A stretch of DNA of 64,000 bases, from contig NZ_AP019365.1 in NCBI RefSeq assembly GCF_033095865.1, forward strand, positions 2,825,501 to 2,889,500, in the 5' to 3' direction. The notes under the pieces are model-generated. The model saw only the letters and a list, made by a program, of their open reading frames with translations, searched no databases and was not told the origin of the DNA. Source of the stretch: Pseudomonas sp. KU43P. GTDB taxonomy: Bacteria; Pseudomonadota; Gammaproteobacteria; Pseudomonadales; Pseudomonadaceae. Shown here one piece after another: positions 1 to 64,000 of the stretch. A program made the position numbers and the translations under genes. Numbering within the stretch: the stretch's first letter is position 1; the number at the start of each line of letters is the position of its first letter.

Positions 1-1007
1 ATGACCCGTGGGGCAACCTGATCGAGAAGCGCTCGGGGCATAGTAAGTTGCAGAACTTTAGCTATGACTGCGAGAACCGGCTGGTGCGCGCCGAAACGCT
101 GGTCAATGGGAAGCTGGAGGGCACGGGGGCGTATCGGTACGACAGTCTCGGGCGACGGATTGCCAAGCAGGCTGAAATCAATGGCGAGGTCGAGCAGAAG
201 CGGTTCCTTTGGCAAGGGCTGCGAATGCTGCGTGAGGAAACGCCCCGGCAGAGCATCGTGTACCTGTACGAGCCGGGTAGCTATGTTCCGTTGGCGCGTG
301 TGGATCAGGCTGAAGGTGAAGCGCAGAAGGTCTACTACTTCCATACCGATCAGATCGGTACGCCGCTGGAGCTGACGGACAGCCAAGGGGAGATTGTTTG
401 GCAGGCGACCTATCGCTCATGGGGAACCGTAGAACAGCTAGCTGTAAATAGCATTGAACAAAATTTTCGTTTTCAAGGGCAGTACGATGACCCTGAGACG
501 GGGCTGCATTACAATACTTTCCGATATTATGATGCTGAAGTGGGTCGCTTCATTACACAGGATCCCATTGGGTTAACCGGTAGTGTCAATCTCTATCAAT
601 ACGCAATGAATCCTGTGATATGGATTGATCCTTGGGGTCTATCGTGTTCGAGTGATGCTAAGACCCTTCGAGCTAATATGGTTGCAGCGGGTAAATCTGA
701 ACCGTCCTTCAAAAATTCTGCACACCATATTGTTATGTCCAATTCTGCTGACGTGCGTATGGTCGCTCTTCAGGACAAAATGAAAAGCATGGACATAGAT
801 ATAAATACTGCGGAAAATGGAATATTTTTGCCGTCTAACAGCAAGGTTAAACTCCCAGAGGGGAGCACTTTACCGAATCACGCCAGCATTCACACGAATG
901 CATACAAGCAAAAGGTTTATGATCGTCTGGTATCAATAAATAATAGCGGTGATTTCTTGGGTGAGCTTAATAAGATAAGCTCGGAAATTGCTCGTGGTCT
1001 TTTCTAG
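1..1007 (+). CDS. RHS repeat protein C-terminus with AHH nuclease toxin tip (5' partial)
   Basis: This is the 3' end of a large RHS polymorphic toxin; the reading frame is open through the left edge (codons from base 3), so the N-terminus lies outside the window. YD repeats run to the conserved RHS core end, with GRFITQDPIGL followed by NLYQYAMNP and DPWGL, after which the toxin tip starts. The roughly 120-residue tip contains SAHHIV, the hallmark of the AHH (HNH/Endo VII superfamily) nuclease toxins, suggesting a DNase. Base composition falls sharply from the GC-rich core to the AT-rich tip, typical of exchanged tips. The next gene, 14 bases downstream, is the likely cognate immunity gene. 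RHS proteins are usually delivered by type VI secretion; no VgrG or PAAR gene is visible here. Confidence 0.9.
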   Translation, partial: DPWGNLIEKRSGHSKLQNFSYDCENRLVRAETLVNGKLEGTGAYRYDSLGRRIAKQAEINGEVEQKRFLWQGLRMLREETPRQSIVYLYEPGSYVPLARVDQAEGEAQKVYYFHTDQIGTPLELTDSQGEIVWQATYRSWGTVEQLAVNSIEQNFRFQGQYDDPETGLHYNTFRYYDAEVGRFITQDPIGLTGSVNLYQYAMNPVIWIDPWGLSCSSDAKTLRANMVAAGKSEPSFKNSAHHIVMSNSADVRMVALQDKMKSMDIDINTAENGIFLPSNSKVKLPEGSTLPNHASIHTNAYKQKVYDRLVSINNSGDFLGELNKISSEIARGLF

Positions 1008-1021
1008 GTGGAGCTAAAACT

Positions 1022-1627
1022 GTGCAAGAGTTGAAGAGTATTGAGGAAAGATATAGTAGTATAACCTCGAGAAGCCAGGCGGTGCTAAACTCCTATTTGG
1101 CGTCGTCATTGCCAATTGTTCGGGAGCGTGTGATTAGTAAAGGTGCGCTTTATAATCAGCGTCCATTTGAAATCGAGCGGGCAGGATTTAAAAAGGGTCG
1201 TCAGCTTAAAAAGATGCCGGCAAGTGTTAAGAATACACACGTGTATCACCTTGACAAGAATGGACAAATAATTTTTGTTGAGATTTTCGGTCAGTCAGAA
1301 AATATCGTTAATAAAGAATTTTATTTTTATCATGACAACTGTGTTGAGCGTGTTTATTTTACCAGTGTCGAAAAATTAAGGAATGTCTCGCTATCCCTAC
1401 TCGAGAAGGGGGTTGTAAAAAAGGACTTAAACTGGGGTGAGTATGGGTGCAGTATATCCGACTATTTTTACTCTGGTGATAGGCTGGAAAAAATACATGT
1501 GCGACAAAAAGAACATATTGATGCTGCTTTTTCAGAATACGAAGTGAGCCTAGAGTACGATGGAGAAGATTTGGTCAAAATATTGAATGTTTTCCCTAAT
1601 GGCTATCAGGAGCAACGGTTTCCATAG
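1022..1627 (+). CDS. Putative immunity protein for the AHH RHS toxin
   Basis: A 201-residue protein starting at GTG, 14 bases after the RHS toxin gene and as AT-rich as the toxin tip. It has no signal peptide or membrane segment, so it would act in the cytoplasm. I do not recognise the family; the C-terminal half is rich in aromatic and charged residues and looks beta-rich. The immunity role is inferred only from its position directly behind an RHS toxin tip, where the cognate inhibitor is almost always found. Confidence 0.6.
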   Translation: MQELKSIEERYSSITSRSQAVLNSYLASSLPIVRERVISKGALYNQRPFEIERAGFKKGRQLKKMPASVKNTHVYHLDKNGQIIFVEIFGQSENIVNKEFYFYHDNCVERVYFTSVEKLRNVSLSLLEKGVVKKDLNWGEYGCSISDYFYSGDRLEKIHVRQKEHIDAAFSEYEVSLEYDGEDLVKILNVFPNGYQEQRFP

Positions 1628-1692
1628 ACTTCTAAGCAATGGTGCATGTTGCTGGCGACTTGATTTGTTTTTCAAGGGTTAACCTCTAAATA

Positions 1693-1712
1693 TGGGGGCT
1701 GTATTGCCCCCA
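1693..1712 (+). terminator. Hairpin after the RHS immunity gene
   Basis: A perfect 7-bp stem (TGGGGGC and GCCCCCA) with a 6-base loop lies about 65 bases after the stop of the immunity gene. It is followed by a moderately T-rich stretch (AGTCTTTCTGT) rather than a clean T run, so it is only a plausible terminator. Confidence 0.4.
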
Positions 1713-1898
1713 AGTCTTTCTGTGGGGTTGTCGAGCACTGGGCAGGAACGGTGAGATTTATCATTTTCGCTAATTGCTGATCTTTAGAAATATATGTTTG
1801 GAGGGCAGGCGCGGGGATACTTATCCCGTCAAGTAGACTTTCGATGCGGATTGGCCAAATAGCCGGCAGACGACATGGTCGAAAGAGTGAGGTGGTAG

Positions 1899-2031
1899 GT
1901 AATCGATCGCGAACTGCGTTCCTATGAAATCGACTTCAGCCTGCCCGGCCTGATGCCCATCGAGTGGTCGCGCTTCTATGCCAGCGACCTCAGCGTGAAT
2001 AGCGTGCTCGGCCGCGGCTGGGTGCCCTGCT
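1899..2031 (+). pseudogene. RHS core remnant in front of displaced toxin tip
   Basis: A short frame with a stop just upstream encodes an internal RHS segment containing EIDFSLPGLMPIEWSRFYAS and ending SVLGRGWV. The same SVxxVLGRGWV segment begins the larger RHS core fragment near 3935. Similarity stops at GRGWV; the frame then runs 13 more codons to a stop, out of frame with the toxin tip that follows. Short RHS core scraps in front of orphan tips are what is left when an active tip is displaced by homologous recombination, and they can serve as homology for switching back. Confidence 0.75.
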
Positions 2032-2253
2032 ATGCTAGTGCCGCGAGTTGGACATACTGTTTCTAAAGAAGGCGTAGGTATCGTATCTAGAAGCAGTATA
2101 AATCCTAGGACAGGACTTCCATTTACGAATGCTCGTGATGTACTCGCACGTGATATCCGGGAGTTGAGAAGAGTCTATCCGGATGTGCCAAATGAAAAGC
2201 TTCAAGAGCTTATTGCTATGAATAAATCAATTTATCCAGAAATGCGAAGATAG
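2032..2253 (+). CDS. Displaced (orphan) RHS toxin tip
   Basis: A 73-residue AT-rich frame beginning inside the RHS scrap and including [21 protein letters not shown] read it as a displaced RHS C-terminal tip, because it follows an RHS core remnant and precedes a small probable immunity gene by 9 bases. It lacks its own delivery module and has no clear ribosome binding site, so it is probably silent unless recombined back onto an RHS core. The toxin class is not recognised. Confidence 0.5.
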   Translation: MLVPRVGHTVSKEGVGIVSRSSINPRTGLPFTNARDVLARDIRELRRVYPDVPNEKLQELIAMNKSIYPEMRR

Positions 2254-2262
2254 GGGTTGTTT

Positions 2263-2609
2263 ATGAATGATAAAAAATTTGTGGGCGCAATCTATTCTGA
2301 ATTGCTTGGAAACAATTTTTCGCAATATAAGAATTCACTCTTGAAGCCCGTTAATGCTGATAAAGACTCATATGCTCGAGCGCGAAATTCTCTGGCGCTA
2401 TTGAGTGATGATCAAAAAAAGATGTTATAGATTTCCTAAGGCTGGTAATTGCAAATAGCGCATCTGTTTTATTGGGGGCTTTGGATGGAGTTCATTTTCC
2501 TGATGATCTTGAAGGTGGCTTTATCGTGACTGTAGACGGTGAGGAGATACAAGGCGACTTGCAGGATATTTTCATCGAAAAAGCACAAGAAGATGGGGTT
2601 TATAGCTGA
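2263..2609 (+). CDS. Putative immunity protein interrupted by a -1 frameshift at a slippery A-run
   Basis: From ATG 2263 the zero frame encodes 55 residues and stops at 2430. The -1 frame continues without a break from 2421 to the stop at 2607-2609, giving a 115-residue acidic protein whose second half contains GGFIVTVDGEEIQGDLQDIF. The switch lies in seven A residues followed by G; in the zero frame this reads as the heptamer A AAA AAG (2415-2421), the same slippery sequence as in dnaX. Either this is a single-base deletion in a homopolymer (a pseudogene) or programmed frameshifting produces the full protein. Position behind an orphan toxin tip suggests immunity. No obvious downstream stem-loop was found by eye. 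Confidence 0.55.
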
Positions 2610-2660
2610 TTATTTTTGGCTTTTAATCTGGCTGTGGCTTTAATGTGCCATGGTCAAAGT

Positions 2661-2675
2661 CGATCTTTAAAACTT
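2661..2675 (+). repeat. Direct repeat, left copy, flanking the third tip module
   Basis: CGATCTTTAAAACTT occurs here and again, identically, at 3853-3867. Both copies are followed by a related stretch (TTGGTAAAGATTGGCTGG against TTGCTAAAGGCTGGGG). The two copies bracket the third toxin-tip/immunity module, suggesting the module was inserted or duplicated by recombination. Confidence 0.7.
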
Positions 2676-2677
2676 AG

Positions 2678-3127
2678 TTGGTAAAGATTGGCTGGTGCGA
2701 AAGCCTCAGCCATTCAGTTATATTTTCCTTGGGCTTAAGGGGCTACGATAACCCGCTCTTTTACTTGCATGTAGGGGATAACCTACAGGCTCATGAGCTA
2801 CTAAGGCATGAGTTTTTAGTGCAGCAAGAAGTGGCGATGAAATCTACCCGACTTTCTGGAAATCCATCTATCGCACTTGATTTGGATCACCATACGCGAG
2901 GCCCTGCAAAAGATACACGCGGAATAGGCGGGGCGCATTGGCATGAGACACAGATTAGATCAAGCCAAGGGCTTGGTAAAAATGAATTTGCATCTAGCCT
3001 TAAGCGCGAGTTAGATATAACGTCAGGCGCCTTGCGAAAGTCCGAAGTTCCGGCCAGTAGAGTGAAAGCCCATAAGAAGCAAGCTAAGAAATTTTATCGC
3101 AGCCTCAGCGGTTTCCAAGGAGTATAA
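2678..3127 (+). CDS. Displaced polymorphic toxin tip (unrecognised class)
   Basis: An AT-rich frame of up to 149 codons opening at TTG 2678; an ATG within VAMKSTRL is another possible start. It contains LDHHTRGPAKDTRGIGGAHW, rich in His and Gly, and a basic C-terminus (KAHKKQAKKFYRSL). The stop lies 2 bases before the next gene, a probable immunity protein. It resembles the C-terminal tips of RHS or other polymorphic toxins by size, composition and context. The His-rich segment could be a catalytic site, but the family was not identified. No RHS core precedes it, so it is probably unexpressed or expressed only after recombination. Confidence 0.5.
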   Translation: MVKIGWCESLSHSVIFSLGLRGYDNPLFYLHVGDNLQAHELLRHEFLVQQEVAMKSTRLSGNPSIALDLDHHTRGPAKDTRGIGGAHWHETQIRSSQGLGKNEFASSLKRELDITSGALRKSEVPASRVKAHKKQAKKFYRSLSGFQGV

Positions 3128-3129
3128 GA

Positions 3130-3735
3130 GTGAGGATTCACAAGATAATACCGGCTTCAGATGGAAAATTGCCATTCATGTTTGGTGGCGATAGTGCGCA
3201 TGTTTCAGAATGGCCAAAAAATCCTGAAGGCCAAGATCTTTTGTTACTGTTTACCATTGATTGTAAAGTCGCAAGGCAACGATTAAGTAGAACAGATCTG
3301 CCCGCAAGAGGTTTCTTGCATGTCTTTTCTACGTATGATTCAAACGAATACTTCATTGACTCTATTACCGTTGACGAAGTGCAGCTACAGAAGGGGATGG
3401 CTTCTTATACCTGCGTTGTGCACGCTGATGATGTGGAGCCAATTAAATCCCCGCGCCCGTCAATTCCTCTTCAACTTGCAGATTTTGAGGAAACTACGAT
3501 TGATGATGACGAGCTGTCAGTATTATCTTTGATCGCTGATGAAGCGCCTGCTGGGGCATTGATACCCGTGCAGCTGTCCGTAGACTATAATTTCCTTTGC
3601 CAAATATATTCTTCGGATTTTCCTGCGCCATTTGAAGACGCGCTCTACATGACTGATGGGGTGGGTTACTTGTTAATTAATAAACAAATTGGGGGTGGGA
3701 AGAGCGATGGCTGCTTTTTTGTTCAGGTTGCATAA
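3130..3735 (+). CDS. YwqG/DUF1963-like probable immunity protein
   Basis: A 201-residue acidic protein starting at GTG, 2 bases after the toxin-tip stop. The N-terminal GGDSAHVSEWP and LLLLFTIDC and the C-terminal DGVGYLLINK and CFFVQVA match the pattern of the DUF1963/YwqG family, which often occurs as immunity proteins in polymorphic toxin loci. It has no signal peptide or membrane segment. Tight coupling to the preceding tip supports an antitoxin or immunity role; the family assignment is moderate. Confidence 0.6.
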   Translation: MRIHKIIPASDGKLPFMFGGDSAHVSEWPKNPEGQDLLLLFTIDCKVARQRLSRTDLPARGFLHVFSTYDSNEYFIDSITVDEVQLQKGMASYTCVVHADDVEPIKSPRPSIPLQLADFEETTIDDDELSVLSLIADEAPAGALIPVQLSVDYNFLCQIYSSDFPAPFEDALYMTDGVGYLLINKQIGGGKSDGCFFVQVA

Positions 3736-3852
3736 GGCCTAAATTTTTATCGCCTTGGCTCACGGTATTCTAATAAATGGTTGTTGGAAAGTAACCCTGT
3801 TCGTGGGTATATGTTTAAGGCGTAGATAGGTAGTAATGCTGGATTTGTAAAT

Positions 3853-3867
3853 CGATCTTTAAAACTT
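3853..3867 (+). repeat. Direct repeat, right copy, flanking the third tip module
   Basis: Second identical copy of the 15-bp repeat found at 2661-2675. It lies about 70 bases before the homology with the RHS core resumes at about 3935. Confidence 0.7.
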
Positions 3868-3934
3868 TGATTGCTAAAGGCTGGGGCCCTCTTAGCCTTT
3901 AAGCTCGCGTCAGAGTCGCGATATGTCACTTTGA

Positions 3935-5421
3935 TACAGCGTCGACAGGGTGCTCGGCCGTGGCTGGGTGTTGCCGTGGGAACAAAGCCTGCGCCGCAAC
4001 GGCAGCTTCATCTACCTCACCGACAACCAGGGCCGCGAAGTGCCGTTCGTGACTTTGCAGCCGGGTGAGCGGATCTACAACCCGCACGAGCAGGTGTACC
4101 TGGTCTGTACCGAGGGTGGCCATTACATCCTGCAGACCCTCGACAACCTGTTCTTCTACTTCGGCGAAGTGCCGGACACCAATACCCACGTGCCGTTGCA
4201 ACGCCTCGAGAACGCCCTCGGTCACTTCCTGCATTTCACCCGCACGCCGGACGGCACGCTGACCGACATCAGCGCCACCGGCGGCACTCGCGTGCACCTG
4301 CACTACGACAATCCGCTGGGTCGCCTGACCGACATCAAGCGGGTAGTGAACAATGAAGCGGTCGAAACGCTCACCCAGTATCGCTACGACGAACACGGCC
4401 AGCTCAGCGCGGTGATCAACCGCAACGGCGATACCGTGCGCAGCTTCAGCTACGCCGAAGGCCTGATGGTCAGCCACAGCAACGCGCTGGGCCTGGGTTG
4501 CCACTACCGCTGGGAAACCCTCGGCGGTCAGCCACGTGTGGTCGAGCACTGGACCAGCGACGGCGAGCATTTTCAGTTCCGTTACGACTTGGATAACCGC
4601 ACCAGCTGGGCCACCGACGTCCTCGGCCGCGAGCTGGAAGTGCAGTACAACGCCGACCACCGTGTGATCGCCAGCCGCGACTACGGCGGCGAGCGCTACG
4701 CCATCGAGCTGGACGACAACGGCAACATGGTCGGTCTGACATTGGCGGACGGTAATCGCCTGCAGTTCCAGTACGACGAATTCGCCCGCCTGCTCGAAGA
4801 GACCGACCCGCTGGGCCGCAAGATCGCCTACGAGTACCACCACCTGACCACGCTGGTGACCCAGGTCAGCTACCCGGACGGCAGCACCTGGCAGGCGCGC
4901 TACGACGACCAAGGCAACCTGCTGGCCGAAACCGACGCCCTGGGGCACCTCACCGAATACCTGAACGGCGACGATGGCCTGCCGCATACCATCATCGACG
5001 CGACCTACAAGTCCAAATACCTGTGGTGGAACACCCTGGCCCAGGTCGAGCGTTATCAGGATTGCTCGGGCAAAAGTACGTACTACCGCTATGACGATCG
5101 CCAGCACCTGGTGGCAGTGACCGATGCGCTTAACCAGACCACCACGCTGGAGCGCAAGCCGGATGGCGAGGTGCTGCGTATCCATCACCCCGATGGCACT
5201 TCGGAATCCTTCACCTACAACGTCTACGGCCAGGTCCTCAGCCACAGCGATGGCAAAGGCCAGACCACGCGTTTGCTGCGCACCGCCCGCGGGTTGCCGA
5301 GCAGTCGCCAGGATGCAAAAGGGCAGCGCATTCGCTACGAGTACGACAAGGCGATCCGCCTGACCGCGCTGGTGAACGAGAACAACGCGACCTACAGCTT
5401 TGCCTACGATGCGTCGGACCG
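3935..5421 (+). pseudogene. RHS core fragment lacking both ends
   Basis: From about 3935 the frame encodes RHS core beginning VLGRGWVLPWEQ and continuing through about 490 residues of YD repeats such as YRYDEHGQ and YEYDKAIRL. Homology stops abruptly after FAYDASDR near 5421. The N-terminal delivery region and the C-terminal DPIGL boundary and tip are both missing. The frame runs on by chance through about 200 bases of non-RHS sequence into the hydrolase at 5627, so automated annotation may predict a false 950-residue fusion. Codon usage and GC content match the host, unlike the tip modules upstream. Confidence 0.85.
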
Positions 5422-5626
5422 GAGCATACACAGGCTGCACCCGAAATCTGCTCCGACAGGGGCCGTGAAACCCTCCCTTCTACAACCAGTTCCACTGCGT
5501 GGAACCACATTCCGTTGTGCTCCCGCCCTGACTCGCGCTTATCTGTCCCCAGCCACGACCTGCCTTCCCCGTCGTGATCTCAAGCGAACAACAAAAACGG
5601 GACCCACCCGCGCGAGGAGATTCCCC

Positions 5627-6802
5627 ATGTCGCAACATCAGCACATCCTGGCCTGGCTCAATGACGTGGCCAGTGACCTGCACGCCATCCGCCACGATAT
5701 CCATGCCCACCCCGAACTCGGTTTCGAAGAAAGCCGCACCTCGGCCCTGGTCGCCACACTGCTGGAGCAGTGGGGCTACGAAGTGCACACCGGCATCGGC
5801 AAGACCGGTGTGGTCGGTGTGCTGCGCAACGGCAGCAGCCCGCGCAAGCTGGGCCTGCGCGCTGACATGGACGCACTGCCGATCGTCGAGGCCACTGGCG
5901 CCGAATACAGCAGCCGCCACCAGGGCTGCATGCACGCCTGTGGCCACGACGGGCACACCACCATGCTGCTGGGCGCGGCACGCTACCTGGCGGCGACGCG
6001 GCAGTTCGATGGCACGCTGACGCTGATCTTCCAGCCGGCCGAAGAGGGCCAGGGTGGGGCGGAGGCGATGCTGGTGGACGGGCTGCTGGAGCGCTTCCCG
6101 TGCGATGCGCTGTTCGGCATGCACAACATGCCCGGGCTGCCGGCGGGGCACCTGGGCTTTCGCGAGGGGCCGATGATGGCGTCGCAAGACTTGCTCACGG
6201 TGACCATCGACGGCGTCGGCGGGCATGGCTCGATGCCGCACCTGACGGTCGACCCGCTGGTGGCGGCGGCCAGTGTGGTGATGGCGCTGCAGACGGTGGT
6301 GGCGCGCAATATCGATGCCCAGGAAGCGGCCGTGGTGACCGTGGGGGCGCTGCAGGCGGGGGAGGCGGCCAACGTCATTCCCCAGCAGGCGCTGCTGCGC
6401 CTGAGCCTGCGCGCGCTGGATGCCAAGGTGCGGGCGCAGACGCTGGAGCGGGTGCGGGCGATCATCACTCAGCAGGCCGAGAGCTTTGGCTGCACCAGCA
6501 CCATCGAGCATCGCCCGGCGTACCCGGTGCTGGTCAACCATGCCGCGGAAAACGCCTTTGCCACCCAGGTCGGCGTCGAACTGGTCGGCGCCGAGGCGGT
6601 GGATGGCAACACCCGCAAGCTGATGGGCAGCGAGGACTTTGCCTGGATGCTGCAGCGCTGCCCGGGCGCCTACCTGTTCATCGGCAACGGCGTGCAGCGG
6701 CCGATGGTGCACAACCCTGCCTATGACTTCAACGACGACATCCTGCTGACCGGCGCCGCCTACTGGGGCGCGCTGGCGGAGAGCTGGCTCAAGCCGGCCT
6801 GA
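5627..6802 (+). CDS. M20 family amidohydrolase (hippurate hydrolase/aminoacylase type)
   Basis: A 391-residue cytoplasmic metallopeptidase-family hydrolase. Metal-site motifs are visible: RADMDALP near residue 80, CMHACGHDGH near 101-110, and PAEEGQGGAEAM near 138-149. It most resembles the M20D hippurate hydrolase, IAA-amino acid hydrolase and aminoacylase group, which cleave N-acyl amino acids. ATG 5627 is preceded by GAGGAG at good spacing, fixing the start even though the frame is open far upstream into RHS remnant sequence. It is followed by an MHS symporter and an amidase, suggesting uptake and hydrolysis of an amide-type substrate under the IclR regulator at 9733. Confidence 0.88.
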   Translation: MSQHQHILAWLNDVASDLHAIRHDIHAHPELGFEESRTSALVATLLEQWGYEVHTGIGKTGVVGVLRNGSSPRKLGLRADMDALPIVEATGAEYSSRHQGCMHACGHDGHTTMLLGAARYLAATRQFDGTLTLIFQPAEEGQGGAEAMLVDGLLERFPCDALFGMHNMPGLPAGHLGFREGPMMASQDLLTVTIDGVGGHGSMPHLTVDPLVAAASVVMALQTVVARNIDAQEAAVVTVGALQAGEAANVIPQQALLRLSLRALDAKVRAQTLERVRAIITQQAESFGCTSTIEHRPAYPVLVNHAAENAFATQVGVELVGAEAVDGNTRKLMGSEDFAWMLQRCPGAYLFIGNGVQRPMVHNPAYDFNDDILLTGAAYWGALAESWLKPA

Positions 6803-6898
6803 CCCTCCTGTATTGACGACTGCCGCTGGAACCCGGGCGCGCCAGCGCCTGGGCGATCACTTGAACGTTGCTGGCCAACAGAAGATGGAGTGTTCCGC

Positions 6899-8209
6899 AT
6901 GCAGATTTCCAATACAGGCGCGTCGCGTACCCGGCAAGTGGTCGCGGCGGTCATCGGCAATGCGCTGGAGTGGTATGACTTTATCGTGTACGGCTTCCTG
7001 GCGAGCATCATCGCCCACCAGTTCTTCCCCTCCGACGACGAATACGCCTCGCTGCTGATGGCCCTGGCGACTTTCGGCGTGGGCTTTTTCATGCGCCCGG
7101 TGGGTGGTGTGCTGCTGGGCATCTATTCCGACCGCAAGGGGCGCAAGGCGGCGATGCAGCTGATCATTCGGCTGATGACGGTGTCCATCGCGATGATTGC
7201 CTTCGCCCCCAACTACCTGGCCATCGGCATGGGCGCGCCGCTGCTGATCGTGGTGGCGCGCATGCTGCAGGGCTTTGCCACTGGTGGCGAGTACGCCAGT
7301 GCCACGGCGTTTCTGGTGGAGAGTGCGCCGGCCAACCGTAAGGGGTTGTATGGTTCGTGGCAGCTGGTGGGGCAGTGCCTGGCGGTGTTCTGCGGGGCGG
7401 CGATGGTCGCGCTGGTGACCCACCTGTGCACGCCCGAGGCGCTGGACAGCTGGGGCTGGCGGATTCCGTTCATGCTGGGGCTGCTGATCGGGCCGGTGGG
7501 GCTGTGGATTCGCAAGCACATGGAGGAGCCGGAAGAGTTTGTTGAGGCACGCAAGCAGGCCAAGGGCCAGGCGCCTGGCCTGATGCAGGTGCTGCGCGAG
7601 CATCGGCGCAGCCTGCTGGTATCGATGGGCCTGGCCTGTGGCGCGACGGTGTCGTTCTACGTGGTGCTGGTGAACATGCCGACCTTCGCCCACAAAAACC
7701 TCGGTCTGCCGCTGGACCAGGTGCTGCTGGTGCAGATGCTTGCCGTGGGCCTGATGACGGTGGTCATCCCCCTGGCCGGGGCGCTTTCGGACCGGCTGGG
7801 CCGGCGGCCGGTGCTGATGGCCTTTACCCTGGCGTTCTTCGTCATGGTCTACCCACTGTACGTCTGGGTGGCGGCGGCGCCGTCCATCGAGCGCCTGCTG
7901 GTGATGCAGCTGCTGCTGTGCACGGCCATCGGCGGCTTCTTCGGCCCGGCGCCGACCGCGCTGGCCGAGCAGTTCCCGGTGGCGGTGCGTTCCACCGGCG
8001 TGTCGGTGGCCTACAACGTGGCGGTGATGGTGTTCGGGGGCTTTGCGCCGCTGATCGTCACCTGGCTGAGCAAGGTGCTCGGCACCCCGGTGGCGCCGTC
8101 GTTCTATGTGCTGTTTGCCTGCCTGCTGACCCTGCTCGGCACCTACTGCCTGAAAGAGGCGCCCCGCGCCGGTAAATCCGTTGCCTACAACCTTGGAGTG
8201 AAACCGTGA
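6899..8209 (+). CDS. MHS-family metabolite:H+ symporter (MFS)
   Basis: A 436-residue membrane transporter with about 12 hydrophobic segments. The N-terminus contains GNALEWYDFIVYG and the loop SDRKGRKAAM, typical of the metabolite:H+ symporter family (citrate, shikimate and proline/betaine carriers). ATG 6899 is preferred to the upstream GTG 6890 because GGAG at 6887-6890 is correctly spaced for it. The last 4 bases overlap the start of the amidase gene (GTGA), showing translational coupling. The substrate is unknown; context suggests an N-acyl amino acid or a related amide. Confidence 0.85.
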   Translation: MQISNTGASRTRQVVAAVIGNALEWYDFIVYGFLASIIAHQFFPSDDEYASLLMALATFGVGFFMRPVGGVLLGIYSDRKGRKAAMQLIIRLMTVSIAMIAFAPNYLAIGMGAPLLIVVARMLQGFATGGEYASATAFLVESAPANRKGLYGSWQLVGQCLAVFCGAAMVALVTHLCTPEALDSWGWRIPFMLGLLIGPVGLWIRKHMEEPEEFVEARKQAKGQAPGLMQVLREHRRSLLVSMGLACGATVSFYVVLVNMPTFAHKNLGLPLDQVLLVQMLAVGLMTVVIPLAGALSDRLGRRPVLMAFTLAFFVMVYPLYVWVAAAPSIERLLVMQLLLCTAIGGFFGPAPTALAEQFPVAVRSTGVSVAYNVAVMVFGGFAPLIVTWLSKVLGTPVAPSFYVLFACLLTLLGTYCLKEAPRAGKSVAYNLGVKP

Positions 8210-9663
8210 ACGCGTTAGCCATCGACCCGATCGTCAGCCTCGACGCCGAGGCGCTGTCCCAGGCGATCCATGCCCGTGAGTTTTCCTGCCGCGAAGTGAT
8301 GCAGGCCTACCTGGCGCATATCGAGCGGTTCAACCCTCAGGTCAATGCGCTGGTGTCGTTGCGTGATGCAGAGGCGGTGCTGGCCGAGGCCGACGAGCGC
8401 GACCGCGAACTGGCGCGTGGCCAATCGCGTGGCTGGATGCACGGCATGCCCCAGGCAATCAAGGACCTGGCCGCCACGGCCGGGTTGCGCACCACATTGG
8501 GTTCGCCGCTGTTCGCCGAGCACGTGCCGACCGAAGATGCGATCAGCGTGGCGCGGATACGCGCGAGCGGGGCGATCATCGTCGGCAAGAGCAATGTGCC
8601 GGAGTTCGGCCTGGGCTCGCAGAGCTACAACACGCTGTTCGGCACCACCACCAACGCCTACGACCACGGTCGCGTGGCCGGTGGCAGCAGTGGCGGTGCG
8701 GCGGCGGCGCTGGCCATGCGTCTGCTGCCGGTGGCAGACGGCAGCGACATGATGGGCTCGCTGCGCAACCCCGCGGCGTTCAACAACGTGTATGGGCTGC
8801 GCCCCTCGCAAGGGCGGGTGCCATTCGGTCCGACGCCGGAGTTGTTCGTGCAGCAGCTGGCCACCGAAGGGCCGATGGGGCGCAGCGTGCAGGACGTGGC
8901 GCGGTTGCTGACGGTGCAGGCCGGGCATGACCCGCGCGTGCCGTTGTCGATCAACGCCGGGCCGGTGGATTTTACCGCAGGGCTGTCGCGCAGTTTCAAG
9001 GGCACACGGCTGGGCTGGCTGGGCGACTACGACGGCTACCTGCCGATGGAAGACGGGGTCATGGCGCTGTGCCAAGCGGCGCTGGCCGACTTCGCCGAAC
9101 TGGGTTGCGAGGTCGAAGCCTGTCTGCCCGATTTCGCGCTGGCGCGCTTGTGGCGCTGCTGGCTCACCCATCGCCACTTCCTGGTGCATGGCAGCCTCGG
9201 TGCGGCTTATGCCGACCCGGCCAGGCGCGCCTTGCTCAAGCCTGAAGCGAAATGGGAAGTGGAGGGCGGCCTGAGCCTGGGCGCGCAGGACCTGTACCAG
9301 GCGTCGGTGGACCGCAGTGCCTGGTACCAAGCCCTCGGCAAGTTGTTCGAGCGTTACGATTTCCTGCTGTTGCCGGCCGCCCAAGTGTTTCCTTTCGACG
9401 CAGCCATGCCGTGGCCACAGGTAGTCGGCGGGCGGGCGATGGACACTTACCACCGCTGGATGGAGGTGGTGATCGGCCCGACCCTGGCCGGCTTGCCGAG
9501 CATGAGCGTGCCGGTGGGCTTCAATGCTGCCGGCCTGCCCATGGGCCTGCAGATCATCGGCCCGGCCCAGGCCGACCAGGCCGTGCTGCAACTGGCCTTT
9601 GCCCACGAACAGCTGACCCGTTGGGTACAGCGCTGCCCACCGAGCTGCCTGCAATCGCGTTGA
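8206..9663 (+). CDS. Amidase signature family enzyme
   Basis: A 485-residue amidase. The Ser-cisSer-Lys triad can be placed: Lys86 in AIKDLA, the Gly/Ser loop GGSSGG at 159-164, and Ser185 in DMMGSLRNPA (the family usually has DxGGSxRxPA, so MM for xGG is a small deviation). The start is GTG 8206, overlapping the transporter stop by 4 bases. Together with the upstream M20 hydrolase and MHS symporter it forms a co-transcribed amide-utilisation operon. The exact substrate is not evident. Confidence 0.88.
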   Translation: MNALAIDPIVSLDAEALSQAIHAREFSCREVMQAYLAHIERFNPQVNALVSLRDAEAVLAEADERDRELARGQSRGWMHGMPQAIKDLAATAGLRTTLGSPLFAEHVPTEDAISVARIRASGAIIVGKSNVPEFGLGSQSYNTLFGTTTNAYDHGRVAGGSSGGAAAALAMRLLPVADGSDMMGSLRNPAAFNNVYGLRPSQGRVPFGPTPELFVQQLATEGPMGRSVQDVARLLTVQAGHDPRVPLSINAGPVDFTAGLSRSFKGTRLGWLGDYDGYLPMEDGVMALCQAALADFAELGCEVEACLPDFALARLWRCWLTHRHFLVHGSLGAAYADPARRALLKPEAKWEVEGGLSLGAQDLYQASVDRSAWYQALGKLFERYDFLLLPAAQVFPFDAAMPWPQVVGGRAMDTYHRWMEVVIGPTLAGLPSMSVPVGFNAAGLPMGLQIIGPAQADQAVLQLAFAHEQLTRWVQRCPPSCLQSR

Positions 9664-9732
9664 AGGCCCTGGCCAGGCCCGTATCTTGCTGGGCATGATG
9701 ACCATCCACGCAGAGACAGGGAGGTCGACCTC

Positions 9733-10521
9733 ATGGGCACTACGCAAACGGGCACGGCAACGGACGGCGGCGGCGTGCGTTCGGTGGAGCGGGCGCTGGC
9801 CATCGTCGAGCTGCTGGGCGAGCACCAGGCGCTGGGGCTTGAAGAGCTGCATTACCTGACGACGCTGCCCAAGGCCACGGTGTCGCGCATGCTCGCCACC
9901 TTGCAGGAGCAGGGCTGGGTGTATCGCGGCCTGAGCGACCGGCGCTATCGTCTGTGCGCACGGCGGTTGTTCGGCGACCGCCAGCAGCGCTTCAAACGCC
10001 AGTTGGTGGAAACGGCCGCGCCCTTGTTGCTGGAGTTGAGCGAGCGCACGGGGCTGGTGGCCGACCTGTCGTGCTTCGACGGCGAGCGGCTGGAGGTGAT
10101 GGAAAGCGCCATCCCTCAGGTGCTGCGCAAACGCTACCCGAACAACTGCCAGATCGTCGGGCACCATGCCAGCCTGTTCCACTCGGCCATGGGCCGGGCG
10201 TGCCTGAAGGAGCTGGCGGTGGATGAGGTACAGCGATTGGCGGTGCACGAGCGGGTGGGGGACGAGGCGCTGTTGCGGGATATCGAGGCGGATGCGCACA
10301 AGGGGTTCGGGCAGCGCACCGAGGGGTTCTGGGAGTACCCGGTGCGGTTGCCGTTCCTGATCCGGGCGATTGCCTTGCCGGTGCGGGTGGACGGGCGGTT
10401 GGCGGGGAGTATCGCGCTGCACTGGCCGCTGGACCAGGCGCCGGTCGAGCGAGTGTTGAGTCTGCATTTGAACAGCTTGGCGGAGGCGGTGGGGGATGTG
10501 CAGCGGGCCGTGGTGAACTAG
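9733..10521 (+). CDS. IclR family transcriptional regulator
   Basis: A 262-residue regulator with an N-terminal winged helix (RSVERALAIVELLGEHQAL, then LPKATVSRMLATLQEQGWV) and a C-terminal IclR effector domain. It follows the amidase by 69 bases on the same strand and is the obvious candidate regulator of the hydrolase-symporter-amidase operon. IclR proteins usually bind small organic acids. A REP pair lies immediately downstream. Confidence 0.88.
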   Translation: MGTTQTGTATDGGGVRSVERALAIVELLGEHQALGLEELHYLTTLPKATVSRMLATLQEQGWVYRGLSDRRYRLCARRLFGDRQQRFKRQLVETAAPLLLELSERTGLVADLSCFDGERLEVMESAIPQVLRKRYPNNCQIVGHHASLFHSAMGRACLKELAVDEVQRLAVHERVGDEALLRDIEADAHKGFGQRTEGFWEYPVRLPFLIRAIALPVRVDGRLAGSIALHWPLDQAPVERVLSLHLNSLAEAVGDVQRAVVN

Positions 10522-10538
10522 CGCCCGCGCAATCTTTT

Positions 10539-10616
10539 GTGGGAGCCGGCTTGCCGGCGATGAGGCCAGGGTAGACAGCCTGTTAGGGCCCTATCGCCGG
10601 CAATCCGGCTCCCACA
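10539..10616. repeat. Pair of inverted REP elements (P. putida type)
   Basis: Two REP sequences face each other. The left reads GTGGGAGCCGGCTTGCCGGC and the right carries its reverse complement with one substitution (GCCGGCAATCCGGCTCCCAC). They are separated by about 30 bases and lie between the IclR gene and the ABC operon. Each REP can fold on itself at the GCCGGC core. Confidence 0.9.
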
Positions 10617-10680
10617 GAAGAGCGATAGGGTCATCTCACCGCCATACTGCAATGACCCTTCCATCGAAAGGCCCCCACCC

Positions 10681-11340
10681 ATGCTGGTCGTCGAACAGCT
10701 GCAGAAATCGTTCACCACCGCACAAGGCACGCTGCCAGTGTTGCGCGGTGTCGATCTGACCCTGGCCCGCGGTAGCAGCCTGGCCCTGATGGGCGAATCC
10801 GGCAGCGGCAAGAGCACCTTGCTGCACCTGCTGGCCGGCCTCGACCGCGCCGATGGTGGGCGCATCCTCATCGACGGCCACCCCCTGAACCCCCGTGACG
10901 AATCCGCCCTGGCCCATTGGCGGCGCGAGGGCATCGGCCTGGTGTTTCAGCAATACAACCTGATCAGCAGCCTCGACGTGGCCGCCAACCTAACCTTTCA
11001 GGCTCGCCTGGCGGGGCGTCACGATAAGGACTGGGCGGCGCACCTGGCACAAAGGCTGGGCCTTGCGAACGTGTTGCAGCGCTACCCGGAGCAGCTGTCC
11101 GGCGGCCAGCAACAGCGCCTGGCTATCGGCCGTGCACTGGCCGGCCGGCCCGCGCTGCTGCTCGCCGACGAACCCACCGGCAGCCTCGATGAACACAACG
11201 GCGACGAGGTGCTGGCCCTGCTGCTGCAACTGGTGGACGAGGCCGACAGCACGCTGCTGATGGTCACCCATAGCCAGCGCCTGGCCGCTCGCTTGCGGCA
11301 ACGCTGCGTGCTGCACCAGGGCCGGGTGCAAGCGGCATGA
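10681..11340 (+). CDS. ABC transporter ATP-binding protein (LolD/MacB type)
   Basis: A 219-residue ATPase with Walker A GESGSGKST, signature LSGGQQQR, Walker B LLLADEPTGS and the switch histidine in VTHS. The group (LolD, FtsE, MacB) energises FtsX-type permeases that move lipoproteins or lipids. Its stop overlaps the start of the permease gene by 4 bases (ATGA). It likely works with the permease and the lipoprotein as one envelope system. Confidence 0.9.
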   Translation: MLVVEQLQKSFTTAQGTLPVLRGVDLTLARGSSLALMGESGSGKSTLLHLLAGLDRADGGRILIDGHPLNPRDESALAHWRREGIGLVFQQYNLISSLDVAANLTFQARLAGRHDKDWAAHLAQRLGLANVLQRYPEQLSGGQQQRLAIGRALAGRPALLLADEPTGSLDEHNGDEVLALLLQLVDEADSTLLMVTHSQRLAARLRQRCVLHQGRVQAA

Positions 11341-13790
11341 ACAGCCTTGCGCTGGCCCTGCAGGCGCTGTGCAGCCACTGGCAGCGCCACCGCTTGCAGG
11401 GCATCAGCATCTTCACCGGGTTGTGCCTGGCCACGGCGTTATGGGCCGGGGTGCAAGCGCTCAACAGCCAGGCCCGCAACGACTACGCCCAGGCCCGTGC
11501 GCTACTGGCCGGGGCGGCGTACCCACAGCTGGTGGCGCGCAGCGGTGAGCGTTTCGACCAGGCGCTGTATGTGCAGTTGCGCCGGCTAGGCTGGCAGGTG
11601 ACGCCGGTGCTCGAAGGGCGTTTGCAGATTGATTCGCAGCATAGGGTCAGGGTGGTGGGCATCGAGCCGCTGAGCCTGTTGCCGGGCATGGCCGTCGCAG
11701 GTGCCGAACCCCAGGCGTTCGACCTGCAGACATTCGTCGGGCCGCCCGGGCAAACGCTGATCGGCCCGGATACCCTGCGCCAACTGGGCCGCAAGGCCGG
11801 CGAGCAAGTGCGCACCGTAGAGGGGCAGTTGTTGCCGCCCTTGGCCCTCGGCGCGAACCTCGCGCCGGGTGTGCTGGTGGTCGACATCGGCCAGGCCCAG
11901 GCCTTGCTCAAGGCGCCGGGCCAACTGTCGCGGCTGATCAGCCACAGCGACCGGCCGCTGCCAGCGGACCTCGCGGCCAGCCTGAGGCTGCAGCCGGCCA
12001 GCGACGACGCCGACCTGCAGCGCCTGACCGACAGTTTCCACCTCAACCTCACCGCACTGGGCCTGCTGGCCTTCGTGGTCGGCCTGTTCATCGCTCATGC
12101 GGCCATCGGCTTGGCGCTGGAGCAGCGGCGCGGCCTGATGCGCACCCTGCGCGCCTGTGGCGTGAGCCTGCGTACGTTGCTTACGGCCTTGACCGTGGAA
12201 CTGGGGCTGTTCGCGCTGCTGGGGGGCTTGGTAGGTGTGCTTGCCGGCTACCTGATTGCTGCCGCGCTGCTGCCCGACTTCGCCTCCAGCCTGCGGGGGC
12301 TGTACGGCGCCGAGGTGGCGGGGCAGCTGCATTTGCCATGGCAGTGGTGGCTGACGGGCATGGCGGTGAGCCTGCTCGGGGCCTTGCTGGCCGGGTTCGA
12401 CAGCTTGCTGCGTGCGGCGCGCCTGCCGTTGCTGGGGCTGGCCCAACCGCAGGCGTGGCGCTTGGCCCAGGTTCCATGGCTGCGCCGTCAGGCATTGGCG
12501 GCCGGCGTGTTTCTGGTGGTTGCATTGGGTTGCGGCTATTTCGGCAACAGCCTGCCCAGCGCCTTCGCCTTGCTGGCTGCGTTGTTGCTGGGGGCGGCGC
12601 TGCTGCTGCCCGGGCTGCTGGCCCTGCTGCTCGGTGGGCTGGCACGCCAGGCGCGGGCGCCCTTGACCCAGTGGTTCGTGGCCGACAGCAGGCAACAGCT
12701 CCCGGCGCTGAGCCTGGCGTTGATGGCGCTGCTGTTGGCATTGGCCGCCAGCATCGGCGTGGGTGGTATGACCGAAGGGTTCCGCCGCACTTTCATGGGG
12801 TGGCTCGATCAGCGCCTGGCGGCGGACTTGTATATCACCCCCCATGACAGCCTCCAGGCGCAGCAGCTTTATCAACGGTTGCTCGACGAACCGGCGGTCA
12901 AGGCAGTGCTACCGAGCTGGCGGATGGAGGGGCGTTTGCAGCACTGGCCGGTGCAGGTGCAAGGCGTGATCGATCACCCGTTCTACCGAGCGCATTGGCC
13001 GCTGCTGGCCAATACGCCAGACGCTTGGGCGCAATGGGCGGCAGGCCAAGGTGCCATGCTCAGCGAGCAGCTGGTGCGACGGCTGCACCTGGCCTTGGGC
13101 GACCGCGTGACACTGCCCGGCGAGCCGTCGCAGGCCATGGCACTGGTGGGTATCTACGCCGATTACGGCAACCCCAAGGGCCATGTGCTGGTCAATGCCG
13201 ACTGGTTGCGCACCCATGCACCGGCCGCCAGCCTGGCTGGCCTGAGCGTGCTGGTGCAGCCCGGGCAGGTGGAGGCGCTCAAGCAAGCGCTGCAGCAGCG
13301 CTTTGCTCTGGCGGACAACCAGCTGGTCGAACAGGCCCAGTTGAAGGCCTGGTCGACAGCGATCTTCAGCCGCACCTTCGCCGTCACTGCGGCCCTCAAC
13401 AGCCTGACCCTAGGCGTGGCTGCGGTGGCGCTGTTCATCAGCCAGCTGACCCTTGGCCAGCGCCGCCTCGGGCAACTGGCGCCCTTGTGGGCCTTGGGCG
13501 TGCCGCGCCGCTGGCTGGGTTGGTTGTGCCTGGGCCAGGCGTTGATGCTCAGCGGCTTCACCGTACTCCTGGCGATGCCCCTGGGCCTGTTACTGGCCTG
13601 GTGCCTGGTGGCGGTAGTGAACGTGCAGGCATTTGGCTGGCGTTTGCCTTGGCAGGTTTTTCCCGGGCAACTGCTGCAGCTGGCGGTGCTGGGCCTGTTG
13701 ACCAGCCTGGCGGCCAGCGTCTGGCCGCTGTGGCAACTGGCGCGCAGCCAGCCTAGCCAATTACTGCGCCAGTTCGCCGATGAAGCGTGA
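11337..13790 (+). CDS. FtsX-domain ABC permease, large
   Basis: An 817-residue inner-membrane permease. It has an N-terminal membrane segment, a periplasmic domain, a first membrane bundle around residues 235-420, a second soluble domain, and C-terminal membrane segments around 680-800. This is the duplicated-FtsX layout of MacB/LolE-like and YbbP-like permeases. It is coupled by overlap to both the upstream ATPase and the downstream lipoprotein gene (11-base overlap). Transport direction and substrate are unknown; export of a lipophilic compound or handling of lipoprotein is plausible. Confidence 0.88.
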   Translation: MNSLALALQALCSHWQRHRLQGISIFTGLCLATALWAGVQALNSQARNDYAQARALLAGAAYPQLVARSGERFDQALYVQLRRLGWQVTPVLEGRLQIDSQHRVRVVGIEPLSLLPGMAVAGAEPQAFDLQTFVGPPGQTLIGPDTLRQLGRKAGEQVRTVEGQLLPPLALGANLAPGVLVVDIGQAQALLKAPGQLSRLISHSDRPLPADLAASLRLQPASDDADLQRLTDSFHLNLTALGLLAFVVGLFIAHAAIGLALEQRRGLMRTLRACGVSLRTLLTALTVELGLFALLGGLVGVLAGYLIAAALLPDFASSLRGLYGAEVAGQLHLPWQWWLTGMAVSLLGALLAGFDSLLRAARLPLLGLAQPQAWRLAQVPWLRRQALAAGVFLVVALGCGYFGNSLPSAFALLAALLLGAALLLPGLLALLLGGLARQARAPLTQWFVADSRQQLPALSLALMALLLALAASIGVGGMTEGFRRTFMGWLDQRLAADLYITPHDSLQAQQLYQRLLDEPAVKAVLPSWRMEGRLQHWPVQVQGVIDHPFYRAHWPLLANTPDAWAQWAAGQGAMLSEQLVRRLHLALGDRVTLPGEPSQAMALVGIYADYGNPKGHVLVNADWLRTHAPAASLAGLSVLVQPGQVEALKQALQQRFALADNQLVEQAQLKAWSTAIFSRTFAVTAALNSLTLGVAAVALFISQLTLGQRRLGQLAPLWALGVPRRWLGWLCLGQALMLSGFTVLLAMPLGLLLAWCLVAVVNVQAFGWRLPWQVFPGQLLQLAVLGLLTSLAASVWPLWQLARSQPSQLLRQFADEA

Positions 13791-14844
13791 AGCCTGGCTG
13801 TTGCTGGCCTGCCTGCTGCTGGGTGGGTGCGACGTGCCTGCGCCGGCGCCCAAGGGTTATGCCGGCCTGGGCAGCGAGGCCGGGGCGTTCCGGCAGGTGA
13901 CGCCCGGCGTGTCGCTGGTGTTCCCCCGCGACCACGGCGCCCATGAGGGCTACCGCATCGAGTGGTGGTACATCACCGCCAACCTCGAAGATGCCCAGGG
14001 CCGCGCCTGGGGTGCGCAATGGACCTTGTTCCGCTCGGCATTACGCCCGGGGCCGGAAACCCACGACTGGAACAGCCCCAACCTGTGGATGGGCCACGCG
14101 GCGTTGACCGGGCCGGGAGGCCACCAGGTTGGTGAAACGCTGGCGCGGGGCGGGGTGGGGCAGGCGGGCGTGACGGCCGAACCGTTCCAGGCCTGGATCG
14201 ATGACTGGTCCCTGCAAGGTGATCCCGGTATCGGGCGCCTGCGCATGCAAGCGAGCGGGCAAGGTTTTGCCTACGACCTGCACCTGGCCACCGACAAGCC
14301 TTTGGTGCTGCATGGCTTGCAGGGTTACAGCGAAAAGTCCGGCAAGGGCCAGGCGTCGTACTACTACAGCCAGCCGTTCTACCAGGTGACTGGCGAGGTC
14401 GAGCGCGCAGGCCAGCGTATTGCGGTGACTGGCCAGGCTTGGCTGGACCGGGAATGGAGCAGCCAGCCGCTGGCGGCGGGGCAGCGGGGGTGGGACTGGT
14501 TTTCGTTGCATCTGGAGGGTGGCGCCAAGTTGATGCTGTTCCAGGTGCGTGAAGACAAGGGCCAGCCCTATCGGGCCGGGACCTGGGTCGATGCCCAGGG
14601 GCAGTCGCGGGCGTTGCAAGGCGCGGAGATCGAGCTGACACCGCTGGCCTGGGCGCGGCAGGCCAATGGCAAGACGGTGCCCACGCGCTGGCGGGTGCAG
14701 GTGCCTTCAGTACGGGTGGATGTCGAGGTCGAGGCGTTGGAGCCGAAGGCCTGGATGACCACGCGGTTCGCGTATTGGGAAGGGCCGGTACGGGTGAAAG
14801 GGAGCGAGGCTGGGCGGGGGTATCTGGAGATGACGGGGTATTGA
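13780..14844 (+). CDS. Lipoprotein with CrtC/AttH-like lipocalin fold
   Basis: A 354-residue protein with a lipoprotein signal (LLLACLLLGGC; Cys near residue 15 as the lipidation site). The mature part has FPRDHGAHEGYRIEWWYITA and WLDREWSS, characteristic of the carotenoid 1,2-hydratase/AttH (CrtC) family, a double lipocalin-like barrel. Family members act on or bind hydrophobic molecules. It is encoded in an operon with an ABC ATPase and FtsX permease. The start ATG overlaps the permease by 11 bases. The absence of other carotenoid genes argues against a role in carotenoid synthesis. Confidence 0.85.
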   Translation: MKREAWLLLACLLLGGCDVPAPAPKGYAGLGSEAGAFRQVTPGVSLVFPRDHGAHEGYRIEWWYITANLEDAQGRAWGAQWTLFRSALRPGPETHDWNSPNLWMGHAALTGPGGHQVGETLARGGVGQAGVTAEPFQAWIDDWSLQGDPGIGRLRMQASGQGFAYDLHLATDKPLVLHGLQGYSEKSGKGQASYYYSQPFYQVTGEVERAGQRIAVTGQAWLDREWSSQPLAAGQRGWDWFSLHLEGGAKLMLFQVREDKGQPYRAGTWVDAQGQSRALQGAEIELTPLAWARQANGKTVPTRWRVQVPSVRVDVEVEALEPKAWMTTRFAYWEGPVRVKGSEAGRGYLEMTGY

Positions 14845-14901
14845 GCGGTGGAGTACAAAAGTGCTCTTGCGTTCCGCGTCCATTGACGCCAGTGATTACC
14901 C

Positions 14902-14985
14902 TGTGGGAGCCGGCTTGCCGGCGATAGGGACCAAGCAGAATGTTTGCCTGCCCCGGCCTCATCGCCGGCAAGCCGGCTCCCACAA
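14902..14985. repeat. Pair of inverted REP elements between convergent genes
   Basis: The left element contains GTGGGAGCCGGCTTGCCGGC and the right its exact reverse complement, about 35 bases apart. They lie between the ends of the lipoprotein gene and the MFS gene, where they may act as a bidirectional terminator or mRNA stabiliser. Confidence 0.9.
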
Positions 14986-15006
14986 GTCTGGTGCCGGCGC
15001 TTGAGA

Positions 15007-16194
15007 TCAATGCCCGCCTTTCATTCGCCGCGCCATCAGGTAGATACCCAAGCCCACCAGCGCCGCCGCGGCGCCAATGTATCCGGTACTGGTCCAGCCC
15101 AGCCCGGCACTGATCGCCATCCCCCCCAACCACGGCCCCAGCGCATTGGCCAGGTTGAATGCCGCATGGTTGGATGCCGCCGCCAAACTCGGCGCCTCAT
15201 GGGCAATGTCCATCAAGCGGATCTGCAATGGCGCCGCCAGCGCAATCATGGTACCGACCAACCCGATCCCCAGTAGCAAGCTCCACAACGCCTGAGCAGC
15301 AAAGGTGAAGAACAGCAACACCGCCATCGACCACACCAGCACCATGCCCACGGCGCGGAACTGATAGCGGTCGAACAACTTGCCACCGGCAATGTTGCCG
15401 ACAATGCCACCCACCCCGAACGCCGCCAGGCCAAACGGAATCCACTGCGGCGCCACCTGGGTCACCTGCAGCATGGTCGGCGCCAGGTAGCTGAACACGC
15501 AGAACATGCCGGCAAAGCCAATGGACGCGATGCCCAGCGCCATCCATACCTGGGGCAGGCGGAAGGCCTGCAGTTCCTTGCGCGGGTCACTGCGGGCCTC
15601 GTCGCGCGGTTGCGGCACATAGCGCGCAACCAGGGCGATGGTGCACAGGGCGATCACCCCCACCAGCACGAAAGCCGAGCGCCAACCGAAGAACTGCCCA
15701 AGGAAGGTCGCGATCGGGTTGCCCAGCAACATCGCCAGGGTCAACCCCATCATCACCCGGGCCACGGCGCCCGCCCGCTGGTTGCTCGGCACCATGCTCG
15801 ACGCCACCACCGCAGCGATGCCGAAATACGCGCCGTGGGGCAGGCCGCTGATGAAGCGGAAGGCCACCAGGCCGGCGAAGGACGGCGCGAAGGCCGTGGC
15901 CAGGTTGCCGATGGCATACAGCGCCATCAGCAACAGCAGCAAGTGCTTGCGCAGCAGCTTGGCACCCAGTATCGCCAACGCGGGCGCACCCACCACCACC
16001 CCCAGCGCATAGGCGCTGATGGCATGCCCCACCTGCGGCTCGCTCAACTGCAGGTTGTTGGCGATATCGGGCATCAGCCCCATGATCGCGAACTCGCCGG
16101 TGCCAATGGCAAAACTGCCCAAGGCCATGGCCGCTTCCATCTTGCCCACTGCGCCCTTGCCGAGGGTGAGCGGGGGTAATTCCTGAACAGACAT
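15007..16194 (-). CDS. MFS transporter, DHA1 (arabinose-efflux-like) family
   Basis: A 395-residue, 12-segment transporter. The first segment holds GSFAIGTGEFAIMGLMPDIA, diagnostic of the AraJ/NepI-like DHA1 efflux group, and segment 11 has NHAAFNLANALGPWLGG. It is transcribed away from the LysR gene at 16331, with a 136-base shared control region, so the regulator probably controls it. The substrate is unknown; sugar, purine or drug efflux are typical. Confidence 0.87.
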   Translation of the reverse strand: MSVQELPPLTLGKGAVGKMEAAMALGSFAIGTGEFAIMGLMPDIANNLQLSEPQVGHAISAYALGVVVGAPALAILGAKLLRKHLLLLLMALYAIGNLATAFAPSFAGLVAFRFISGLPHGAYFGIAAVVASSMVPSNQRAGAVARVMMGLTLAMLLGNPIATFLGQFFGWRSAFVLVGVIALCTIALVARYVPQPRDEARSDPRKELQAFRLPQVWMALGIASIGFAGMFCVFSYLAPTMLQVTQVAPQWIPFGLAAFGVGGIVGNIAGGKLFDRYQFRAVGMVLVWSMAVLLFFTFAAQALWSLLLGIGLVGTMIALAAPLQIRLMDIAHEAPSLAAASNHAAFNLANALGPWLGGMAISAGLGWTSTGYIGAAAALVGLGIYLMARRMKGGH

Positions 16195-16330
16195 CGGGAT
16201 CCTTACTGAAACTGGCTGAAACGTTCAATGCGCGATGATAGACGACATCCCTGCGCGCTGTAACATTTTGCATTAATTGCCGACACTCATAAAATGGCTG
16301 CATCAATCCGCCGGTTTCCGAGTGCGCGTC

Positions 16331-17236
16331 ATGGCCATCAACTTCGATCTCAACGACTTGCAAGCCTTTCGGGCGGTGGTCGAGCAAGGCAGCTTTCGCA
16401 AGGCTGCGGAGGCGGTGCGTATCTCGCAGCCGGCGCTGAGCCGGCGCATCGACAAGCTGGAGGACGCCCTGGGCGTGCGGCTGTTCGAGCGCACCACCCG
16501 CAAGGTCAGCCTGACCCAGGCCGGGCGCGGTTTCATGCCCAGCGTCGAGCGCTTGCTGGACGACCTGGACAACGCCCTGCTGGGCATCAGCGAAGTGGCT
16601 TCGACGCGGCTTGGCCAGGTCACGGTCGCCTGCGTACCCTCGGCGGCGTACTACTTCATGCCGCGGGTCATCGCCCACTACCACCGGCAATTCCCGCGGA
16701 TCAAGGTCAAGGTGCTCGATGCCAGCGCCCACCAGGTGTTAAGCGCAGTGGTCGATGGCGAGGCGGATTTCGGCCTGAGTTTCATGGGCACGCTGGAGGC
16801 CGATGTCGAGTTCGAGCCGCTGGTGCAGGAAAGCTACGTGCTGGCGTGTCGGCGCGACCATGCGCTGGCAACGCGCAGCAGCGTGACCTGGGACGAGTTC
16901 TACCAGCAGGCCTACATTTCCCTGGGCAAGACCTCCGGCAACCGCTTCCTGCTCGACCAGGCGCTGAGCGGCATCACGCCCCAGCGCCAGAGCATCTGCG
17001 AAACCCGCCACGTCACCACCATGATCGGCCTGGTGGAGGCGGGGCTGGGGGTGGCGGCGGTGCCGTCGATGGCGATGCCGGCGGCGGACCACCCGATCCT
17101 CACCTCGATCGCGTTGACCGAGCCTCAGGTCATGCGCAGCGTCGGCCTGATCAAGCGCCGGGGCCGTACCTTGACCCCGGCGGCGTTGGCGCTGGAGCGC
17201 CTGGTGGTGGACATGAAGGTCGAGGTCAGCGGCTGA
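16331..17236 (+). CDS. LysR family transcriptional regulator
   Basis: A 301-residue LTTR. The N-terminal helix-turn-helix covers DLQAFRAVVEQGSFRKAAEA and ISQPALSRRIDKLEDALG, and the effector domain contains CVPSAAYYFMPRVI. ATG 16331 gives the normal LTTR length; a longer TTG start at 16277 is possible but less likely. It diverges from the MFS gene. Its 3' end overlaps the convergent binding-protein gene by 11 bases. Confidence 0.87.
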   Translation: MAINFDLNDLQAFRAVVEQGSFRKAAEAVRISQPALSRRIDKLEDALGVRLFERTTRKVSLTQAGRGFMPSVERLLDDLDNALLGISEVASTRLGQVTVACVPSAAYYFMPRVIAHYHRQFPRIKVKVLDASAHQVLSAVVDGEADFGLSFMGTLEADVEFEPLVQESYVLACRRDHALATRSSVTWDEFYQQAYISLGKTSGNRFLLDQALSGITPQRQSICETRHVTTMIGLVEAGLGVAAVPSMAMPAADHPILTSIALTEPQVMRSVGLIKRRGRTLTPAALALERLVVDMKVEVSG

Positions 17237-17996
17237 CCGAATCCAGCCCGGTAGCCTGCACGGTCTGCTGGGCATCAGGCGCGGCCAGGTAGGCGAGCAG
17301 GGCCTTGGCCTGTTGCGGATGTTGCGCGTTGAGCGGGATGCCCGCAGCGAAACGCGTTACCGACTGAACGGATTCCGGCAGCTTGCCGACAAAGCTCACC
17401 CCCGGCACCGGCAACAGTTCGCTCACTTGCTGGAAACCTACCTGGTAATTGCCCTTGGCAACCTCCGTGGCTACCGGGATTTTCGCGACCATGCTGGCCT
17501 TGGGCTTGAGCTGTTCGTCGATGCCCAGCCGCTTGAACAGTTGGTTCTGCACATACACGCCGCTGGCGCTGTCCGAGTACGCCACTGATTGAGCGGCCAG
17601 CAGGGTTTTCTTCAGCGCCTCGACGCTGCCGATGTCCGGCTTCGGCGCACCGGCGCGCACCACCATGCCGATCCGCGAGTCGGCCAGCTCCACCCGTGAC
17701 GCCGGGTCGACCTTGCCTTGGCGGATCAATTCATCGAGCGCGTAGCCAACCATGATCACCACGTCGGCCTTCTCGCCACGGGCCAGGCGGTTTGGAATCG
17801 CCTCGGGCGCCTGGCCCATCGAAGGGCCCAGGGCGGTGTCGAGGGTGTTGCCGGTGGCGGCGGCGAATTTCGGGCCGAGCGCCTGGTAGGCCGCGGTGAA
17901 ACCGCCGGAAGTCATCACCCGCAGCTGTTCGGCGTGGGCCGTGCTGCCCAGGCTCGCGCAGGCGAGCAGGGCGAGGGAGTGCAATACGTTGCGCAT
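17226..17996 (-). CDS. Periplasmic substrate-binding protein (ModA-like)
   Basis: A 256-residue protein with a Sec signal peptide ending at AHA-EQ near residue 23. The mature part follows the ModA/PBP2 pattern: VMTSGGFTAAYQALGPKFA, DVVIMVGYALDEL and SDSASGVYVQNQL. Unusually, no ABC permease or ATPase gene accompanies it. It lies 12 bases behind an MFS symporter in the same direction. It may bind an organic anion rather than molybdate, perhaps as an extracytoplasmic sensor or scavenger for the co-transcribed symporter. Confidence 0.8.
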   Translation of the reverse strand: MRNVLHSLALLACASLGSTAHAEQLRVMTSGGFTAAYQALGPKFAAATGNTLDTALGPSMGQAPEAIPNRLARGEKADVVIMVGYALDELIRQGKVDPASRVELADSRIGMVVRAGAPKPDIGSVEALKKTLLAAQSVAYSDSASGVYVQNQLFKRLGIDEQLKPKASMVAKIPVATEVAKGNYQVGFQQVSELLPVPGVSFVGKLPESVQSVTRFAAGIPLNAQHPQQAKALLAYLAAPDAQQTVQATGLDSVSR

Positions 17997-18008
17997 GAGC
18001 GTGCTCCT

Positions 18009-19301
18009 TCAGGACAGTGCCGGTTGCAGTTGACCGCGCGAGTTGCGGTAGAGGTACAGCGTCGCGCCCAGGGCGCAGAGCGCGGCAAAACTCATCCAGT
18101 AGCCCGGCGCTGCCTTGTCGGCGCTGTACTGGATCAGGAAGGTCGAGATCGCCGGGGTGAAGCCACCGAACACCGCCGTGGCCAGGCTGTAGGCCAGCGA
18201 GAAGCCCGCCACCCGCACCTCGGTCGGCATGATTTCGGTCAGCGCAGGGATCATCGCGCCGTTGTACAGGCCGTAGATGAACGACAGCCACAGCAGCACC
18301 AGCAGCATGTGCAGGAAGCTGGGCGCGTTGACCAGGAAGGTCAGCGCGGGATAGGCGCTGGCCAGGGTCAGCAGGGTCATGGCGATCAGCACCGGACGGC
18401 GCCCGATACGGTCGGACAACGCGCCGCCCAGCGGCAGCCAGATGAAGTTCGACACGCCCACCAGCAAGGTCACCAGCAACGCATCGGCGGTGCTCAGGTG
18501 CAGCACGGTCTTGCCGAAGGTGGGGGCGTAAACGGTGATCAGGTAGAACGCGGTGGTGGTCAGCGCCACCATCAGCATGCCGGCGAGCACGGTAGCCCAG
18601 TTCTGTAGCAGGGTGCGCAGCACCTCGGCCATCGCCGGGCGGTGCTTGCGTGCGGCGTATTCCTCGGACTCTTCCAGGTTGCGGCGCAGCAGGAAAATGA
18701 ACGGCACGATCAGGCAGCCGACCATGAACGGAATGCGCCAGCCCCAGTCGGCGATCACCGCCGGTGCCATCCATTGGTTCAGGGCGTAGCCCAGGGCCGC
18801 CGCGACGATGATCGCCACTTGCTGGCTGCCCGACTGCCAGCTGGTGAAGAAGCCCTTTCTGCCAGGCGTGGCGATTTCGGCGAGGTACACCGACACACCG
18901 CCCAGTTCCGCGCCGGCCGAAAAGCCCTGCAGCAGGCGCCCGACCAGCACCAGGGCGGGAGCGAGCAGGCCGATGGATTCGTAGCCGGGCACCAGCACGA
19001 TCAGGATCGTGCCGCTGGCCATGATCGACAGGGTGACGATCAGGCCTTTGCGCCGGCCCACTTCGTCGATGTAGGCACCCAGCACCACGGCGCCCAGTGG
19101 CCGCATGAGGAAGCCTGCGCCGAACACGGCGAAGGTCATCATCAGGGAGGCGAATTCACTGCTGGCAGGGAAGAACACCGCCGCGATCTGCGTGGCGTAG
19201 AAACCGAAGAGGAAGAAGTCGAACTGCTCGAGGAAGTTGCCCGACGTGACCCGGAAGATCGCGCCGGCGCGGGAGCGCCCGGAGGCGGTTGCTGCTGTCA
19301 T
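18009..19301 (-). CDS. MHS-family citrate/tricarballylate-like H+ symporter
   Basis: A 430-residue 12-segment carrier. [34 protein letters not shown] and [20 protein letters not shown] match the citrate/tricarballylate proton symporters of the MHS family (CitA, TcuC). It precedes the ModA-like binding protein gene in transcription order with only 12 bases between them, so both are probably on one mRNA and serve the same carboxylate substrate. Confidence 0.85.
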
Positions 19302-19433
19302 TGCCTGTACTCCATACCGCTTTTGTGACGTGCGCCGCTGGGACGGCGCACGGTTCTTATAGGCGGATGAGGGTGCTACAGGGCTATTGATTAGAGAATT
19401 GCATTGTTCGCATCGATTGATGCCGATGCCGGA

Positions 19434-20813
19434 TCAATCGGCCATTTGCAACTCAGGCAAGCTCACGCGGAACGCTTTGGTCAGGCCCAGAAGGCAGAGG
19501 AAACCAACGCCCAGCCAGCACAGGCCGATGGTGAACGACATGCTCGACAGGCTGGTCCACAGCCACAGCGTGCTGAGGAAACCGAGCACCGGGATCGCGC
19601 CGAACAGCAGGTAGTTGCGTGCACCGCGCAGCTTCTGGTCGAGCAGGTAGTGCTTGACCACTGCCAGGTTGACTGCAGAGAACGCGAACAGCGCGCCGAA
19701 GCTGATCATGTTGGCGACCGTGTCCAGGGTGATGAACAAGGCGACCAATGACATCGTGCTGACCAGCATGATGGCCGTGGCCGGCACGCGTTTCTTCGTC
19801 ACCAGGCGGCCGAACACCCGTGGCAGCGCACCGTCACGCCCCATGGCGAACAACACCCGCGAAACGCTGGCCTGGGACACCATGGCCGAGGCGAAGCAGC
19901 CGGCCACGTAGGTGGCGGTAAACCCGGTGACCAGCAGCTCGCCGCCGACCCGGCGCATCACGTCTACCGAGGCCGAGTCCGGGTCGGCGAAGCTGGCCCA
20001 GTCGGGGAACACTTGTTGTGCGAAGTACGACACCAGCAGGAACAGCAGCCCGCCGATCACCGACACCGCCATGATCGCCTGGGGGATGCGCTTGGTCGGG
20101 TTGCTGGTTTCCTCGGCCATGGTCGACACCGCATCGAAGCCCAGGAACGACAGGCACAGCACCGCAGCGCCGGCCATCACCAGCGGCACGCTAAAGCCCT
20201 CGTGGTGGAACGGCGCCAACAGCGACACCGGTGCCGCCTGCTCGCTCAGGTTGCGCACCGACAGGGCGACGAAGACCACGATGAACACCAGTTGCGCCAC
20301 TACCAGCAGCCAGTTGACCCGGGTGATGGATTCGATGCCGATGAGGTTGAGGAAGGTGACCAGGGCAATCGAGCCCAGCACCCACACCCAGGCGTGCACG
20401 GCGGGGAAGTACTCGGACATGTAGATGCCGATCAGCAAGTAGCTGAGCAGCGGCAGGAAGATGTAGTCGAGCAGCAGGGTCCAGCCGGCGATGAAGCCGA
20501 AGTGGCTGCCGAAGGCCTTGCGGGTGTAGGTGTAGACGGAGCCGGAGTAGGGGTGGGCCTGGACCATGCGGCCGTAGCTGTAGGCGGTCAGCAGCATGGC
20601 GGCGAGGGTGAGCATGTAGGCGGTGGGTAGGTGGCCCTTGGTCATTTGGGTGACCAGACCGTAGGTGGTGAACACCGCCAGAGGCACCATGTACGCGAGG
20701 CCGAACAGCACCAGCGCGGTCATGCTCATGGATTTTCGGAAACGGCCGGAAGCGGCAGGTTGCGACGCAGGGTGATGGGCAGGGGCAGAGTCTGTATTTG
20801 TTGTTGTATGCAT
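19434..20813 (-). CDS. APC family permease, PuuP-like putrescine importer
   Basis: A 459-residue amino acid/polyamine permease with 12 segments. LFGLAYMVPLAVFTTYGLVT, HPYSGSVYTYTRKAFGSHFG and LSFLGFDAVSTMAEET closely follow E. coli PuuP. The start ATG is preceded by AGGAG. A PuuB-like amine oxidase lies at 34950 but is too far away to be co-transcribed. Import of putrescine or a related amine is inferred from family resemblance. Confidence 0.82.
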   Translation of the reverse strand: MHTTTNTDSAPAHHPASQPAASGRFRKSMSMTALVLFGLAYMVPLAVFTTYGLVTQMTKGHLPTAYMLTLAAMLLTAYSYGRMVQAHPYSGSVYTYTRKAFGSHFGFIAGWTLLLDYIFLPLLSYLLIGIYMSEYFPAVHAWVWVLGSIALVTFLNLIGIESITRVNWLLVVAQLVFIVVFVALSVRNLSEQAAPVSLLAPFHHEGFSVPLVMAGAAVLCLSFLGFDAVSTMAEETSNPTKRIPQAIMAVSVIGGLLFLLVSYFAQQVFPDWASFADPDSASVDVMRRVGGELLVTGFTATYVAGCFASAMVSQASVSRVLFAMGRDGALPRVFGRLVTKKRVPATAIMLVSTMSLVALFITLDTVANMISFGALFAFSAVNLAVVKHYLLDQKLRGARNYLLFGAIPVLGFLSTLWLWTSLSSMSFTIGLCWLGVGFLCLLGLTKAFRVSLPELQMAD

Positions 20814-21224
20814 TGCTAACTCCTGAAAAGGAATGCAGGACGCCGCAGCAGGCGAGCGGGCTCGCTACTGGTCTTGGGAGTTCGATCAGGGACAAGGTCA
20901 GGGGTGGGGCTGGGGAATGCTCCCACACTCCGGGGGTGGTCGAAATCACCCTTTGGGGGGAGCTGCGTCCGAGGCGTGCGCGATCGCCAATGGTAATTGG
21001 CTTGAAATCAATTTCTCCGGCGTTTAGCAACGAGAAACGTCATTTATGTCGTAGTCCTTTTCCGAGCCTTAAGTCAGCGATTCGTTAGCTATTGTGAGCT
21101 TGCTGACGGCGCTCTAGTCTCGGGTTTACATGCACATGTTCATGGCTGTGTCTGAAACGCTCAGGTCGGGCGGTGTTTGGGAAGCTTGGAACCTGGGTCA
21201 GCTTTTTATTACTGATGATTGAGT
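20814..21224. other. Intergenic region, divergent promoters
   Basis: About 410 bases between the PuuP-like gene and the truncated regulator fragment. It should contain the promoter of the permease gene. I found no convincing small gene, RNA or operator. Confidence 0.5.
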
Positions 21225-21599
21225 ATGGATGCCAAGAAAACCAGTAAATCCAGCTACACCTATCAGGCTGTGTACCGCTATCTACTCGACTGGATCGAAG
21301 CAGCACCCTCGGACGTCGAACAGCGCTTGCCGTCGCTGCGCCAATTGGCCGAGCGGCCGAACGTCTCGGTGTCCAGCACCAAGTACGCTTATTCGTTGCT
21401 TGAGGACGAGGGGCGGGTGTATGCAAGGCCTAAACTGGGCTACTTCACGCGGGCTCGCAGTACGCCATTGCATGCAGAGCTTTCGCCGACTCTGCTCGAC
21501 ATGGTGTTCTCCAGCGCTCGTCAGCCGCCAAGGGCTGGGGCATCGATGGTAGTCACTATCGCGGCGGGCGCAATGGTCGTCACGCCGGCTATGCGGTGA
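21225..21599 (+). pseudogene. Truncated GntR/MocR-type regulator (DNA-binding part only)
   Basis: The first 100 or so residues form a GntR winged helix: YQAVYRYLLDWIEAAP, RLPSLRQLAERPNVSVSSTK, LLEDEGRVYARPKLGYF. A full MocR/PdxR regulator would continue with a long aminotransferase-like domain. Here the frame breaks off after about 105 residues and ends in unrelated sequence (GASMVVTIAAGAM). The start is taken at ATG 21225. It is a 5' fragment fused to foreign sequence, probably non-functional unless the isolated DNA-binding domain is stable. Confidence 0.7.
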
Positions 21600-21784
21600 G
21601 CGGCCTGCGCAATGCAGCGCATGAGGAAAATGGTGTGGTGCTGAGTTATGTCATTCCGTCCGGCAGTTTGCGTCAAACAACCCTGCGAACAATCGTATAC
21701 AACCACCGTGCCCAGGGTGGGCAGATCGATGGCAGTTATGATGAGGTGCGGTTGGTGATCACTATGCCGATGAAGTTATGGTGA
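21530..21784 (+). pseudogene. 3' remnant of an unidentified gene
   Basis: A different frame from the GntR fragment encodes about 84 residues, including NGVVLSYVIPSGSLRQTTLR and QGGQIDGSYDEVRLVITMP. It has the look of a beta-rich C-terminal domain of a secreted protein, but I cannot name the family. No start codon with a ribosome binding site is present, and the sequence begins inside the regulator fragment, so it is a scrap joined to it by deletion. Confidence 0.4.
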
Positions 21785-21875
21785 TTGGAGATGCCCTTGC
21801 ACTTCGGGCGTCCTTGAGGGGAAGCCTAGAATCTCCCATGGGGTGATCGCGCACCCTTGCAGTCGTGAAGGCTGC

Positions 21876-24413
21876 CTAGCCGAGCAAGGCTTCCAGGTTC
21901 GAAAGGATGGACGCTGCGTCATAGGGCTTGCGCACCACCGGCACGTGTTTCAGGTGGGCAGGAATGCTCACGCTGTCGCCATAACCGGTGGCAAACAGAA
22001 ACGGGATGCCCTGACCCGCAAGCGTGTCGGCAACAGCCATGGAGGTGCCGGATCCGAGGTTAATGTCCAGTACAGCCACATCCGGTTTGCGCGTGGCCAG
22101 CAGTTTCAGTGCCTCGGTTTCGGAGTTGGCGGTGATGACGTCGTCCACTTGCGCATCGACGAGAATCTGCTCCAGGCCGACGGCAATGACCAACTGGTCT
22201 TCGAGGATCAGCACACAGGCTTGCGCCAGGGCCGCGCAGTCGGGCAGCGCTGTTGGTGCGGGGGCCGAAGGGCTGTCAGGGGTGACGTCCTCGATCAGGG
22301 TCAGGTGCTTGGCCGGGATCTTGAACACGCCATACAGCCCATCCGGGCGGTACTCAAGAGCGCTGGTGCCACCCAGGTCGAAGGGGATGCTGCGCTCGAT
22401 CAGCACAGAGCCGAAGCCGGTGCGGCTCGGCGGGCGCACGGTAGGGCCGCCGCGCTCGCACCAGGTGATCTCGCAAGCGCCGCCGGCATCTACCGCCCAG
22501 GTCACCGACAACGTGCCGCCCGCCCGAGACAACGCGCCGTACTTGGCCGCATTGGTGGCCAGTTCATGCAGCACCAGGGCCATTACCGAATAGGCCCGAG
22601 CATCCAGCAGCACGGCGGGGCCGCGCAGGTCGAGGGCGTCGGCCGAGGTGCGATAAGGCGACAGTTCGGCTTCCAGCAGCGTGGCGAACCGCCCACCGCC
22701 GTCGCCCCGCACGACCTGATCGTGTGCCAGTGACAAGGCCTGGATGCGGCCTCTGAGGGTGGCCACATAGCTGTTGAGGGTCTGGTTTTCCGAGGTCGGG
22801 TGAGCCACCAGCGCGCCGATCAGCGACAGGATGTTCTTCACCCGATGGTTGAGTTCTTCGTTGAGCATGCGCTGGCGCACATCCGCCTTGGCGCGTTCGT
22901 CGGCCAGCAGCTCGCTGTTGTGCAGGGCAACCTCGACGATCGCGGCGCGGATCGCCTCGCCAAACTGGCGGTCCTGCTCGGACCAGGGCAGCGCGTGCTG
23001 GTGTACGGTCTGTTTCCACACCGCAAAGCTCTTGCGCGGGGTCAGGCGTTCGCCCAGTGGGCCGCTTTCGTAGGTCTTGTTCGGGTCGCCGGCCCAGTCC
23101 AGGGTTTCCACCACCTCCTTGCGAAACAGCATGAGGTAGTCCCTGGGGTGCTGGGACATCGGCACCATCAGCACGCCCGACACCTCGAGGGCATAGTCCT
23201 CTGCGGGCGGGTGGGCCATCGACAGGCAGTTCGACGCCCAGGTGCGCCCTTCGGCAACCCCCTCGGCGAAGCTGAGCAGGCCGGGAATCGCCGCTTTCGG
23301 CGGGGTCAGGCCCTCGGCGGTCCAGCGGCCTTGCTGGGCCATGCCGATGCCGTCGCAGGCGATCAGCGCTTTGAAGTCCGACAGGCGCGCGCGCAGCAGC
23401 GCCTCGATGTCTGCGGTGCGGTGCGCGTCGTGCAGCAGCTTGTCCAGCACCTGGCGAGCATGCGCGGCGGCTTCCAGGGTGTGCCGGGCGCGCAGGGTTT
23501 GCAGGTGCAGGGAAAAGAACTCGCCGAACATCTCCGCCGCCACCCGCTGGCCCATGGCCAAGGTGCGCGGTGCGTAATGGTGGCAGGCAATCAGGCCCCA
23601 CAGCGCACCGTCGACGATCACCGAAATGGACATGGAGGCACCCACGCCCATGTTGCTCAGGTACTCGCAGTGGATCGGCGAGACGCTGCGCAGGTGCGCG
23701 TAGGACAGGTCGAGCGGCTCGCCGGAGAGGTCCAGCACCGGCTCGATCGGAACGGTCTTGAAGTTGGCATCGGAAATGATCCGCACCGGGTTGCGCAAGT
23801 ACAGGGCACGGGCCTGCTGCGGGATGTCCGAAGCCGGGAAGTACTGCCCCAGAAAGCTCTCCAGGCCGCTGCGCTTGGCCTCGGCAACCACCTTGCCGGC
23901 GCCGTCGGTACCCAGCTGGTAGATCATCACCCGGTCGTAGCCGAGCAGCGCGCGCACGCGCCGGGCGGTGTCCTGGATCAGTTTGTCGGAACGTTCGACC
24001 TCGCGTAGCTGGGCGATCACCGTGCGCACCAGTTCGACGGGCTCGGCGATGCTCGCGCCGGAGGGCTCGAACTCGAGGATGACGGTGCCCTTGTAGAGGT
24101 GCCCGGACACATCGAATGCGCGGCCCGAGGCGAGCTCCACGGCGAACGACAGTGCCGGCCGCGAGGCCTCCTTGACCCGCGCCAGCGAGTTGCGCAGGGT
24201 GTGCGCGGCCTCGGCACCGATGATCGCGTCCAGCCGCTGGCCATTGAGCTCGCCAGCAACGCCCAGCATCGCCGAAGCGTTCGCGGAGTGACGCAGAATG
24301 ACACTGGCCGAGGCGTTACAGGCCAGCAGGCAGCCGTGTGGCTGGATGCTGCCAGGAATCTGGATGGGTTCGCGGTCACAGTTGGTCAAGTTGACCTGAG
24401 GGTGCACAGTCAT
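21876..24413 (-). CDS. bphP: Bacteriophytochrome with HWE histidine kinase and C-terminal receiver
   Basis: An 845-residue red/far-red photoreceptor kinase. Cys12 near the N-terminus (LTNCDREP) is the biliverdin attachment site of BphPs; PIQIPGSIQPHG starts the PAS domain. The GAF domain carries PASDIPQQAR and SPIHCEYLSNMGV, followed by PHY. The kinase is of the HWE class (ELNHRVKNILSLI near residue 525, ITWCERGGP). A receiver domain fills the last 120 residues with Asp in VAVLDINLG. The start is moved to ATG 24413, which has AGGA in front. No heme oxygenase gene (bphO), normally needed to make biliverdin, lies on either side. Confidence 0.92.
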   Translation of the reverse strand: MTVHPQVNLTNCDREPIQIPGSIQPHGCLLACNASASVILRHSANASAMLGVAGELNGQRLDAIIGAEAAHTLRNSLARVKEASRPALSFAVELASGRAFDVSGHLYKGTVILEFEPSGASIAEPVELVRTVIAQLREVERSDKLIQDTARRVRALLGYDRVMIYQLGTDGAGKVVAEAKRSGLESFLGQYFPASDIPQQARALYLRNPVRIISDANFKTVPIEPVLDLSGEPLDLSYAHLRSVSPIHCEYLSNMGVGASMSISVIVDGALWGLIACHHYAPRTLAMGQRVAAEMFGEFFSLHLQTLRARHTLEAAAHARQVLDKLLHDAHRTADIEALLRARLSDFKALIACDGIGMAQQGRWTAEGLTPPKAAIPGLLSFAEGVAEGRTWASNCLSMAHPPAEDYALEVSGVLMVPMSQHPRDYLMLFRKEVVETLDWAGDPNKTYESGPLGERLTPRKSFAVWKQTVHQHALPWSEQDRQFGEAIRAAIVEVALHNSELLADERAKADVRQRMLNEELNHRVKNILSLIGALVAHPTSENQTLNSYVATLRGRIQALSLAHDQVVRGDGGGRFATLLEAELSPYRTSADALDLRGPAVLLDARAYSVMALVLHELATNAAKYGALSRAGGTLSVTWAVDAGGACEITWCERGGPTVRPPSRTGFGSVLIERSIPFDLGGTSALEYRPDGLYGVFKIPAKHLTLIEDVTPDSPSAPAPTALPDCAALAQACVLILEDQLVIAVGLEQILVDAQVDDVITANSETEALKLLATRKPDVAVLDINLGSGTSMAVADTLAGQGIPFLFATGYGDSVSIPAHLKHVPVVRKPYDAASILSNLEALLG

Positions 24414-24604
24414 AGGTTCCTGCTGGTTTCCCAAAGACCGGCGGCCTGTGTGACTGCCGAACATTTTCAGGTAAACGAGATGGTTACGGTCATGTTCAGC
24501 TTCGGAGTCTAGCTGGCGAGCCTGCCTTCGTCATCTCGGGCGCATCTGTGCCGGTGTACTATGCCGCGCAGCGTATATGCAGGTTCAAACTCAAGGAGAC
24601 TGTA

Positions 24605-25105
24605 ATGATCAAGTCCGGCGATCAACTGCCCGATGTGACCCTTTATGCATTCAGCGATGGCCAGGGCGGTTGCCCACTGGGCCCGCAGGCGTTTTCGTTG
24701 CGCGAGCGCTGCGCGGGCAAGAAGGTGGTGATCTTCGGCCTGCCAGGGGCGTTCACGCCGACCTGCTCGGAGCGCCACGTGCCGGGTTACCTGACGGCTG
24801 CACCGGCGCTGTCTGCTGCGGGGGTGGATGAAATCATCTGTGTGGCAGTGAACGATGCATTCGTGATGCACGCCTGGGGCAAGACCTTTGCCGACCAGGG
24901 CCCGGTCAGCATGATCTCGGACGGCAATGCCGAGCTCACCGACGCCCTGGGGTTGGCCCAGGACGCCTCTGCCCGCGGCATGGGCCGGCGCTCGCAGCGC
25001 TATGCGTTGCTGGTTGATGACCTTGTGGTCAAACATGTGGCGGTGGATGCGCCAGGCAAGCTCGAGGTGAGCGATGCGCAGAGCATGCTGGCGTTGCTGG
25101 GCTGA
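24605..25105 (+). CDS. Peroxiredoxin (Prx5/AhpE-like, thioredoxin fold)
   Basis: A 166-residue cytoplasmic peroxidase. The peroxidatic Cys54 lies in PGAFTPTCSERHVPGY, the typical Prx5 motif, with the conserved WGKTF segment further on. ATG 24605 follows AAGGAG. It diverges from the bacteriophytochrome with about 190 bases between. It reduces H2O2 and organic peroxides with thioredoxin or glutaredoxin as donor. A single REP element follows the stop. Confidence 0.88.
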   Translation: MIKSGDQLPDVTLYAFSDGQGGCPLGPQAFSLRERCAGKKVVIFGLPGAFTPTCSERHVPGYLTAAPALSAAGVDEIICVAVNDAFVMHAWGKTFADQGPVSMISDGNAELTDALGLAQDASARGMGRRSQRYALLVDDLVVKHVAVDAPGKLEVSDAQSMLALLG

Positions 25106-25107
25106 CC

Positions 25108-25130
25108 ACATCGCCGGCAAGCCGGCGCCC
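25108..25130. repeat. Single REP element
   Basis: ATCGCCGGCAAGCCGGCGCC directly follows the peroxiredoxin stop codon. It is a REP of the same family as the pairs at 10.5 and 14.9 kb, but with no inverted partner here. Confidence 0.75.
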
Positions 25131-25237
25131 AGTCACAGTCACGGCAAATGATCTATACCCAATACGGCAGTCGCTCCTGACCCGTTGCAGCACATCGCCA
25201 GGCGCAATTCCAACCCCTCAAGCACAAGGAGTCTGCG

Positions 25238-26602
25238 ATGGCTGATGCAAGCAAGAAAATGAGCCTGATGGGGCTCACGACGCTGGTGACGGTGAACATG
25301 ATGGGGTCGGGGATCATCCTGTTGCCCACCAACATGGCGCAGCTTGGGGCTGTTTCGCTGCTGTCCTGGGTGTTTACCGCCGTCGGCTCCATGGCCATCG
25401 CCTACTGCCTGGCCCAGTGCGGGGTGTTCTGCACGCGTTCCGGGGGCTTGTCGGCCTATACCGAAGAGGCCCATGCGAAATCGGGCTTCTTCCTCTGCTC
25501 CTACCTGTACTTCCTGTCCCTGGCCATTGCCAACGTGGCCGTGGCGATTTCCGCCGTGGGCTACATGACCGCCTTCGTGCCTTGGCTGGGCACAGGGGCG
25601 ATACCGCTGTGCGTCGGTACCATCACGTTGATCTGGCTGACCACCATCGCCAACTTCGGCGGGCCGAAAATCACCGGCAAGATCGGCGCGTTCACGGTGT
25701 GGGGCGTGATCATTCCGGTGGCGGGGCTGAGCATCTTCGGCTGGTACTGGTTCAAGCCCGAGATCCTCATGGCGGCCTGGAACCCCAACCAGCTGCCGAT
25801 CTTCGAAGCCATCAGCAAGGCCATACCCCTGACGCTGTGGGCGTTCCTGGGTATGGAGTCGGCAGCCCAGGCCACCGACGCGGTGGAAAACCCCCGGCGC
25901 AATGTGCCGCTGGCCTGCCTGTTCGGCACGCTGGGGGCTGCGGTGGTGTACGTGCTGTCGACCACGGTCATCCAGGGCATCATCCCCAACGCCGACCTGG
26001 CCAAGTCTTCGGCGCCCTTTGCGCTGGTCTATGGCACGCTGTTCGGCCCGGCCGTGGGCAGTGTCGTCATGGCCCTGGCGGTCATGGCCTGTGTCGGCTC
26101 GCTGCTGGGCTGGCAGTTCACCCTGGCGCAAACCGCCAAGATGACCGCCGACCAGGACCTGTTCCTCAAGCTGTTCGGCAAGGTCAATTCGATGAACGCG
26201 CCGGTAATCGGCATGACCGTGTGCGCCTTGCTGCAAACCGTGATGGCCCTGTCGACCATCTCGCCCGATGCCGCCGCCCAGTTCGGCAGGCTGGTCAGCC
26301 TGGCGGCGGTGACCAACCTCATCCCCTACATCACGGCGCTGACCGGTTTGCTGGTGATCATGCACAAAGCCGGGGTCACGCCTGCGGTCTACACCCGTAA
26401 CATGGTAGTGCTGCTGGTTGCCGTGGGCTATTCGCTGTATGCCTTGCATGCCTGCGGCCTTGAAGCGGTGATGGGCGGCACCCTGGTGCTCGCCATCGGC
26501 TACTTGCTGTATGGCTTCCTCGGCCAGAAATTCACCGACAGCGCATCCACGCTGAAGCCACCCGCGCCCTTGAGCAGCAACGGCAGCAGTGCGACCAGGT
26601 AG
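25238..26602 (+). CDS. potE: PotE-like putrescine/ornithine antiporter (APC superfamily)
   Basis: A 454-residue basic amino acid/polyamine antiporter. LVTVNMMGSGIILLPTNMAQ, GGLSAYTEEAHAKSGFF and LWAFLGMESAAQATDAVENP match PotE closely. No ornithine decarboxylase gene is adjacent, so it may work as a putrescine carrier rather than in acid resistance. The last 34 codons overlap, on the opposite strand, the 3' end of the DoxX gene by 103 bases; the tail PPAPLSSNGSSATR may be a read-through extension acquired at a junction. Confidence 0.87.
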   Translation: MADASKKMSLMGLTTLVTVNMMGSGIILLPTNMAQLGAVSLLSWVFTAVGSMAIAYCLAQCGVFCTRSGGLSAYTEEAHAKSGFFLCSYLYFLSLAIANVAVAISAVGYMTAFVPWLGTGAIPLCVGTITLIWLTTIANFGGPKITGKIGAFTVWGVIIPVAGLSIFGWYWFKPEILMAAWNPNQLPIFEAISKAIPLTLWAFLGMESAAQATDAVENPRRNVPLACLFGTLGAAVVYVLSTTVIQGIIPNADLAKSSAPFALVYGTLFGPAVGSVVMALAVMACVGSLLGWQFTLAQTAKMTADQDLFLKLFGKVNSMNAPVIGMTVCALLQTVMALSTISPDAAAQFGRLVSLAAVTNLIPYITALTGLLVIMHKAGVTPAVYTRNMVVLLVAVGYSLYALHACGLEAVMGGTLVLAIGYLLYGFLGQKFTDSASTLKPPAPLSSNGSSATR

Positions 26603-27018
26603 ATCAACGGCAGCTTGAAGTTGCCAAAACCGTGGTCGGTGATGCTGTAGCCCTGGGCCAGCTCTGCCAGCGTCGACCACTGGGCGGGCCAGTGTACGGC
26701 GGCGATGGCGACCAGCGTCACGACGATGAGCGAGGCGCAGGCAAACCGGGTCGCCAGGCCTAGCAGCAGGAGCAACGGCGCGATCAGCTCGGCCCACATC
26801 GACACCTGCCAGTCGAAACCTGCGGAAAAATGATTGAAGGGAAAGGGGAAGTTGGCGTGGATCTGTTCGAACCAGTTCTCGCCATGCCATTTTTCCAGCC
26901 CGGACTCGAAGAACTCCCAGGCCAGGAACAGCCGTAACGGGATGTCCCAGCCCCAGGCAGCGAGGCGGTCGAGGTGCAGGAAGGTGGGTTTGATCGGGGT
27001 GAGGGTCAGCAGGGTCAT
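26500..27018 (-). CDS. DoxX family membrane protein
   Basis: A 172-residue protein with four hydrophobic segments. WDIPLRLFLAWEFFESGLEK, HFSAGFDWQVSMWAELIAPL and ITDHGFGNFKLPLIYLVALL are typical of DoxX/DoxD-like inner-membrane proteins, often linked to quinone or thiol redox chemistry. ATG 27018 is preferred because GAGG lies just upstream of it. It is followed in the same direction upstream by a haem-b membrane protein, suggesting a small respiratory or redox operon. Its 3' end overlaps the potE-like gene. Confidence 0.8.
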   Translation of the reverse strand: MTLLTLTPIKPTFLHLDRLAAWGWDIPLRLFLAWEFFESGLEKWHGENWFEQIHANFPFPFNHFSAGFDWQVSMWAELIAPLLLLLGLATRFACASLIVVTLVAIAAVHWPAQWSTLAELAQGYSITDHGFGNFKLPLIYLVALLPLLLKGAGGFSVDALSVNFWPRKPYSK

Positions 27019-27060
27019 GTGTACCTCGGCGTCATGTTTGAAGGTTGGCAAACGGCGATT

Positions 27061-27708
27061 TCAGCGAGAGCGGCCTGGCTCTGCAGCCAGGCGAGCGCTG
27101 CGCCCAAGGTGCACGGCCAGCTTGGCTGCCAGCTTGAGGGCAACGGCGCTGAACATCAGCGCGAAGCCGAGCGGGTACCAAGAGCCCATCGGAATGCGCT
27201 TGTAGAGCGACAGCAAAAACACCCCCGCGATCACCCAGCTACCCACGCTGTGCAGGCCTTTCCAGGCGCGGGCGCCAAGGCGCTTCACGGCGGCGGCAGA
27301 GGACGTGAGCGCCAGCAGGATGACGAACACATAGCCAATCGATCCGGGGATATTCGCGGCGGCGCTACGGCCCTGCCAGAACACCTCGGGAAAGTACTGC
27401 ACATAAAGAATGATCAGCACCGCATGCACGGCGTGCGAAAACGCAAACGCCAGCCCCAGGAAGCGCCGTTCGCGCAGCAAGGTGCGGCTGAACGTGCTGG
27501 GCAGCAGCGTCGCCAGCGACGAGGCGAGGAAGGTGGCGAGGAACAGTGCAAAGGAGGTGCGCGCCGTCGCGCGGATAGCACTGCGCAAGGCATCCACCCA
27601 TTGTGGCTGGGCCCAGAGGGCGATGGCTGTGATGAACAGCACCAGCAGGCTCAGCAGGCAGAACAGGCGCCAGCCTTGCAGGCTGGAGGGAGTGGCAGAA
27701 CGGGTCAT
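27061..27708 (-). CDS. Ferric-reductase-like transmembrane haem-b protein
   Basis: A 215-residue protein with about six membrane segments. Paired histidines in FAFSHAVHAVLI and WKGLHSVGSWV on neighbouring segments are the haem ligands expected of the ferric reductase-like/YedZ domain family. There is no FAD- or NAD-binding part, so it would pass electrons within the membrane to or from a partner. It is probably co-transcribed with the DoxX gene (43 bases apart). Confidence 0.78.
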   Translation of the reverse strand: MTRSATPSSLQGWRLFCLLSLLVLFITAIALWAQPQWVDALRSAIRATARTSFALFLATFLASSLATLLPSTFSRTLLRERRFLGLAFAFSHAVHAVLIILYVQYFPEVFWQGRSAAANIPGSIGYVFVILLALTSSAAAVKRLGARAWKGLHSVGSWVIAGVFLLSLYKRIPMGSWYPLGFALMFSAVALKLAAKLAVHLGRSARLAAEPGRSR

Positions 27709-27815
27709 GGCAGGCTCCGAAGCGTGGGCGCGGCGTGCGGGGTGCCGCCGCGTCTGGCGCAGCCATGGTGTCAGCAGGATTTATCCGGGGTGTGTCCGGC
27801 AGAGCGCGTGGTGTA

Positions 27816-28079
27816 TCACTGTGTAGCGCAATGGGCGTCGGCGGACGGTTGCGCCGGAGGCTGGGCCTTGCGCATCAAGGGCACCCGCAGCGTGGCGAAG
27901 ATGAAACACGCCATGATGACCCGGAAGGCGTCGGCGTAGCTCAGGGTCTGCGCTTCGCGCCAGGTCAGTGCCCAGAGCTTATGCAGCGCGCTCTGGCTGG
28001 CGTCGAAGCGGTTCTGCCTCAGCAGTTGGGCGTTGTTGCTCCATCGCTCCAGCCAGGTGTTCATGGTTTTGCTGCGCAC
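27816..28079 (-). pseudogene. C-terminal remnant of a DHA2 (EmrB-type) MFS pump
   Basis: An 87-residue frame whose sequence (SALHKLWALTWREAQTLSYA then DAFRVIMACFIFATLRVPLM) resembles the last two segments of DHA2 multidrug efflux permeases. The rest of the roughly 500-residue protein is missing; the frame is closed by stops about 30 bases upstream of the GTG. ATG 28064 is an internal start. It is a truncated scrap, probably not functional. Confidence 0.6.
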
Positions 28080-28212
28080 GTTCAGGTGCTCCGCTGGTCG
28101 GCCGCTTATTGGCGTTTATCAATAAGCCCCGGCGGTCCGATATAAAACTTCTCTGGACGGGCTAGGCGCACACTCGAATGAGCTCGGGTTTTCCGAGCAT
28201 CGAGAGGTGCGT

Positions 28213-28482
28213 ATGAACACTGGCAAAAGCGTTAGCGATATCGACGCCCCACGCCCTGAAGCGGCCGATGGAGACGATTGGCCAACCGGGCAGGACGATG
28301 ACGAAAGCGAGGAAGAGGAAGAGGGTGAGCAGGTCAAAGGCGCACAGCCGATAGATCCGGATGACGTCGTCGATCAGTCGGCACTCAAGGAAAGCGAAAG
28401 AGGCTCCGGCCACCCCGACCCGTCCAGGGCGTCAGAAGCTGAACGTTACAGTTATCAACCGTGGCAGAAAATGAAGCCGTGA
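28213..28482 (+). CDS. Small acidic hypothetical protein
   Basis: An 89-residue hydrophilic protein with a long acidic run (DDDESEEEEEGEQ) around residues 28-40 and no cysteine or membrane segment. It is expected to be disordered. ATG 28213 is preceded by GAGAGG, a credible ribosome binding site. I do not recognise a family; similar short acidic proteins are common and uncharacterised in Pseudomonas. Confidence 0.6.
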   Translation: MNTGKSVSDIDAPRPEAADGDDWPTGQDDDESEEEEEGEQVKGAQPIDPDDVVDQSALKESERGSGHPDPSRASEAERYSYQPWQKMKP

Positions 28483-28656
28483 GCGTGCGTGCCTTTCAAT
28501 CTCCAGGGCCCGGGCCTGGCAAGTAAGGCAGCAACCTTCACCACCGCGTAGCACTCGCAACTGAGCTGTTCCAGCCGAACCTGTCGAGCACCGAGCGGGG
28601 GCAGGGGCTACCTTCGTCGCGTCGGGTGGATCGATCGTGGCGCTCAGCCAGAAGTG

Positions 28657-28684
28657 AAAAAGCCGCTCTGGGCAAGAGCGGCTT
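28657..28684 (-). terminator. Rho-independent terminator of the OYE gene
   Basis: On the minus strand, GCCGCTC and GAGCGGC form a 7-bp stem with a 7-base loop followed by TTTTTC. It lies about 10 bases after the stop of the Old Yellow Enzyme gene, whose transcription it should end. Confidence 0.85.
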
Positions 28685-28692
28685 AGGCTTGG

Positions 28693-29814
28693 CTACGCCG
28701 CGTATGGCGGATAGTCGACGTATCCCTCAATGCCGCCGCCGTAGTACGTATCACGGTTGGGCTGGGTGAGCGGCCAGCCGTTTCTGAACCGCGCGACCAG
28801 GTCCGGGTTGGAAATGAACGGCTGGCCGAATGCCGGCAGGTCGATCAGGCCGCTCGCCACCAGTGCCTGGGCGCGCTCCACCGTGAGGTCGCCCGCCAGG
28901 ATCAGCGCCGTCGAGCCAAGTACCTTGCGGCAGTTGCGCAGCAGATCATTCAACGCTTCTTCACGGGCTTCGGCGGTTTGCGAGCGGAGGAAGAAGTGGG
29001 TCTGGTCCATGACGTGGACGTAGGCGATGCCGCGCTGGCCCAGACCTGCACAGAGTGCGTTGTAGGTTTCGTCGATCTGCGGATACAGGGGCATGTCCAT
29101 CAGCTGGCCGTAAGGCGAGATGCGAATGCCGACGCGCTCCTTGCCGATCCGGGCGCTGACGGCGTCCACCACTTCGAAGACGAAACGCAGGCGGTTTTCC
29201 AGGCTGTCGGGACCGTACTGGTCGGTACGGTCGTTCACGTGCGGGTTGAGAAACTGCTCGATGAGGTAGCCGTTGGCGCCGTGGATCTCGACGCCATCGA
29301 AGCCCGCCTCGATGGCATTGGCAGCGGCTTGAGCGAAGTCCCTGACTACGCGCGCCACTTCGTCAGTAGCGAGCTGGCGCGGTACCGAGGTCTGCAGAAA
29401 TCCCGCCACCCCTTGCGCGTCGTAGCCGAATGCGAACGCGCCTTCGGCGACCTTGGTGCTTGCGCTTACCGGTGCAGCGCCGCCCGCCTGGATCGAGGTG
29501 TGGGAGACGCGGCCCACGTGCCAGAGTTGGGCAAAGATCCTGCCGCCTACGCTGTGTACCGAATCAGTCACCAGGCGCCAGCCTGCGATCTGTTCAGGTG
29601 TGAAGATGCCAGGGTTGAAGAGGTAGCCCTGGCCTTCGCGGGAGATCGGCGTGCCTTCCGAAACGATCAGGCCGGCGGTCGCGCGCTGGGCATAGTAGAG
29701 CGCCGTCTCGACGGTGGGGATGTCCTGGGGTGAGCGCGAACGGGTCATCGGGGCCATGACGAAACGGTTGGCGAGGGTGGCATTGCCCAGTGTGTAGCGG
29801 TCGAACAGGCTCAT
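28693..29814 (-). CDS. nemA: Old Yellow Enzyme family flavin oxidoreductase (NemA-like)
   Basis: A 373-residue FMN alkene reductase. NRFVMAPMTRSR near the start, AQLWHVGRVSH, and GVEIHGANGYLIEQFLNP with the substrate-binding HxxN pair (HGAN) define the OYE/NemA family. These enzymes reduce N-ethylmaleimide, quinones, enones and nitro compounds with NAD(P)H. A LysR gene diverges from it across about 150 bases and is the likely regulator. A clear terminator follows. Confidence 0.9.
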   Translation of the reverse strand: MSLFDRYTLGNATLANRFVMAPMTRSRSPQDIPTVETALYYAQRATAGLIVSEGTPISREGQGYLFNPGIFTPEQIAGWRLVTDSVHSVGGRIFAQLWHVGRVSHTSIQAGGAAPVSASTKVAEGAFAFGYDAQGVAGFLQTSVPRQLATDEVARVVRDFAQAAANAIEAGFDGVEIHGANGYLIEQFLNPHVNDRTDQYGPDSLENRLRFVFEVVDAVSARIGKERVGIRISPYGQLMDMPLYPQIDETYNALCAGLGQRGIAYVHVMDQTHFFLRSQTAEAREEALNDLLRNCRKVLGSTALILAGDLTVERAQALVASGLIDLPAFGQPFISNPDLVARFRNGWPLTQPNRDTYYGGGIEGYVDYPPYAA

Positions 29815-29960
29815 CGAGCGTCTCCGTGAAGAGTGTGAGTTGCGGCTGAGCGGCAGTGGATGGCCACGCTTTGCTCAGTGGTTCATTTCCCCTAGGATAT
29901 TTGAGAAATGGCTGGCTATTCGCGGAGATTATTACCAAGTGATCGGAATTGAATTCACTA

Positions 29961-30923
29961 ATGGCAGTGCGCGCCATGTACTCCTCTGAGCGCCTGAAAG
30001 GCATCGATGTGTTCGTTACGGTGGCAGACCTGGGCAGTTTCACTGCCGCTGCCGAACAGCTGGGGCTGACCAGCTCGGCAGTGAGCAAGGGCGTTGCCCG
30101 GCTGGAAAAGCGAATCGGTACGCGCCTGTTCCGGCGTACCACTCGCCAGCTGTCGCTGACTGAGGCGGGCACGACGTTTTACCGCACCTGCACGGCCGTG
30201 CTGGCCGACCTGGAAGAAGTCGAACTGGCCATCGTCAACGAAAGCCACGAGCCCCACGGGCGGGTGCGCATCGACCTGCCTGCCGCATTCGGCCGCCAGC
30301 ATGTGCTGCCGCTGATCTGGGATTTCGTCCATCGGTACCCGCAGCTGCAACCGCATATTTCCTTCTCCGATCGCTTCATCGACCCGGTCCACGACGGCGT
30401 CGATATCGTGGTACGTATCGGGGGCACCGATGCGTGGCCGGCGGCGCTGGGCCACCGTTATTTCGGCGCGCAACGCCTGGTTTTCTGTGCTTCCCCTGCC
30501 TACCTGCACACGCACGGCGAACCACTGAGCGCGCGCGACCTGGAAAACCACCACTGCATCGGTTACCTCGACGACGCAGGCCTGGTGAGCCCTTGGTATT
30601 TCAAGGGGCGCCAACCTGGCGAGATGGAGCGGCGGGTGGTGCATTCAAGGATTGCGGTCGGTGATGGCCAAGGGGAGGTTTCCGCGATCTTGGCGGGCCA
30701 CGGTATCGGGCAACTGCCCACCTGGGTCGTGCAGCCGCATCTGGAGGCGGGGGCGCTCGTCGAGGTGCTGCCGGCGCTGGCAACCGATGGCCTGCCGATG
30801 AACCTGGTGTGGCTGAAGAGCCGGGAAGGGTTGCCGAAAGTGAAGGTACTGCTCGATTACCTGGCAGAACGCCTTGGCCCGCATGGCGCCAGGCGATCGG
30901 GGGGAATGACTCCAATCGCGTGA
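29961..30923 (+). CDS. LysR family transcriptional regulator, divergent from nemA
   Basis: A regulator of about 320 residues with helix-turn-helix GSFTAAAEQLGLTSSAVSKG and typical effector domain of the DsdC/AaeR-type branch (RVRIDLPAAFGRQHVLPLIW). Two starts fit: ATG 29961, and ATG 29976, which lies closer to the conserved N-terminus (SERLKGIDVF). Neither has a strong ribosome binding site. Its position suggests it controls the OYE gene, probably in response to an electrophile or quinone. Confidence 0.85.
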   Translation: MAVRAMYSSERLKGIDVFVTVADLGSFTAAAEQLGLTSSAVSKGVARLEKRIGTRLFRRTTRQLSLTEAGTTFYRTCTAVLADLEEVELAIVNESHEPHGRVRIDLPAAFGRQHVLPLIWDFVHRYPQLQPHISFSDRFIDPVHDGVDIVVRIGGTDAWPAALGHRYFGAQRLVFCASPAYLHTHGEPLSARDLENHHCIGYLDDAGLVSPWYFKGRQPGEMERRVVHSRIAVGDGQGEVSAILAGHGIGQLPTWVVQPHLEAGALVEVLPALATDGLPMNLVWLKSREGLPKVKVLLDYLAERLGPHGARRSGGMTPIA

Positions 30924-30952
30924 GGAGTACATTTGTACTCCCTGCACGATTG
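30913..30952. terminator. Extended inverted repeat at the LysR 3' end
   Basis: GGAGTAC-ATTT-GTACTCC forms a perfect 7-bp stem extended by outer pairs (CAATC with GATTG, GTG with CAC); the LysR stop codon lies inside the stem. There is no T run, so it may terminate inefficiently or only protect the mRNA end. Confidence 0.4.
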
Positions 30953-31119
30953 CGTGACTTCAAAGGGGTCAGAGCCCGTAGCGCGAGGCGAGCTGACTGC
31001 TGGAAAGCTGGCCGAGGCTGGCCACGGACGAGATGTCAGCGGCGATCGTCGCTCGAGTGCTGTTGGCCTGGCTGGTCAGGCATGAGTGCCGCTCATCGTT
31101 CAACATCGCGATGAATTGC

Positions 31120-31265
31120 TCCCCGCCATTTCTCCCAAACTGATCCCCAGATTGAAGGTGCAGATGTTCAGAACCGAGGCGAAATCCACGGCCTTGGGGG
31201 TAAACCGCTGGGCAGTGGTCAGCATCCCACCCTGGACCGCTGGCTGGGTCGAAGTGGTTTCGACT
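31120..31265 (-). pseudogene. MFS efflux transporter remnant
   Basis: On the minus strand a short frame encodes TQPAVQGGMLTTAQRFTPKA followed by VDFASVLNICTFNLGISLGE. This is the penultimate-segment region of DHA1 MFS transporters, where FNLGxxLG is strongly conserved. It is bounded by a stop upstream and a frame break downstream, so only about 45 residues remain of an original of about 400. Confidence 0.55.
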
Positions 31266-31278
31266 CAGCGTTTCGCGC

Positions 31279-31593
31279 CTAGAGCTCGGCCAACAGCCTG
31301 GTCAATTGCTCGTGCTCCCAGGTGCTCATCAACTCCATCGGGTGGGTGCCGAACCTGTGCGTCGAGTCGAAGACATAGGCTCTGCCATCTGGTGCGTAAC
31401 AACTGGCGCAGTGATCCAGGGCGCCGCCTTCGATGCAAAAGGCAAGTACCCAACCCTCGACTTCCACCGTCATCTGGCCGCACTGGCGTTGTGCCCAGCG
31501 TTGCCCGCTCACACGGTGCATCGTGCGAATACCCAGCGCGATATCGCGAAGCACCTGATAGGCCTCACGGGTGGTCAGGGAACTGAGGGGCAA
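31279..31593 (-). CDS. Hypothetical protein of a Pseudomonas-specific family (DUF7693-like)
   Basis: A 104-residue soluble protein: LTTREAYQVLRDIALG at the start, VEVEGWVLAFCIEGGALDHC and CYAPDGRAYVFD in the middle, and STWEHEQLTRLLAEL at the end. I recognise the pattern from short uncharacterised Pseudomonas proteins labelled DUF7693; no function is known. The CxxC (DHCASC) could bind a metal or be redox active. Confidence 0.6.
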   Translation of the reverse strand: MPLSSLTTREAYQVLRDIALGIRTMHRVSGQRWAQRQCGQMTVEVEGWVLAFCIEGGALDHCASCYAPDGRAYVFDSTHRFGTHPMELMSTWEHEQLTRLLAEL

Positions 31594-31896
31594 GATCGAT
31601 TTCCGGATCGGGTGAACGGTGCTGCGCAGGGTACAGGAGTGTGAATCCGACGGCCATCCAGGTTAGCGAGAAGCACAAGTAGAGAGCGTTAGGCTTTTTG
31701 CAGGCCAAGGGCTTCGAGACGGGTGGTTTTTCGACAGTGAGCAAGCGAATGGCTCCTGTGGGGCCGGGTATCGTTTTGCGGCCTGAACCTCCGGGTTCTA
31801 GGGGCGTCAGCCAGAAACCGGGTAGAGTGGTCGCCGTGGCTGTACACAGCACTCCATTCGATTCGCCAGGTCGCTCCAAGCGACTGCTGCGATGAC
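31594..31896. other. Intergenic region without recognised content
   Basis: About 300 bases between the DUF7693-like gene and the kinase gene. Frames on both strands are low-complexity or lack start signals. The region must carry the two divergent promoters, but no operator was identified. Confidence 0.4.
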
Positions 31897-32565
31897 ATGG
31901 AGCCCATCAATCGCACATCATTTGTTGTTTCAAGCATGAATCGTTCGCTGTTCGTATCACTCGATGGGCCCAAAGGCGCCGGCAAGACCACCCTGCTGGA
32001 GGCTGCCACGCAAGCACTGAGGGCAGAGGGCAAAAAGGTGATCCGCCTGAGCGAGAGCAAGAGCGACCCGTTCAGGGCTGAAACCATGGCACTCGTCAAT
32101 CAGCTGGTGCGCAACCCTTCCCGCGACCTGGAATGGGCAGTGTGCGAGCGCTTTGCCCAGAGCCGTCGGTGGATTTCCGAGCACGTGCTGCCCAGGCAGC
32201 CGATTGGCAGCGTCATCCTGATCGATCGCTGGTACCCGTCTGAGGCGGCCTTTCGCCGGATCGTCCCGTTTGCCGAGATTCTGCAACTGAACCTGGAGCA
32301 CAACGTGCGAGTGCCGGACCTGCACGTAGGGGTGGTCACCAGCCCGGAGATTTCATGGGCGAGGGCGGGGGCACGGCGCCGCGGCTTGAGCAGCACGGTG
32401 CTGTTCAGGCTTGAAGAGCAGGCAGCAGCGACCGAGGCATTCGAGTGCGCGGCGGTGCAGCAGGGGTGGGTTCTGTGCCGCAACGAAGGGACGATTGAAG
32501 CGGCTACCAGGCAGGTGGTTGCCGAGATCAACCGTGTGCTTTCATGCGGTGTACAAGGCACTTGA
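31897..32565 (+). CDS. Thymidylate-kinase-like P-loop protein
   Basis: A 222-residue (or 209-residue, if started at ATG 31936) kinase-like protein. The P-loop SLDGPKGAGKTTLLEA sits near the N-terminus; DRWYPSEAAFRR and the lid-like RAGARRRGLSS resemble the DR(Y/H) and lid regions of dTMP kinases. The housekeeping tmk usually lies beside holB and is somewhat shorter, so this is probably a divergent paralogue with a different nucleotide or unknown substrate. No ribosome binding site clearly favours either start. Confidence 0.65.
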   Translation: MEPINRTSFVVSSMNRSLFVSLDGPKGAGKTTLLEAATQALRAEGKKVIRLSESKSDPFRAETMALVNQLVRNPSRDLEWAVCERFAQSRRWISEHVLPRQPIGSVILIDRWYPSEAAFRRIVPFAEILQLNLEHNVRVPDLHVGVVTSPEISWARAGARRRGLSSTVLFRLEEQAAATEAFECAAVQQGWVLCRNEGTIEAATRQVVAEINRVLSCGVQGT

Positions 32566-32587
32566 GGCTGTACCCGACAGCCTCAAG
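32561..32587. terminator. Hairpin between convergent kinase-like gene and pcaJ
   Basis: CTTGAGGCTG and CAGCCTCAAG form a perfect 10-bp stem with a 7-base loop; the kinase stop codon is inside the left arm. It lies between two convergent genes and could end transcription from both sides, although T runs are weak. Confidence 0.6.
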
Positions 32588-32600
32588 CGGGGGAGGCGTG

Positions 32601-33245
32601 TTACGGGAGGATCAGCGGCACGCCACTGAGCTTCTGCAACTCGTCGAAGTCGATGTCGGCGCAGATCTCTACCACTTTCAGCCCGTCGGACGTCACTTCA
32701 AGCACGGCCAGGTCGGTGTAGATGCGGCTGACGCAACCGATGCCGGTCAGCGGGTAGGTGCACTCGGGCACCAGCTTGCTTTCGCCGGACTTGGTCAGGT
32801 GGTCCATCATCACGAACACCTGGCGGGCGCCGGTGGCCAGGTCCATCGCGCCGCCCACGGCCGGGATCGAACCCTCGGCGCCTGTGTGCCAGTTGGCCAG
32901 GTCGCCCTTGACCGACACCTGGAAGGCGCCCAGTACGGCGATGTCCAGGTGGCCGCCACGCATCATCGAGAAGGAATCGGCGTGGTGGAAGAAGGCGCCG
33001 CCGGTGAGCAGGGTCACGTGCTGCTTGCCGGCGTTGATCAGGTCATCGTCTTCTTCGCCCGGCGCAGGGCTTGGGCCCATGCCCAGCAGGCCGTTCTCGC
33101 TGTGCAGGAACACTTCCTTATCGCCCAGGTAGTTGGCCACCATGGTCGGTGCGCCAATGCCCAGATTGACGTACGCGCCTTCCTGGATGTCTGCGGCCAC
33201 GCGCTGGGCCATCTCGGTGCGGGAGAGCTTTTTGGTGATGGTCAT
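32601..33245 (-). CDS. pcaJ: 3-oxoadipate CoA-transferase subunit B
   Basis: A 214-residue beta subunit of the succinyl-CoA:3-oxoadipate CoA-transferase. VNLGIGAPTMVANYLGDKEV is followed by the catalytic glutamate (Glu50) in HSENGLLGMGP, and GGHLDIAVLGAFQV is conserved. It matches the P. putida PcaJ pattern nearly throughout. With PcaI it activates beta-ketoadipate to its CoA ester in the protocatechuate/catechol pathway. The pcaI gene lies 8 bases upstream in the same operon. Confidence 0.95.
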   Translation of the reverse strand: MTITKKLSRTEMAQRVAADIQEGAYVNLGIGAPTMVANYLGDKEVFLHSENGLLGMGPSPAPGEEDDDLINAGKQHVTLLTGGAFFHHADSFSMMRGGHLDIAVLGAFQVSVKGDLANWHTGAEGSIPAVGGAMDLATGARQVFVMMDHLTKSGESKLVPECTYPLTGIGCVSRIYTDLAVLEVTSDGLKVVEICADIDFDELQKLSGVPLILP

Positions 33246-33253
33246 GGCAGGCC

Positions 33254-33949
33254 TCAGACAGCGTTGGCGATCGAAGAAGCGGCAGCGCCGGTGACGGCAA
33301 CCACGCGCTGGACGAAGATACCCGGGGTGATGATGTGTTCCGGGTCCAGCTCACCGAGTTCGACGATCTGGTCGACCTGGGCGATGGCGGTCTTGGCGGC
33401 CATGGCCATGATCGGGCCGAAGTTGCGAGCGGCCTTGCGGTAGATCAGGTTGCCCCAACGGTCGCCCTTGTGCGCCTTGATCAGCGCGAAGTCGGCGTGC
33501 AGCGGCATTTCCAGGACGTACTGGCGGCCGTCGATCTCGCGGGTCTCTTTGCCTTCGGCCAGCAAGGTGCCGTAGCCAGTTGGCGAGAAGAACGCACCGA
33601 TGCCCGAGCCCGCAGCGCGGATACGCTCTGCCAGGTTGCCTTGTGGTACCACCTCCAGCTCGATCTTGCCGGCCCGGTACAGTTCGTCGAACACGTAGGA
33701 GTCCGACTGGCGCGGGAACGAGCAGACCACCTTGCGCACGCTGCCAGCCTTGAGCAGGGCGGCCAGGCCGACCTCACCGTTGCCAGCGTTGTTGCTGATG
33801 ATGGTCAGGTCGCGGGTACCGGTGTCGATCAGGGCGTCGATGAGCTCGGACGGCATGCCGGCGGTGCCAAAACCACCGACCATGATGGTCGAACCGTCGG
33901 TGATCCCTTCCACCGCGCTGGCGATGGACTCAAACGTTTTATTGATCAA
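33254..33949 (-). CDS. pcaI: 3-oxoadipate CoA-transferase subunit A
   Basis: A 231-residue alpha subunit beginning INKTFESIASAVEGI, with IMVGGFGTAGMPSEL and GSGIGAFFSPTGYGT as in P. putida PcaI. Homology sets the start at TTG 33949, preceded by CAGGA. The frame is also open upstream to ATG 34054 and beyond, which would add 35 or more residues of unrelated leader; I treat that as untranslated. An IclR-type palindrome lies at 34102-34116, fitting regulation by PcaR. Confidence 0.92.
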   Translation of the reverse strand: MINKTFESIASAVEGITDGSTIMVGGFGTAGMPSELIDALIDTGTRDLTIISNNAGNGEVGLAALLKAGSVRKVVCSFPRQSDSYVFDELYRAGKIELEVVPQGNLAERIRAAGSGIGAFFSPTGYGTLLAEGKETREIDGRQYVLEMPLHADFALIKAHKGDRWGNLIYRKAARNFGPIMAMAAKTAIAQVDQIVELGELDPEHIITPGIFVQRVVAVTGAAASSIANAV

Positions 33950-34101
33950 AGCGAAATCCTGATTGTTCCTGGAGGATGGATTGTCGATCTGGCCGATTTG
34001 CTCTGAAGCGATGGGGCCAGTCAGCGCTTGGGAAATGTTTACTGACGTGGCCATAGCGTGCCGCAAGATGGGGCACAAGTAGAGAGGGATAAGGGGATTT
34101 T

Positions 34102-34116
34102 GTTCGATTATCGAAC
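34102..34116. promoter_or_regulatory. Probable PcaR (IclR-type) operator upstream of pcaIJ
   Basis: GTTCGATTATCGAAC is a perfect 15-bp palindrome about 150 bases upstream of the pcaI start. It is close to the GTTCGATAATCGCAC motif known for PcaR, the IclR-family activator of pca genes in P. putida. The match is by eye. Confidence 0.7.
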
Positions 34117-34224
34117 AGTTGTGCGAGGCACATGAAGCGCTCATGGCGGCTGCGCACCTGGCTTGGGACAGCTTGGCGTAATCACTTTTGCCTCCACGGC
34201 ACGAGTGGGTGCGGTGTCAGTTGT

Positions 34225-34504
34225 GTCTGAGCAACTGCCGGGCTCACACCTAATCGATCGGCACCCCGTGGTTGTTCTTCCACAGCTGGCCTTCGGTGGC
34301 GCGGGGATTGCGCGCTTGGCGTATTTCCATGTGGGGGCGGATATCAATGCCGGGCGACGGGTGCCGTTGCTGGAGGATTTTGAAAGCGGTGAGGAAGATA
34401 TCCTGCATGCGGTGTTCATCGGCCCGGGCCGGCAACTGCTGTAGCGGGTGAGGGTGTTTATCGATTTTCTGGTCGAGCGGTTTGATGGGCGCCATGTCAG
34501 TTGA
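34225..34504 (+). pseudogene. C-terminal remnant of a LysR regulator with internal stop
   Basis: The frame reads GADINAGRRVPLLEDFESGE, then HAVFIGPGRQLL, a TAG stop at 34442-34444, then RVRVFIDFLVERFDG to a TGA at 34502-34504. This is the standard end of an LTTR effector domain (rhlp.rvraFidFL). The N-terminal helix-turn-helix is absent, so this is a decayed 3' fragment. The true left boundary is uncertain. Confidence 0.65.
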
Positions 34505-34523
34505 ATAGGCGCGTTCCAAGGGT

Positions 34524-34551
34524 AAGCCAGCGACATTCCTGTCGCTGGCTT
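34524..34551. terminator. Strong hairpin terminator, bidirectional
   Basis: AAGCCAGCGACA-TTCC-TGTCGCTGGCTT is a perfect 12-bp stem with a 4-base loop, followed by TTAT on the plus strand and by ACCC on the minus strand. It separates the LysR remnant from the end of the convergent catabolic operon. Confidence 0.8.
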
Positions 34552-34581
34552 TATCGTTTGAAAGGGGGGAGTGGTCGGTCG

Positions 34582-34953
34582 TCAGGCAAGGCCGTGGCGC
34601 TGTTTCCAATCACCCGGGTACACCACATAACCGAACAGCGCGTGGCCTGCATAAACCAGCTCCGTGCCTTCGGGAATCCACAGCACCTGGCCTGGCGATA
34701 CGCGATACACCTCGCCGTTGGCCTGCAATTCGAAACAGCCCTCAATGACAAAAATCACTTCGTCGTAGAGCACCGTCCAGGCCACTTCGGCACCTTCCCA
34801 GCGGGCAAAGCCGATGCCCAGGTTGGGCGACACTTCGTTACTGATGGCGCGTGCTACCCACGCGTCGCCAGGCGGGCCGCCCCGCTGGGCAAAGTCCAGG
34901 TCCCGGTGGTCGACCAGACGCACGGGGCCATTGCCGCTTGGCGCGCGGCTCAT
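34582..34953 (-). CDS. Cupin-fold protein (EutQ-like)
   Basis: A 123-residue single-domain cupin. WTVLYDEVIFVIEGCFELQA and SPGQVLWIPEGTELVY give the two cupin motifs; the usual metal histidines are mostly missing, as in EutQ-like cupins. Its start overlaps the stop of the amine oxidase gene by 4 bases, so it is the last gene of the Rieske operon. A role in handling a reactive intermediate, or as a small isomerase, is possible; the function is unknown. Confidence 0.75.
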   Translation of the reverse strand: MSRAPSGNGPVRLVDHRDLDFAQRGGPPGDAWVARAISNEVSPNLGIGFARWEGAEVAWTVLYDEVIFVIEGCFELQANGEVYRVSPGQVLWIPEGTELVYAGHALFGYVVYPGDWKQRHGLA

Positions 34954-36278
34954 ACTTCGCTCCTGCTGTTGAACGCTGCCCAGCGGATCCGGGTGCGCAC
35001 ACCCATGCCCAAGAACGGCTCAGGCGGGTTACGCGAAGGCATGCCAGTCACTGCGCGGATGTCACTCAATTGCCGGGAGTCCGCCCCCACTGCCATGTCC
35101 GCCAGCAGCGTGCCGGAGATGGTGCCCCAGGCCGCGCCCACGCCGTTGTCGCAGGCGGTGGCGTAAACACCGTCATCGAGCTGGCCGAAGTAGTTGGTAA
35201 AGTTGCGTGAGATCGCATACACCCCGCCCCAGGTATGAGTGAACGGCACCTGTGCCAGTTGCGGATAGCGCGCCGCGAAGGCCTTGCGATGGTCATCGCG
35301 AATCTTGTTGCGGGTAGCATCGGAGATGCTGCGACCGTAGCGAGGAACATGCTTGTAGGTATTGCGGATGATCAGGCGCCGGTCCTGGGTCATTCGTACA
35401 GTAGTACCGGCGTGGTCAGCTGGGGTCAGGCCCCAGTCAGCCTGGGCACCAACCGCTGCCATCTCGGCATCGCTCAGTGGCCGCGTCCAGCTGGCGAAGG
35501 TCATCACCGGCAGGAGTCGGTTACGCAGGTAGCCGAACTCCTGGGTGAAGATGCTGGTGCCCAGCAGTACTTGCGGGCTACGGATCAGCCCGTTGTCGCC
35601 CCGCAGCAGCCACTTGCCGCTGGGGTCTTTCTGAAGTGTGCGGATTGGCGATTCTTCAAGCACTTCAACGTTGCCGGGAAGTGAACCACCCAGGCCACGT
35701 ACCAGGGCAGCAGGCTGCATCAGGAAGCAACCGGGCGTGTAAATGGCGCGGCTGTAGTAGCGGCTACCGAGTACACCGGCCAGTTCGTCACGCCCGACTA
35801 CGCGATAGGGCTCGCCCAGGTCGGCCATCAGTTTTTCAAAGTGATCCAGATAACCCTCGCCACGTTCTCCCACCGCGCCCTGGTATTTGCCCGCATGGGA
35901 CCACTGGCATTCGATGCTGTGACGGCCGATCAATGTTTGCAGTTGATCGATGGCTGAGCGGTTCAGGCCCAACAGGCGTTGTTTGTGCTGTGGGTCGGGA
36001 TGCTCGAGGGCGAACTTGTGCGGCAGGTCGATGACGAAACCCGAGTTGCGCCCGGAGGCGCCGTAGGCAATTCGCTGGGCATCTACCAGAATGATGCGCG
36101 CCTGCGGCAGGTGTTCGGCCAGGCGCCGTGCGGCGGCAAGCCCAGCGAAGCCGGCGCCGATTACCACATAGTCGGCGTTCTGTTCGCCACTCAGGCGCTT
36201 GCTCGGCGCAGGTTCTGGCAGCGCGGCATACCAGCCGCAGCTGCGGTCATCGTGAGGCAGATTGACGATACTGTTCAT
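34950..36278 (-). CDS. FAD-dependent amine oxidase (DAO family, PuuB-like)
   Basis: A 442-residue flavoprotein. The dinucleotide fold ADYVVIGAGFAGLAAARRLA starts near residue 35; AYGASGRNSGFVIDLP and WGGVYAISRNFTNYFG follow the gamma-glutamylputrescine oxidase/PuuB group of the D-amino-acid oxidase superfamily. Such enzymes oxidise secondary or primary amines to aldehydes or imines. It lies 9 bases behind the rubredoxin-reductase gene, pointing to a product amine of the Rieske step as substrate. Confidence 0.87.
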   Translation of the reverse strand: MNSIVNLPHDDRSCGWYAALPEPAPSKRLSGEQNADYVVIGAGFAGLAAARRLAEHLPQARIILVDAQRIAYGASGRNSGFVIDLPHKFALEHPDPQHKQRLLGLNRSAIDQLQTLIGRHSIECQWSHAGKYQGAVGERGEGYLDHFEKLMADLGEPYRVVGRDELAGVLGSRYYSRAIYTPGCFLMQPAALVRGLGGSLPGNVEVLEESPIRTLQKDPSGKWLLRGDNGLIRSPQVLLGTSIFTQEFGYLRNRLLPVMTFASWTRPLSDAEMAAVGAQADWGLTPADHAGTTVRMTQDRRLIIRNTYKHVPRYGRSISDATRNKIRDDHRKAFAARYPQLAQVPFTHTWGGVYAISRNFTNYFGQLDDGVYATACDNGVGAAWGTISGTLLADMAVGADSRQLSDIRAVTGMPSRNPPEPFLGMGVRTRIRWAAFNSRSEV

Positions 36279-36287
36279 GGTTCGGCC

Positions 36288-37673
36288 TCAGGCCACATTT
36301 TGTTGGGTGTCCTGGCAGCTTTGCAGCCAGGTATTTCGTTGCAGTTGTGCCTGACGGCCGAGCAGCACGAACCCGCGCAGGGCACCGGCGTGGTCGTGGA
36401 ACGCAGCGCTCAATCCATCGCTGGTCGCATCGCAGCGCCATTGGCCCTCGCAGCCACCGGGAGGTGTCAGCAGGCACAGTGGGGCGACCGGGGTTTTCAC
36501 CGTCACCGGCGCCAGTGGGTAGTGGGCGGCGGTCGGCTGGCCCAGCAAGGTCTTGGCCAGGGCACGAATGCCTTCGTTGATCGGCGCGAGGTAGGGCAGC
36601 AACTGGCCGTTGATCTCGACGCAATCGCCCAAGGCATAGATGCCCGGCTGCGAAGTCTGTAGTTGTGCGTCGACCTTGATCCCGCGGCCGCAGGCCAGGC
36701 CGGCCTCCAGTGCCAGCTCAAGGTTGGGGCGCAAGCCCACTGCACTGAGCACCAGGTCCGCAGCGACGACTTGACCGTCGGCCAAGGTCAATCGGTAGCC
36801 ATCGCTGCCCGGCTCGATGCGCTGCAAGGTGGTGCCCAGGTTCCACTGCACCCCCAACCCGGATAGCGCTTGTTGCAGGTGCTGGCCGGCCGCCTCGGGG
36901 AGCAGGCGTTCCATGGGCCAGGCACCCAGGCCGATTACCCGCACCTGATAGCCATTGCTCGCAAGGTCGTTGGCAAACTCGCAGCCGATCAGACCGTCGC
37001 CCAGAATGGCCACGCTGCGCACGCCTTCAAGGCGTTGGCGGAACGCTTGGTAATCCTGCAGGTTGTTGACGCTGAGCAGTGCCTCGGCGCAGCCCTCCAT
37101 AGGCAACCGCACGGCAGAGGCCCCACTGGCGAGTACCAGTTGACCGTAGTCCATTTCGCCGAGGCTGGTGTACAAGCGCCGCGCCCGGGCATCGATGCGT
37201 TCGACTTTGCAGCCGGTATAGATACGAATGCCCAGCCTCTGTTCGATCGCCAGCGGCGTTTCGGTGGCCAGGGCTGCGGCGGTGCGGCCCTGGGCCAGGG
37301 CGATGGAGAGCGCAGGCTTGGAATAGAGATGCCCCGATTCCTGGGTCAGTACGCGAATCTCCAGGTGCGGGTCGGCCTTGCGCAGGGCCTGTGCCAGGCC
37401 GTAGCCGGCATGGCCGCTGCCGATGATGACCACTGGTTGTGCCGGGCGGGCCGCGACCACAGGCTGGGCCTGGATGACCGGCGCGGCAGCCACAGCTGCG
37501 ATCGGGGTGCTGAGTTCGATCATTTCAAAGTCGGCCTTGCCGACCTTGCATTCAGGGCATAGCCAGTCTTCGGGCACATCCTCCCAGCGCGTGCCGGGGG
37601 CAATACCGTCGTCGGGCCAACCTTTGGCTTCGTCGTAGATCAGGCCACAGATGATGCAGAGCCAGGTTTTCAT
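36288..37673 (-). CDS. Rubredoxin-rubredoxin reductase fusion protein
   Basis: A 461-residue protein in which an N-terminal rubredoxin (Cys6/Cys9 in CIICG and Cys39/Cys42 in CPECKVG, about 55 residues) is joined by an Ala/Pro-rich linker to a FAD/NAD(P)H reductase ([29 protein letters not shown]). It can pass electrons from NAD(P)H via FAD to its own rubredoxin centre. In this operon the obvious acceptor is the Rieske oxygenase encoded upstream, an unusual pairing since Rieske oxygenases normally use ferredoxin-type reductases. Confidence 0.9.
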
Positions 37674-37685
37674 CGCGCTACCTCC

Positions 37686-39131
37686 TCACTCGGCCTTGAT
37701 ACGCACGGCCAGGTTCTTGGTCCTGACGTAGCTGTAGAGCGCCTCCTGGCCTTTTTCTCGTCCGAAGCCCGAGAGGCCGACGCCGCCAAACGGCGTTTCG
37801 ATGCCACCGGCATACCATTCGTTGACGAACACCTGGCCGGCGCACAGTCGCCGCGCACAGCGCAGGGCGCGATTGAGGTCCTGGGTGAACACGCCGGCCA
37901 CCAGCCCGAACACGGTGCCGTTGGCAATGGCGATGGCCTCCTCTTCGTTGTCGAAGGGGATCACGGCCAGCACAGGGCCGAAGACTTCGGTCTGGGCGAT
38001 CTCCATCTGCGCAGTCACATCGCGCAGTACGGTTGGCGCCATGTAGTGTCCGCGCAGGCCGCTGATGGCCTCGCCGCCGGTTGCGACCACCGCGCCTTGC
38101 TGCTGGGCACGTCGGCACAGGGCCTCGATGCCTTCGAGCTGACCGGCAGAAATCACTGGCGTGTGGTCGGGGTTGTCCTGGCCCAGGCCCACGGTCAGCC
38201 CCTCGGCCATCGCTACCACGTCAGCGACGACCTCGTCATAGATCGAGCGATGTACCAGCAGGCGCGACATGGCCGAGCACACCTGGCCGGCATTGAAGAA
38301 GATGCCGCTTTTCACGCTGTTGATCAGTTGCTCGCGATCGGCATCCGGGAACACCAGGGCGGCCGACTTGCCGCCCAGCTCCATGACGCTGGGAATGGCG
38401 TGCTCGGCGGCGCTGCGCAGAATGCTCTGGCCGGTGCCGACGGAACCGGTGAAGACGATCTGGTCGACATCGCGATGGCCGGCCAGGTAGGCACCCACTT
38501 CACGGCCACGGCCGCAGATCAGATTGACTGCACCTTGTGGCAGGCCGGCACGCTCGATGGCCTGCATCAGCACGCACAGGCCAAGTGGCGACAGTTCCGG
38601 CGACTTGATCACTACCGCGTTGCCGGCCGCCAGGGCAGGTGCCAGGGAGCGGGCGCAGATCGACACCGGGAAGTTCCACGGCACGATCTGCAGCGACACG
38701 CCCATGGGGTCGTAGACAGTGAAGTCCATGTAGCCGTCACCCAGCGGAATCGACGTGCCTTCGATCTTGTCGGCCATGCCGGCGTAATACTCGAAGTAGC
38801 GCGCGGCCTCGACGAATTCGTCACGGGCATCGCGCAGGCTCTTGCCGTTTTCCTGGCACAGCACCCACGCGCCTTCGTCGGTGATTGCACGAATCTGCGC
38901 GGCAATCTCAAGCAGCCAGGTCACCCGCTGCGCGGGGCGCACGCAGTTCAGAGCGTTGCTGTCGGCACAGCGCCGGGCGGCCTGCAGGGCACGTTCGGCG
39001 TCGGCCACACTGGCCTGGGCGATGGTCGCCACAGGGTCGCTGGTGCCAGGGTTGTGGATGCTCAGGTGCTGCTCACTGTCGGTCCACTGGCCGTCGATGA
39101 AGTTCAGCCAGTGCGGGGCTATCGAATGCAT
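37686..39131 (-). CDS. Aldehyde dehydrogenase (betaine-aldehyde type)
   Basis: A 481-residue NAD(P)-dependent enzyme. VPWNFPVSICARSLAPALAA, the glutamate in VMELGGKSAALVF and the catalytic cysteine in FFNAGQVCSAMSRLLV are present. The start is ATG 39131 with GAGG upstream. Similarity is to betaine aldehyde and gamma-aminobutyraldehyde dehydrogenases. It sits between the Rieske oxygenase and rubredoxin-reductase genes (10- and 12-base gaps), so it should oxidise the aldehyde made by the oxygenase or the amine oxidase. Confidence 0.9.
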   Translation of the reverse strand: MHSIAPHWLNFIDGQWTDSEQHLSIHNPGTSDPVATIAQASVADAERALQAARRCADSNALNCVRPAQRVTWLLEIAAQIRAITDEGAWVLCQENGKSLRDARDEFVEAARYFEYYAGMADKIEGTSIPLGDGYMDFTVYDPMGVSLQIVPWNFPVSICARSLAPALAAGNAVVIKSPELSPLGLCVLMQAIERAGLPQGAVNLICGRGREVGAYLAGHRDVDQIVFTGSVGTGQSILRSAAEHAIPSVMELGGKSAALVFPDADREQLINSVKSGIFFNAGQVCSAMSRLLVHRSIYDEVVADVVAMAEGLTVGLGQDNPDHTPVISAGQLEGIEALCRRAQQQGAVVATGGEAISGLRGHYMAPTVLRDVTAQMEIAQTEVFGPVLAVIPFDNEEEAIAIANGTVFGLVAGVFTQDLNRALRCARRLCAGQVFVNEWYAGGIETPFGGVGLSGFGREKGQEALYSYVRTKNLAVRIKAE

Positions 39132-39141
39132 TGTGATCACC

Positions 39142-40332
39142 TCAGGCGCGTTGCGCGCAGTCAAGCAGTTGGCGGGCAGCCCACTTGTGGAAGTAGTGGG
39201 TCGGCAGGTCCATTTCCGGCGAGAACGCACCGCCGCTGTAGCCAGGCGAGGAGCGGCCCTTCTGCATGCCTTCGACCGAGGCGATGTCTTCGGCGAACAC
39301 CACGCGCCAGGATTCCATTACCGCTTTGCGCGAGGCGTCGTAATGGCTGTCGAGCGCTTCGTCACCCACGTAGAACAAGCGCAGGTGCTCGATGGTTTTA
39401 CCCGGCGCCACAGGCTCGAGCATCATGGCGAACGCATGGTCGGCCTGGATGCCCAACAGCACGTTGGGGAAGAACGCCACGTACTCGGCGGTGCGCAGGC
39501 GGTCCTGTGGCCAGGATGGGAAGATCGGCAAATGGGTACCGGCAACGGCCGAGAGGTTGTAGGCGTGGCTGCCCTGGCCGGCGAATTCCTCGAACATGAT
39601 GTTGTAGTGGTCTTCCAGGCGCGAGTAGCTGTTCAGGCTCGGGTGCACCCACGGCAGGTGGTAGGCCTCGCAGTAGTTCTCGACCGCCAGCTTCCAGTTG
39701 CAGTTGACCTCGATGCTCATGGCACCGCTGTTCGCTTCACGGCGCAGCAGACCCATGCCGTCGGTGCCCAGGAATTGGGTCCAGCGTTCGGTCAGCGGCT
39801 GCAGTTGTTCTTCAAGGGCCGGTGCGTCGCCGGACAGGTTGATGAACACCATGTCCATCCAGATCGTGGTGCGCAGCGCCTTCAGGCCGTGTTTTTCGCA
39901 GGCGAAACGTTCGTCTTTGTGCTGATTGATCCCGCCAACGTGTGGGGTACCTTTGAGGCCGCCGTTCAGGTCGTAGGTCCAGGAGTGGTAGGGGCAGCGG
40001 ATCACACCCTGTACTGCACCCGCCTGTTGCACCAGCTTCACGCCGCGGTGGCTGCAGACGTTGTGGAACACCTGCACCAGGCCTTCGCGATTGCGCATCA
40101 TCAACAGCGGCAGGCCCATGAAATCGACCGGCTTGACGTAGCTGTTGGTTGGCAGGTCGCTGGCAAAACCGATACAGGCCCAGTTGCGCCCCAGCACCTC
40201 GTCGCGCTCAAGTTCGAAATAGCGCTGGTCGGTGTAGAACTCGTTGGTCAGGCCATGAGCTTCATGGATAGGCGCCAGAACGGTTTCCAGGGCGTGGACG
40301 GGAATAAGGCGGGAATCAGTCGATACGGTCAT
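39142..40332 (-). CDS. Rieske non-haem iron oxygenase alpha subunit
   Basis: A 396-residue ring-hydroxylating-type oxygenase. The Rieske cluster ligands are Cys93/His95 (NVCSHRG) and Cys113/His116 (RCPYHSWTY). The mononuclear iron site is in ENYCEAYHLPWVHP (HxxxxH). The overall pattern is that of the GbcA, CntA and choline monooxygenase branch, which attacks quaternary or N-methyl amines, rather than of aromatic-ring dioxygenases; no beta subunit is present. First gene of a five-gene operon, divergent from a BCCT transporter. Confidence 0.9.
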   Translation of the reverse strand: MTVSTDSRLIPVHALETVLAPIHEAHGLTNEFYTDQRYFELERDEVLGRNWACIGFASDLPTNSYVKPVDFMGLPLLMMRNREGLVQVFHNVCSHRGVKLVQQAGAVQGVIRCPYHSWTYDLNGGLKGTPHVGGINQHKDERFACEKHGLKALRTTIWMDMVFINLSGDAPALEEQLQPLTERWTQFLGTDGMGLLRREANSGAMSIEVNCNWKLAVENYCEAYHLPWVHPSLNSYSRLEDHYNIMFEEFAGQGSHAYNLSAVAGTHLPIFPSWPQDRLRTAEYVAFFPNVLLGIQADHAFAMMLEPVAPGKTIEHLRLFYVGDEALDSHYDASRKAVMESWRVVFAEDIASVEGMQKGRSSPGYSGGAFSPEMDLPTHYFHKWAARQLLDCAQRA

Positions 40333-40728
40333 TTTTTGTTTTCTCTTGTTAGATGCACGGCAGGCAATGCCTTGATGCCTGGTGCCAGTTTCAGCAAGAG
40401 AAAGAAGGGCGACAAACGATTTATTTCAGCGTTATTTATCAGTTTTTCTCATTAATGATTGCTGGGGGAGGGTAGCCGCGGCAGAGGAAGGGGTGGGGAG
40501 TGGTCAGGCTCGAAACGTTAAAGATTAATGATTTATCGTAATCAATTGATGACTAAAAATGGTTTGTCGAAGTGGCGGTAATTCTCCCATTTTGATAGGG
40601 CCCAAGGGAGCTGCCTCGCTTTGGGTTTGCGGGGAAGTCCGCCGCCAAGGATTCGGCACCTGCCTGTGGCAGTGGCTTCACCCACACCGTGACTAAAACC
40701 CTTGAACAAAAACAATAGGGGATATCAA
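40333..40728. promoter_or_regulatory. Divergent control region of Rieske operon and BCCT gene
   Basis: This AT-rich stretch of about 400 bases holds both promoters. The 10-mer ATTAATGATT occurs twice (40451-40460 and 40524-40533), 73 bases apart or about seven helical turns, and GATTTAT also recurs. Spaced repeats like these are candidate sites for the GcvA-type LysR encoded at 42499. There is no coding sequence. Confidence 0.5.
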
Positions 40729-42432
40729 ATGCGTGCCGAATCTGGCCTGCTCAAAGGCCTCCATCCCACAGTAACGATCTGGTCGTTACTGGCCGTCGTC
40801 GCCTTCGTGCTATTTTGCGCACTGTTTGCCGAACATGCAGCAGCCGCTTTTCAACGTGCCTCGGACTTCATCCTGCAGGACTTCAAATGGTTCTACCTGA
40901 TCTCCGTCACGGGTGTCCTGGGGCTGCTGATCTATCTGATGTGCAGCAAGTTCGGGCATATCAAGCTTGGGCGAGACGACGATAAACCGGAGTTCAGCTT
41001 CGGCTCCTGGATCGCCATGTTGTTCAGTGGCGGCATGGGCATCGGGCTGATCTTCTGGTCGGTTGCCGAACCCATGTGGCATTACGCGGGCAACCCGTTC
41101 GCCACCGGCCTCACCGATGAAGCCGCCACCACAGCCATGCGCATCACCTTGTTCCACTGGGGCCTGCACCCCTGGGCCATTTTCACCATCGTCGGCCTGG
41201 GGCTTGCCTACTTTGCCTACCGCAAAGGCTTGCCGCTGAGCATGCGCTCGATCCTTTACCCGCTGATCGGTGAGCGCATCTATGGGCCCATCGGACATGT
41301 GGTGGACATTCTTGCCGTGGTGATTACCGCGTTCGGTGTATCCCAGTCGCTGGGCCTGGGCGTGGTGCAAATGAATACCGGGCTGAGTCAGGTGTTCGAC
41401 CTGCCCATCAGCCTGGGGGTGCAGATCACCCTGATCGTGCTCATTACCATGGTCACCACTGTATCGGTGATGGCTGGTGTATCGCGTGGCATGAAGCGCC
41501 TCTCGGAATGGAACATGTTGTTGTCGGTGGTGCTGGTGGTGATGATCCTGTTGCTGGGGCCAACCCGCTACATCCTCAACCTGATGCTGGAAAGCACCGG
41601 CGACTATGCCAGCCATGTAGTGGGCCTGAGCTTTTGGAGCGATACCCAGAAAGACAGCGGCTGGCAGAACTGGTGGACAGCGTTCTACTGGCCGTGGTGG
41701 ATGACCTGGGGCCCATTTGTCGGTCTGTTCATCGCGCGAATTTCCAAGGGCCGCACCATTCGTGAACTGATCGCCGGCGCACTGTTGGTACCTACCCTGG
41801 TGACCATCATCTGGATGTCGGTGTTCGGTGGTGCGGCGCTCAAGGCTGAGCAGGTCGATCGTCAGCACCACGCAGAACTGGTTGCCAGTGGTGAATTGCA
41901 GGGCGACAAGGCCCAGTTCGAAGGTGGCACGGTATTGCTGGCGACCAAGCAGGAAACCACCGCCGCCATGTTCACCCTGCTGCACAAGATCGATGCGGGT
42001 ACCTTGGGCAAGGTGCTGAGCGTGCTGGTCTGTATCCTGCTGGCGACGTACTTCATCACCTCGGCAGACTCCGGCACCCAGGTGCTATGTACGTTAAATT
42101 CCATGGGCAGTGCCAATCCGCCGCAGAGCATCCGCATGCTCTGGTGCATCCTAGAAGGTGCTATTGCCACGGCGCTACTGATGGCGGGGGGGCTCAAGGC
42201 GATCCAAATGGCGAGCATCGCCGCGGGATTGCCGATTGCGGGGTTCATCCTGCTGATTAGTTACACTCTGATGCGCAGCTTGCGCCAGGAGATGGCTGAC
42301 GGCCTGCTTGATACGCCGCCGGGTGGGCGCCAGTCTATCCCTGGGATTCTCCCGCAAGGCATCACGCCGGTGGCCGGGCCGTTGGTCAGTGGGGAGCTTG
42401 GTATGGGGCTGACAGCGAAGAAAGCCAGCTGA
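40729..42432 (+). CDS. BCCT family betaine/carnitine/choline transporter
   Basis: A 567-residue 12-segment transporter. SGGMGIGLIFWSVAEPMWHY and the signature WPWWMTWGPFVGLFIARISK are diagnostic of BCCT carriers for quaternary ammonium compounds. The start is ATG 40729 with AGGGGA upstream, in preference to TTG 40702. Its divergence from the Rieske operon strongly suggests that it imports that pathway's substrate. The C-terminal tail is short, arguing for a catabolic rather than osmosensing carrier. Confidence 0.92.
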   Translation: MRAESGLLKGLHPTVTIWSLLAVVAFVLFCALFAEHAAAAFQRASDFILQDFKWFYLISVTGVLGLLIYLMCSKFGHIKLGRDDDKPEFSFGSWIAMLFSGGMGIGLIFWSVAEPMWHYAGNPFATGLTDEAATTAMRITLFHWGLHPWAIFTIVGLGLAYFAYRKGLPLSMRSILYPLIGERIYGPIGHVVDILAVVITAFGVSQSLGLGVVQMNTGLSQVFDLPISLGVQITLIVLITMVTTVSVMAGVSRGMKRLSEWNMLLSVVLVVMILLLGPTRYILNLMLESTGDYASHVVGLSFWSDTQKDSGWQNWWTAFYWPWWMTWGPFVGLFIARISKGRTIRELIAGALLVPTLVTIIWMSVFGGAALKAEQVDRQHHAELVASGELQGDKAQFEGGTVLLATKQETTAAMFTLLHKIDAGTLGKVLSVLVCILLATYFITSADSGTQVLCTLNSMGSANPPQSIRMLWCILEGAIATALLMAGGLKAIQMASIAAGLPIAGFILLISYTLMRSLRQEMADGLLDTPPGGRQSIPGILPQGITPVAGPLVSGELGMGLTAKKAS

Positions 42433-42451
42433 GCTAGATTTCTCCTGGTAG

Positions 42452-42491
42452 ACACAAGACCGACAGCCATCAGCTGTCGGTCTTGTGTTTT
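42452..42491. terminator. Rho-independent terminator between BCCT and LysR genes
   Basis: ACACAAGACCGACAGC and GCTGTCGGTCTTGTGT form a perfect 16-bp stem with a 5-base loop followed by TTTT. It lies between two convergent genes and clearly ends the BCCT transcript. Confidence 0.92.
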
Positions 42492-42498
42492 GGGGAGG

Positions 42499-43437
42499 CT
42501 ATTTCTGAACCGAAGGCTGGGCCATCAACCAGTCTCGGAACAGCCGCACGCTTTCACGGGGGCCACGCTCGGTGGACGACTCCAGCAGGCAGAACTTGGC
42601 GTCGGTCTGCAGTACCACTTCGTTGGGCTTGACCAGCGCACCGGTGCTCAACGCATCGTCCACCAGGTTACCCCAGGCCAGGGCCACACCCTGGCCACTG
42701 ATCGCCGACTGGATCAGCATACCGTAGCTGTTGATGTTGACGCGGTGCTTGGGTGTTATGGGCTCGTACCCCAAACGCTTGAACCACTCAGGCCAACCTA
42801 CCCAGTCGCGCTGAGAGTCTTCAAGCCATAGCCAGGTACACGACGACAACCCTTCAATGCTGCTCAGTTGCGGATGCCTGGCCAGATAGGCCGGGCTGCA
42901 CACAAGGAAAATTTCTTCCGAGAATAGCGGCGTGACAGTCATGTCCTTGGGCGGTGGGTTGCAGTAGTACAGCGCCAAGTCGCTGTCGAGTCTGGCGTAA
43001 TCCTTCACATGGTCGTGGGCGATGATCCGCAGGTCGATATTTTCATGAGCGTTCTGGAATTCCGACACCTTGGGCAGCAACCACAGCGAAGCCATGGCGG
43101 TACTGGTGGCAACGGTGACCTGTTGATTGCCTTGCCACTGGCGTATCTCGCCGGTAGCGCGGGCCAGGTGCATCATGCATTCACGCACCGTTTCGTAATA
43201 CTGCGCGCCGGTGGGGGTCAGGGCCATGCTACGAGTGGTACGGGTGAACAGTGCCTTGCCCAGGTAGTCCTCAAGAAGGCGAACCTGACGGCTGATTGCA
43301 CCCTGGGTGACATTCAATTCCTTGGCAGCAAGGGTAAAGCTCAAGTGGCGTGCCGCAGACTCAAAAGCATGAAGACTGTTGAGCGGCGGAAGAGGCTGGA
43401 TTTTCACGGGCGGAGGTCCACACATTTTTCTTATCAT
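42499..43437 (-). CDS. LysR regulator, GcvA type
   Basis: A regulator of about 312 residues. The helix-turn-helix spans PPLNSLHAFESAARHLSFTL and LNVTQGAISRQVRLLEDYLG, the signature opening of GcvA-like LTTRs. The frame is open 69 codons further upstream, but that part is antisense to a gene remnant at 43552, so a start at ATG 43437 or 43425 is chosen. It is convergent with the BCCT gene and is the best candidate regulator for the BCCT-Rieske region. Confidence 0.86.
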   Translation of the reverse strand: MIRKMCGPPPVKIQPLPPLNSLHAFESAARHLSFTLAAKELNVTQGAISRQVRLLEDYLGKALFTRTTRSMALTPTGAQYYETVRECMMHLARATGEIRQWQGNQQVTVATSTAMASLWLLPKVSEFQNAHENIDLRIIAHDHVKDYARLDSDLALYYCNPPPKDMTVTPLFSEEIFLVCSPAYLARHPQLSSIEGLSSCTWLWLEDSQRDWVGWPEWFKRLGYEPITPKHRVNINSYGMLIQSAISGQGVALAWGNLVDDALSTGALVKPNEVVLQTDAKFCLLESSTERGPRESVRLFRDWLMAQPSVQK

Positions 43438-43551
43438 CCGCCCTATATTAACGATCAGTTCAGTTACTGGAGTGGCGGTTTGAAGAATTAGTTTTTCATC
43501 CGCGTTGCTGGGGCCGGCCAGGGAAATATCGTCGTCAGTAAGAGCGACTCG

Positions 43552-43662
43552 TATCGCTTGGCTGGAGAGCTGAAAAGTTACCGGCTGGAGCTGGAGCAGG
43601 GCGAGCTCAGACGTCATGAGGCTGCAATGCACCTGAATACTCATGCGCAGCCCGGTGCCTGA
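43552..43662 (+). pseudogene. 5' fragment duplicated from the small gene at 52760
   Basis: About 80 bases here match 52784-52866 with only four mismatches by eye, encoding YRLAGELKSYRLELEQGELR and RHEAAMHL. After that the frame diverges (NTHAQPGA) and stops. It lacks the start codon and the C-terminal half. It is a partial duplicate of a small Pseudomonas gene. Confidence 0.75.
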
Positions 43663-43888
43663 ACTTCAGCGGATGTCGGGCTCGGCCAAGCAGGTTAAAG
43701 GGGCCGTCGGACCGTTCCGTTAGCGGGTTGCCGTTCTTTGGCGAAATGGGGCAGGGCGGCAACATCTTCTACGCCTGCGCTTGTTCGAGGAGTGGTGTCG
43801 GGCCCTCGGGGCCGGTTGCTGGGCCCCGTGCCATACATCGCGAATCCGAACACGGGCCTGCGTGTCGGTTTTCGGTTTGGTCAGAGGC

Positions 43889-44800
43889 TCATGGGTTGCC
43901 TGGCGCTATTCGCTGTAATCGCTCGGAAATGAAGTCACGCAAGGCTCGCATCAAGGGTGTGAGTTGGCGTCGGCTTGGGAGCACCATGAACAGTGGGGCG
44001 GCTTCGGTCGTCCACTCGGGACACAGGCTCTGAAGCCGTCCCTGCGCCAGGTCTTGTGCAACATCGAACCACGCTTTGTAGGCAATGCCTTTACCCAACA
44101 GGGCCCAACGGCGAACGACATCGCCATCATTGGAAACGTTCACACTCCTTACGCGCACGGTGATTTCGGAACGCTCGCCGTCGCTGAAGCGCCATCGGTC
44201 ATGCACGTCTTCGGCGAGCATGAAACACAGGCAATCGTGTGTAGTGAGGTCGTGCGGTGTCGCTGGGCTGCCGTGCTTGGCCAGGTAGGCTGGCGATGCG
44301 CAAAGCACACGCCGAATCGAGGGTGCTAATGGTAGTGCCACCAGGTTCGAATCTGGCGGTTTCCCATAACGGAACGCCGCATCTACCGGCTCGCTGTAGA
44401 CATTGGCCATGCGATCGGACAACTGCAACCGGATCGCTACCTGTGCATGCAAGCCTTGAAACTCGTCGAGCCATGGCAATAGCACATTTCGGCCAAAGTC
44501 CGAGGGGGCGCTCAGTTTGAGTACGCCCCGCAGTGCCTGATTGCCTTCCGCCATTTGCTGAGCTGCCTGCTGCAGCGTGTCCAATGCCGGGCGGCAATGC
44601 TCGAGGAAGCGCTGACCCTGTTCGGTCAGGCGAAGGCTGCGGGTGGAACGTACGAAGAGCGGCACCCCCAATTCTGCTTCGAGCCGTTTCAGTGCAGCGC
44701 TGGTGGCGGCGGGGGTCAGGTCAAGCTGGCGCGCGGTGGCGGAAAGACTGCCGGTATCCACCGTTCGCACGAAGATGTCGAGGTCCTGCAAGGCTTTCAT
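43889..44800 (-). CDS. LysR family transcriptional regulator
   Basis: A 303-residue LTTR: LQDLDIFVRTVDTGSLSATA, LTPAATSAALKRLEAELGVP, then LFVRSTRSLRLTEQGQRF and a standard effector domain. It diverges from the MFS gene at 44929 over a 128-base AT-rich region. The adjacent MFS, VOC and OYE-fusion genes are its likely targets, since related upstream sequence is found in front of both the MFS gene and the VOC gene. Confidence 0.87.
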   Translation of the reverse strand: MKALQDLDIFVRTVDTGSLSATARQLDLTPAATSAALKRLEAELGVPLFVRSTRSLRLTEQGQRFLEHCRPALDTLQQAAQQMAEGNQALRGVLKLSAPSDFGRNVLLPWLDEFQGLHAQVAIRLQLSDRMANVYSEPVDAAFRYGKPPDSNLVALPLAPSIRRVLCASPAYLAKHGSPATPHDLTTHDCLCFMLAEDVHDRWRFSDGERSEITVRVRSVNVSNDGDVVRRWALLGKGIAYKAWFDVAQDLAQGRLQSLCPEWTTEAAPLFMVLPSRRQLTPLMRALRDFISERLQRIAPGNP

Positions 44801-44825
44801 CGAAGTGAACTCTAGCGTGGATTAT

Positions 44826-44895
44826 ATTCAAATTATTTTTTAATAATACTTCAGTTGGCAAGCCGTTTTTCAAATAAATCCTTTGGCGGATGATC
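44826..44895 (+). promoter_or_regulatory. Upstream control element, copy 1 (before MFS gene)
   Basis: This stretch contains, in order, ATTCAAATTATTTTT, CAAGCCG, GTTTTTCAAA and GGATGATC. The same blocks in the same order and near-equal spacing occur at 46133-46202 before the VOC gene, so both transcription units probably share a regulator. Confidence 0.6.
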
Positions 44896-44928
44896 GCTTC
44901 AACCTTTCACATCCCCAGGATAAGCATC

Positions 44929-46125
44929 ATGACCAACTCTTCCCTCAATGGGTCAACCCGCATGCCATTGGCTGTGTGGGTCTTGACGCTCTCGGCGTTC
45001 GCCATCGGTACCGCTGAATTCGTGATTGCGGGGATCTTGCTTCAGGTAGCTAAGTCCGTGGGTATCAGCGACGGTGACGCGGGTAACCTGATTACAGCCT
45101 ACGCCTTGGCCATCGTAATCGGTGGTCCGCTTCTGACCCTCTACCTGGCGCGATTCGATCGTAAGCGCGTGCTGATTGGCCTGATGGTGCTGTTCACCGT
45201 GGGCAACCTCGTCTCTGCACTCACCAATGACTACGGCGTGCTGTTGCTGAGTCGGGTCGTCACCGGCCTGGCCCAAGGACCGTTCTATGGCATCGGCGCG
45301 GTGGTCGCCACTCGCATGGTGGCCAAGGACATGGCCGGTCGCGCCGTTGGCCAGATGTTCGCTGGCCTGACCCTGGCTAACGTACTCGGCGTGCCCGCTG
45401 GCGCCTGGATCGGCAATGCCTACGGGTGGTCCACGACGTTCTGGGCTGTTGCCGTGCTGGGCCTTGGCTCGATAGCGGCCATTGCTGCGATGGTGCCCCA
45501 CATCGCAGCCGAGAAGGTCGAGTCAGTGGCCTCCCAGCTGGGCGCTTTTCGTAATGGTCGGTTGTGGTTGAGCCTGATCATCACGGTGCTGGGCTGGACC
45601 GGCTTCATGACCTTCTACGGCTACATCTCGCCGGTAGCGCAATATGCGGCGGGCCTGTCGGCGGACGCTGTCACCGCACTGCTGGTGGCGGTTGGCGCGG
45701 GCCTGGTGGCAGGTAATGCGCTCGGTGGCCGCGCCGCCGACGCAAACCTGGGCAAGGCCCAGTTGGGCGGTGTGCTGGCGATGATCGTTGCGTTGCTGAT
45801 CGTAGGCCTGTCCACCGCTCACGCCTGGAGCTTCGTGATCGCCTCCGTAGTATTCGGAATCGCCTCTTTCGCCAACGTGCCACCGATGCAGATGCGGGTA
45901 ATGCGTAACGCTGGCAAAGCACCTGAACTGGCGGCCACTGCCAACATTTCGGCCTTCAACATTGCCAATGCCCTCGGCGGCATTATCGGCGGCTATGCGG
46001 TGGACCATGCCAGCATCGGGGCATCAATGGTGCCCTTCCTGGCAGCGCTCGTACCGGTGGTTGGCCTGGTCCTTTTGACGCTGGTCGAGCGCCCTGGGCG
46101 AGTGGCGGCGAAGTTAACTGTTTAA
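44929..46125 (+). CDS. MFS transporter, DHA1 family
   Basis: A 398-residue carrier with LTLSAFAIGTAEFVIAGILL in segment 1 and NISAFNIANALGGIIGGYAV late, the AraJ/PbuE-like DHA1 pattern. ATG 44929 has CCAGGA upstream. It is divergent from a LysR gene and followed after 105 bases by the VOC and OYE-fusion genes. Efflux of an electrophile or drug handled by the neighbouring enzymes is a reasonable guess. Confidence 0.87.
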   Translation: MTNSSLNGSTRMPLAVWVLTLSAFAIGTAEFVIAGILLQVAKSVGISDGDAGNLITAYALAIVIGGPLLTLYLARFDRKRVLIGLMVLFTVGNLVSALTNDYGVLLLSRVVTGLAQGPFYGIGAVVATRMVAKDMAGRAVGQMFAGLTLANVLGVPAGAWIGNAYGWSTTFWAVAVLGLGSIAAIAAMVPHIAAEKVESVASQLGAFRNGRLWLSLIITVLGWTGFMTFYGYISPVAQYAAGLSADAVTALLVAVGAGLVAGNALGGRAADANLGKAQLGGVLAMIVALLIVGLSTAHAWSFVIASVVFGIASFANVPPMQMRVMRNAGKAPELAATANISAFNIANALGGIIGGYAVDHASIGASMVPFLAALVPVVGLVLLTLVERPGRVAAKLTV

Positions 46126-46132
46126 CAGCAAG

Positions 46133-46202
46133 ATTCAAATATATTTTGAAAGTTTCTTAAAGCAAGCCGCTGTTTTTCAAAACAATCAAAAGGTTGATGA
46201 TC
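46133..46202 (+). promoter_or_regulatory. Upstream control element, copy 2 (before VOC gene)
   Basis: ATTCAAATATATTTT, CAAGCCG, GTTTTTCAAA and TGATGATC repeat the order found before the MFS gene at 44826-44895. This suggests a duplicated promoter-operator. Confidence 0.6.
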
Positions 46203-46230
46203 AACTCGCCGCCTTCGGAGAAGACAACTC

Positions 46231-46713
46231 ATGAACACAGACGCTCTCAAGTCGACCCATGCACCGACCACCACGCCCGTGACCTGGCACTTTGACCATG
46301 TCAACGTGTCGATGGGCGCCAGCCATGCGCTGAATAGGTTGTTCGAAGGTGTGATGGGCATGCAGCCGGGTTACCGACCGCCTTTTCCTTTTCCCGGGCT
46401 GTGGCTCTACGCGCAGGAGGAAGCCTTCGTGCACGCAGTCGATGACCCTAGTTTATCGGCTAGCACAGGAGCCGTTCGCTTCGGTCACATCGCTTTTCGC
46501 AGCGATCAATCGGCTGAGGTGCTCATCGAAAAGCTGCGTTCCAGCGGCTTGCCATTTCGCGTGGCGCGAGTACCTGAGGAAAACACCGCTCAGGTCTTCG
46601 TCCTGCTTCCTGGAGGTTTCGTGGTCGAGTTGGATGTCCCCGATGATCCGAACCTGAACCTTGACCACCAATACCGTGCTGATCAGGCATCACCCGGTAA
46701 CCACGATTTCTGA
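46231..46713 (+). CDS. VOC family protein (glyoxalase/bleomycin-resistance fold)
   Basis: A 160-residue single VOC-fold protein: WHFDHVNVSMGASHALNRLF at the start, GAVRFGHIAFRSDQSAEVLI in the middle and VFVLLPGGFVVELDVPD at the end, the usual two-module beta-alpha-beta-beta-beta arrangement. VOC proteins use a metal for isomerase, lyase or dioxygenase chemistry. It lies 35 bases upstream of the OYE-dehydrogenase fusion and is probably co-transcribed with it. The exact reaction is unknown. Confidence 0.8.
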   Translation: MNTDALKSTHAPTTTPVTWHFDHVNVSMGASHALNRLFEGVMGMQPGYRPPFPFPGLWLYAQEEAFVHAVDDPSLSASTGAVRFGHIAFRSDQSAEVLIEKLRSSGLPFRVARVPEENTAQVFVLLPGGFVVELDVPDDPNLNLDHQYRADQASPGNHDF

Positions 46714-46748
46714 TTGCCCACCACCGTCGATATTTCTTCTGGAGATTC

Positions 46749-48902
46749 ATGATGTCTAGCTCGCACCTGTTCCAACCTTTGCAACTGGGGCCACTGCAAC
46801 TGCCAAACCGCATCGTCATGGCGCCGATGACGCGCAGCCGCACCAGCCAGCCGGGCAATGTACCCAACGCATTGATGGCCGGCTATTACGCCCAGCGTGC
46901 CAGTGCAGGGCTGATCATCACAGAAGCCACCCAGATCTCGCAGCAGGGACAGGGCTACAGCTTTACGCCCGGAATCTACAGCGAGGCGCAGATCGAGGGA
47001 TGGCGCAAAGTCACCGAGGCGGTGCATGCCGCGGGTGGCCGAATTGTGTTGCAATTGTGGCACGTGGGGCGCATGTCGCACGCCAGCTTCCAGGCTGATG
47101 GCCTACCGGTCGCACCTTCGGCGCTCTCGCCCGACGCACAAGTGTGGGTGGTTGGCGATGATGGCGTTGGCCGCATGGTCGATTGCCCGGTTCCTCGGGC
47201 CATGACGGTTGCAGACATCCAGGCGGTGATCGAGGACTTCCGGCGTGCGGCGGCCAATGCCATGCGGGCGGGGTTCGACGGCGTGGAAATCCATGGTGGC
47301 AACGGTTACCTGCTCGATCAGTTCCTGCGCACCACCTCCAATCACCGTGAGGATGAATACGGAGGCACCCTGGAAAAGCGCAGCCGCTTCGTCGAAGAGG
47401 TCGCGGCCGCCGTAGCCAGCGAAGCGGGGGCCGAACGCACGGGTATCCGCCTTGCGCCCTTCATCACCCAGCGCAACATGAACTGCCCAGAAATCATTCC
47501 CACGATCCTGCATCTGTCCAAGAAACTGGAGGATATCGGCTTGGCCTATATCCACCTGTCCGAAGCCGATTGGGATGACGCACCACAGATTCCCCAGCAG
47601 TTCCGCCATGCGTTACGCGAGACGTACAAAGGCCGGATAATCGTCGCGGGTAAATACGATGCTCAACGTGCAGAGCAAACGCTCGCTCAAGGCCTGGCCG
47701 ACCTGATTGCGTTCGGTCGTCCGTTCGTGGCCAACCCCGATTTGCCAGCACGCATTCGCAACGGTCTGCCGCTCGCCGACCTTGACCCACAAACGCTTTT
47801 TGGTGGCGATGCACGCGGGTATACCGACTACATGACGTCTGCCGGTAGAGCCCAATGTGTCGACGCGCAGGGGGGCGCCCTCATGAGGGCGGTGGGATAC
47901 ACCGTGCCTCAGGCCATCGAGCAGCCGACCTCGCTGGTTGACATCAGCCTGCCCGCACCGGTTGCCATTGGCCGTGACTTGCTCGTCGAGGTGAAGGCTG
48001 TCTCGGTCAACCCGGTCGACACCAAAGTACGTGCCAGCGGGGCGCCGGTCGAAGGGCAGGTCTACAAGGTGCTTGGCTGGGACGCCAGCGGCATCGTCAG
48101 GGCCGTCGGGCCCGAAGTCACCCGGTTCAAGCCAGGCGACCGTGTTTGGTACGCCGGCTCGATTGCACGGGCAGGTACCAACAGCGAACTGCATTTGGTG
48201 GACGAGCGTATTGTGGGTCATGCGCCCAAGTCGCTGGACTTCGCCGAAGCTGCGGCGTTGCCCCTGACGGCGATCACTGCCTGGGAGATGCTTTTTGACC
48301 GCTTGGGTATCTCACCAGGCAAATCGCCCAGCAACAAAACCTTGCTGATCATCGGCGCGTCCGGCGGCGTAGGCTCGATCATGACCCAATTGGCCAGCCG
48401 ACTGACTAACCTCACCGTTATCGGCACCGCCTCACGAACGGAAACGCAAGCGTGGGTCAAAGCACTGGGTGCCCATCATGTGATCGACCACAGCCAACCC
48501 ATTGCCGCGGAACTCAAACGCATCGGCTTTGCCTGCGTCGACTACATCGTCAGCCTGACCCACACCGCCGGGCACATCGAACAAATCGTCGAAGCCATCG
48601 CGCCGCAGGGCAAGTTCGGCCTGATCGACGACCCGGCGGTGCTGGATGCGACCCCCTTCAAGCGCAAGTCCGTGTCCATCCACTGGGAATTGATGTTCAC
48701 CCGCTCGCTGTTTGCTACCGACGACATGGTTGGCCAACAGCGATTGCTCGATGAAGTGGCACGGCTGGTGGATGCAGGGCTGATCCGGACGACACTGGCC
48801 GAGCGCATCGGCACCATCAATGCCGCCAACTTGAAGCGCGCTCACGGACTGATCGAGTCGGGCAAGGCACGGGGCAAGGTGGTATTGGAGGGGTGGTCCT
48901 GA
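46749..48902 (+). CDS. Fusion of Old Yellow Enzyme and MDR alcohol dehydrogenase/quinone reductase
   Basis: A 717-residue protein with two complete enzymes. Residues 1 to about 365 are an OYE/NemA-type FMN enoate reductase (NRIVMAPMTRSRTS, VEIHGGNGYLLDQF with the HxxN pair). Residues from about 379 on are a medium-chain dehydrogenase/quinone reductase (VSVNPVDTKVRASG, then the NADPH fold IGASGGVGSIMTQLASRL) of the non-zinc type. The second half begins at a former start, MRAVGYT (ATG 47883), which still has AGGGGG upstream. The fusion therefore looks like loss of a stop between two neighbouring genes. GGAG precedes ATG 46749. Confidence 0.88.
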   Translation: MMSSSHLFQPLQLGPLQLPNRIVMAPMTRSRTSQPGNVPNALMAGYYAQRASAGLIITEATQISQQGQGYSFTPGIYSEAQIEGWRKVTEAVHAAGGRIVLQLWHVGRMSHASFQADGLPVAPSALSPDAQVWVVGDDGVGRMVDCPVPRAMTVADIQAVIEDFRRAAANAMRAGFDGVEIHGGNGYLLDQFLRTTSNHREDEYGGTLEKRSRFVEEVAAAVASEAGAERTGIRLAPFITQRNMNCPEIIPTILHLSKKLEDIGLAYIHLSEADWDDAPQIPQQFRHALRETYKGRIIVAGKYDAQRAEQTLAQGLADLIAFGRPFVANPDLPARIRNGLPLADLDPQTLFGGDARGYTDYMTSAGRAQCVDAQGGALMRAVGYTVPQAIEQPTSLVDISLPAPVAIGRDLLVEVKAVSVNPVDTKVRASGAPVEGQVYKVLGWDASGIVRAVGPEVTRFKPGDRVWYAGSIARAGTNSELHLVDERIVGHAPKSLDFAEAAALPLTAITAWEMLFDRLGISPGKSPSNKTLLIIGASGGVGSIMTQLASRLTNLTVIGTASRTETQAWVKALGAHHVIDHSQPIAAELKRIGFACVDYIVSLTHTAGHIEQIVEAIAPQGKFGLIDDPAVLDATPFKRKSVSIHWELMFTRSLFATDDMVGQQRLLDEVARLVDAGLIRTTLAERIGTINAANLKRAHGLIESGKARGKVVLEGWS
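47869..47875 (+). promoter_or_regulatory. Internal ribosome binding site inside the OYE-MDR fusion
   Basis: AGGGGGG lies 7 bases before the in-frame ATG 47883, where the dehydrogenase domain begins. It could allow the dehydrogenase to be made separately as well as in the fusion. Confidence 0.5.
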
Positions 48903-48999
48903 GTCGCACGGCCACACGTTGTAAACAACCGTTGCAAAGCACTTCTGACGAGTGATCACTGTGCCCACTGCGGTGATTTCTCCAGTGGGCGCGGCTCAG

Positions 49000-49158
49000 T
49001 CAAAGCTCTGAAAGCCTTGTGTGGATCTGCAGCTCCTGCTCGATCTTGTGCAGTAATTCACCCCGCTTCTTCACCGCCCGCTCAGTGGTGGTCGACAGTT
49101 CTTCGAGCAGCTTCTTCACCCGCTTGTGGTCTTGAATCGGTACGTCGATGGCGTTCAT
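49000..49158 (-). pseudogene. Truncated hemerythrin-like (HHE) protein
   Basis: A 52-residue frame starting MNAIDVPIQDHKRVKKLLEE and ending KIEQELQIHTRLSEL. It matches the first half of the HHE cation-binding domain (DHxxV, then KIxxELxxHTxxEE). The second half, with the remaining iron ligands, is gone. It may still be translated but would not form a four-helix di-iron site. Confidence 0.65.
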
Positions 49159-49264
49159 GGCGTACCTCATCATGGACAGATGAGAGAACTTGCTTGTGGT
49201 TGAGTCATGGCCACGTATCACGGTTCAATGGCGACGATGTTTGGCAGCGGAGCATCTTTGGCAA

Positions 49265-49407
49265 TCAATTTTCCAGCACTTCACCCGTGCCAGGTACAGC
49301 TGCCAACATTGCCACCATGCAACCCGCCGTGCATGACTCTGCGGTGGTCAAGATCAACGGGTTGTCTTTGAGGTAGCCGAGCGCGGCCAGCACGGGGTCG
49401 GTTGCCA
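49265..49407 (-). pseudogene. CinA/PncC C-terminal domain remnant
   Basis: The minus strand encodes MATDPVLAALGYLKDNPLIL and then TTAESCTAGCMVAMLAAVPG before a stop. TTAESCTAG is the signature of the CinA C-terminal (nicotinamide-nucleotide amidase) domain, normally about 160 residues. Only the first 47 residues remain. It abuts the hemerythrin fragment in the same orientation. Confidence 0.65.
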
Positions 49408-49605
49408 TTTGAAGTTCGACTCGCTTGTAGGTCTCCGGTGGACGGATCTCAACGACTATTGGTGCCTCCCAGCGACTGCCCGCCCATCCCGCTTTGCAAT
49501 TCTAGCCTGAACTTTACTTGGTGATTCGGCTTCCCTTACCTGAAGGGGCGGGCACCGTGAGTGTCTGTGCTACTGCCACTGAGTGAAAAAGAGTAGGAGG
49601 TCAGC

Positions 49606-49767
49606 ATGAATAAAGAAGCGCATTCAGAGAAGCCGAGCTCACAACCCGTGTCAAAAGGTGAGGAAGAGCGGGACAATGATGCTCATCGTCCTGACGGCTC
49701 GTCCGGTACCTCTCATGATTCCACAGCACAGAAAACTGCGCGTGACCATGGGCATCACAAACCTTGA
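49606..49767 (+). CDS. Small hydrophilic protein, 53 residues
   Basis: Begins MNKEAHSEKPSSQPVSKGEE and ends ARDHGHHKP; charged and Ser/His-rich, with no hydrophobic segment, so probably disordered. An excellent ribosome binding site (GAGTAGGAGG) precedes ATG 49606, which is the main reason for calling it. It lies among stress-type genes (YghA-like SDR, PfpI, PepSY). No family was recognised. Confidence 0.6.
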   Translation: MNKEAHSEKPSSQPVSKGEEERDNDAHRPDGSSGTSHDSTAQKTARDHGHHKP

Positions 49768-49818
49768 AGTACAAGTGGCTGGGTAGAAGGCTCACCAGAT
49801 TGGCGAGCCTCAGTTACT

Positions 49819-50676
49819 TCACAGAATCGGTTTACCACCTGTGACGGCATAGCGTGACCCACTGATATAGCTGGCCTCGTCGGAACCCAGCAGCACGTAG
49901 ATCGGTGCAACCTCGACGGGCTGTCCCGGGCGACCCATGGGGTAGCCCGAACCGAAGTTCTTCACGGCCTCATCGGGCATAGTCGCCGGGATCAGGGGCG
50001 TCCATATAGGACCAGGGGCCACGCTATTGACCCGAATACCTTTCTTTGCCAGCAGTTGGGCCAAGCCAGCGGTGAAGTTGGCAATCGCGCCCTTGGTCGC
50101 AGCGTAGGCCAGCAGGCTGGGGGATGGATCGTCGGAATTGACCGAACTCGTATTGATGATCGAACTGCCCTTGCGCATGGAAGGCAGTGCCGCTTGGCAA
50201 ATCCTGAAGATCGCGGTGATGTTGGTATCGAAGGTCTTCACCCATTCATCATCTTCGATTTCTTCCAGGGTCTCGTGGGACATCTGGAACGCCGCGTTGT
50301 TGACCAGAATATCGATGCGACCGAACTGCGCCACGGTCTTGTCGACGATGTCGTAGCAGTGCTGTTTCTGCGCTAGGTCGCCGGGCAAGAGCAAGCACTG
50401 CCGGCCAGCAGCCTCAACCCAGCGCGCGGTTTCTTGCGCGTCTTCATGTTCATCCAAGTAAGCGATGGCGACGTCGGCGCCTTCACGGGCGTAAGCAATC
50501 GCTACTGCTCGCCCGATACCGCTGTCTGCGCCGGTGATGAGTGCAATCTTGCCTTCGAGTCGATTGTGGCCGGTGTACGACTGCTCACCACAATCTGGGT
50601 AGGGCTCCATCTTGCGTTGTGAACCAGGAACACTTTGCGGTTGGGAGGGAAATGGAGGAGTAGGGTAGTCGCTCAT
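49819..50676 (-). CDS. Short-chain dehydrogenase/reductase (YghA/GSP39-like)
   Basis: A 285-residue NADP-type SDR. The N-terminal extension MSDYPTPPFPSQPQSVPGS and EPYPDCGEQSYTGHNRL is typical of the YghA/general stress protein 39 subgroup. The coenzyme motif is ALITGADSGIGRAVAIAYAR, followed by NNAAF and the catalytic YxxxK (YAATK). Members act on aldehydes or glucose and are often induced by stress. Confidence 0.9.
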   Translation of the reverse strand: MSDYPTPPFPSQPQSVPGSQRKMEPYPDCGEQSYTGHNRLEGKIALITGADSGIGRAVAIAYAREGADVAIAYLDEHEDAQETARWVEAAGRQCLLLPGDLAQKQHCYDIVDKTVAQFGRIDILVNNAAFQMSHETLEEIEDDEWVKTFDTNITAIFRICQAALPSMRKGSSIINTSSVNSDDPSPSLLAYAATKGAIANFTAGLAQLLAKKGIRVNSVAPGPIWTPLIPATMPDEAVKNFGSGYPMGRPGQPVEVAPIYVLLGSDEASYISGSRYAVTGGKPIL

Positions 50677-50871
50677 GAGGAAGGCTCCTGCAGTTGAGAA
50701 CGCTTGTTACCGTTCGAACGGAGCTAGGGGCCGACGTTGAGATGAGTTCAGGGTTTGAACGACGGGCGGTCACCCCTTCTATTTCCATTGAATTATCGGG
50801 AATTGGTCGGCTCTACCGCTGACCCGTGTCGCGCTTTCTGTGTGAGGCTCCATCATTAACCGGAGGGTCAA

Positions 50872-51396
50872 GTGCCTCGAATCATCACCCCCAGCACGCC
50901 CGAACATGAGATCGATCAGCAGAATGCGAATATGTTCGGTACCCCAAAAGAGCGGCTGGATTTCTATCGACGCGAAATTCAGTACGAGACCACCATTCTG
51001 GCCAATCGTACAGATGCCTATCTCGCTGCCCAGTCGTTCCTGGTCATCGCTTTCGTTTCTTCGATGGGCAACCTGAATCAGAGCTGGGGCGAGATGTTTA
51101 CCGTGATGGTACCGGCGTTTCTCGCACTGCTCGGCGTGCTGAGTTCGCTGAACGCCTGGCCAGGCATCCGCGCTGCCTTCCGGATCATCGAGCACTGGCA
51201 ACTGAAGCAAAGCCATTTGCTGCGCAGTGAGCCCATGATGGGGTTGGCCTATGACGAATCGCCGTTGTTCTGCGAAGCGGAAACCTCGCAGGCGGGTCAC
51301 CGCAAATCGCTGCTGTTTTCCCTGCGCACGCCCTGGATATTTCTCGGTTTCTGGGTCTTGCTGGGTACCTATTCGGTTTACATCCAGCTGGCGTGA
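50872..51396 (+). CDS. Membrane protein of unknown function
   Basis: A 174-residue protein starting at GTG 50872 behind CGGAGGG. An amphipathic N-terminal region (RLDFYRREIQYETTILANRT) precedes two adjacent hydrophobic segments (AAQSFLVIAFVSSMG and VPAFLALLGVLSSLNAW), and a third lies at the C-terminus (PWIFLGFWVLLGTYSVYIQL). No known domain was recognised. Confidence 0.7.
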   Translation: MPRIITPSTPEHEIDQQNANMFGTPKERLDFYRREIQYETTILANRTDAYLAAQSFLVIAFVSSMGNLNQSWGEMFTVMVPAFLALLGVLSSLNAWPGIRAAFRIIEHWQLKQSHLLRSEPMMGLAYDESPLFCEAETSQAGHRKSLLFSLRTPWIFLGFWVLLGTYSVYIQLA

Positions 51397-51454
51397 CCCG
51401 CGCCCTCCAGGGGCCTTGAAGCATCACCGAAGGGCGCGAAGCAGAAAGCTGGAC

Positions 51455-51997
51455 TCAGCCTGCCAGTGCTTTGATCAACTGTTCGTTGAAAGCAGGAATA
51501 TCGTCCGGCTGGCGGCTGCTGATTAGGTTGCCGTCCACCACAACTTGCTCATCCACCCAATTGCCACCCGCATTGCGAATGTCGTCTTGCAATGTCTTGT
51601 AGCTGGTCATGCGCTTGCCTTTGGCTAAGCCACTGGACACCAGCAGCCAACCTCCGTGGCAGATGACGGCCAGCGGCTTGCCAGCCGCGTCGTGGCTCTT
51701 TACTAGGTTCTGGGCACCGGGGATCAAGCGGATCGTGTCAGAGTTCTGCACGCCGCCTGGCAGCACCAGAGCATCATAGAGATCGAGTTGGGCACTTTCG
51801 AAGGTTGCATCAACGGCAAATTCGTCGGCAGGCTTGTCGTGATTCCAGCCACGCACCGTACCTTCCTTGTCAGCGAGGATGTCGATCTCGGCACCAGCTT
51901 TCTGCAAAGCCTCACGAGGCCCGGTGAGCTCGATCTGCTCAAAACCATCAGTCACCAGGAAGGCCACGCGTTTGCCACTCAGTTGTGCATTCATCAT
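51455..51997 (-). CDS. DJ-1/PfpI family protein (YhbO/PfpI type)
   Basis: A 180-residue class I glutamine amidotransferase-like protein. Glu20 (TDGFEQIEL) and the nucleophile-elbow Cys113 in AVICHGGWLL are the catalytic residues of PfpI/YhbO. Such proteins act as glyoxalases, deglycases or stress hydrolases. Two adjacent ATG codons (51997 and 51994) follow GGAG. It lies within a run of stress-related genes. Confidence 0.9.
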   Translation of the reverse strand: MMNAQLSGKRVAFLVTDGFEQIELTGPREALQKAGAEIDILADKEGTVRGWNHDKPADEFAVDATFESAQLDLYDALVLPGGVQNSDTIRLIPGAQNLVKSHDAAGKPLAVICHGGWLLVSSGLAKGKRMTSYKTLQDDIRNAGGNWVDEQVVVDGNLISSRQPDDIPAFNEQLIKALAG

Positions 51998-52066
51998 TGA
52001 TTCTCCATTTTCGATAAGCCTGACAGGGAAGGCCTTTGGCCAGGCGCGAAGTTCAAAGGCGACGCC

Positions 52067-52582
52067 TCAACGGCGTGGACGTTGGGCATGAGAAATGAGA
52101 AGTCCCGCGAGCAAACCGATGACTGCCGCACTCAGCAACAGCGGTATCTTGTCTTTAGGGGTTAGGCCGATGCCCTCCATGCTTCCTGACCTATATGTTG
52201 GCGTGAACAGATTCTCGGAGGACTCCAGCGCGTCGGAACTGCGGTTCAATGGTGTGTCCGGATTGGACTGAGCGACGGGCTCAACCTCCTCACCCGTGGC
52301 GCTGACGTCCAATTGGTTCAGCTTCAACGCTGTGCCGTCCACCAAGGTCAGTGTCAGGTTTTCAATGTCTCCCGCTGCGCGACCTGGAAAAACCGGTTCG
52401 CCTGCAGCATCGAGGTTGTCGTAAATGAAGCGCTTGCCCTCCAGCCAGCCAACGGCTGTGAGTAACTCGGGGCCGAGGTAGTATTTTCCATCGAGGAAGA
52501 AGCCTGGAAACTGGTGAGCGCGTTCGACGTTCTCCACGGAGTAACGCTCACCCGCCTTCATGCCTGTTGTTGGATCAATCAT
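52067..52582 (-). CDS. Hypothetical protein with C-terminal membrane anchor
   Basis: A 171-residue protein. The N-terminal part includes PTTGMKAGERYSVENVERAH and PGFFLDGKYYLGPELL; the C-terminus has one hydrophobic segment (IPLLLSAAVIGLLAGLLISH) followed by RPRR, so it should be anchored with the basic end in the cytoplasm. The start is ATG 52582 (GGAGG 8 bases upstream), with GTG 52588 as an alternative. No family was recognised. Confidence 0.65.
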   Translation of the reverse strand: MIDPTTGMKAGERYSVENVERAHQFPGFFLDGKYYLGPELLTAVGWLEGKRFIYDNLDAAGEPVFPGRAAGDIENLTLTLVDGTALKLNQLDVSATGEEVEPVAQSNPDTPLNRSSDALESSENLFTPTYRSGSMEGIGLTPKDKIPLLLSAAVIGLLAGLLISHAQRPRR

Positions 52583-52759
52583 GACCACGACCTCCGTATG
52601 CTGGTATAGCCATGGAGGTTGCCGAGGCAGTATGTGTTCCTAAGGGATGACCAATGGACTTAGGCATGACCAGGTATTAACCCAGCGGCCCAATCCTCAT
52701 AGGAACAAATTGTTGTCCTGATGGTCAGGTTTAGTAGTCCCGTAAACCTTGAGGTGAGC

Positions 52760-52990
52760 ATGGCCACTTACAACATTCAATATCGCTTGGCTGAAGAGCC
52801 GAAAAGTTACCGACTGGAGTTGGAGCAGGGCGAGCTCAGACGTCATGAGGCTGCAATGCACCTAATCGTGTTGCACTTCGGGGATAGTGAAAACAGTCTT
52901 GTACTGCCTGCAGCTGATTCATCGCCGGACGACATCCTAGCTCAAGCCGAGTTGCTTGGATTGTCTCAGATAGAGGTTTCCGCCGCGTAA
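52760..52990 (+). CDS. Small hypothetical protein (76 residues)
   Basis: Begins MATYNIQYRLAEEPKSYRLE and contains HEAAMHLIVLHFGDSENSLV, ending LSQIEVSAA. It is soluble, with a predicted beta-rich start and a C-terminal helix. GAGGTGAGC precedes ATG 52760. A degraded duplicate of its 5' part is found at 43552. Function unknown. Confidence 0.7.
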   Translation: MATYNIQYRLAEEPKSYRLELEQGELRRHEAAMHLIVLHFGDSENSLVLPAADSSPDDILAQAELLGLSQIEVSAA

Positions 52991-53112
52991 TGCTGGTTGC
53001 TCACTTCAGTCGGGCTGGGTGCCGATGCAATTCCTGCACGAACTCTTCGACTGAACCCGGATCGCTAGAGGCAGGTCGCATGTTCACATTCACAGCAAAA
53101 AGGATGTTAGCG

Positions 53113-53385
53113 ATGAAAGCAATGACTCGACTGTTCACCGGCCTTGCATTGGTTGGTGCTATGGGAGCCTCTTCCGCTTGGGCAGATACGCCTGGTGCTG
53201 ACTGGAAGGTAAACAAGGATCAGGCTGAGGCCACCTTGAAAGGCGCAGGTTACACCCAGATCACCAAGATCGAAGCCGACGATGGTCATTGGGAAGGTGA
53301 GGGCATCAAGGCTGATGGCAAGCGGTATGAATTCCAAGTTGATCCGCACGACGGGAAGATCATCAAAGACGAACTGGATAACTGA
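53113..53385 (+). CDS. Periplasmic PepSY-domain protein
   Basis: A 90-residue secreted protein: signal peptide MKAMTRLFTGLALVGAMGAS ending SAWA, then a single PepSY-like domain (NKDQAEATLKGAGYTQITKI and YEFQVDPHDGKIIKDEL). Such small periplasmic proteins are common in Pseudomonas and often depend on two-component regulation. ATG 53113 has AAGGA 8 bases upstream. A strong terminator follows. Confidence 0.85.
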   Translation: MKAMTRLFTGLALVGAMGASSAWADTPGADWKVNKDQAEATLKGAGYTQITKIEADDGHWEGEGIKADGKRYEFQVDPHDGKIIKDELDN

Positions 53386-53411
53386 TCAGGGCGGGTATTG
53401 CTCTCTGAGCC

Positions 53412-53438
53412 GCCCGCGCGTGGAGTGCGGGCTTTTTT
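53412..53438 (+). terminator. Rho-independent terminator of the PepSY gene
   Basis: GCCCGC and GCGGGC form a 6-bp stem with a 9-base loop followed by TTTTTT, about 27 bases after the PepSY stop codon. Confidence 0.88.
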
Positions 53439-53441
53439 CGG

Positions 53442-53535
53442 CTAGGCTCTGTACGAAAAGAGATGTCGCAAACACCGCATAAGCCTGTGAGACCATGGCG
53501 GCGTAGCTTTTCGCGAGTTTATCGAAGCGCGTTAC
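53442..53535 (-). repeat. IS end, left arm of inverted repeat
   Basis: Inverted copy of 53740-53838, differing by one substitution and a 5-base deletion plus a few changes near 53482-53490. It carries the terminal GGCTCTGTACGAAAAG. Confidence 0.8.
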
Positions 53536-53739
53536 GATCCGGCGATTCTCTTTCAGCCCGCCAAACATGCGTTCGATGATGATGACGGGTTGCATTCGAT
53601 ATTGGTCGCAGTAGCGTCGTAGCCCTTGTCGGCAAGCAGCCATTTACAGCGTTTGCGCGGGCGGCCACGTTGGCTTGATGGAATGCTGACTCGTCCAGCA
53701 GAGGCTGGGCGTAGCTAATGTCGCTGGCTTGAGAGAGAA

Positions 53740-53838
53740 GTAACGCGCTTCGATAAACTCGCGAAAAGCTACGCCGCCATGGTCTCACTGGCTTGTTCCA
53801 TGCGGTGTTTGCGACAACTCTTTTCGTACAGAGCCTAG
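53740..53838 (+). repeat. IS end, right arm of inverted repeat
   Basis: Contains the intact transposase C-terminal codons, ending in a TAG stop at the element border (53836-53838). Confidence 0.8.
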
Positions 53839-54024
53839 TTCGACCCAATCAATTTTCAGCGCGACTCCACCGTCGTACCATGTCCACACTTTTAGCCGGG
53901 TATCGACGTAGCGTGGTGGGTCATTAGTGCGAGTTCGAATCGCAACCAGAGCTGGACCCTCGAACACGTAGGCCGAGAGAGAGGAGGAGGGTGATGCCTG
54001 TTCGTGATCGGCTGATCTGCGCAC
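53785..54024 (-). pseudogene. Hypothetical gene truncated by the IS5-type element
   Basis: Starts at GTG 54024 with a perfect AAGGAGG 6 bases upstream, reads RRSADHEQASPSSSLSAYVF and RYVDTRLKVWTWYDGGVALK, then runs into the IS end at about 53838; the last 18 codons are IS sequence. The strong start signal shows a real gene whose 3' end was lost to insertion. The family is not recognised. Confidence 0.6.
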
Positions 54025-54035
54025 GACGAGCCTCC

Positions 54036-54200
54036 TTAACTGTCAAGCCGGCCCCACGCTGACGAGGCACGCTGCGCATTATGGCGGTTGGCTGACTCGG
54101 CTAGATAACGACTTGCATAACGACGTGGCATCGCCGAAGTCTCAGCCCAACCGCAGACTCGCCGGAGTTCGTCCGTGGCGCGCTCCAGGTCGTGCCCACG
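54036..54200 (-). pseudogene. Possible tyrosine recombinase C-terminal remnant
   Basis: The minus strand encodes ATDELRRVCGWAETSAMPRR and YASRYLAESANRHNAQR, which resembles the end of tyrosine integrases (GW..P.xxxRY). The catalytic tyrosine would be Tyr in RRYAS. The rest of the enzyme is missing. The similarity is short and the call tentative. Confidence 0.35.
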
Positions 54201-54228
54201 CTGCTCGACCCGATAAGCCAAGAAACGG

Positions 54229-54438
54229 TCAAGAGTAGTCAACATTGGTGATATGGCTCTCAAAGCGTTGCTCAATTACGTCGGCAACATCTGCAAATGC
54301 CACCTCGATGTTAGCTTGAGTGGTTGAATTCTGACGAGCGCGCGGGATGTATCGTGTAACAGACCAGGACAGATACTGCTTCAACTGCCGCAGGTACTGG
54401 TCACGGGTGTGCGGATCTATCGGTGGAGGAGATGCCAT
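54229..54438 (-). CDS. Short hypothetical protein, uncertain
   Basis: A 69-residue frame with ATG 54438 but no obvious ribosome binding site; it reads HTRDQYLRQLKQYLSWSVTR and VEVAFADVADVIEQRFES-like helical sequence. It overlaps or abuts the recombinase-like fragment and may be debris of the same element. Weak support. Confidence 0.25.
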   Translation of the reverse strand: MASPPPIDPHTRDQYLRQLKQYLSWSVTRYIPRARQNSTTQANIEVAFADVADVIEQRFESHITNVDYS

Positions 54439-54653
54439 TGCAGTCGTGCCGATTCGGGCGACCAGATTATCCGCCTGGCGGCCGCTTTGGAGCCAGAGGG
54501 TGTAACCGTCGAATCAGTGAGTTACGTGGCTTATGAACATATCGGACATAGCACTTCGTTTAACATAATATGCATTATGCGCACATTGCCATATTCCATG
54601 TGAGCCACACCCAAGGTACATTGCAGCACACGCGATCCCTCCAGGATGGCCTT

Positions 54654-55295
54654 ATGGCCTTTCTCAGCCCAAGGACGACTTCAGTGGCTTACCATCCATC
54701 TGCCGATCAGATCATCGATCTCTATGACCGTAACGCTTCTACATGGAACGACCTGCGCGGCAATCGCCTCACTGAACGCAAATGGGTCGAACGCTTCCAT
54801 GCATTACTGCAGCCATCGTCCACCGTATTGGATCTGGGCTGCGGCTCTGGTCAACCTGTGGCGCGTTACCTGATTGAGGCCGGCATGTCGATGGTTGGCG
54901 TGGATTCCTCGACACACATGATCGCGCTGTGCGCTGAGCGTTTCCCGGACCAGCACTGGCTACAGGCTGACATGCGTACCTTGAGCCTGAACACACAGTT
55001 TGCAGGCATCCTGGCCTGGAACAGCTTTTTCCACCTCAAGCCTGATGACCAACGCCTGATGTTTCCGATTTTCCAACAACATGCGGCCCCAGGTGCGTTG
55101 TTGATGTTCACCAGTGGCCCGTCATTTGGCGAAGCGCTGGGCGAATTCCAGGGTGAAACGCTGTATCACGCAAGCCTGGACCCGCAGGAATACCGAGCTC
55201 AACTTGCTGATCATGGCTTCGAAGTGCTGGACCATATCCTTGAAGACAAGGCGTCTGGCGGCCTGACGGTGTGGCTGGCACGTCGCCTCCTCTGA
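54654..55295 (+). CDS. Class I SAM-dependent methyltransferase
   Basis: A 213-residue protein. Motif I is VLDLGCGSGQPVARYLIEAG near residue 60, followed by VGVDSSTHMIALCAERFP (acidic loop) and AGILAWNSFFHLKPDDQRLM. This is a methyltransferase-11/25-type small-molecule methylase. The start is ATG 54654 with AGGA 8 bases upstream. It stands alone between IS debris and a strong hairpin; the substrate is unknown. Confidence 0.85.
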   Translation: MAFLSPRTTSVAYHPSADQIIDLYDRNASTWNDLRGNRLTERKWVERFHALLQPSSTVLDLGCGSGQPVARYLIEAGMSMVGVDSSTHMIALCAERFPDQHWLQADMRTLSLNTQFAGILAWNSFFHLKPDDQRLMFPIFQQHAAPGALLMFTSGPSFGEALGEFQGETLYHASLDPQEYRAQLADHGFEVLDHILEDKASGGLTVWLARRLL

Positions 55296-55316
55296 TTTCA
55301 TATAGAGATAAAAATT

Positions 55317-55350
55317 ATAACTCGACTAAATATTCATTTAGTCGAGTTAT
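55317..55350. terminator. Bidirectional terminator hairpin
   Basis: ATAACTCGACTAAAT and ATTTAGTCGAGTTAT form a perfect 15-bp stem with a 4-base loop. On the minus strand it is followed by AATTTTTATC, so it should end the amidohydrolase transcript well; the plus-strand tail is weaker. Confidence 0.85.
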
Positions 55351-55405
55351 ATAACGGGTGTGTCCGGGAATACAGGATCAGCCCCTGCCCTACAGCTTCT
55401 TACCC

Positions 55406-56452
55406 TCAAACCAGTCGAGGGAACAGCCGCAAGGCGTTATCCCGATTAACCGCCAAGCGCTGTTCCTCGGTGAAACCGTAAGCATCCAGTAATCCGGTGA
55501 AATGGCTCGATCGCGCTTTATTAGCATACGGCCAGTCACTGCCAAAGGTGATGTTCTCGGGTTTCGCGAATGCCAGTAACGCCGGCAAGGCATACGGGCT
55601 TCCGGACAGCGCCGTATCAAAGTAGAACTTGCGCAGGCGCTGGATCCCTCCCTCTGTACTGCCATCTTCCGAGCAGACCCGGGCCATACGCTCAGCGGCG
55701 TAAGGCACAAACCCGCCCGCATGGGAAAGAATGATCTTCAAGTCCGGATAGCGTTCCAGGCAGCCCCGCTTGGCCAGGTTGAGGGCCGCGCGCGTGGTGT
55801 CGAGAAGAAAGTCCGCGGCATAGGGTGGAATGCCATCGACCGGCTCGCCAGCAAGCTCCGAAGGGTGCACGAATACCGTGGCGTGATGACGGTTCAGTGT
55901 CTTCATGAGTGGATCCCACTCAGGCGCGCCTAAGTAGGTGCCCCGTACGCTTGCGAGCAATACCACGCCGTCAGCCTTCAACGTGGTCAACGCATACTCG
56001 GCTTGCTCGATCGCGCCTGCAACATCCGGCAGCGTCAAGGTGGCGAAGAAGCCGAATCTCCCCGGGTGCTTGTCGACCACCTCGGCACAGAACTCGTTGA
56101 CCTCCTTGGCCTTGACGCGTGCTTCTGCATCGTTGCCAAGGTGTACGCCAGGCGTCGACACCGAGAGAATGCCCGTCGCGATGCCGTTGGTGTCCATCAG
56201 GTCCAATGCGCCCTCGACGCTCCAATCTGGAATAGGCAGACCGCCTGAAGCGATGCCTCGGGAGGCAAGCCACTTGGCATAGAACGGTGGAACGACATGC
56301 TGGTGCGTATCAATCCGTGGAGCATGCTTCGAGGTGGAGAGCCCCGTTGACGTGCTGCTTTCAGAAGCACGCGCGCTGGAGGGGGTCAAGGAAGAAACCG
56401 CCGCGACGGTCGCGGCGGTTGCCATGGATTGAAGGATTTGTCTGCGATTCAT
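55406..56452 (-). CDS. Exported amidohydrolase (ACMSD/6-MSA decarboxylase-like family)
   Basis: A 348-residue member of amidohydrolase family 2. It has a probable Tat-like leader (MNRRQILQSMATAATVAAVS), metal motif RIDTHQHVVPP, KIILSHAGGFVPYAAERM and the metal-binding aspartate in NITFGSDWPY. Relatives decarboxylate or hydrolyse aromatic acids or lactones. It diverges from the mhpR-type regulator over 220 bases, so it may belong to the same aromatic-acid regulon. Confidence 0.82.
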   Translation of the reverse strand: MNRRQILQSMATAATVAAVSSLTPSSARASESSTSTGLSTSKHAPRIDTHQHVVPPFYAKWLASRGIASGGLPIPDWSVEGALDLMDTNGIATGILSVSTPGVHLGNDAEARVKAKEVNEFCAEVVDKHPGRFGFFATLTLPDVAGAIEQAEYALTTLKADGVVLLASVRGTYLGAPEWDPLMKTLNRHHATVFVHPSELAGEPVDGIPPYAADFLLDTTRAALNLAKRGCLERYPDLKIILSHAGGFVPYAAERMARVCSEDGSTEGGIQRLRKFYFDTALSGSPYALPALLAFAKPENITFGSDWPYANKARSSHFTGLLDAYGFTEEQRLAVNRDNALRLFPRLV

Positions 56453-56672
56453 AAGGAGCGCCTTTGTTGTAAAGGAGGGTCAGGCAACTGCAAGGGCATG
56501 GAGCAAAGTCGCTGACCTTCAACAAAAGCGGTACAGACAAGGTCGGGCAGACATGGTGTTTCCCTGTCAGGGCTTGGTTATTAGCGAGTATAAGAATGGC
56601 GAGAATTGTCCTACAATAAAAAACTGCATTGCTGGGCACTGTATGCACATCATTAATTTTTAAGGTTTTTTG

Positions 56673-57494
56673 ATGAATATTGACCGAGGCTCGGATTACA
56701 AGACAGTGCGCGGATTGAGCCGTGGCCTGGCTTTGCTCAATGCGCTAAATCGCCTTGATGGCGGTGCCTCACCGTCCCTCCTGGCCGAAATTACTGGCCT
56801 GCACCGCACCACCGTGCGCCGCCTGCTGGAAACGTTGCAGGACGAAGGTTATGTGCGCCGCAGCGAGTCTGACGACAGCTTCCGCCTGGCCCTCAAGGTG
56901 CGTGAACTGAGTGAAGGCTTTCGCGATGAGCAATGGGTCAGCGCCACCGCGGCACCGTTGTTGGCGGACCTGCTGCAGGAGGTCGTGTGGCCGACCGATA
57001 TCTGTACGTTGGATGTCGATGCGATGGTGGTCCGTGAAACCACCCATCGCTTCAGCCGGCTGTCATTTCAGCGCTCGATGATTGGACGCCGCCTGCCACT
57101 GCTGCAAACGGCGACAGGATTGACCTACCTTGCGTTCTGCGGCGATGCCGAGCGTGAGCAGATCATTGCCCTGCTGGCAAAACGTGAAGGTGCAGAATTC
57201 CAGTTGGCGCGCAATGTTCCCCAACTTGAAAACGTACTGCGCAGGGTCAGGCACCTGGGATACGGCGAGAACTTCATGGCTTGGAACACCGAGGAGAAAA
57301 TCGCCTCGATCGCCGTACCGGTGATCGCCGAACAACGTTTGCTAGGCTGTCTGAATCTGGTGTACGTGGCAAAAGCGATGTCCATCGAGCAGGCTGCACA
57401 CCGCTATCTGGGCGCACTGCAGAAAACAGCCCGGTTGATTCAGGAAAAGCTGGAGGCGTCGCTTAAAACTCCACCTTGCCCCGACCGGCCTTGA
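56673..57494 (+). CDS. mhpR: MhpR-like IclR activator of the mhp genes
   Basis: A 273-residue IclR regulator. YKTVRGLSRGLALLNALNRL, LHRTTVRRLLETLQDEGYVR, VVWPTDICTLDVDAMVVRET and HRFSRLSF follow E. coli MhpR almost step by step. It should activate the mhp genes with 3-(3-hydroxyphenyl)propionate. The last residues (KTPPCPDRP) are encoded by sequence antisense to an arfB fragment, so the original C-terminus seems to have been replaced at a junction. ATG 56673 has TAAGG upstream. Confidence 0.88.
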   Translation: MNIDRGSDYKTVRGLSRGLALLNALNRLDGGASPSLLAEITGLHRTTVRRLLETLQDEGYVRRSESDDSFRLALKVRELSEGFRDEQWVSATAAPLLADLLQEVVWPTDICTLDVDAMVVRETTHRFSRLSFQRSMIGRRLPLLQTATGLTYLAFCGDAEREQIIALLAKREGAEFQLARNVPQLENVLRRVRHLGYGENFMAWNTEEKIASIAVPVIAEQRLLGCLNLVYVAKAMSIEQAAHRYLGALQKTARLIQEKLEASLKTPPCPDRP

Positions 57495-57588
57495 CAGTGC
57501 TGCGCCTGGCTTTGCCGTCGAGGCGGCGGGTCTTCGAGCCCAGGGTCGGCTTGGTGGGGCGGCGTTTCTTTTCGGTCTTGCCGGCAGA
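57463..57588 (-). pseudogene. arfB (peptide-release rescue factor) 3' remnant
   Basis: The minus strand encodes KTEKKRRPTKPTLGSKTRRL, then DGKARRSTVKAGRGKVEF and a stop at 57463-57465. This is the basic C-terminal tail of ArfB/YaeJ, which inserts into the ribosomal mRNA channel. The catalytic GGQ domain is missing. Its 3' end overlaps the mhpR 3' end by 32 bases on the opposite strand. Confidence 0.7.
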
Positions 57589-57666
57589 TGGTCAGCATGG
57601 CTTGGCCCTTGTGATTGCCCTCCATTATCACAGCCTTCGCCGCTCGCCCACAGGGGTGATTTCGAT

Positions 57667-58932
57667 CTACCAGAGCTTGATTGTGTAATCCACGTTGATC
57701 CTCAATTCATTGTCATCGCGATGTGTGGCGCCAGCCAGGAAGTCGTTGCGATACCAGGCGTGCCGCAGTCGCAGCGTCACATCCTTGAATGGACCCTGCT
57801 GAATGACGTACGCCAACTCTACATCTTTCTCGCTCTCGCTCAGCCCGCCCCCACCCAACTTCGCCAACTCGATGTTGTCACCCCGTACATAGCGCAGCAT
57901 GGCTTTGAGCCCAGGCACACCAAACGGCGCGAAGTTCTGGTCGAACCTGGCCTGCCAGCTGCGCTCCTTGGGGTTGATGAACTCCGAGCTGAGCGTGCCT
58001 TCGGTAATGATCAGTGGCTCGGTCCCGTACAGGTAAGGCATGGCGGTATCACCGTCGAGCCGCATGTATCCGACCCCCAGGCTGTGGCTCGCCCACGCAT
58101 AGGTGAGCATCAGCGCAGCGTTGCGGTTGTCCACTGGCCCCGCCTTGGCGGCGCCGTCCTCTTGGGTGATGAACAGGCGAAAATCGCTCTTCAGGCGCCC
58201 TGCTCCGAGCTTGCGTTCATCCAGCAAGCCGACGAAGTCCTTGCGGTACAACTGGTCCAACTCGGCATGGTAATAGCGCAAGGTCAAGGCATCGGACCAG
58301 GCGTAATCGCCACCCAGGAACAGAAACTGGTCAGCGGTTGCGGCGCCGTTGAAGCGGCCATTGGGCGCGGCCACGCTCATTTTCTGGTAGTCGGTGGAGT
58401 CGCGCAGGTTGATGCGGTCGAGCCAGCCTGCATGCAAGGTCAGCCGGTCGATATCGCTGGACCGCAGGTAGGTGCCACGGAACGTCTGCGGCAACAAACG
58501 GGCCGGGCTGGCGAAGGCAATCGGCAGGAAGGTGCTGATGGTGCCGCCCTGCAACTCGGTACGCGAGATGCGCATCTTGGCGGTCAGGCCCAGTTCGGAA
58601 TAGTCATCGACCGGCTCGCGGGTGCTGCGATCAAAGGGCAGCAGACCGGTGCCGGTGCGATCAGGCGAGGAATCCAGCTTCACGCCGAGCATGCCCTTGG
58701 CATCCAGGCCGAAACCGACCGGGCCATCGCTGAAACCAGAGCTGAAATCCAGGATGAATCCCTGGGCCCATTCGCGGGCGGCCGCCTGAGGCGTGGCGCC
58801 CAGGTAGTTGCGGTCGAAGTAGTAGTTGCGCAGCACCAGCGCGGCGTGGCTGTCTTCGACGAAGCCTGCCGCCTGGGCAGCGCTGCAGCCGAACACGGCA
58901 ATAGCCAGGCAGATTTTCGGGGCCTTGTGCAT
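57667..58932 (-). CDS. OprD family outer-membrane porin
   Basis: About 421 residues with signal peptide MHKAPKICLAIAVFGCSAAQ then AAGFVEDSHAALVLRNYYFD, the standard start of mature OprD porins; the C-terminal INVDYTIKLW ends in an aromatic residue as expected of a beta-barrel. ATG 58932 is chosen over GTG 58938. It is the distal gene of the mhp cluster and probably admits phenylpropionate-type aromatic acids. Confidence 0.88.
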   Translation of the reverse strand: MHKAPKICLAIAVFGCSAAQAAGFVEDSHAALVLRNYYFDRNYLGATPQAAAREWAQGFILDFSSGFSDGPVGFGLDAKGMLGVKLDSSPDRTGTGLLPFDRSTREPVDDYSELGLTAKMRISRTELQGGTISTFLPIAFASPARLLPQTFRGTYLRSSDIDRLTLHAGWLDRINLRDSTDYQKMSVAAPNGRFNGAATADQFLFLGGDYAWSDALTLRYYHAELDQLYRKDFVGLLDERKLGAGRLKSDFRLFITQEDGAAKAGPVDNRNAALMLTYAWASHSLGVGYMRLDGDTAMPYLYGTEPLIITEGTLSSEFINPKERSWQARFDQNFAPFGVPGLKAMLRYVRGDNIELAKLGGGGLSESEKDVELAYVIQQGPFKDVTLRLRHAWYRNDFLAGATHRDDNELRINVDYTIKLW

Positions 58933-59011
58933 GGTCACTTCACTTTCTTGTAGTTGTAGGAAGCCCTGCCGCAGGTGCAGCAGGGAGCACGCAAGGTTTA
59001 ACCGCTGTAAG

Positions 59012-60193
59012 TCAGGCGGGGCGGCGGCCGATCAGGCGAAACAACGCCAGGGCCGCGATCACCACCCCTGGGGCCGAGGCCATGAGCACCCCGGTCGAGC
59101 CTGCGCCGAGGGCGAGCATCTGGCCGGCCACCAACGGGCCGCTCATTGCCCCGAGGCGGCCGACCGCCACCGCTGCGCCAACGCCCGTGGCGCGCACGCG
59201 CACCGGGTAGAAGTGCGGTGCCAAGGCGTACAACACGCCCTGCCCGCCGGTGGCGAAGAAGCCTGCGAAGAACCCGGCGACGAGCATCGCCGGCAACGCG
59301 CTCGCGAACCCCAGGCCCGCCAGGGCGGCGAGAATCCCCAGGTACACCAGGGCTGTCGTGATCCCGGCCGGCAGGCGCTCGAGCACCTGGCCCAAGACCA
59401 ACGTGCCGATGGCCGCGCCAATCTGCAGGGCGAACATCACCCAACTGGCGTCATGGCTGCTGAAACCCTGACCGACCAGCAGGCTCGGCAGCCAATTGAT
59501 CAGGATGTACACCACCATCAAGGTGAAGAAGTAGCTCAGCCACAATAGCCAAGTCGCGCGTTGCCCAAACAGCTCGTGGCGCAGGCTGGGCGAACTCTGG
59601 GCAGGTGCAGTGGCGCGGAACTCGCGGGATTCGGGCAGGTACCGCGCCAGCAGTGGGAGGATCAGCAACGGCCCGATGCCGCCGACGTGGAACACCCGCT
59701 GCCATTCCCCGCTGTAACCGGCAATCCCGATGCCGGCAGCCAACGCCGCGCCCAAGGGCACGCCGCAGTACATCAGGCTGACCGCGCTGCCACGCAGGCG
59801 TTCGCCAGCCGCTTCGCTGGTGAGGGCGATCAGGTTAGGCAGCGCGGCGCCCAGCCCCACCCCGGTGAACAGCCGGGCCAGTAGCAGGCTGGGCAGGCTC
59901 CAGGCGTGCGCGGTGGCCAGGGAAAAAACACCGAACAGCGCCACCGAGCCGAACAGGATGCGCTTGCGCCCGAAACGGTCGGCCAGCCAGCCGCCGACCA
60001 GGGCGCCTGGCAGCAAGCCGAGGATGCCGGCGCTGAACACCCAACCCATTTCCAGCTTGCCCAGGCCAAAAGCGGCCGCCATGCCCGGGGCAGCGATGCC
60101 GGCAGCTTGCAGGTCAAGGCCTTCGAGCAGGGCGACGAGGAAACACAGGCCGATGGTGACGGCCACGCGAGGCGCGTTGTTAGCAGTAGTCAT
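59012..60193 (-). CDS. mhpT: MFS 3-(3-hydroxyphenyl)propionate transporter
   Basis: A 393-residue aromatic acid:H+ symporter. CFLVALLEGLDLQAAGIAAP, GGWLADRFGRKRIL and LARLFTGVGLGAALPNLIAL match the AAHS family and MhpT. The start is ATG 60193, not the upstream in-frame ATG 60274, which lies inside the intergenic hairpin region. It sits in the mhp operon between mhpE and the porin gene. Confidence 0.88.
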   Translation of the reverse strand: MTTANNAPRVAVTIGLCFLVALLEGLDLQAAGIAAPGMAAAFGLGKLEMGWVFSAGILGLLPGALVGGWLADRFGRKRILFGSVALFGVFSLATAHAWSLPSLLLARLFTGVGLGAALPNLIALTSEAAGERLRGSAVSLMYCGVPLGAALAAGIGIAGYSGEWQRVFHVGGIGPLLILPLLARYLPESREFRATAPAQSSPSLRHELFGQRATWLLWLSYFFTLMVVYILINWLPSLLVGQGFSSHDASWVMFALQIGAAIGTLVLGQVLERLPAGITTALVYLGILAALAGLGFASALPAMLVAGFFAGFFATGGQGVLYALAPHFYPVRVRATGVGAAVAVGRLGAMSGPLVAGQMLALGAGSTGVLMASAPGVVIAALALFRLIGRRPA

Positions 60194-60244
60194 GAAGACA
60201 CCCGTTTTGTTTTTATGTTGGGTTGTTATCGTGTTGCCGGAGTT

Positions 60245-60263
60245 GGGGCCGCATGGCGGCCCC
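60245..60263. promoter_or_regulatory. Intercistronic hairpin between mhpE and mhpT
   Basis: GGGGCCGC-ATG-GCGGCCCC is a perfect 8-bp GC stem with a 3-base loop, in the only sizeable gap (80 bases) of the operon. It may attenuate transcription or protect the upstream mRNA, lowering transporter expression relative to the enzymes. No T run follows. Confidence 0.55.
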
Positions 60264-60273
60264 GGCAGCTGCA

Positions 60274-61284
60274 TCAGCGTTTGAGCAGGTCCAGCGCCAC
60301 ATCCACGATCATGTCTTCCTGACCGCCCACCATCCGGCGCTTGCCCAGCTCGACGAGGATGTCGACCGCCTTGATGCCGTAACGAGCAGCGGCGACTTCG
60401 GCATGGCGCAGGAAGCTCGAATAGACGCCGGCATACCCCAGCGCCAGGGTCTCGCGGTCCACCCGTACCGGGCGGTCCTGCAGCGGGCGCACCAGGTCAT
60501 CGGCGGCATCCATCAGGGCGTACAGGTCCGTGCCGTGGTTCCAGCCCAACTTGTCGGCAGCGGCGATGAACACCTCCAGCGGGGCGTTGCCGGCACCGGC
60601 GCCCATGCCGGCGAGGCTGGCGTCGATGCGATCGCAGCCCTCCTCCACTGCGGCGATGGAGTTGGCCACGCCCAGGCTGAGGTTATGGTGGGCATGGATA
60701 CCGGTTGCGGTCGCCGGGTCCAGCACCGCCTTCACGGCGCGAAAGCGCGCGCGGATGTCGTCCATGTTCATCGCACCGCCGGAATCGACCACATAGATGC
60801 AGGTGGCACCGTAGCTTTCCATCAGCTTGGCCTGCTGCGCCAACCCTTCGGGCGTCTGCATGTGGCTCATCATCAGGAAGCCCACGGTGTCCATGCCCAG
60901 CTCGCGGGCATATTCGATGTGCTGGCGCGAGACATCCGCCTCGGTGCAGTGAGTGGCCACGCGCACGACGCGGGCGCCGGCATCATAGGCGTTCTTCAAA
61001 TCATGGGTGGTGCCGATCCCTGGCAGCAGCAGCGTGGCGATCTTGGCGTGGTTGACCGCGTCGGCCGCTGCTTCGATCCATTCGAGGTCGGTATGGGCGC
61101 CGAAACCATAGTTGAAACTGGAGCCCTGCAGGCCATCGCCGTGGGCGACCTCGATGGCGTCGACCTTGGCCCGGTCCAGGGCCGTGGCGATGGCATGCAC
61201 CTCGTCCAGCGAATACTGGTGGCGGATGGCGTGCATGCCATCACGCAGGGTCACGTCGCAGATATAGAGTTTCTTGCCGTTCAT
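60274..61284 (-). CDS. mhpE: 4-hydroxy-2-oxovalerate aldolase
   Basis: A 336-residue DRE-TIM metallolyase: [20 protein letters not shown] at the start and metal-site [20 protein letters not shown] later. It splits 4-hydroxy-2-oxopentanoate to pyruvate and acetaldehyde, the latter channelled to MhpF. Its start overlaps the mhpF stop by 4 bases (ATGA). Confidence 0.95.
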
Positions 61285-62213
61285 GCCAGAGCTCCCATCG
61301 CCAGGGCCATGCGCTCGGCAGTGGCCAGCGCGGCGGATGTCATGATGTCGAGATTGCCGGCGTAGGCCGGCAGGTAGTGGGCGGCGCCTTCGACCTCGAG
61401 GAAGATCGAAGTCTTGAGGCCAGTGAAGGTCCCCTGCCCCGGCAGCTTCAGGTCTTGCACCTGTTCGAACTGCACCTGCTGCTTGAGGCGGTAGCCCGGC
61501 ACGTAGGCTTGTACCGCGGCAGCCATTTCCTCGATGCTGGCCGCCACCTGTTGCGGGGCCGCCGCCTCGCTGAGCACATACACGGTGTCGCGCATCATCA
61601 GCGGCGGTTCGGCCGGGTTCATGATGATGATCGCCTTGCCCTTGGTTGCACCGCCGATCACCTCGATGGCCTTGCTGGTGGTTTCGGTGAATTCGTCGAT
61701 GTTGGCACGGGTACCGGGGCCTGCCGATTTCGACGCGATCGAGGCAACGATTTCGGCGTAGTGCACCTTGGCCACGCGCGACACCGCCGCAACCATGGGG
61801 ATGGTGGCCTGGCCACCGCAGGTGACCATGTTGACGTTGGTCGCCTGCAGCTGCTGCTCGAGGTTGACCACGGGTACGCAGTACGGGCCAATGGCCGCAG
61901 GGGTCAGGTCGATCATGCGCAGGTCGGCCTTGTGCTGACGCAGGAAGGCGTCGTTCTTCACGTGGGCGCCAGCGCTGGTGGCGTCGAAGACGAAATCGAT
62001 GTCCTTGAACACCGGCAGCCGCGTCAGGCCCTCGACCCCTTCATAGGTGGTGGCCACACCCAGGCGCGCCGCCCGGGCCAAGCCGTCGGAGGCCGCGTCG
62101 ATGCCGACCATCGCCGCCATCTCCAGGTGTTGCGCGTTGCGCAGGATCTTGATCATCAGGTCGGTGCCGATGTTGCCGGAGCCGATGATGGCGACTTTAC
62201 GTTTTTGGCTCAT
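61281..62213 (-). CDS. mhpF: Acetaldehyde dehydrogenase (acylating)
   Basis: A 310-residue enzyme: [20 protein letters not shown] binds NAD and [20 protein letters not shown] carries the catalytic cysteine. It turns acetaldehyde into acetyl-CoA in complex with MhpE. The start ATG 62213 has GGAG 7 bases upstream; an ATG five codons earlier overlaps the mhpD stop. Confidence 0.95.
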
Positions 62214-62224
62214 GGAGTTCTCCG

Positions 62225-63019
62225 TCATTCGCCGCTGAAGGTCACGCCGACACGGCCGAGGCCGTCGATTTCGGCTTCGAAATGGTCACCGGGTGCCACC
62301 GCCACCATGGGCCCGAGGGCACCGGTGAGGATGATGTCGCCAGCCCGCAGCGGCTCGCCCAGGCGCGCCATGGTGCGCGCCAGCCACACGGCGGCGTTGA
62401 GCGGGTGGCCGAGGCATTCGGCGCCAGTGCCACTGGACACCCGCTCACCGTTGCGGGTCATGTGCATGGCGGCGCTGCGCAGGTCGAGGTCGTGCAGTGG
62501 GCGAGCCGGGCCGCCCAGCACGAAGCAGCCACTGGAGGCGTTGTCGGCCACGGTGTCGGCAAACCGGATGTTCCAGCCCTGCACGCGGCTTCCGACGATT
62601 TCCAGCGCCGGCAGGACATGGCCGGTGGCCGCAATCACATCGGCGAAAGTGGTCTGAGGGCTGGGCAGGTCACAGGCCAGCACCAGGGCGATCTCGGCCT
62701 CGATTTTCGGCTGCATGACGCTGGCGTAGGGAACGGTCTCGTTGTCGCCGTAGCACATGTCGGCGAACAGGCTGCCGAAGTCTGGTTGGTCGACCCCCAA
62801 TTGAGCCTGCACCTTGGGGTTGGTCAGGCCGATCTTGCGGCCGACCAGGCGCCGCCCTTCGGCCAGGGCGTGCGCGACGTTGAGGCGCTGAATGGCGTAA
62901 GCCGCCTCGGCGTTTTCTGCGCCGATGGCCTCACGCAGCGGGGCGATGGCCTCTCCCTGCTGCTGGGCACGGCGAAGGTCGGCCGCCAGGCGCTCTAGGG
63001 TTTGCGAATCGATGGTCAT
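62225..63019 (-). CDS. mhpD: 2-keto-4-pentenoate hydratase
   Basis: A 264-residue hydratase of the fumarylacetoacetase-like fold: [37 protein letters not shown] (metal glutamates) and the [11 protein letters not shown] segment. It adds water to 2-hydroxypenta-2,4-dienoate, producing the MhpE substrate. It lies 11 bases ahead of mhpF. Confidence 0.95.
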
Positions 63020-63034
63020 GGGGTGTACCTCAAA

Positions 63035-63898
63035 TCAGTGCTGGAGGAAGTCCAGCACCAGGCGGTTGAAGGTGTCGGCGTGCTCCCACTGCGCCCAGTG
63101 GCCGCAGTTGTTGAACACGTGCAGCTCGGCATCGGCGATGCCGGCGATCAGGCGCAGGCCCACATCCATTGGCACGAAACGGTCGTTGCGGCCCCAGATG
63201 ACCAGGGTCCTGGCCTTGATCTCGCCCAGACGTGCGCCGAAATCCGGGAACTGCCGCGGGTTGGCAGCCTGGCTGGCGACGAAGTTCTCCAGGTGATCGC
63301 GGCGGCTGAGCATGTTGTCCAGGCGGGTCTGGAACAGCGCTTCGGTAAGGTCGCTGGGGTCGTAGACGAAGACGTTCATCATCTTCTTCAGGTTGTCGAT
63401 GGTCGGCTCGCGGTACAGGCCGTTGAGCAGCTTGATGCCTTCAGTGGGCATCGGCACGAACGGGCTGGCGCCGCCGGTGCCGCCCCCCATCAGCACCAGC
63501 TTGCCGACCCGCTCGGGGTGGTTCAGGGCAAAGGCCACCGCACTGTGGCCGCCCATGGAGTTGCCGAGGATGTGCACGCGCTCCAGGCCCAGCACATCGA
63601 GCAGGCCCTTTAGGGCGGTGGCATTGAGGTCCGAACGCGAGCCGCGGCAGATGACTGGGTCGCTCTTGCTCCAGCCAGGGCAATCCATCAGCACGACGCG
63701 GTAGCCAGCGGCCAGCAGCGGTTCGAGGTTGCGGCTGAAGTTGGCCCAGCCACTGGCGCCTGGGCCGGAGCCGTGCAGCATCACTACGGTGTCGGCGCCT
63801 TCGCCGAGGTCGTTGTAGTGCAGCTGCAGGTCAAGGTCGCCTTCGCGGATACGGGCGAAACGGCTGCTGCCAGCTTCACTGAGCGGAATACGGGTCAT
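63035..63898 (-). CDS. mhpC: 2-hydroxy-6-oxonona-2,4-dienedioate hydrolase
   Basis: A 287-residue alpha/beta hydrolase. Oxyanion motif [12 protein letters not shown], nucleophile in [14 protein letters not shown], aspartate in [11 protein letters not shown] and histidine in [10 protein letters not shown] are all present. It cleaves the C-C bond of the MhpB ring-fission product. The gene is 15 bases ahead of mhpD. Confidence 0.95.
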
Positions 63899-63917
63899 GA
63901 TTGTGGTCCTCTGTGGA

Positions 63918-64000
63918 TCAGGTAAGGGAATGGGCGCTGAGCGAGCCGAAACCGGCGATCCACTCCGGAATCGGCCGGTAGTAGCGCTGGCTGGCCTGGT
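63918..64000 (-). CDS. mhpB: 3-carboxyethylcatechol 2,3-dioxygenase, C-terminus (partial)
   Basis: The last 26 codons of a gene that continues beyond the right edge: [20 protein letters not shown] then SAHSLT and stop. [14 protein letters not shown] matches the MhpB C-terminus. This extradiol dioxygenase opens the catechol ring in the mhp pathway; mhpA is expected further upstream, outside the window. Confidence 0.88.

Follow-up and report, generated by a model that had tools for sequence, protein, structure and literature searches.

The gene cluster described here is carried in a 64,000-nucleotide stretch of the Pseudomonas sp. KU43P genome (contig NZ_AP019365.1; "the window" below means this whole stretch) and probably forms an operon that takes up and degrades a betaine-like (quaternary-ammonium) compound, built around a predicted rubredoxin-dependent Rieske monooxygenase. 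This reading draws on sequence: which genes are present and in what order, how well they are conserved, the active-site signature of group Va, and the association of Rieske with rubredoxin genes. Five closely packed minus-strand genes encode a Rieske oxygenase, an aldehyde dehydrogenase (ALDH), a rubredoxin-rubredoxin reductase fusion (Rd-RdR), an FAD amine oxidase and a EutQ-like cupin, and they are flanked by a divergent BCCT transporter gene and a LysR gene:

39142 to 40332, minus strand: Rieske non-haem iron oxygenase with the group Va signature (Y220, E222; iron ligands H225, H230 and D349)
37686 to 39131, minus strand: ALDH of the betaine-aldehyde/aminoaldehyde type, its catalytic Cys preceded by a Phe six positions earlier
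36288 to 37673, minus strand: Rd-RdR, rubredoxin (residues ~1-55) fused to NADH:rubredoxin reductase (residues ~79-452)
34950 to 36278, minus strand: FAD-dependent amine oxidase of the DAO superfamily, predicted fold closest to glycine/sarcosine oxidases
34582 to 34953, minus strand: small EutQ-like cupin, with a 4-bp overlap with the oxidase gene
40729 to 42432, plus strand: BCCT-family transporter, divergent from the operon
42499 to 43437, minus strand: GcvA-like LysR regulator (266.8 bits against a cut-off of 288)
34524 to 34551, no strand assigned: 12-pair hairpin directly past the cupin gene (consensus match)

All of these genes are open and lie where the original prediction had placed them, and its description of a tight five-gene cluster facing a BCCT gene and accompanied by a LysR gene holds, with spacings of 10, 12 and 9 bp before the 4-bp overlap. 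The Pfam domains found are Rieske and Ring_hydroxyl_A; Aldedh; Rubredoxin, Pyr_redox_2 and Rbx_binding; DAO; EutQ (above its cut-off in the cupin, where Cupin_2 remains below); BCCT; and LysR. After correction, the ALDH gene most likely starts at 39131, the BCCT gene at the ATG at 40729 and the LysR gene at 43437 or 43425. The hairpin scores as terminator-like for the plus strand only and has no T-run behind it on the operon strand; it is weak evidence, since the 8 terminator-like sites of the region are no excess over the 9.5 expected in shuffles. The CoA-transferase pair ScoA/ScoB (32601-34144) was considered as part of the pathway and rejected, as it is separated by a 437-bp gap and has a tblastn match in 0 of 80 loci (L007-L086), each covering no more than 10 kb to either side.

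The conservation survey that had been proposed with the original prediction was carried out, and the gene order is not due to chance. A crude gene caller was applied to the 68 loci that come from named genomes and extend 7 kb or more downstream; 50 of them show the order Rieske-ALDH-RdRdR-DAO on a single strand, with the cupin gene also present in 39 of the 50. The cluster is patchy within the genus (24 of 298 genomes) and present in many gammaproteobacteria and some betaproteobacteria. Note that the caller relies on codon usage and overlooks genes, above all small ones such as that of the cupin. By tblastn over 80 loci, each spanning at most 10 kb per side, the number of loci with a match was 77 for the ALDH, 76 for the fusion, 67 for the amine oxidase, 64 for the cupin, 65 for BCCT and 77 for LysR, the last two counts including distant family members. 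Rank correlation with the Rieske distances is highest for LysR (0.91) and ALDH (0.89), followed by the amine oxidase and cupin (both 0.78), Rd-RdR (0.74) and BCCT (0.25); the transporter is the least stable member, without a match in 15 of the 80 loci, some of which are short contigs. In loci L074, L076 and L077, the amine oxidase and cupin genes lie across the Rieske gene from the fusion.

The Rieske protein has the Rieske motif, the 2-His-1-Asp iron site and the bridging carboxylate. That the oxygenase is of a betaine-like type, as originally proposed, is supported by the group Va (quaternary-ammonium) signature in 84/84 aligned Rieske sequences, all of which have an aromatic residue at the position of CntA residue 203 (79 Tyr, 5 Phe), which the available text on group V gives as the criterion for clade Va. 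The window protein is thus predicted to be a betaine-type (group Va) oxygenase that would oxidise a quaternary ammonium substrate. GbcA/GbcB and the stachydrine demethylase Stc2 (group Vb) are likewise Rieske monooxygenases for betaines, and in fold comparison Stc2 ties with CntA as a match to the window protein; they differ in having Asn where the window clade has Tyr/Phe, as seen in the two GbcA-like proteins of this genome and, according to the accessible part of its description, in Stc2. Against the GbcA model NF058607 the window protein scores 137 bits, below the cut-off of 670.

By sequence, its best solved relative is CntA (E 4e-35), and the CntA/CntB operon of Acinetobacter baumannii similarly holds a group Va Rieske gene, a semialdehyde-type ALDH gene and BCCT and LysR genes in one locus, a layout like that of the carnitine operon in the accessible portion of PMC11353897. 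The Psychrobacter loci L067 and L068 lie on two contigs named in PMC6514802, where the available text treats such CAR-like loci as partial carnitine modules and mentions neither rubredoxin nor the amine oxidase. Nevertheless, it is quite improbable that the cluster is a carnitine or gamma-butyrobetaine module, in which the Rieske enzyme frees trimethylamine and a dicarboxylic semialdehyde that the ALDH then oxidises. The window has a rubredoxin fusion in place of CntB, and its amine oxidase and cupin would be left unexplained by such a module. The carboxylate-binding pocket of CntA is not kept either: N270 and Y295, which contact the substrate according to the accessible part of the CntA literature, are replaced by Gly and Leu, and the Cys206/Cys209 pair by Ala or Ser at one position and Leu at the other, in 84/84 sequences, and none of the 77 ALDHs examined has an Arg at the Arg284 position. 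CntA Tyr225 was left out of this argument, because two alignments disagree on its counterpart in the window (His242, read by hand, or Phe247). In addition, the window protein is just 25% identical to the CntA of its own genome, which encodes both a true CntA, with a CntB-like neighbour, and a GbcA, likewise adjoining a conventional reductase; carnitine and glycine betaine are therefore already served.

Many of the Rieske relatives are annotated as choline monooxygenase by JGI, and group Va takes in choline monooxygenases in the available text of its description. The ALDH scores best, among 45 families, against the betaine-aldehyde dehydrogenase model TIGR01804, though its 401.6 bits fall short of the 668.6 required. 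These observations favour a choline-monooxygenase-like reaction, in which the Rieske enzyme would turn a quaternary amino-alcohol into an aldehyde and the ALDH would yield the betaine, but we regard this as unlikely, as there is no obvious job for the amine oxidase on a quaternary betaine product. Choline monooxygenases of group Va are plant enzymes, and choline oxidation in pseudomonads is performed by BetA/BetB. The amine oxidase itself, called PuuB-like in the original prediction, is a DAO-domain protein with L-pipecolate oxidase as its best NCBIfam match (117 bits against 600) and no PDB match by sequence.

The donors usually described for Rieske oxygenases are ferredoxins or 2Fe-2S-reductases. 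The rubredoxin partner had rightly been singled out as atypical. The fusion is encoded within a group Va Rieske operon, and rubredoxin and its reductase are both present in 78 of 84 loci. The fusion consists of a rubredoxin domain with four cysteines (C6, C9, C39 and C42, conserved in 95% or more of 74 sequences), an FAD/NAD reductase and an Rbx-binding C-terminal domain; its two parts match the Pseudomonas rubredoxin and its reductase in PDB 2v3a and 2v3b, although these are separate chains there and one fused protein here. A PDR-type (CntB/GbcB-like) reductase query from the Phaeobacter relative (L090) gave no tblastn match in the window, in agreement with the earlier statement that the cluster has no GbcB/CntB partner; the same query does match next to the CntA and GbcA genes of this genome.

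Across the loci, the rubredoxin tracks the Rieske gene and not the amine oxidase. Seven loci have the Rieske gene and Rd-RdR with no oxidase within the stretch covered, and the locus of one strain has the rubredoxin alone, without the reductase. The amine oxidase was rejected as the partner of the fusion, since 0 of 12 fusion relatives elsewhere have a DAO gene (one locus being only 2.8 kb). Furthermore, the same genome has a second, unrelated Rieske gene with a separate Rd-RdR gene directly after it, and 7/7 genus genomes carrying that fusion show this pairing.

The oxygenase could nonetheless use a reductase in trans, with Rd-RdR as a redox-stress or oxygen-handling accessory and a ferredoxin-type reductase encoded elsewhere feeding the Rieske enzyme. 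Across the whole genome, that PDR-type query finds six matches at E <= 1e-10. The Phaeobacter relative lacks Rd-RdR and carries a PDR-type reductase in the vicinity. As L070 and L082 also have the Rieske gene without Rd-RdR (10 kb on each side), not every member of the clade has the rubredoxin; in L020 and L066, PDR-like reductases accompany Rd-RdR at a distance of no more than 10 kb. The Rd-RdR distances follow those of the Rieske protein less well than do those of ALDH or LysR, and no better than those of the amine oxidase or cupin. With 82% identity to the free rubredoxin of the genome, the rubredoxin domain in the window shows no feature that would set it apart as a dedicated partner. In the L057 genome there is a second free rubredoxin, with only distant reductases (<=35%). 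Rubredoxin potentials are higher than those of many Rieske oxygenase clusters, so transfer to the Rieske centre would be uphill. The idea that a fused Rd-RdR flags Rieske systems in general was also rejected: a Rieske motif is near just one of 12 other fused loci, which were picked among the class-search matches listed and read over 10-17 kb, the rubredoxin pattern overlooking the fusion in two. The trans arrangement is still the less likely reading, given the position of the fusion, its co-retention with the Rieske gene, the strain with rubredoxin alone and the pairing that arose independently at the other Rieske gene.

With rubredoxin as the donor, electrons would pass from NADH via the FAD reductase domain and the fused rubredoxin to the Rieske cluster, and the mononuclear iron would hydroxylate either the carbon beside the quaternary nitrogen or a CH2OH group like that of choline. 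Hydroxylation would give an aldehyde, probably with the amine still attached, for the betaine-aldehyde-type ALDH to convert to the acid; the sarcosine/glycine-oxidase-type flavoenzyme would then oxidise the resulting N-methylated amine, with the cupin as a putative accessory of this step, and LysR may control the operon. Of the original prediction, the real operon, the betaine-type oxygenase and the atypical rubredoxin stand; the complete route that it reads from the pieces is a proposal. More tentatively, two unrelated Rieske families may have independently taken an NADH-FAD-rubredoxin fusion as donor, that of the window possibly starting an undescribed betaine pathway with C-N (perhaps ring) cleavage, retention of the amine on the aldehyde, and subsequent aldehyde and N-methylamine oxidation. 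Our low-confidence guess for the substrate class is a cyclic betaine that would undergo ring opening, such as a betaine of proline, hydroxyproline or pipecolate. The homarine route (hom genes) reportedly loses one ring carbon and gives N-methylglutamate. Such chemistry would presumably call for a reductase as well as a hydrolase, neither of which is seen in the cluster. The hom operon is cited as the published homarine catabolism operon in the accessible part of PMC13390433.

DddP-family M24 genes adjoin the cluster in some relatives, which raises the idea of a cluster for DMSP or a related onium acid. The DddP-like M24 family (F8, named from one member) is called in 18 of 84 loci, and its Oceanisphaera/Oceanimonas members (L048, L051) are ~66% identical to a DddP-family protein of this genome; against the NCBIfam DddP cut-off of 600, the L018 member scores 427.7 bits (below) and that of this genome (L111) 612.2 (above). 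We consider this idea very improbable: no M24 gene is called in the other 66 loci (some short, and the caller overlooks genes), and the genes inspected on either side of the cluster in the window include none. The M24 and MFS (F7, 25 of 84 loci) families were rejected as core members, both counts being lower bounds as the caller overlooks genes.

Among the open-licence titles and abstracts listed, we found none on a rubredoxin-Rieske pair or on this cluster as a characterised locus; the original prediction likewise did not recognise the exact pathway. The word rubredoxin is absent from the available part of a 2025 Rieske oxygenase review (PMC12445004). If true, a rubredoxin donor would change how Rieske oxygenases are reconstituted and annotated, the naming of a widespread group as choline/carnitine monooxygenases would come into question, and a betaine pathway common to soil, plant-associated and marine proteobacteria would be at hand. 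Finally, the gene past the cupin in the Acinetobacter locus L044 (15897-17075), which has no Pfam match, appears by eye to encode an outer-membrane porin-like protein.

The five-gene cluster of the original prediction is indeed present in the single-contig host genome (5.87 Mb), where all five minus-strand genes follow the order Rieske oxygenase, aldehyde dehydrogenase (ALDH), fusion of rubredoxin and rubredoxin reductase (Rd-RdR), DAO-family oxidase and cupin, with a BCCT and a LysR gene alongside. Successive genes of this run are separated by 10, 12 and 9 bp and then overlap by 4 bp; the BCCT gene is divergent from the run, and the LysR gene is located on the far side of BCCT.

A search across GTDB genomes returned at least 593 stretches, of which at least 586 encode relatives. 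The set of 84 loci compared here consists of the best 80 of these and four plasmid loci. The set includes Pseudomonas, Acinetobacter, Vibrio, Halomonas, Psychrobacter, Pseudoalteromonas, Marinobacterium, Thauera, Paraburkholderia and other genera, and the closest named relative among the loci compared is Pseudomonas vranovensis (99% Rieske identity). Within the genus, the Rieske gene is found in 24 of 298 genomes (E ≤ 1e-120). The Rieske, ALDH, Rd-RdR and DAO genes occur in this order at no fewer than 50 of the 68 loci for which 7 kb or more of downstream sequence is available, and the cupin gene is also present in at least 39 of these 50, both counts being lower bounds as the gene caller overlooks genes. 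The CoA-transferase pair that lies downstream of the cluster in the window was detected by tblastn in none of the 80 relatives (best 80 of at least 586). When between-locus distances were compared with those of the Rieske protein, the correlations were 0.91 for LysR, 0.89 for ALDH, 0.78 for both DAO and cupin and 0.74 for Rd-RdR, but only 0.25 for BCCT, which makes the transporter the exchangeable part of the cluster. We also observed that in the window's Rieske protein (39142-40332, minus strand) C221, the residue immediately N-terminal to the bridging Glu, does not vary across the 84 aligned sequences; the CntA of the same genome has Leu at this position.

The rubredoxin and reductase parts lie at most 300 bases apart in 78 of the 84 loci. 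Two of the other six (L022 and L085) are short contigs of 4.1 and 3.4 kb, three (L070, L082 and L090) have neither part, and one (L057, Marinobacter sp. X15-166B) has rubredoxin only, in the form of a 55-residue match, 84% identical to the rubredoxin part and followed by the oxidase gene. In this Marinobacter genome, matches to the reductase part do not exceed 35% identity, and a second free rubredoxin is present. Seven loci (L071, L072, L073, L075, L083, L084 and L086) carry Rieske and Rd-RdR genes and include about 10 kb of downstream sequence, yet tblastn gave no DAO match anywhere in the stretch compared. Conversely, among 12 relatives of the DAO oxidase encoded outside the cluster, none has rubredoxin or its reductase alongside, while ALDH adjoins five and cupin one. 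Because the fusion accompanies the Rieske gene at loci without the oxidase, and outside oxidases occur without rubredoxin, the fusion is tied to the Rieske gene, as judged from gene neighborhoods. Distance correlations add nothing to this tie, the value for the fusion not being above that for the oxidase.

In agreement with this pairing, the window's Rieske oxygenase would probably receive its electrons from the rubredoxin rather than from a donor encoded in trans. Two observations caution against taking this too far: among the class matches listed, a Rieske motif lies near just one (L124) of 12 other loci with a fused Rd-RdR, and in Phaeobacter a PDR-type (CntB/GbcB-like) reductase is encoded close to the Rieske gene.

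The other Rd-RdR of the host genome led to a second such pairing outside the window, at L096:8774-11226 (G000:C1, about 3106773-3109225), in which the Rd-RdR starts 14 bp after the following gene:

L096:8774-9856, VanA_C-type Rieske gene

This second Rd-RdR is present in seven of 298 genomes of the genus, the host included (E ≤ 1e-130), and all seven have a Rieske motif directly upstream of it. The window's Rieske protein and the VanA_C-type protein share 22% identity over 237 residues.

The genome encodes a CntA scoring 660 bits to the solved CntA, adjoined by a CntB-like reductase, and a GbcA scoring 811.6 bits, above the cut-off, adjoined by a GbcB-like reductase; the window's Rieske protein is 25% and 24% identical to them, respectively. 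Since these separate oxygenase and reductase pairs exist, the genome content argues against carnitine or glycine betaine as the substrate of the window's enzyme.

Another betaine-like locus (L111) was seen outside the window:

G000:C1:3262000-3281999, BCCT, GbcA-like Rieske, OpuA-type ABC genes and GbdR-like AraC regulator

Its GbcA-like protein scores 495 bits, below the cut-off, and no reductase match was found near its gene within the 20-kb stretch. The locus also encodes an M24 protein above the NCBIfam cut-off for the DddP family, as well as an amine oxidase that is a 41% paralogue of the one in the window.

The component families of the cluster are known, and their combination is a variant. 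For the contigs of Psychrobacter fozii (L068) and Psychrobacter sp. 4Bb (L067), one publication reports no more than a partial carnitine module (PMC6514802). A rubredoxin-fed Rieske oxygenase is not described in the titles and abstracts listed by searches of open PMC; as most subscription papers and all preprints fall outside this scope, its novelty in print is not certain.

Near the cluster, DddP-like M24 genes were called in 18 of the 84 relatives (L048, L051, L053, L015-L021 and others). A family of proteins of 560-610 aa is encoded near cluster-type Rieske genes on a Pseudomonas plasmid, on a Phaeobacter plasmid and in HTCC2148:

L087:272-2101, family member
L090:16231-17940, family member
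L082:18707-20494, family member

The one member scanned (L090) had no Pfam match, and in both plasmids the gene adjoins DUF3726.
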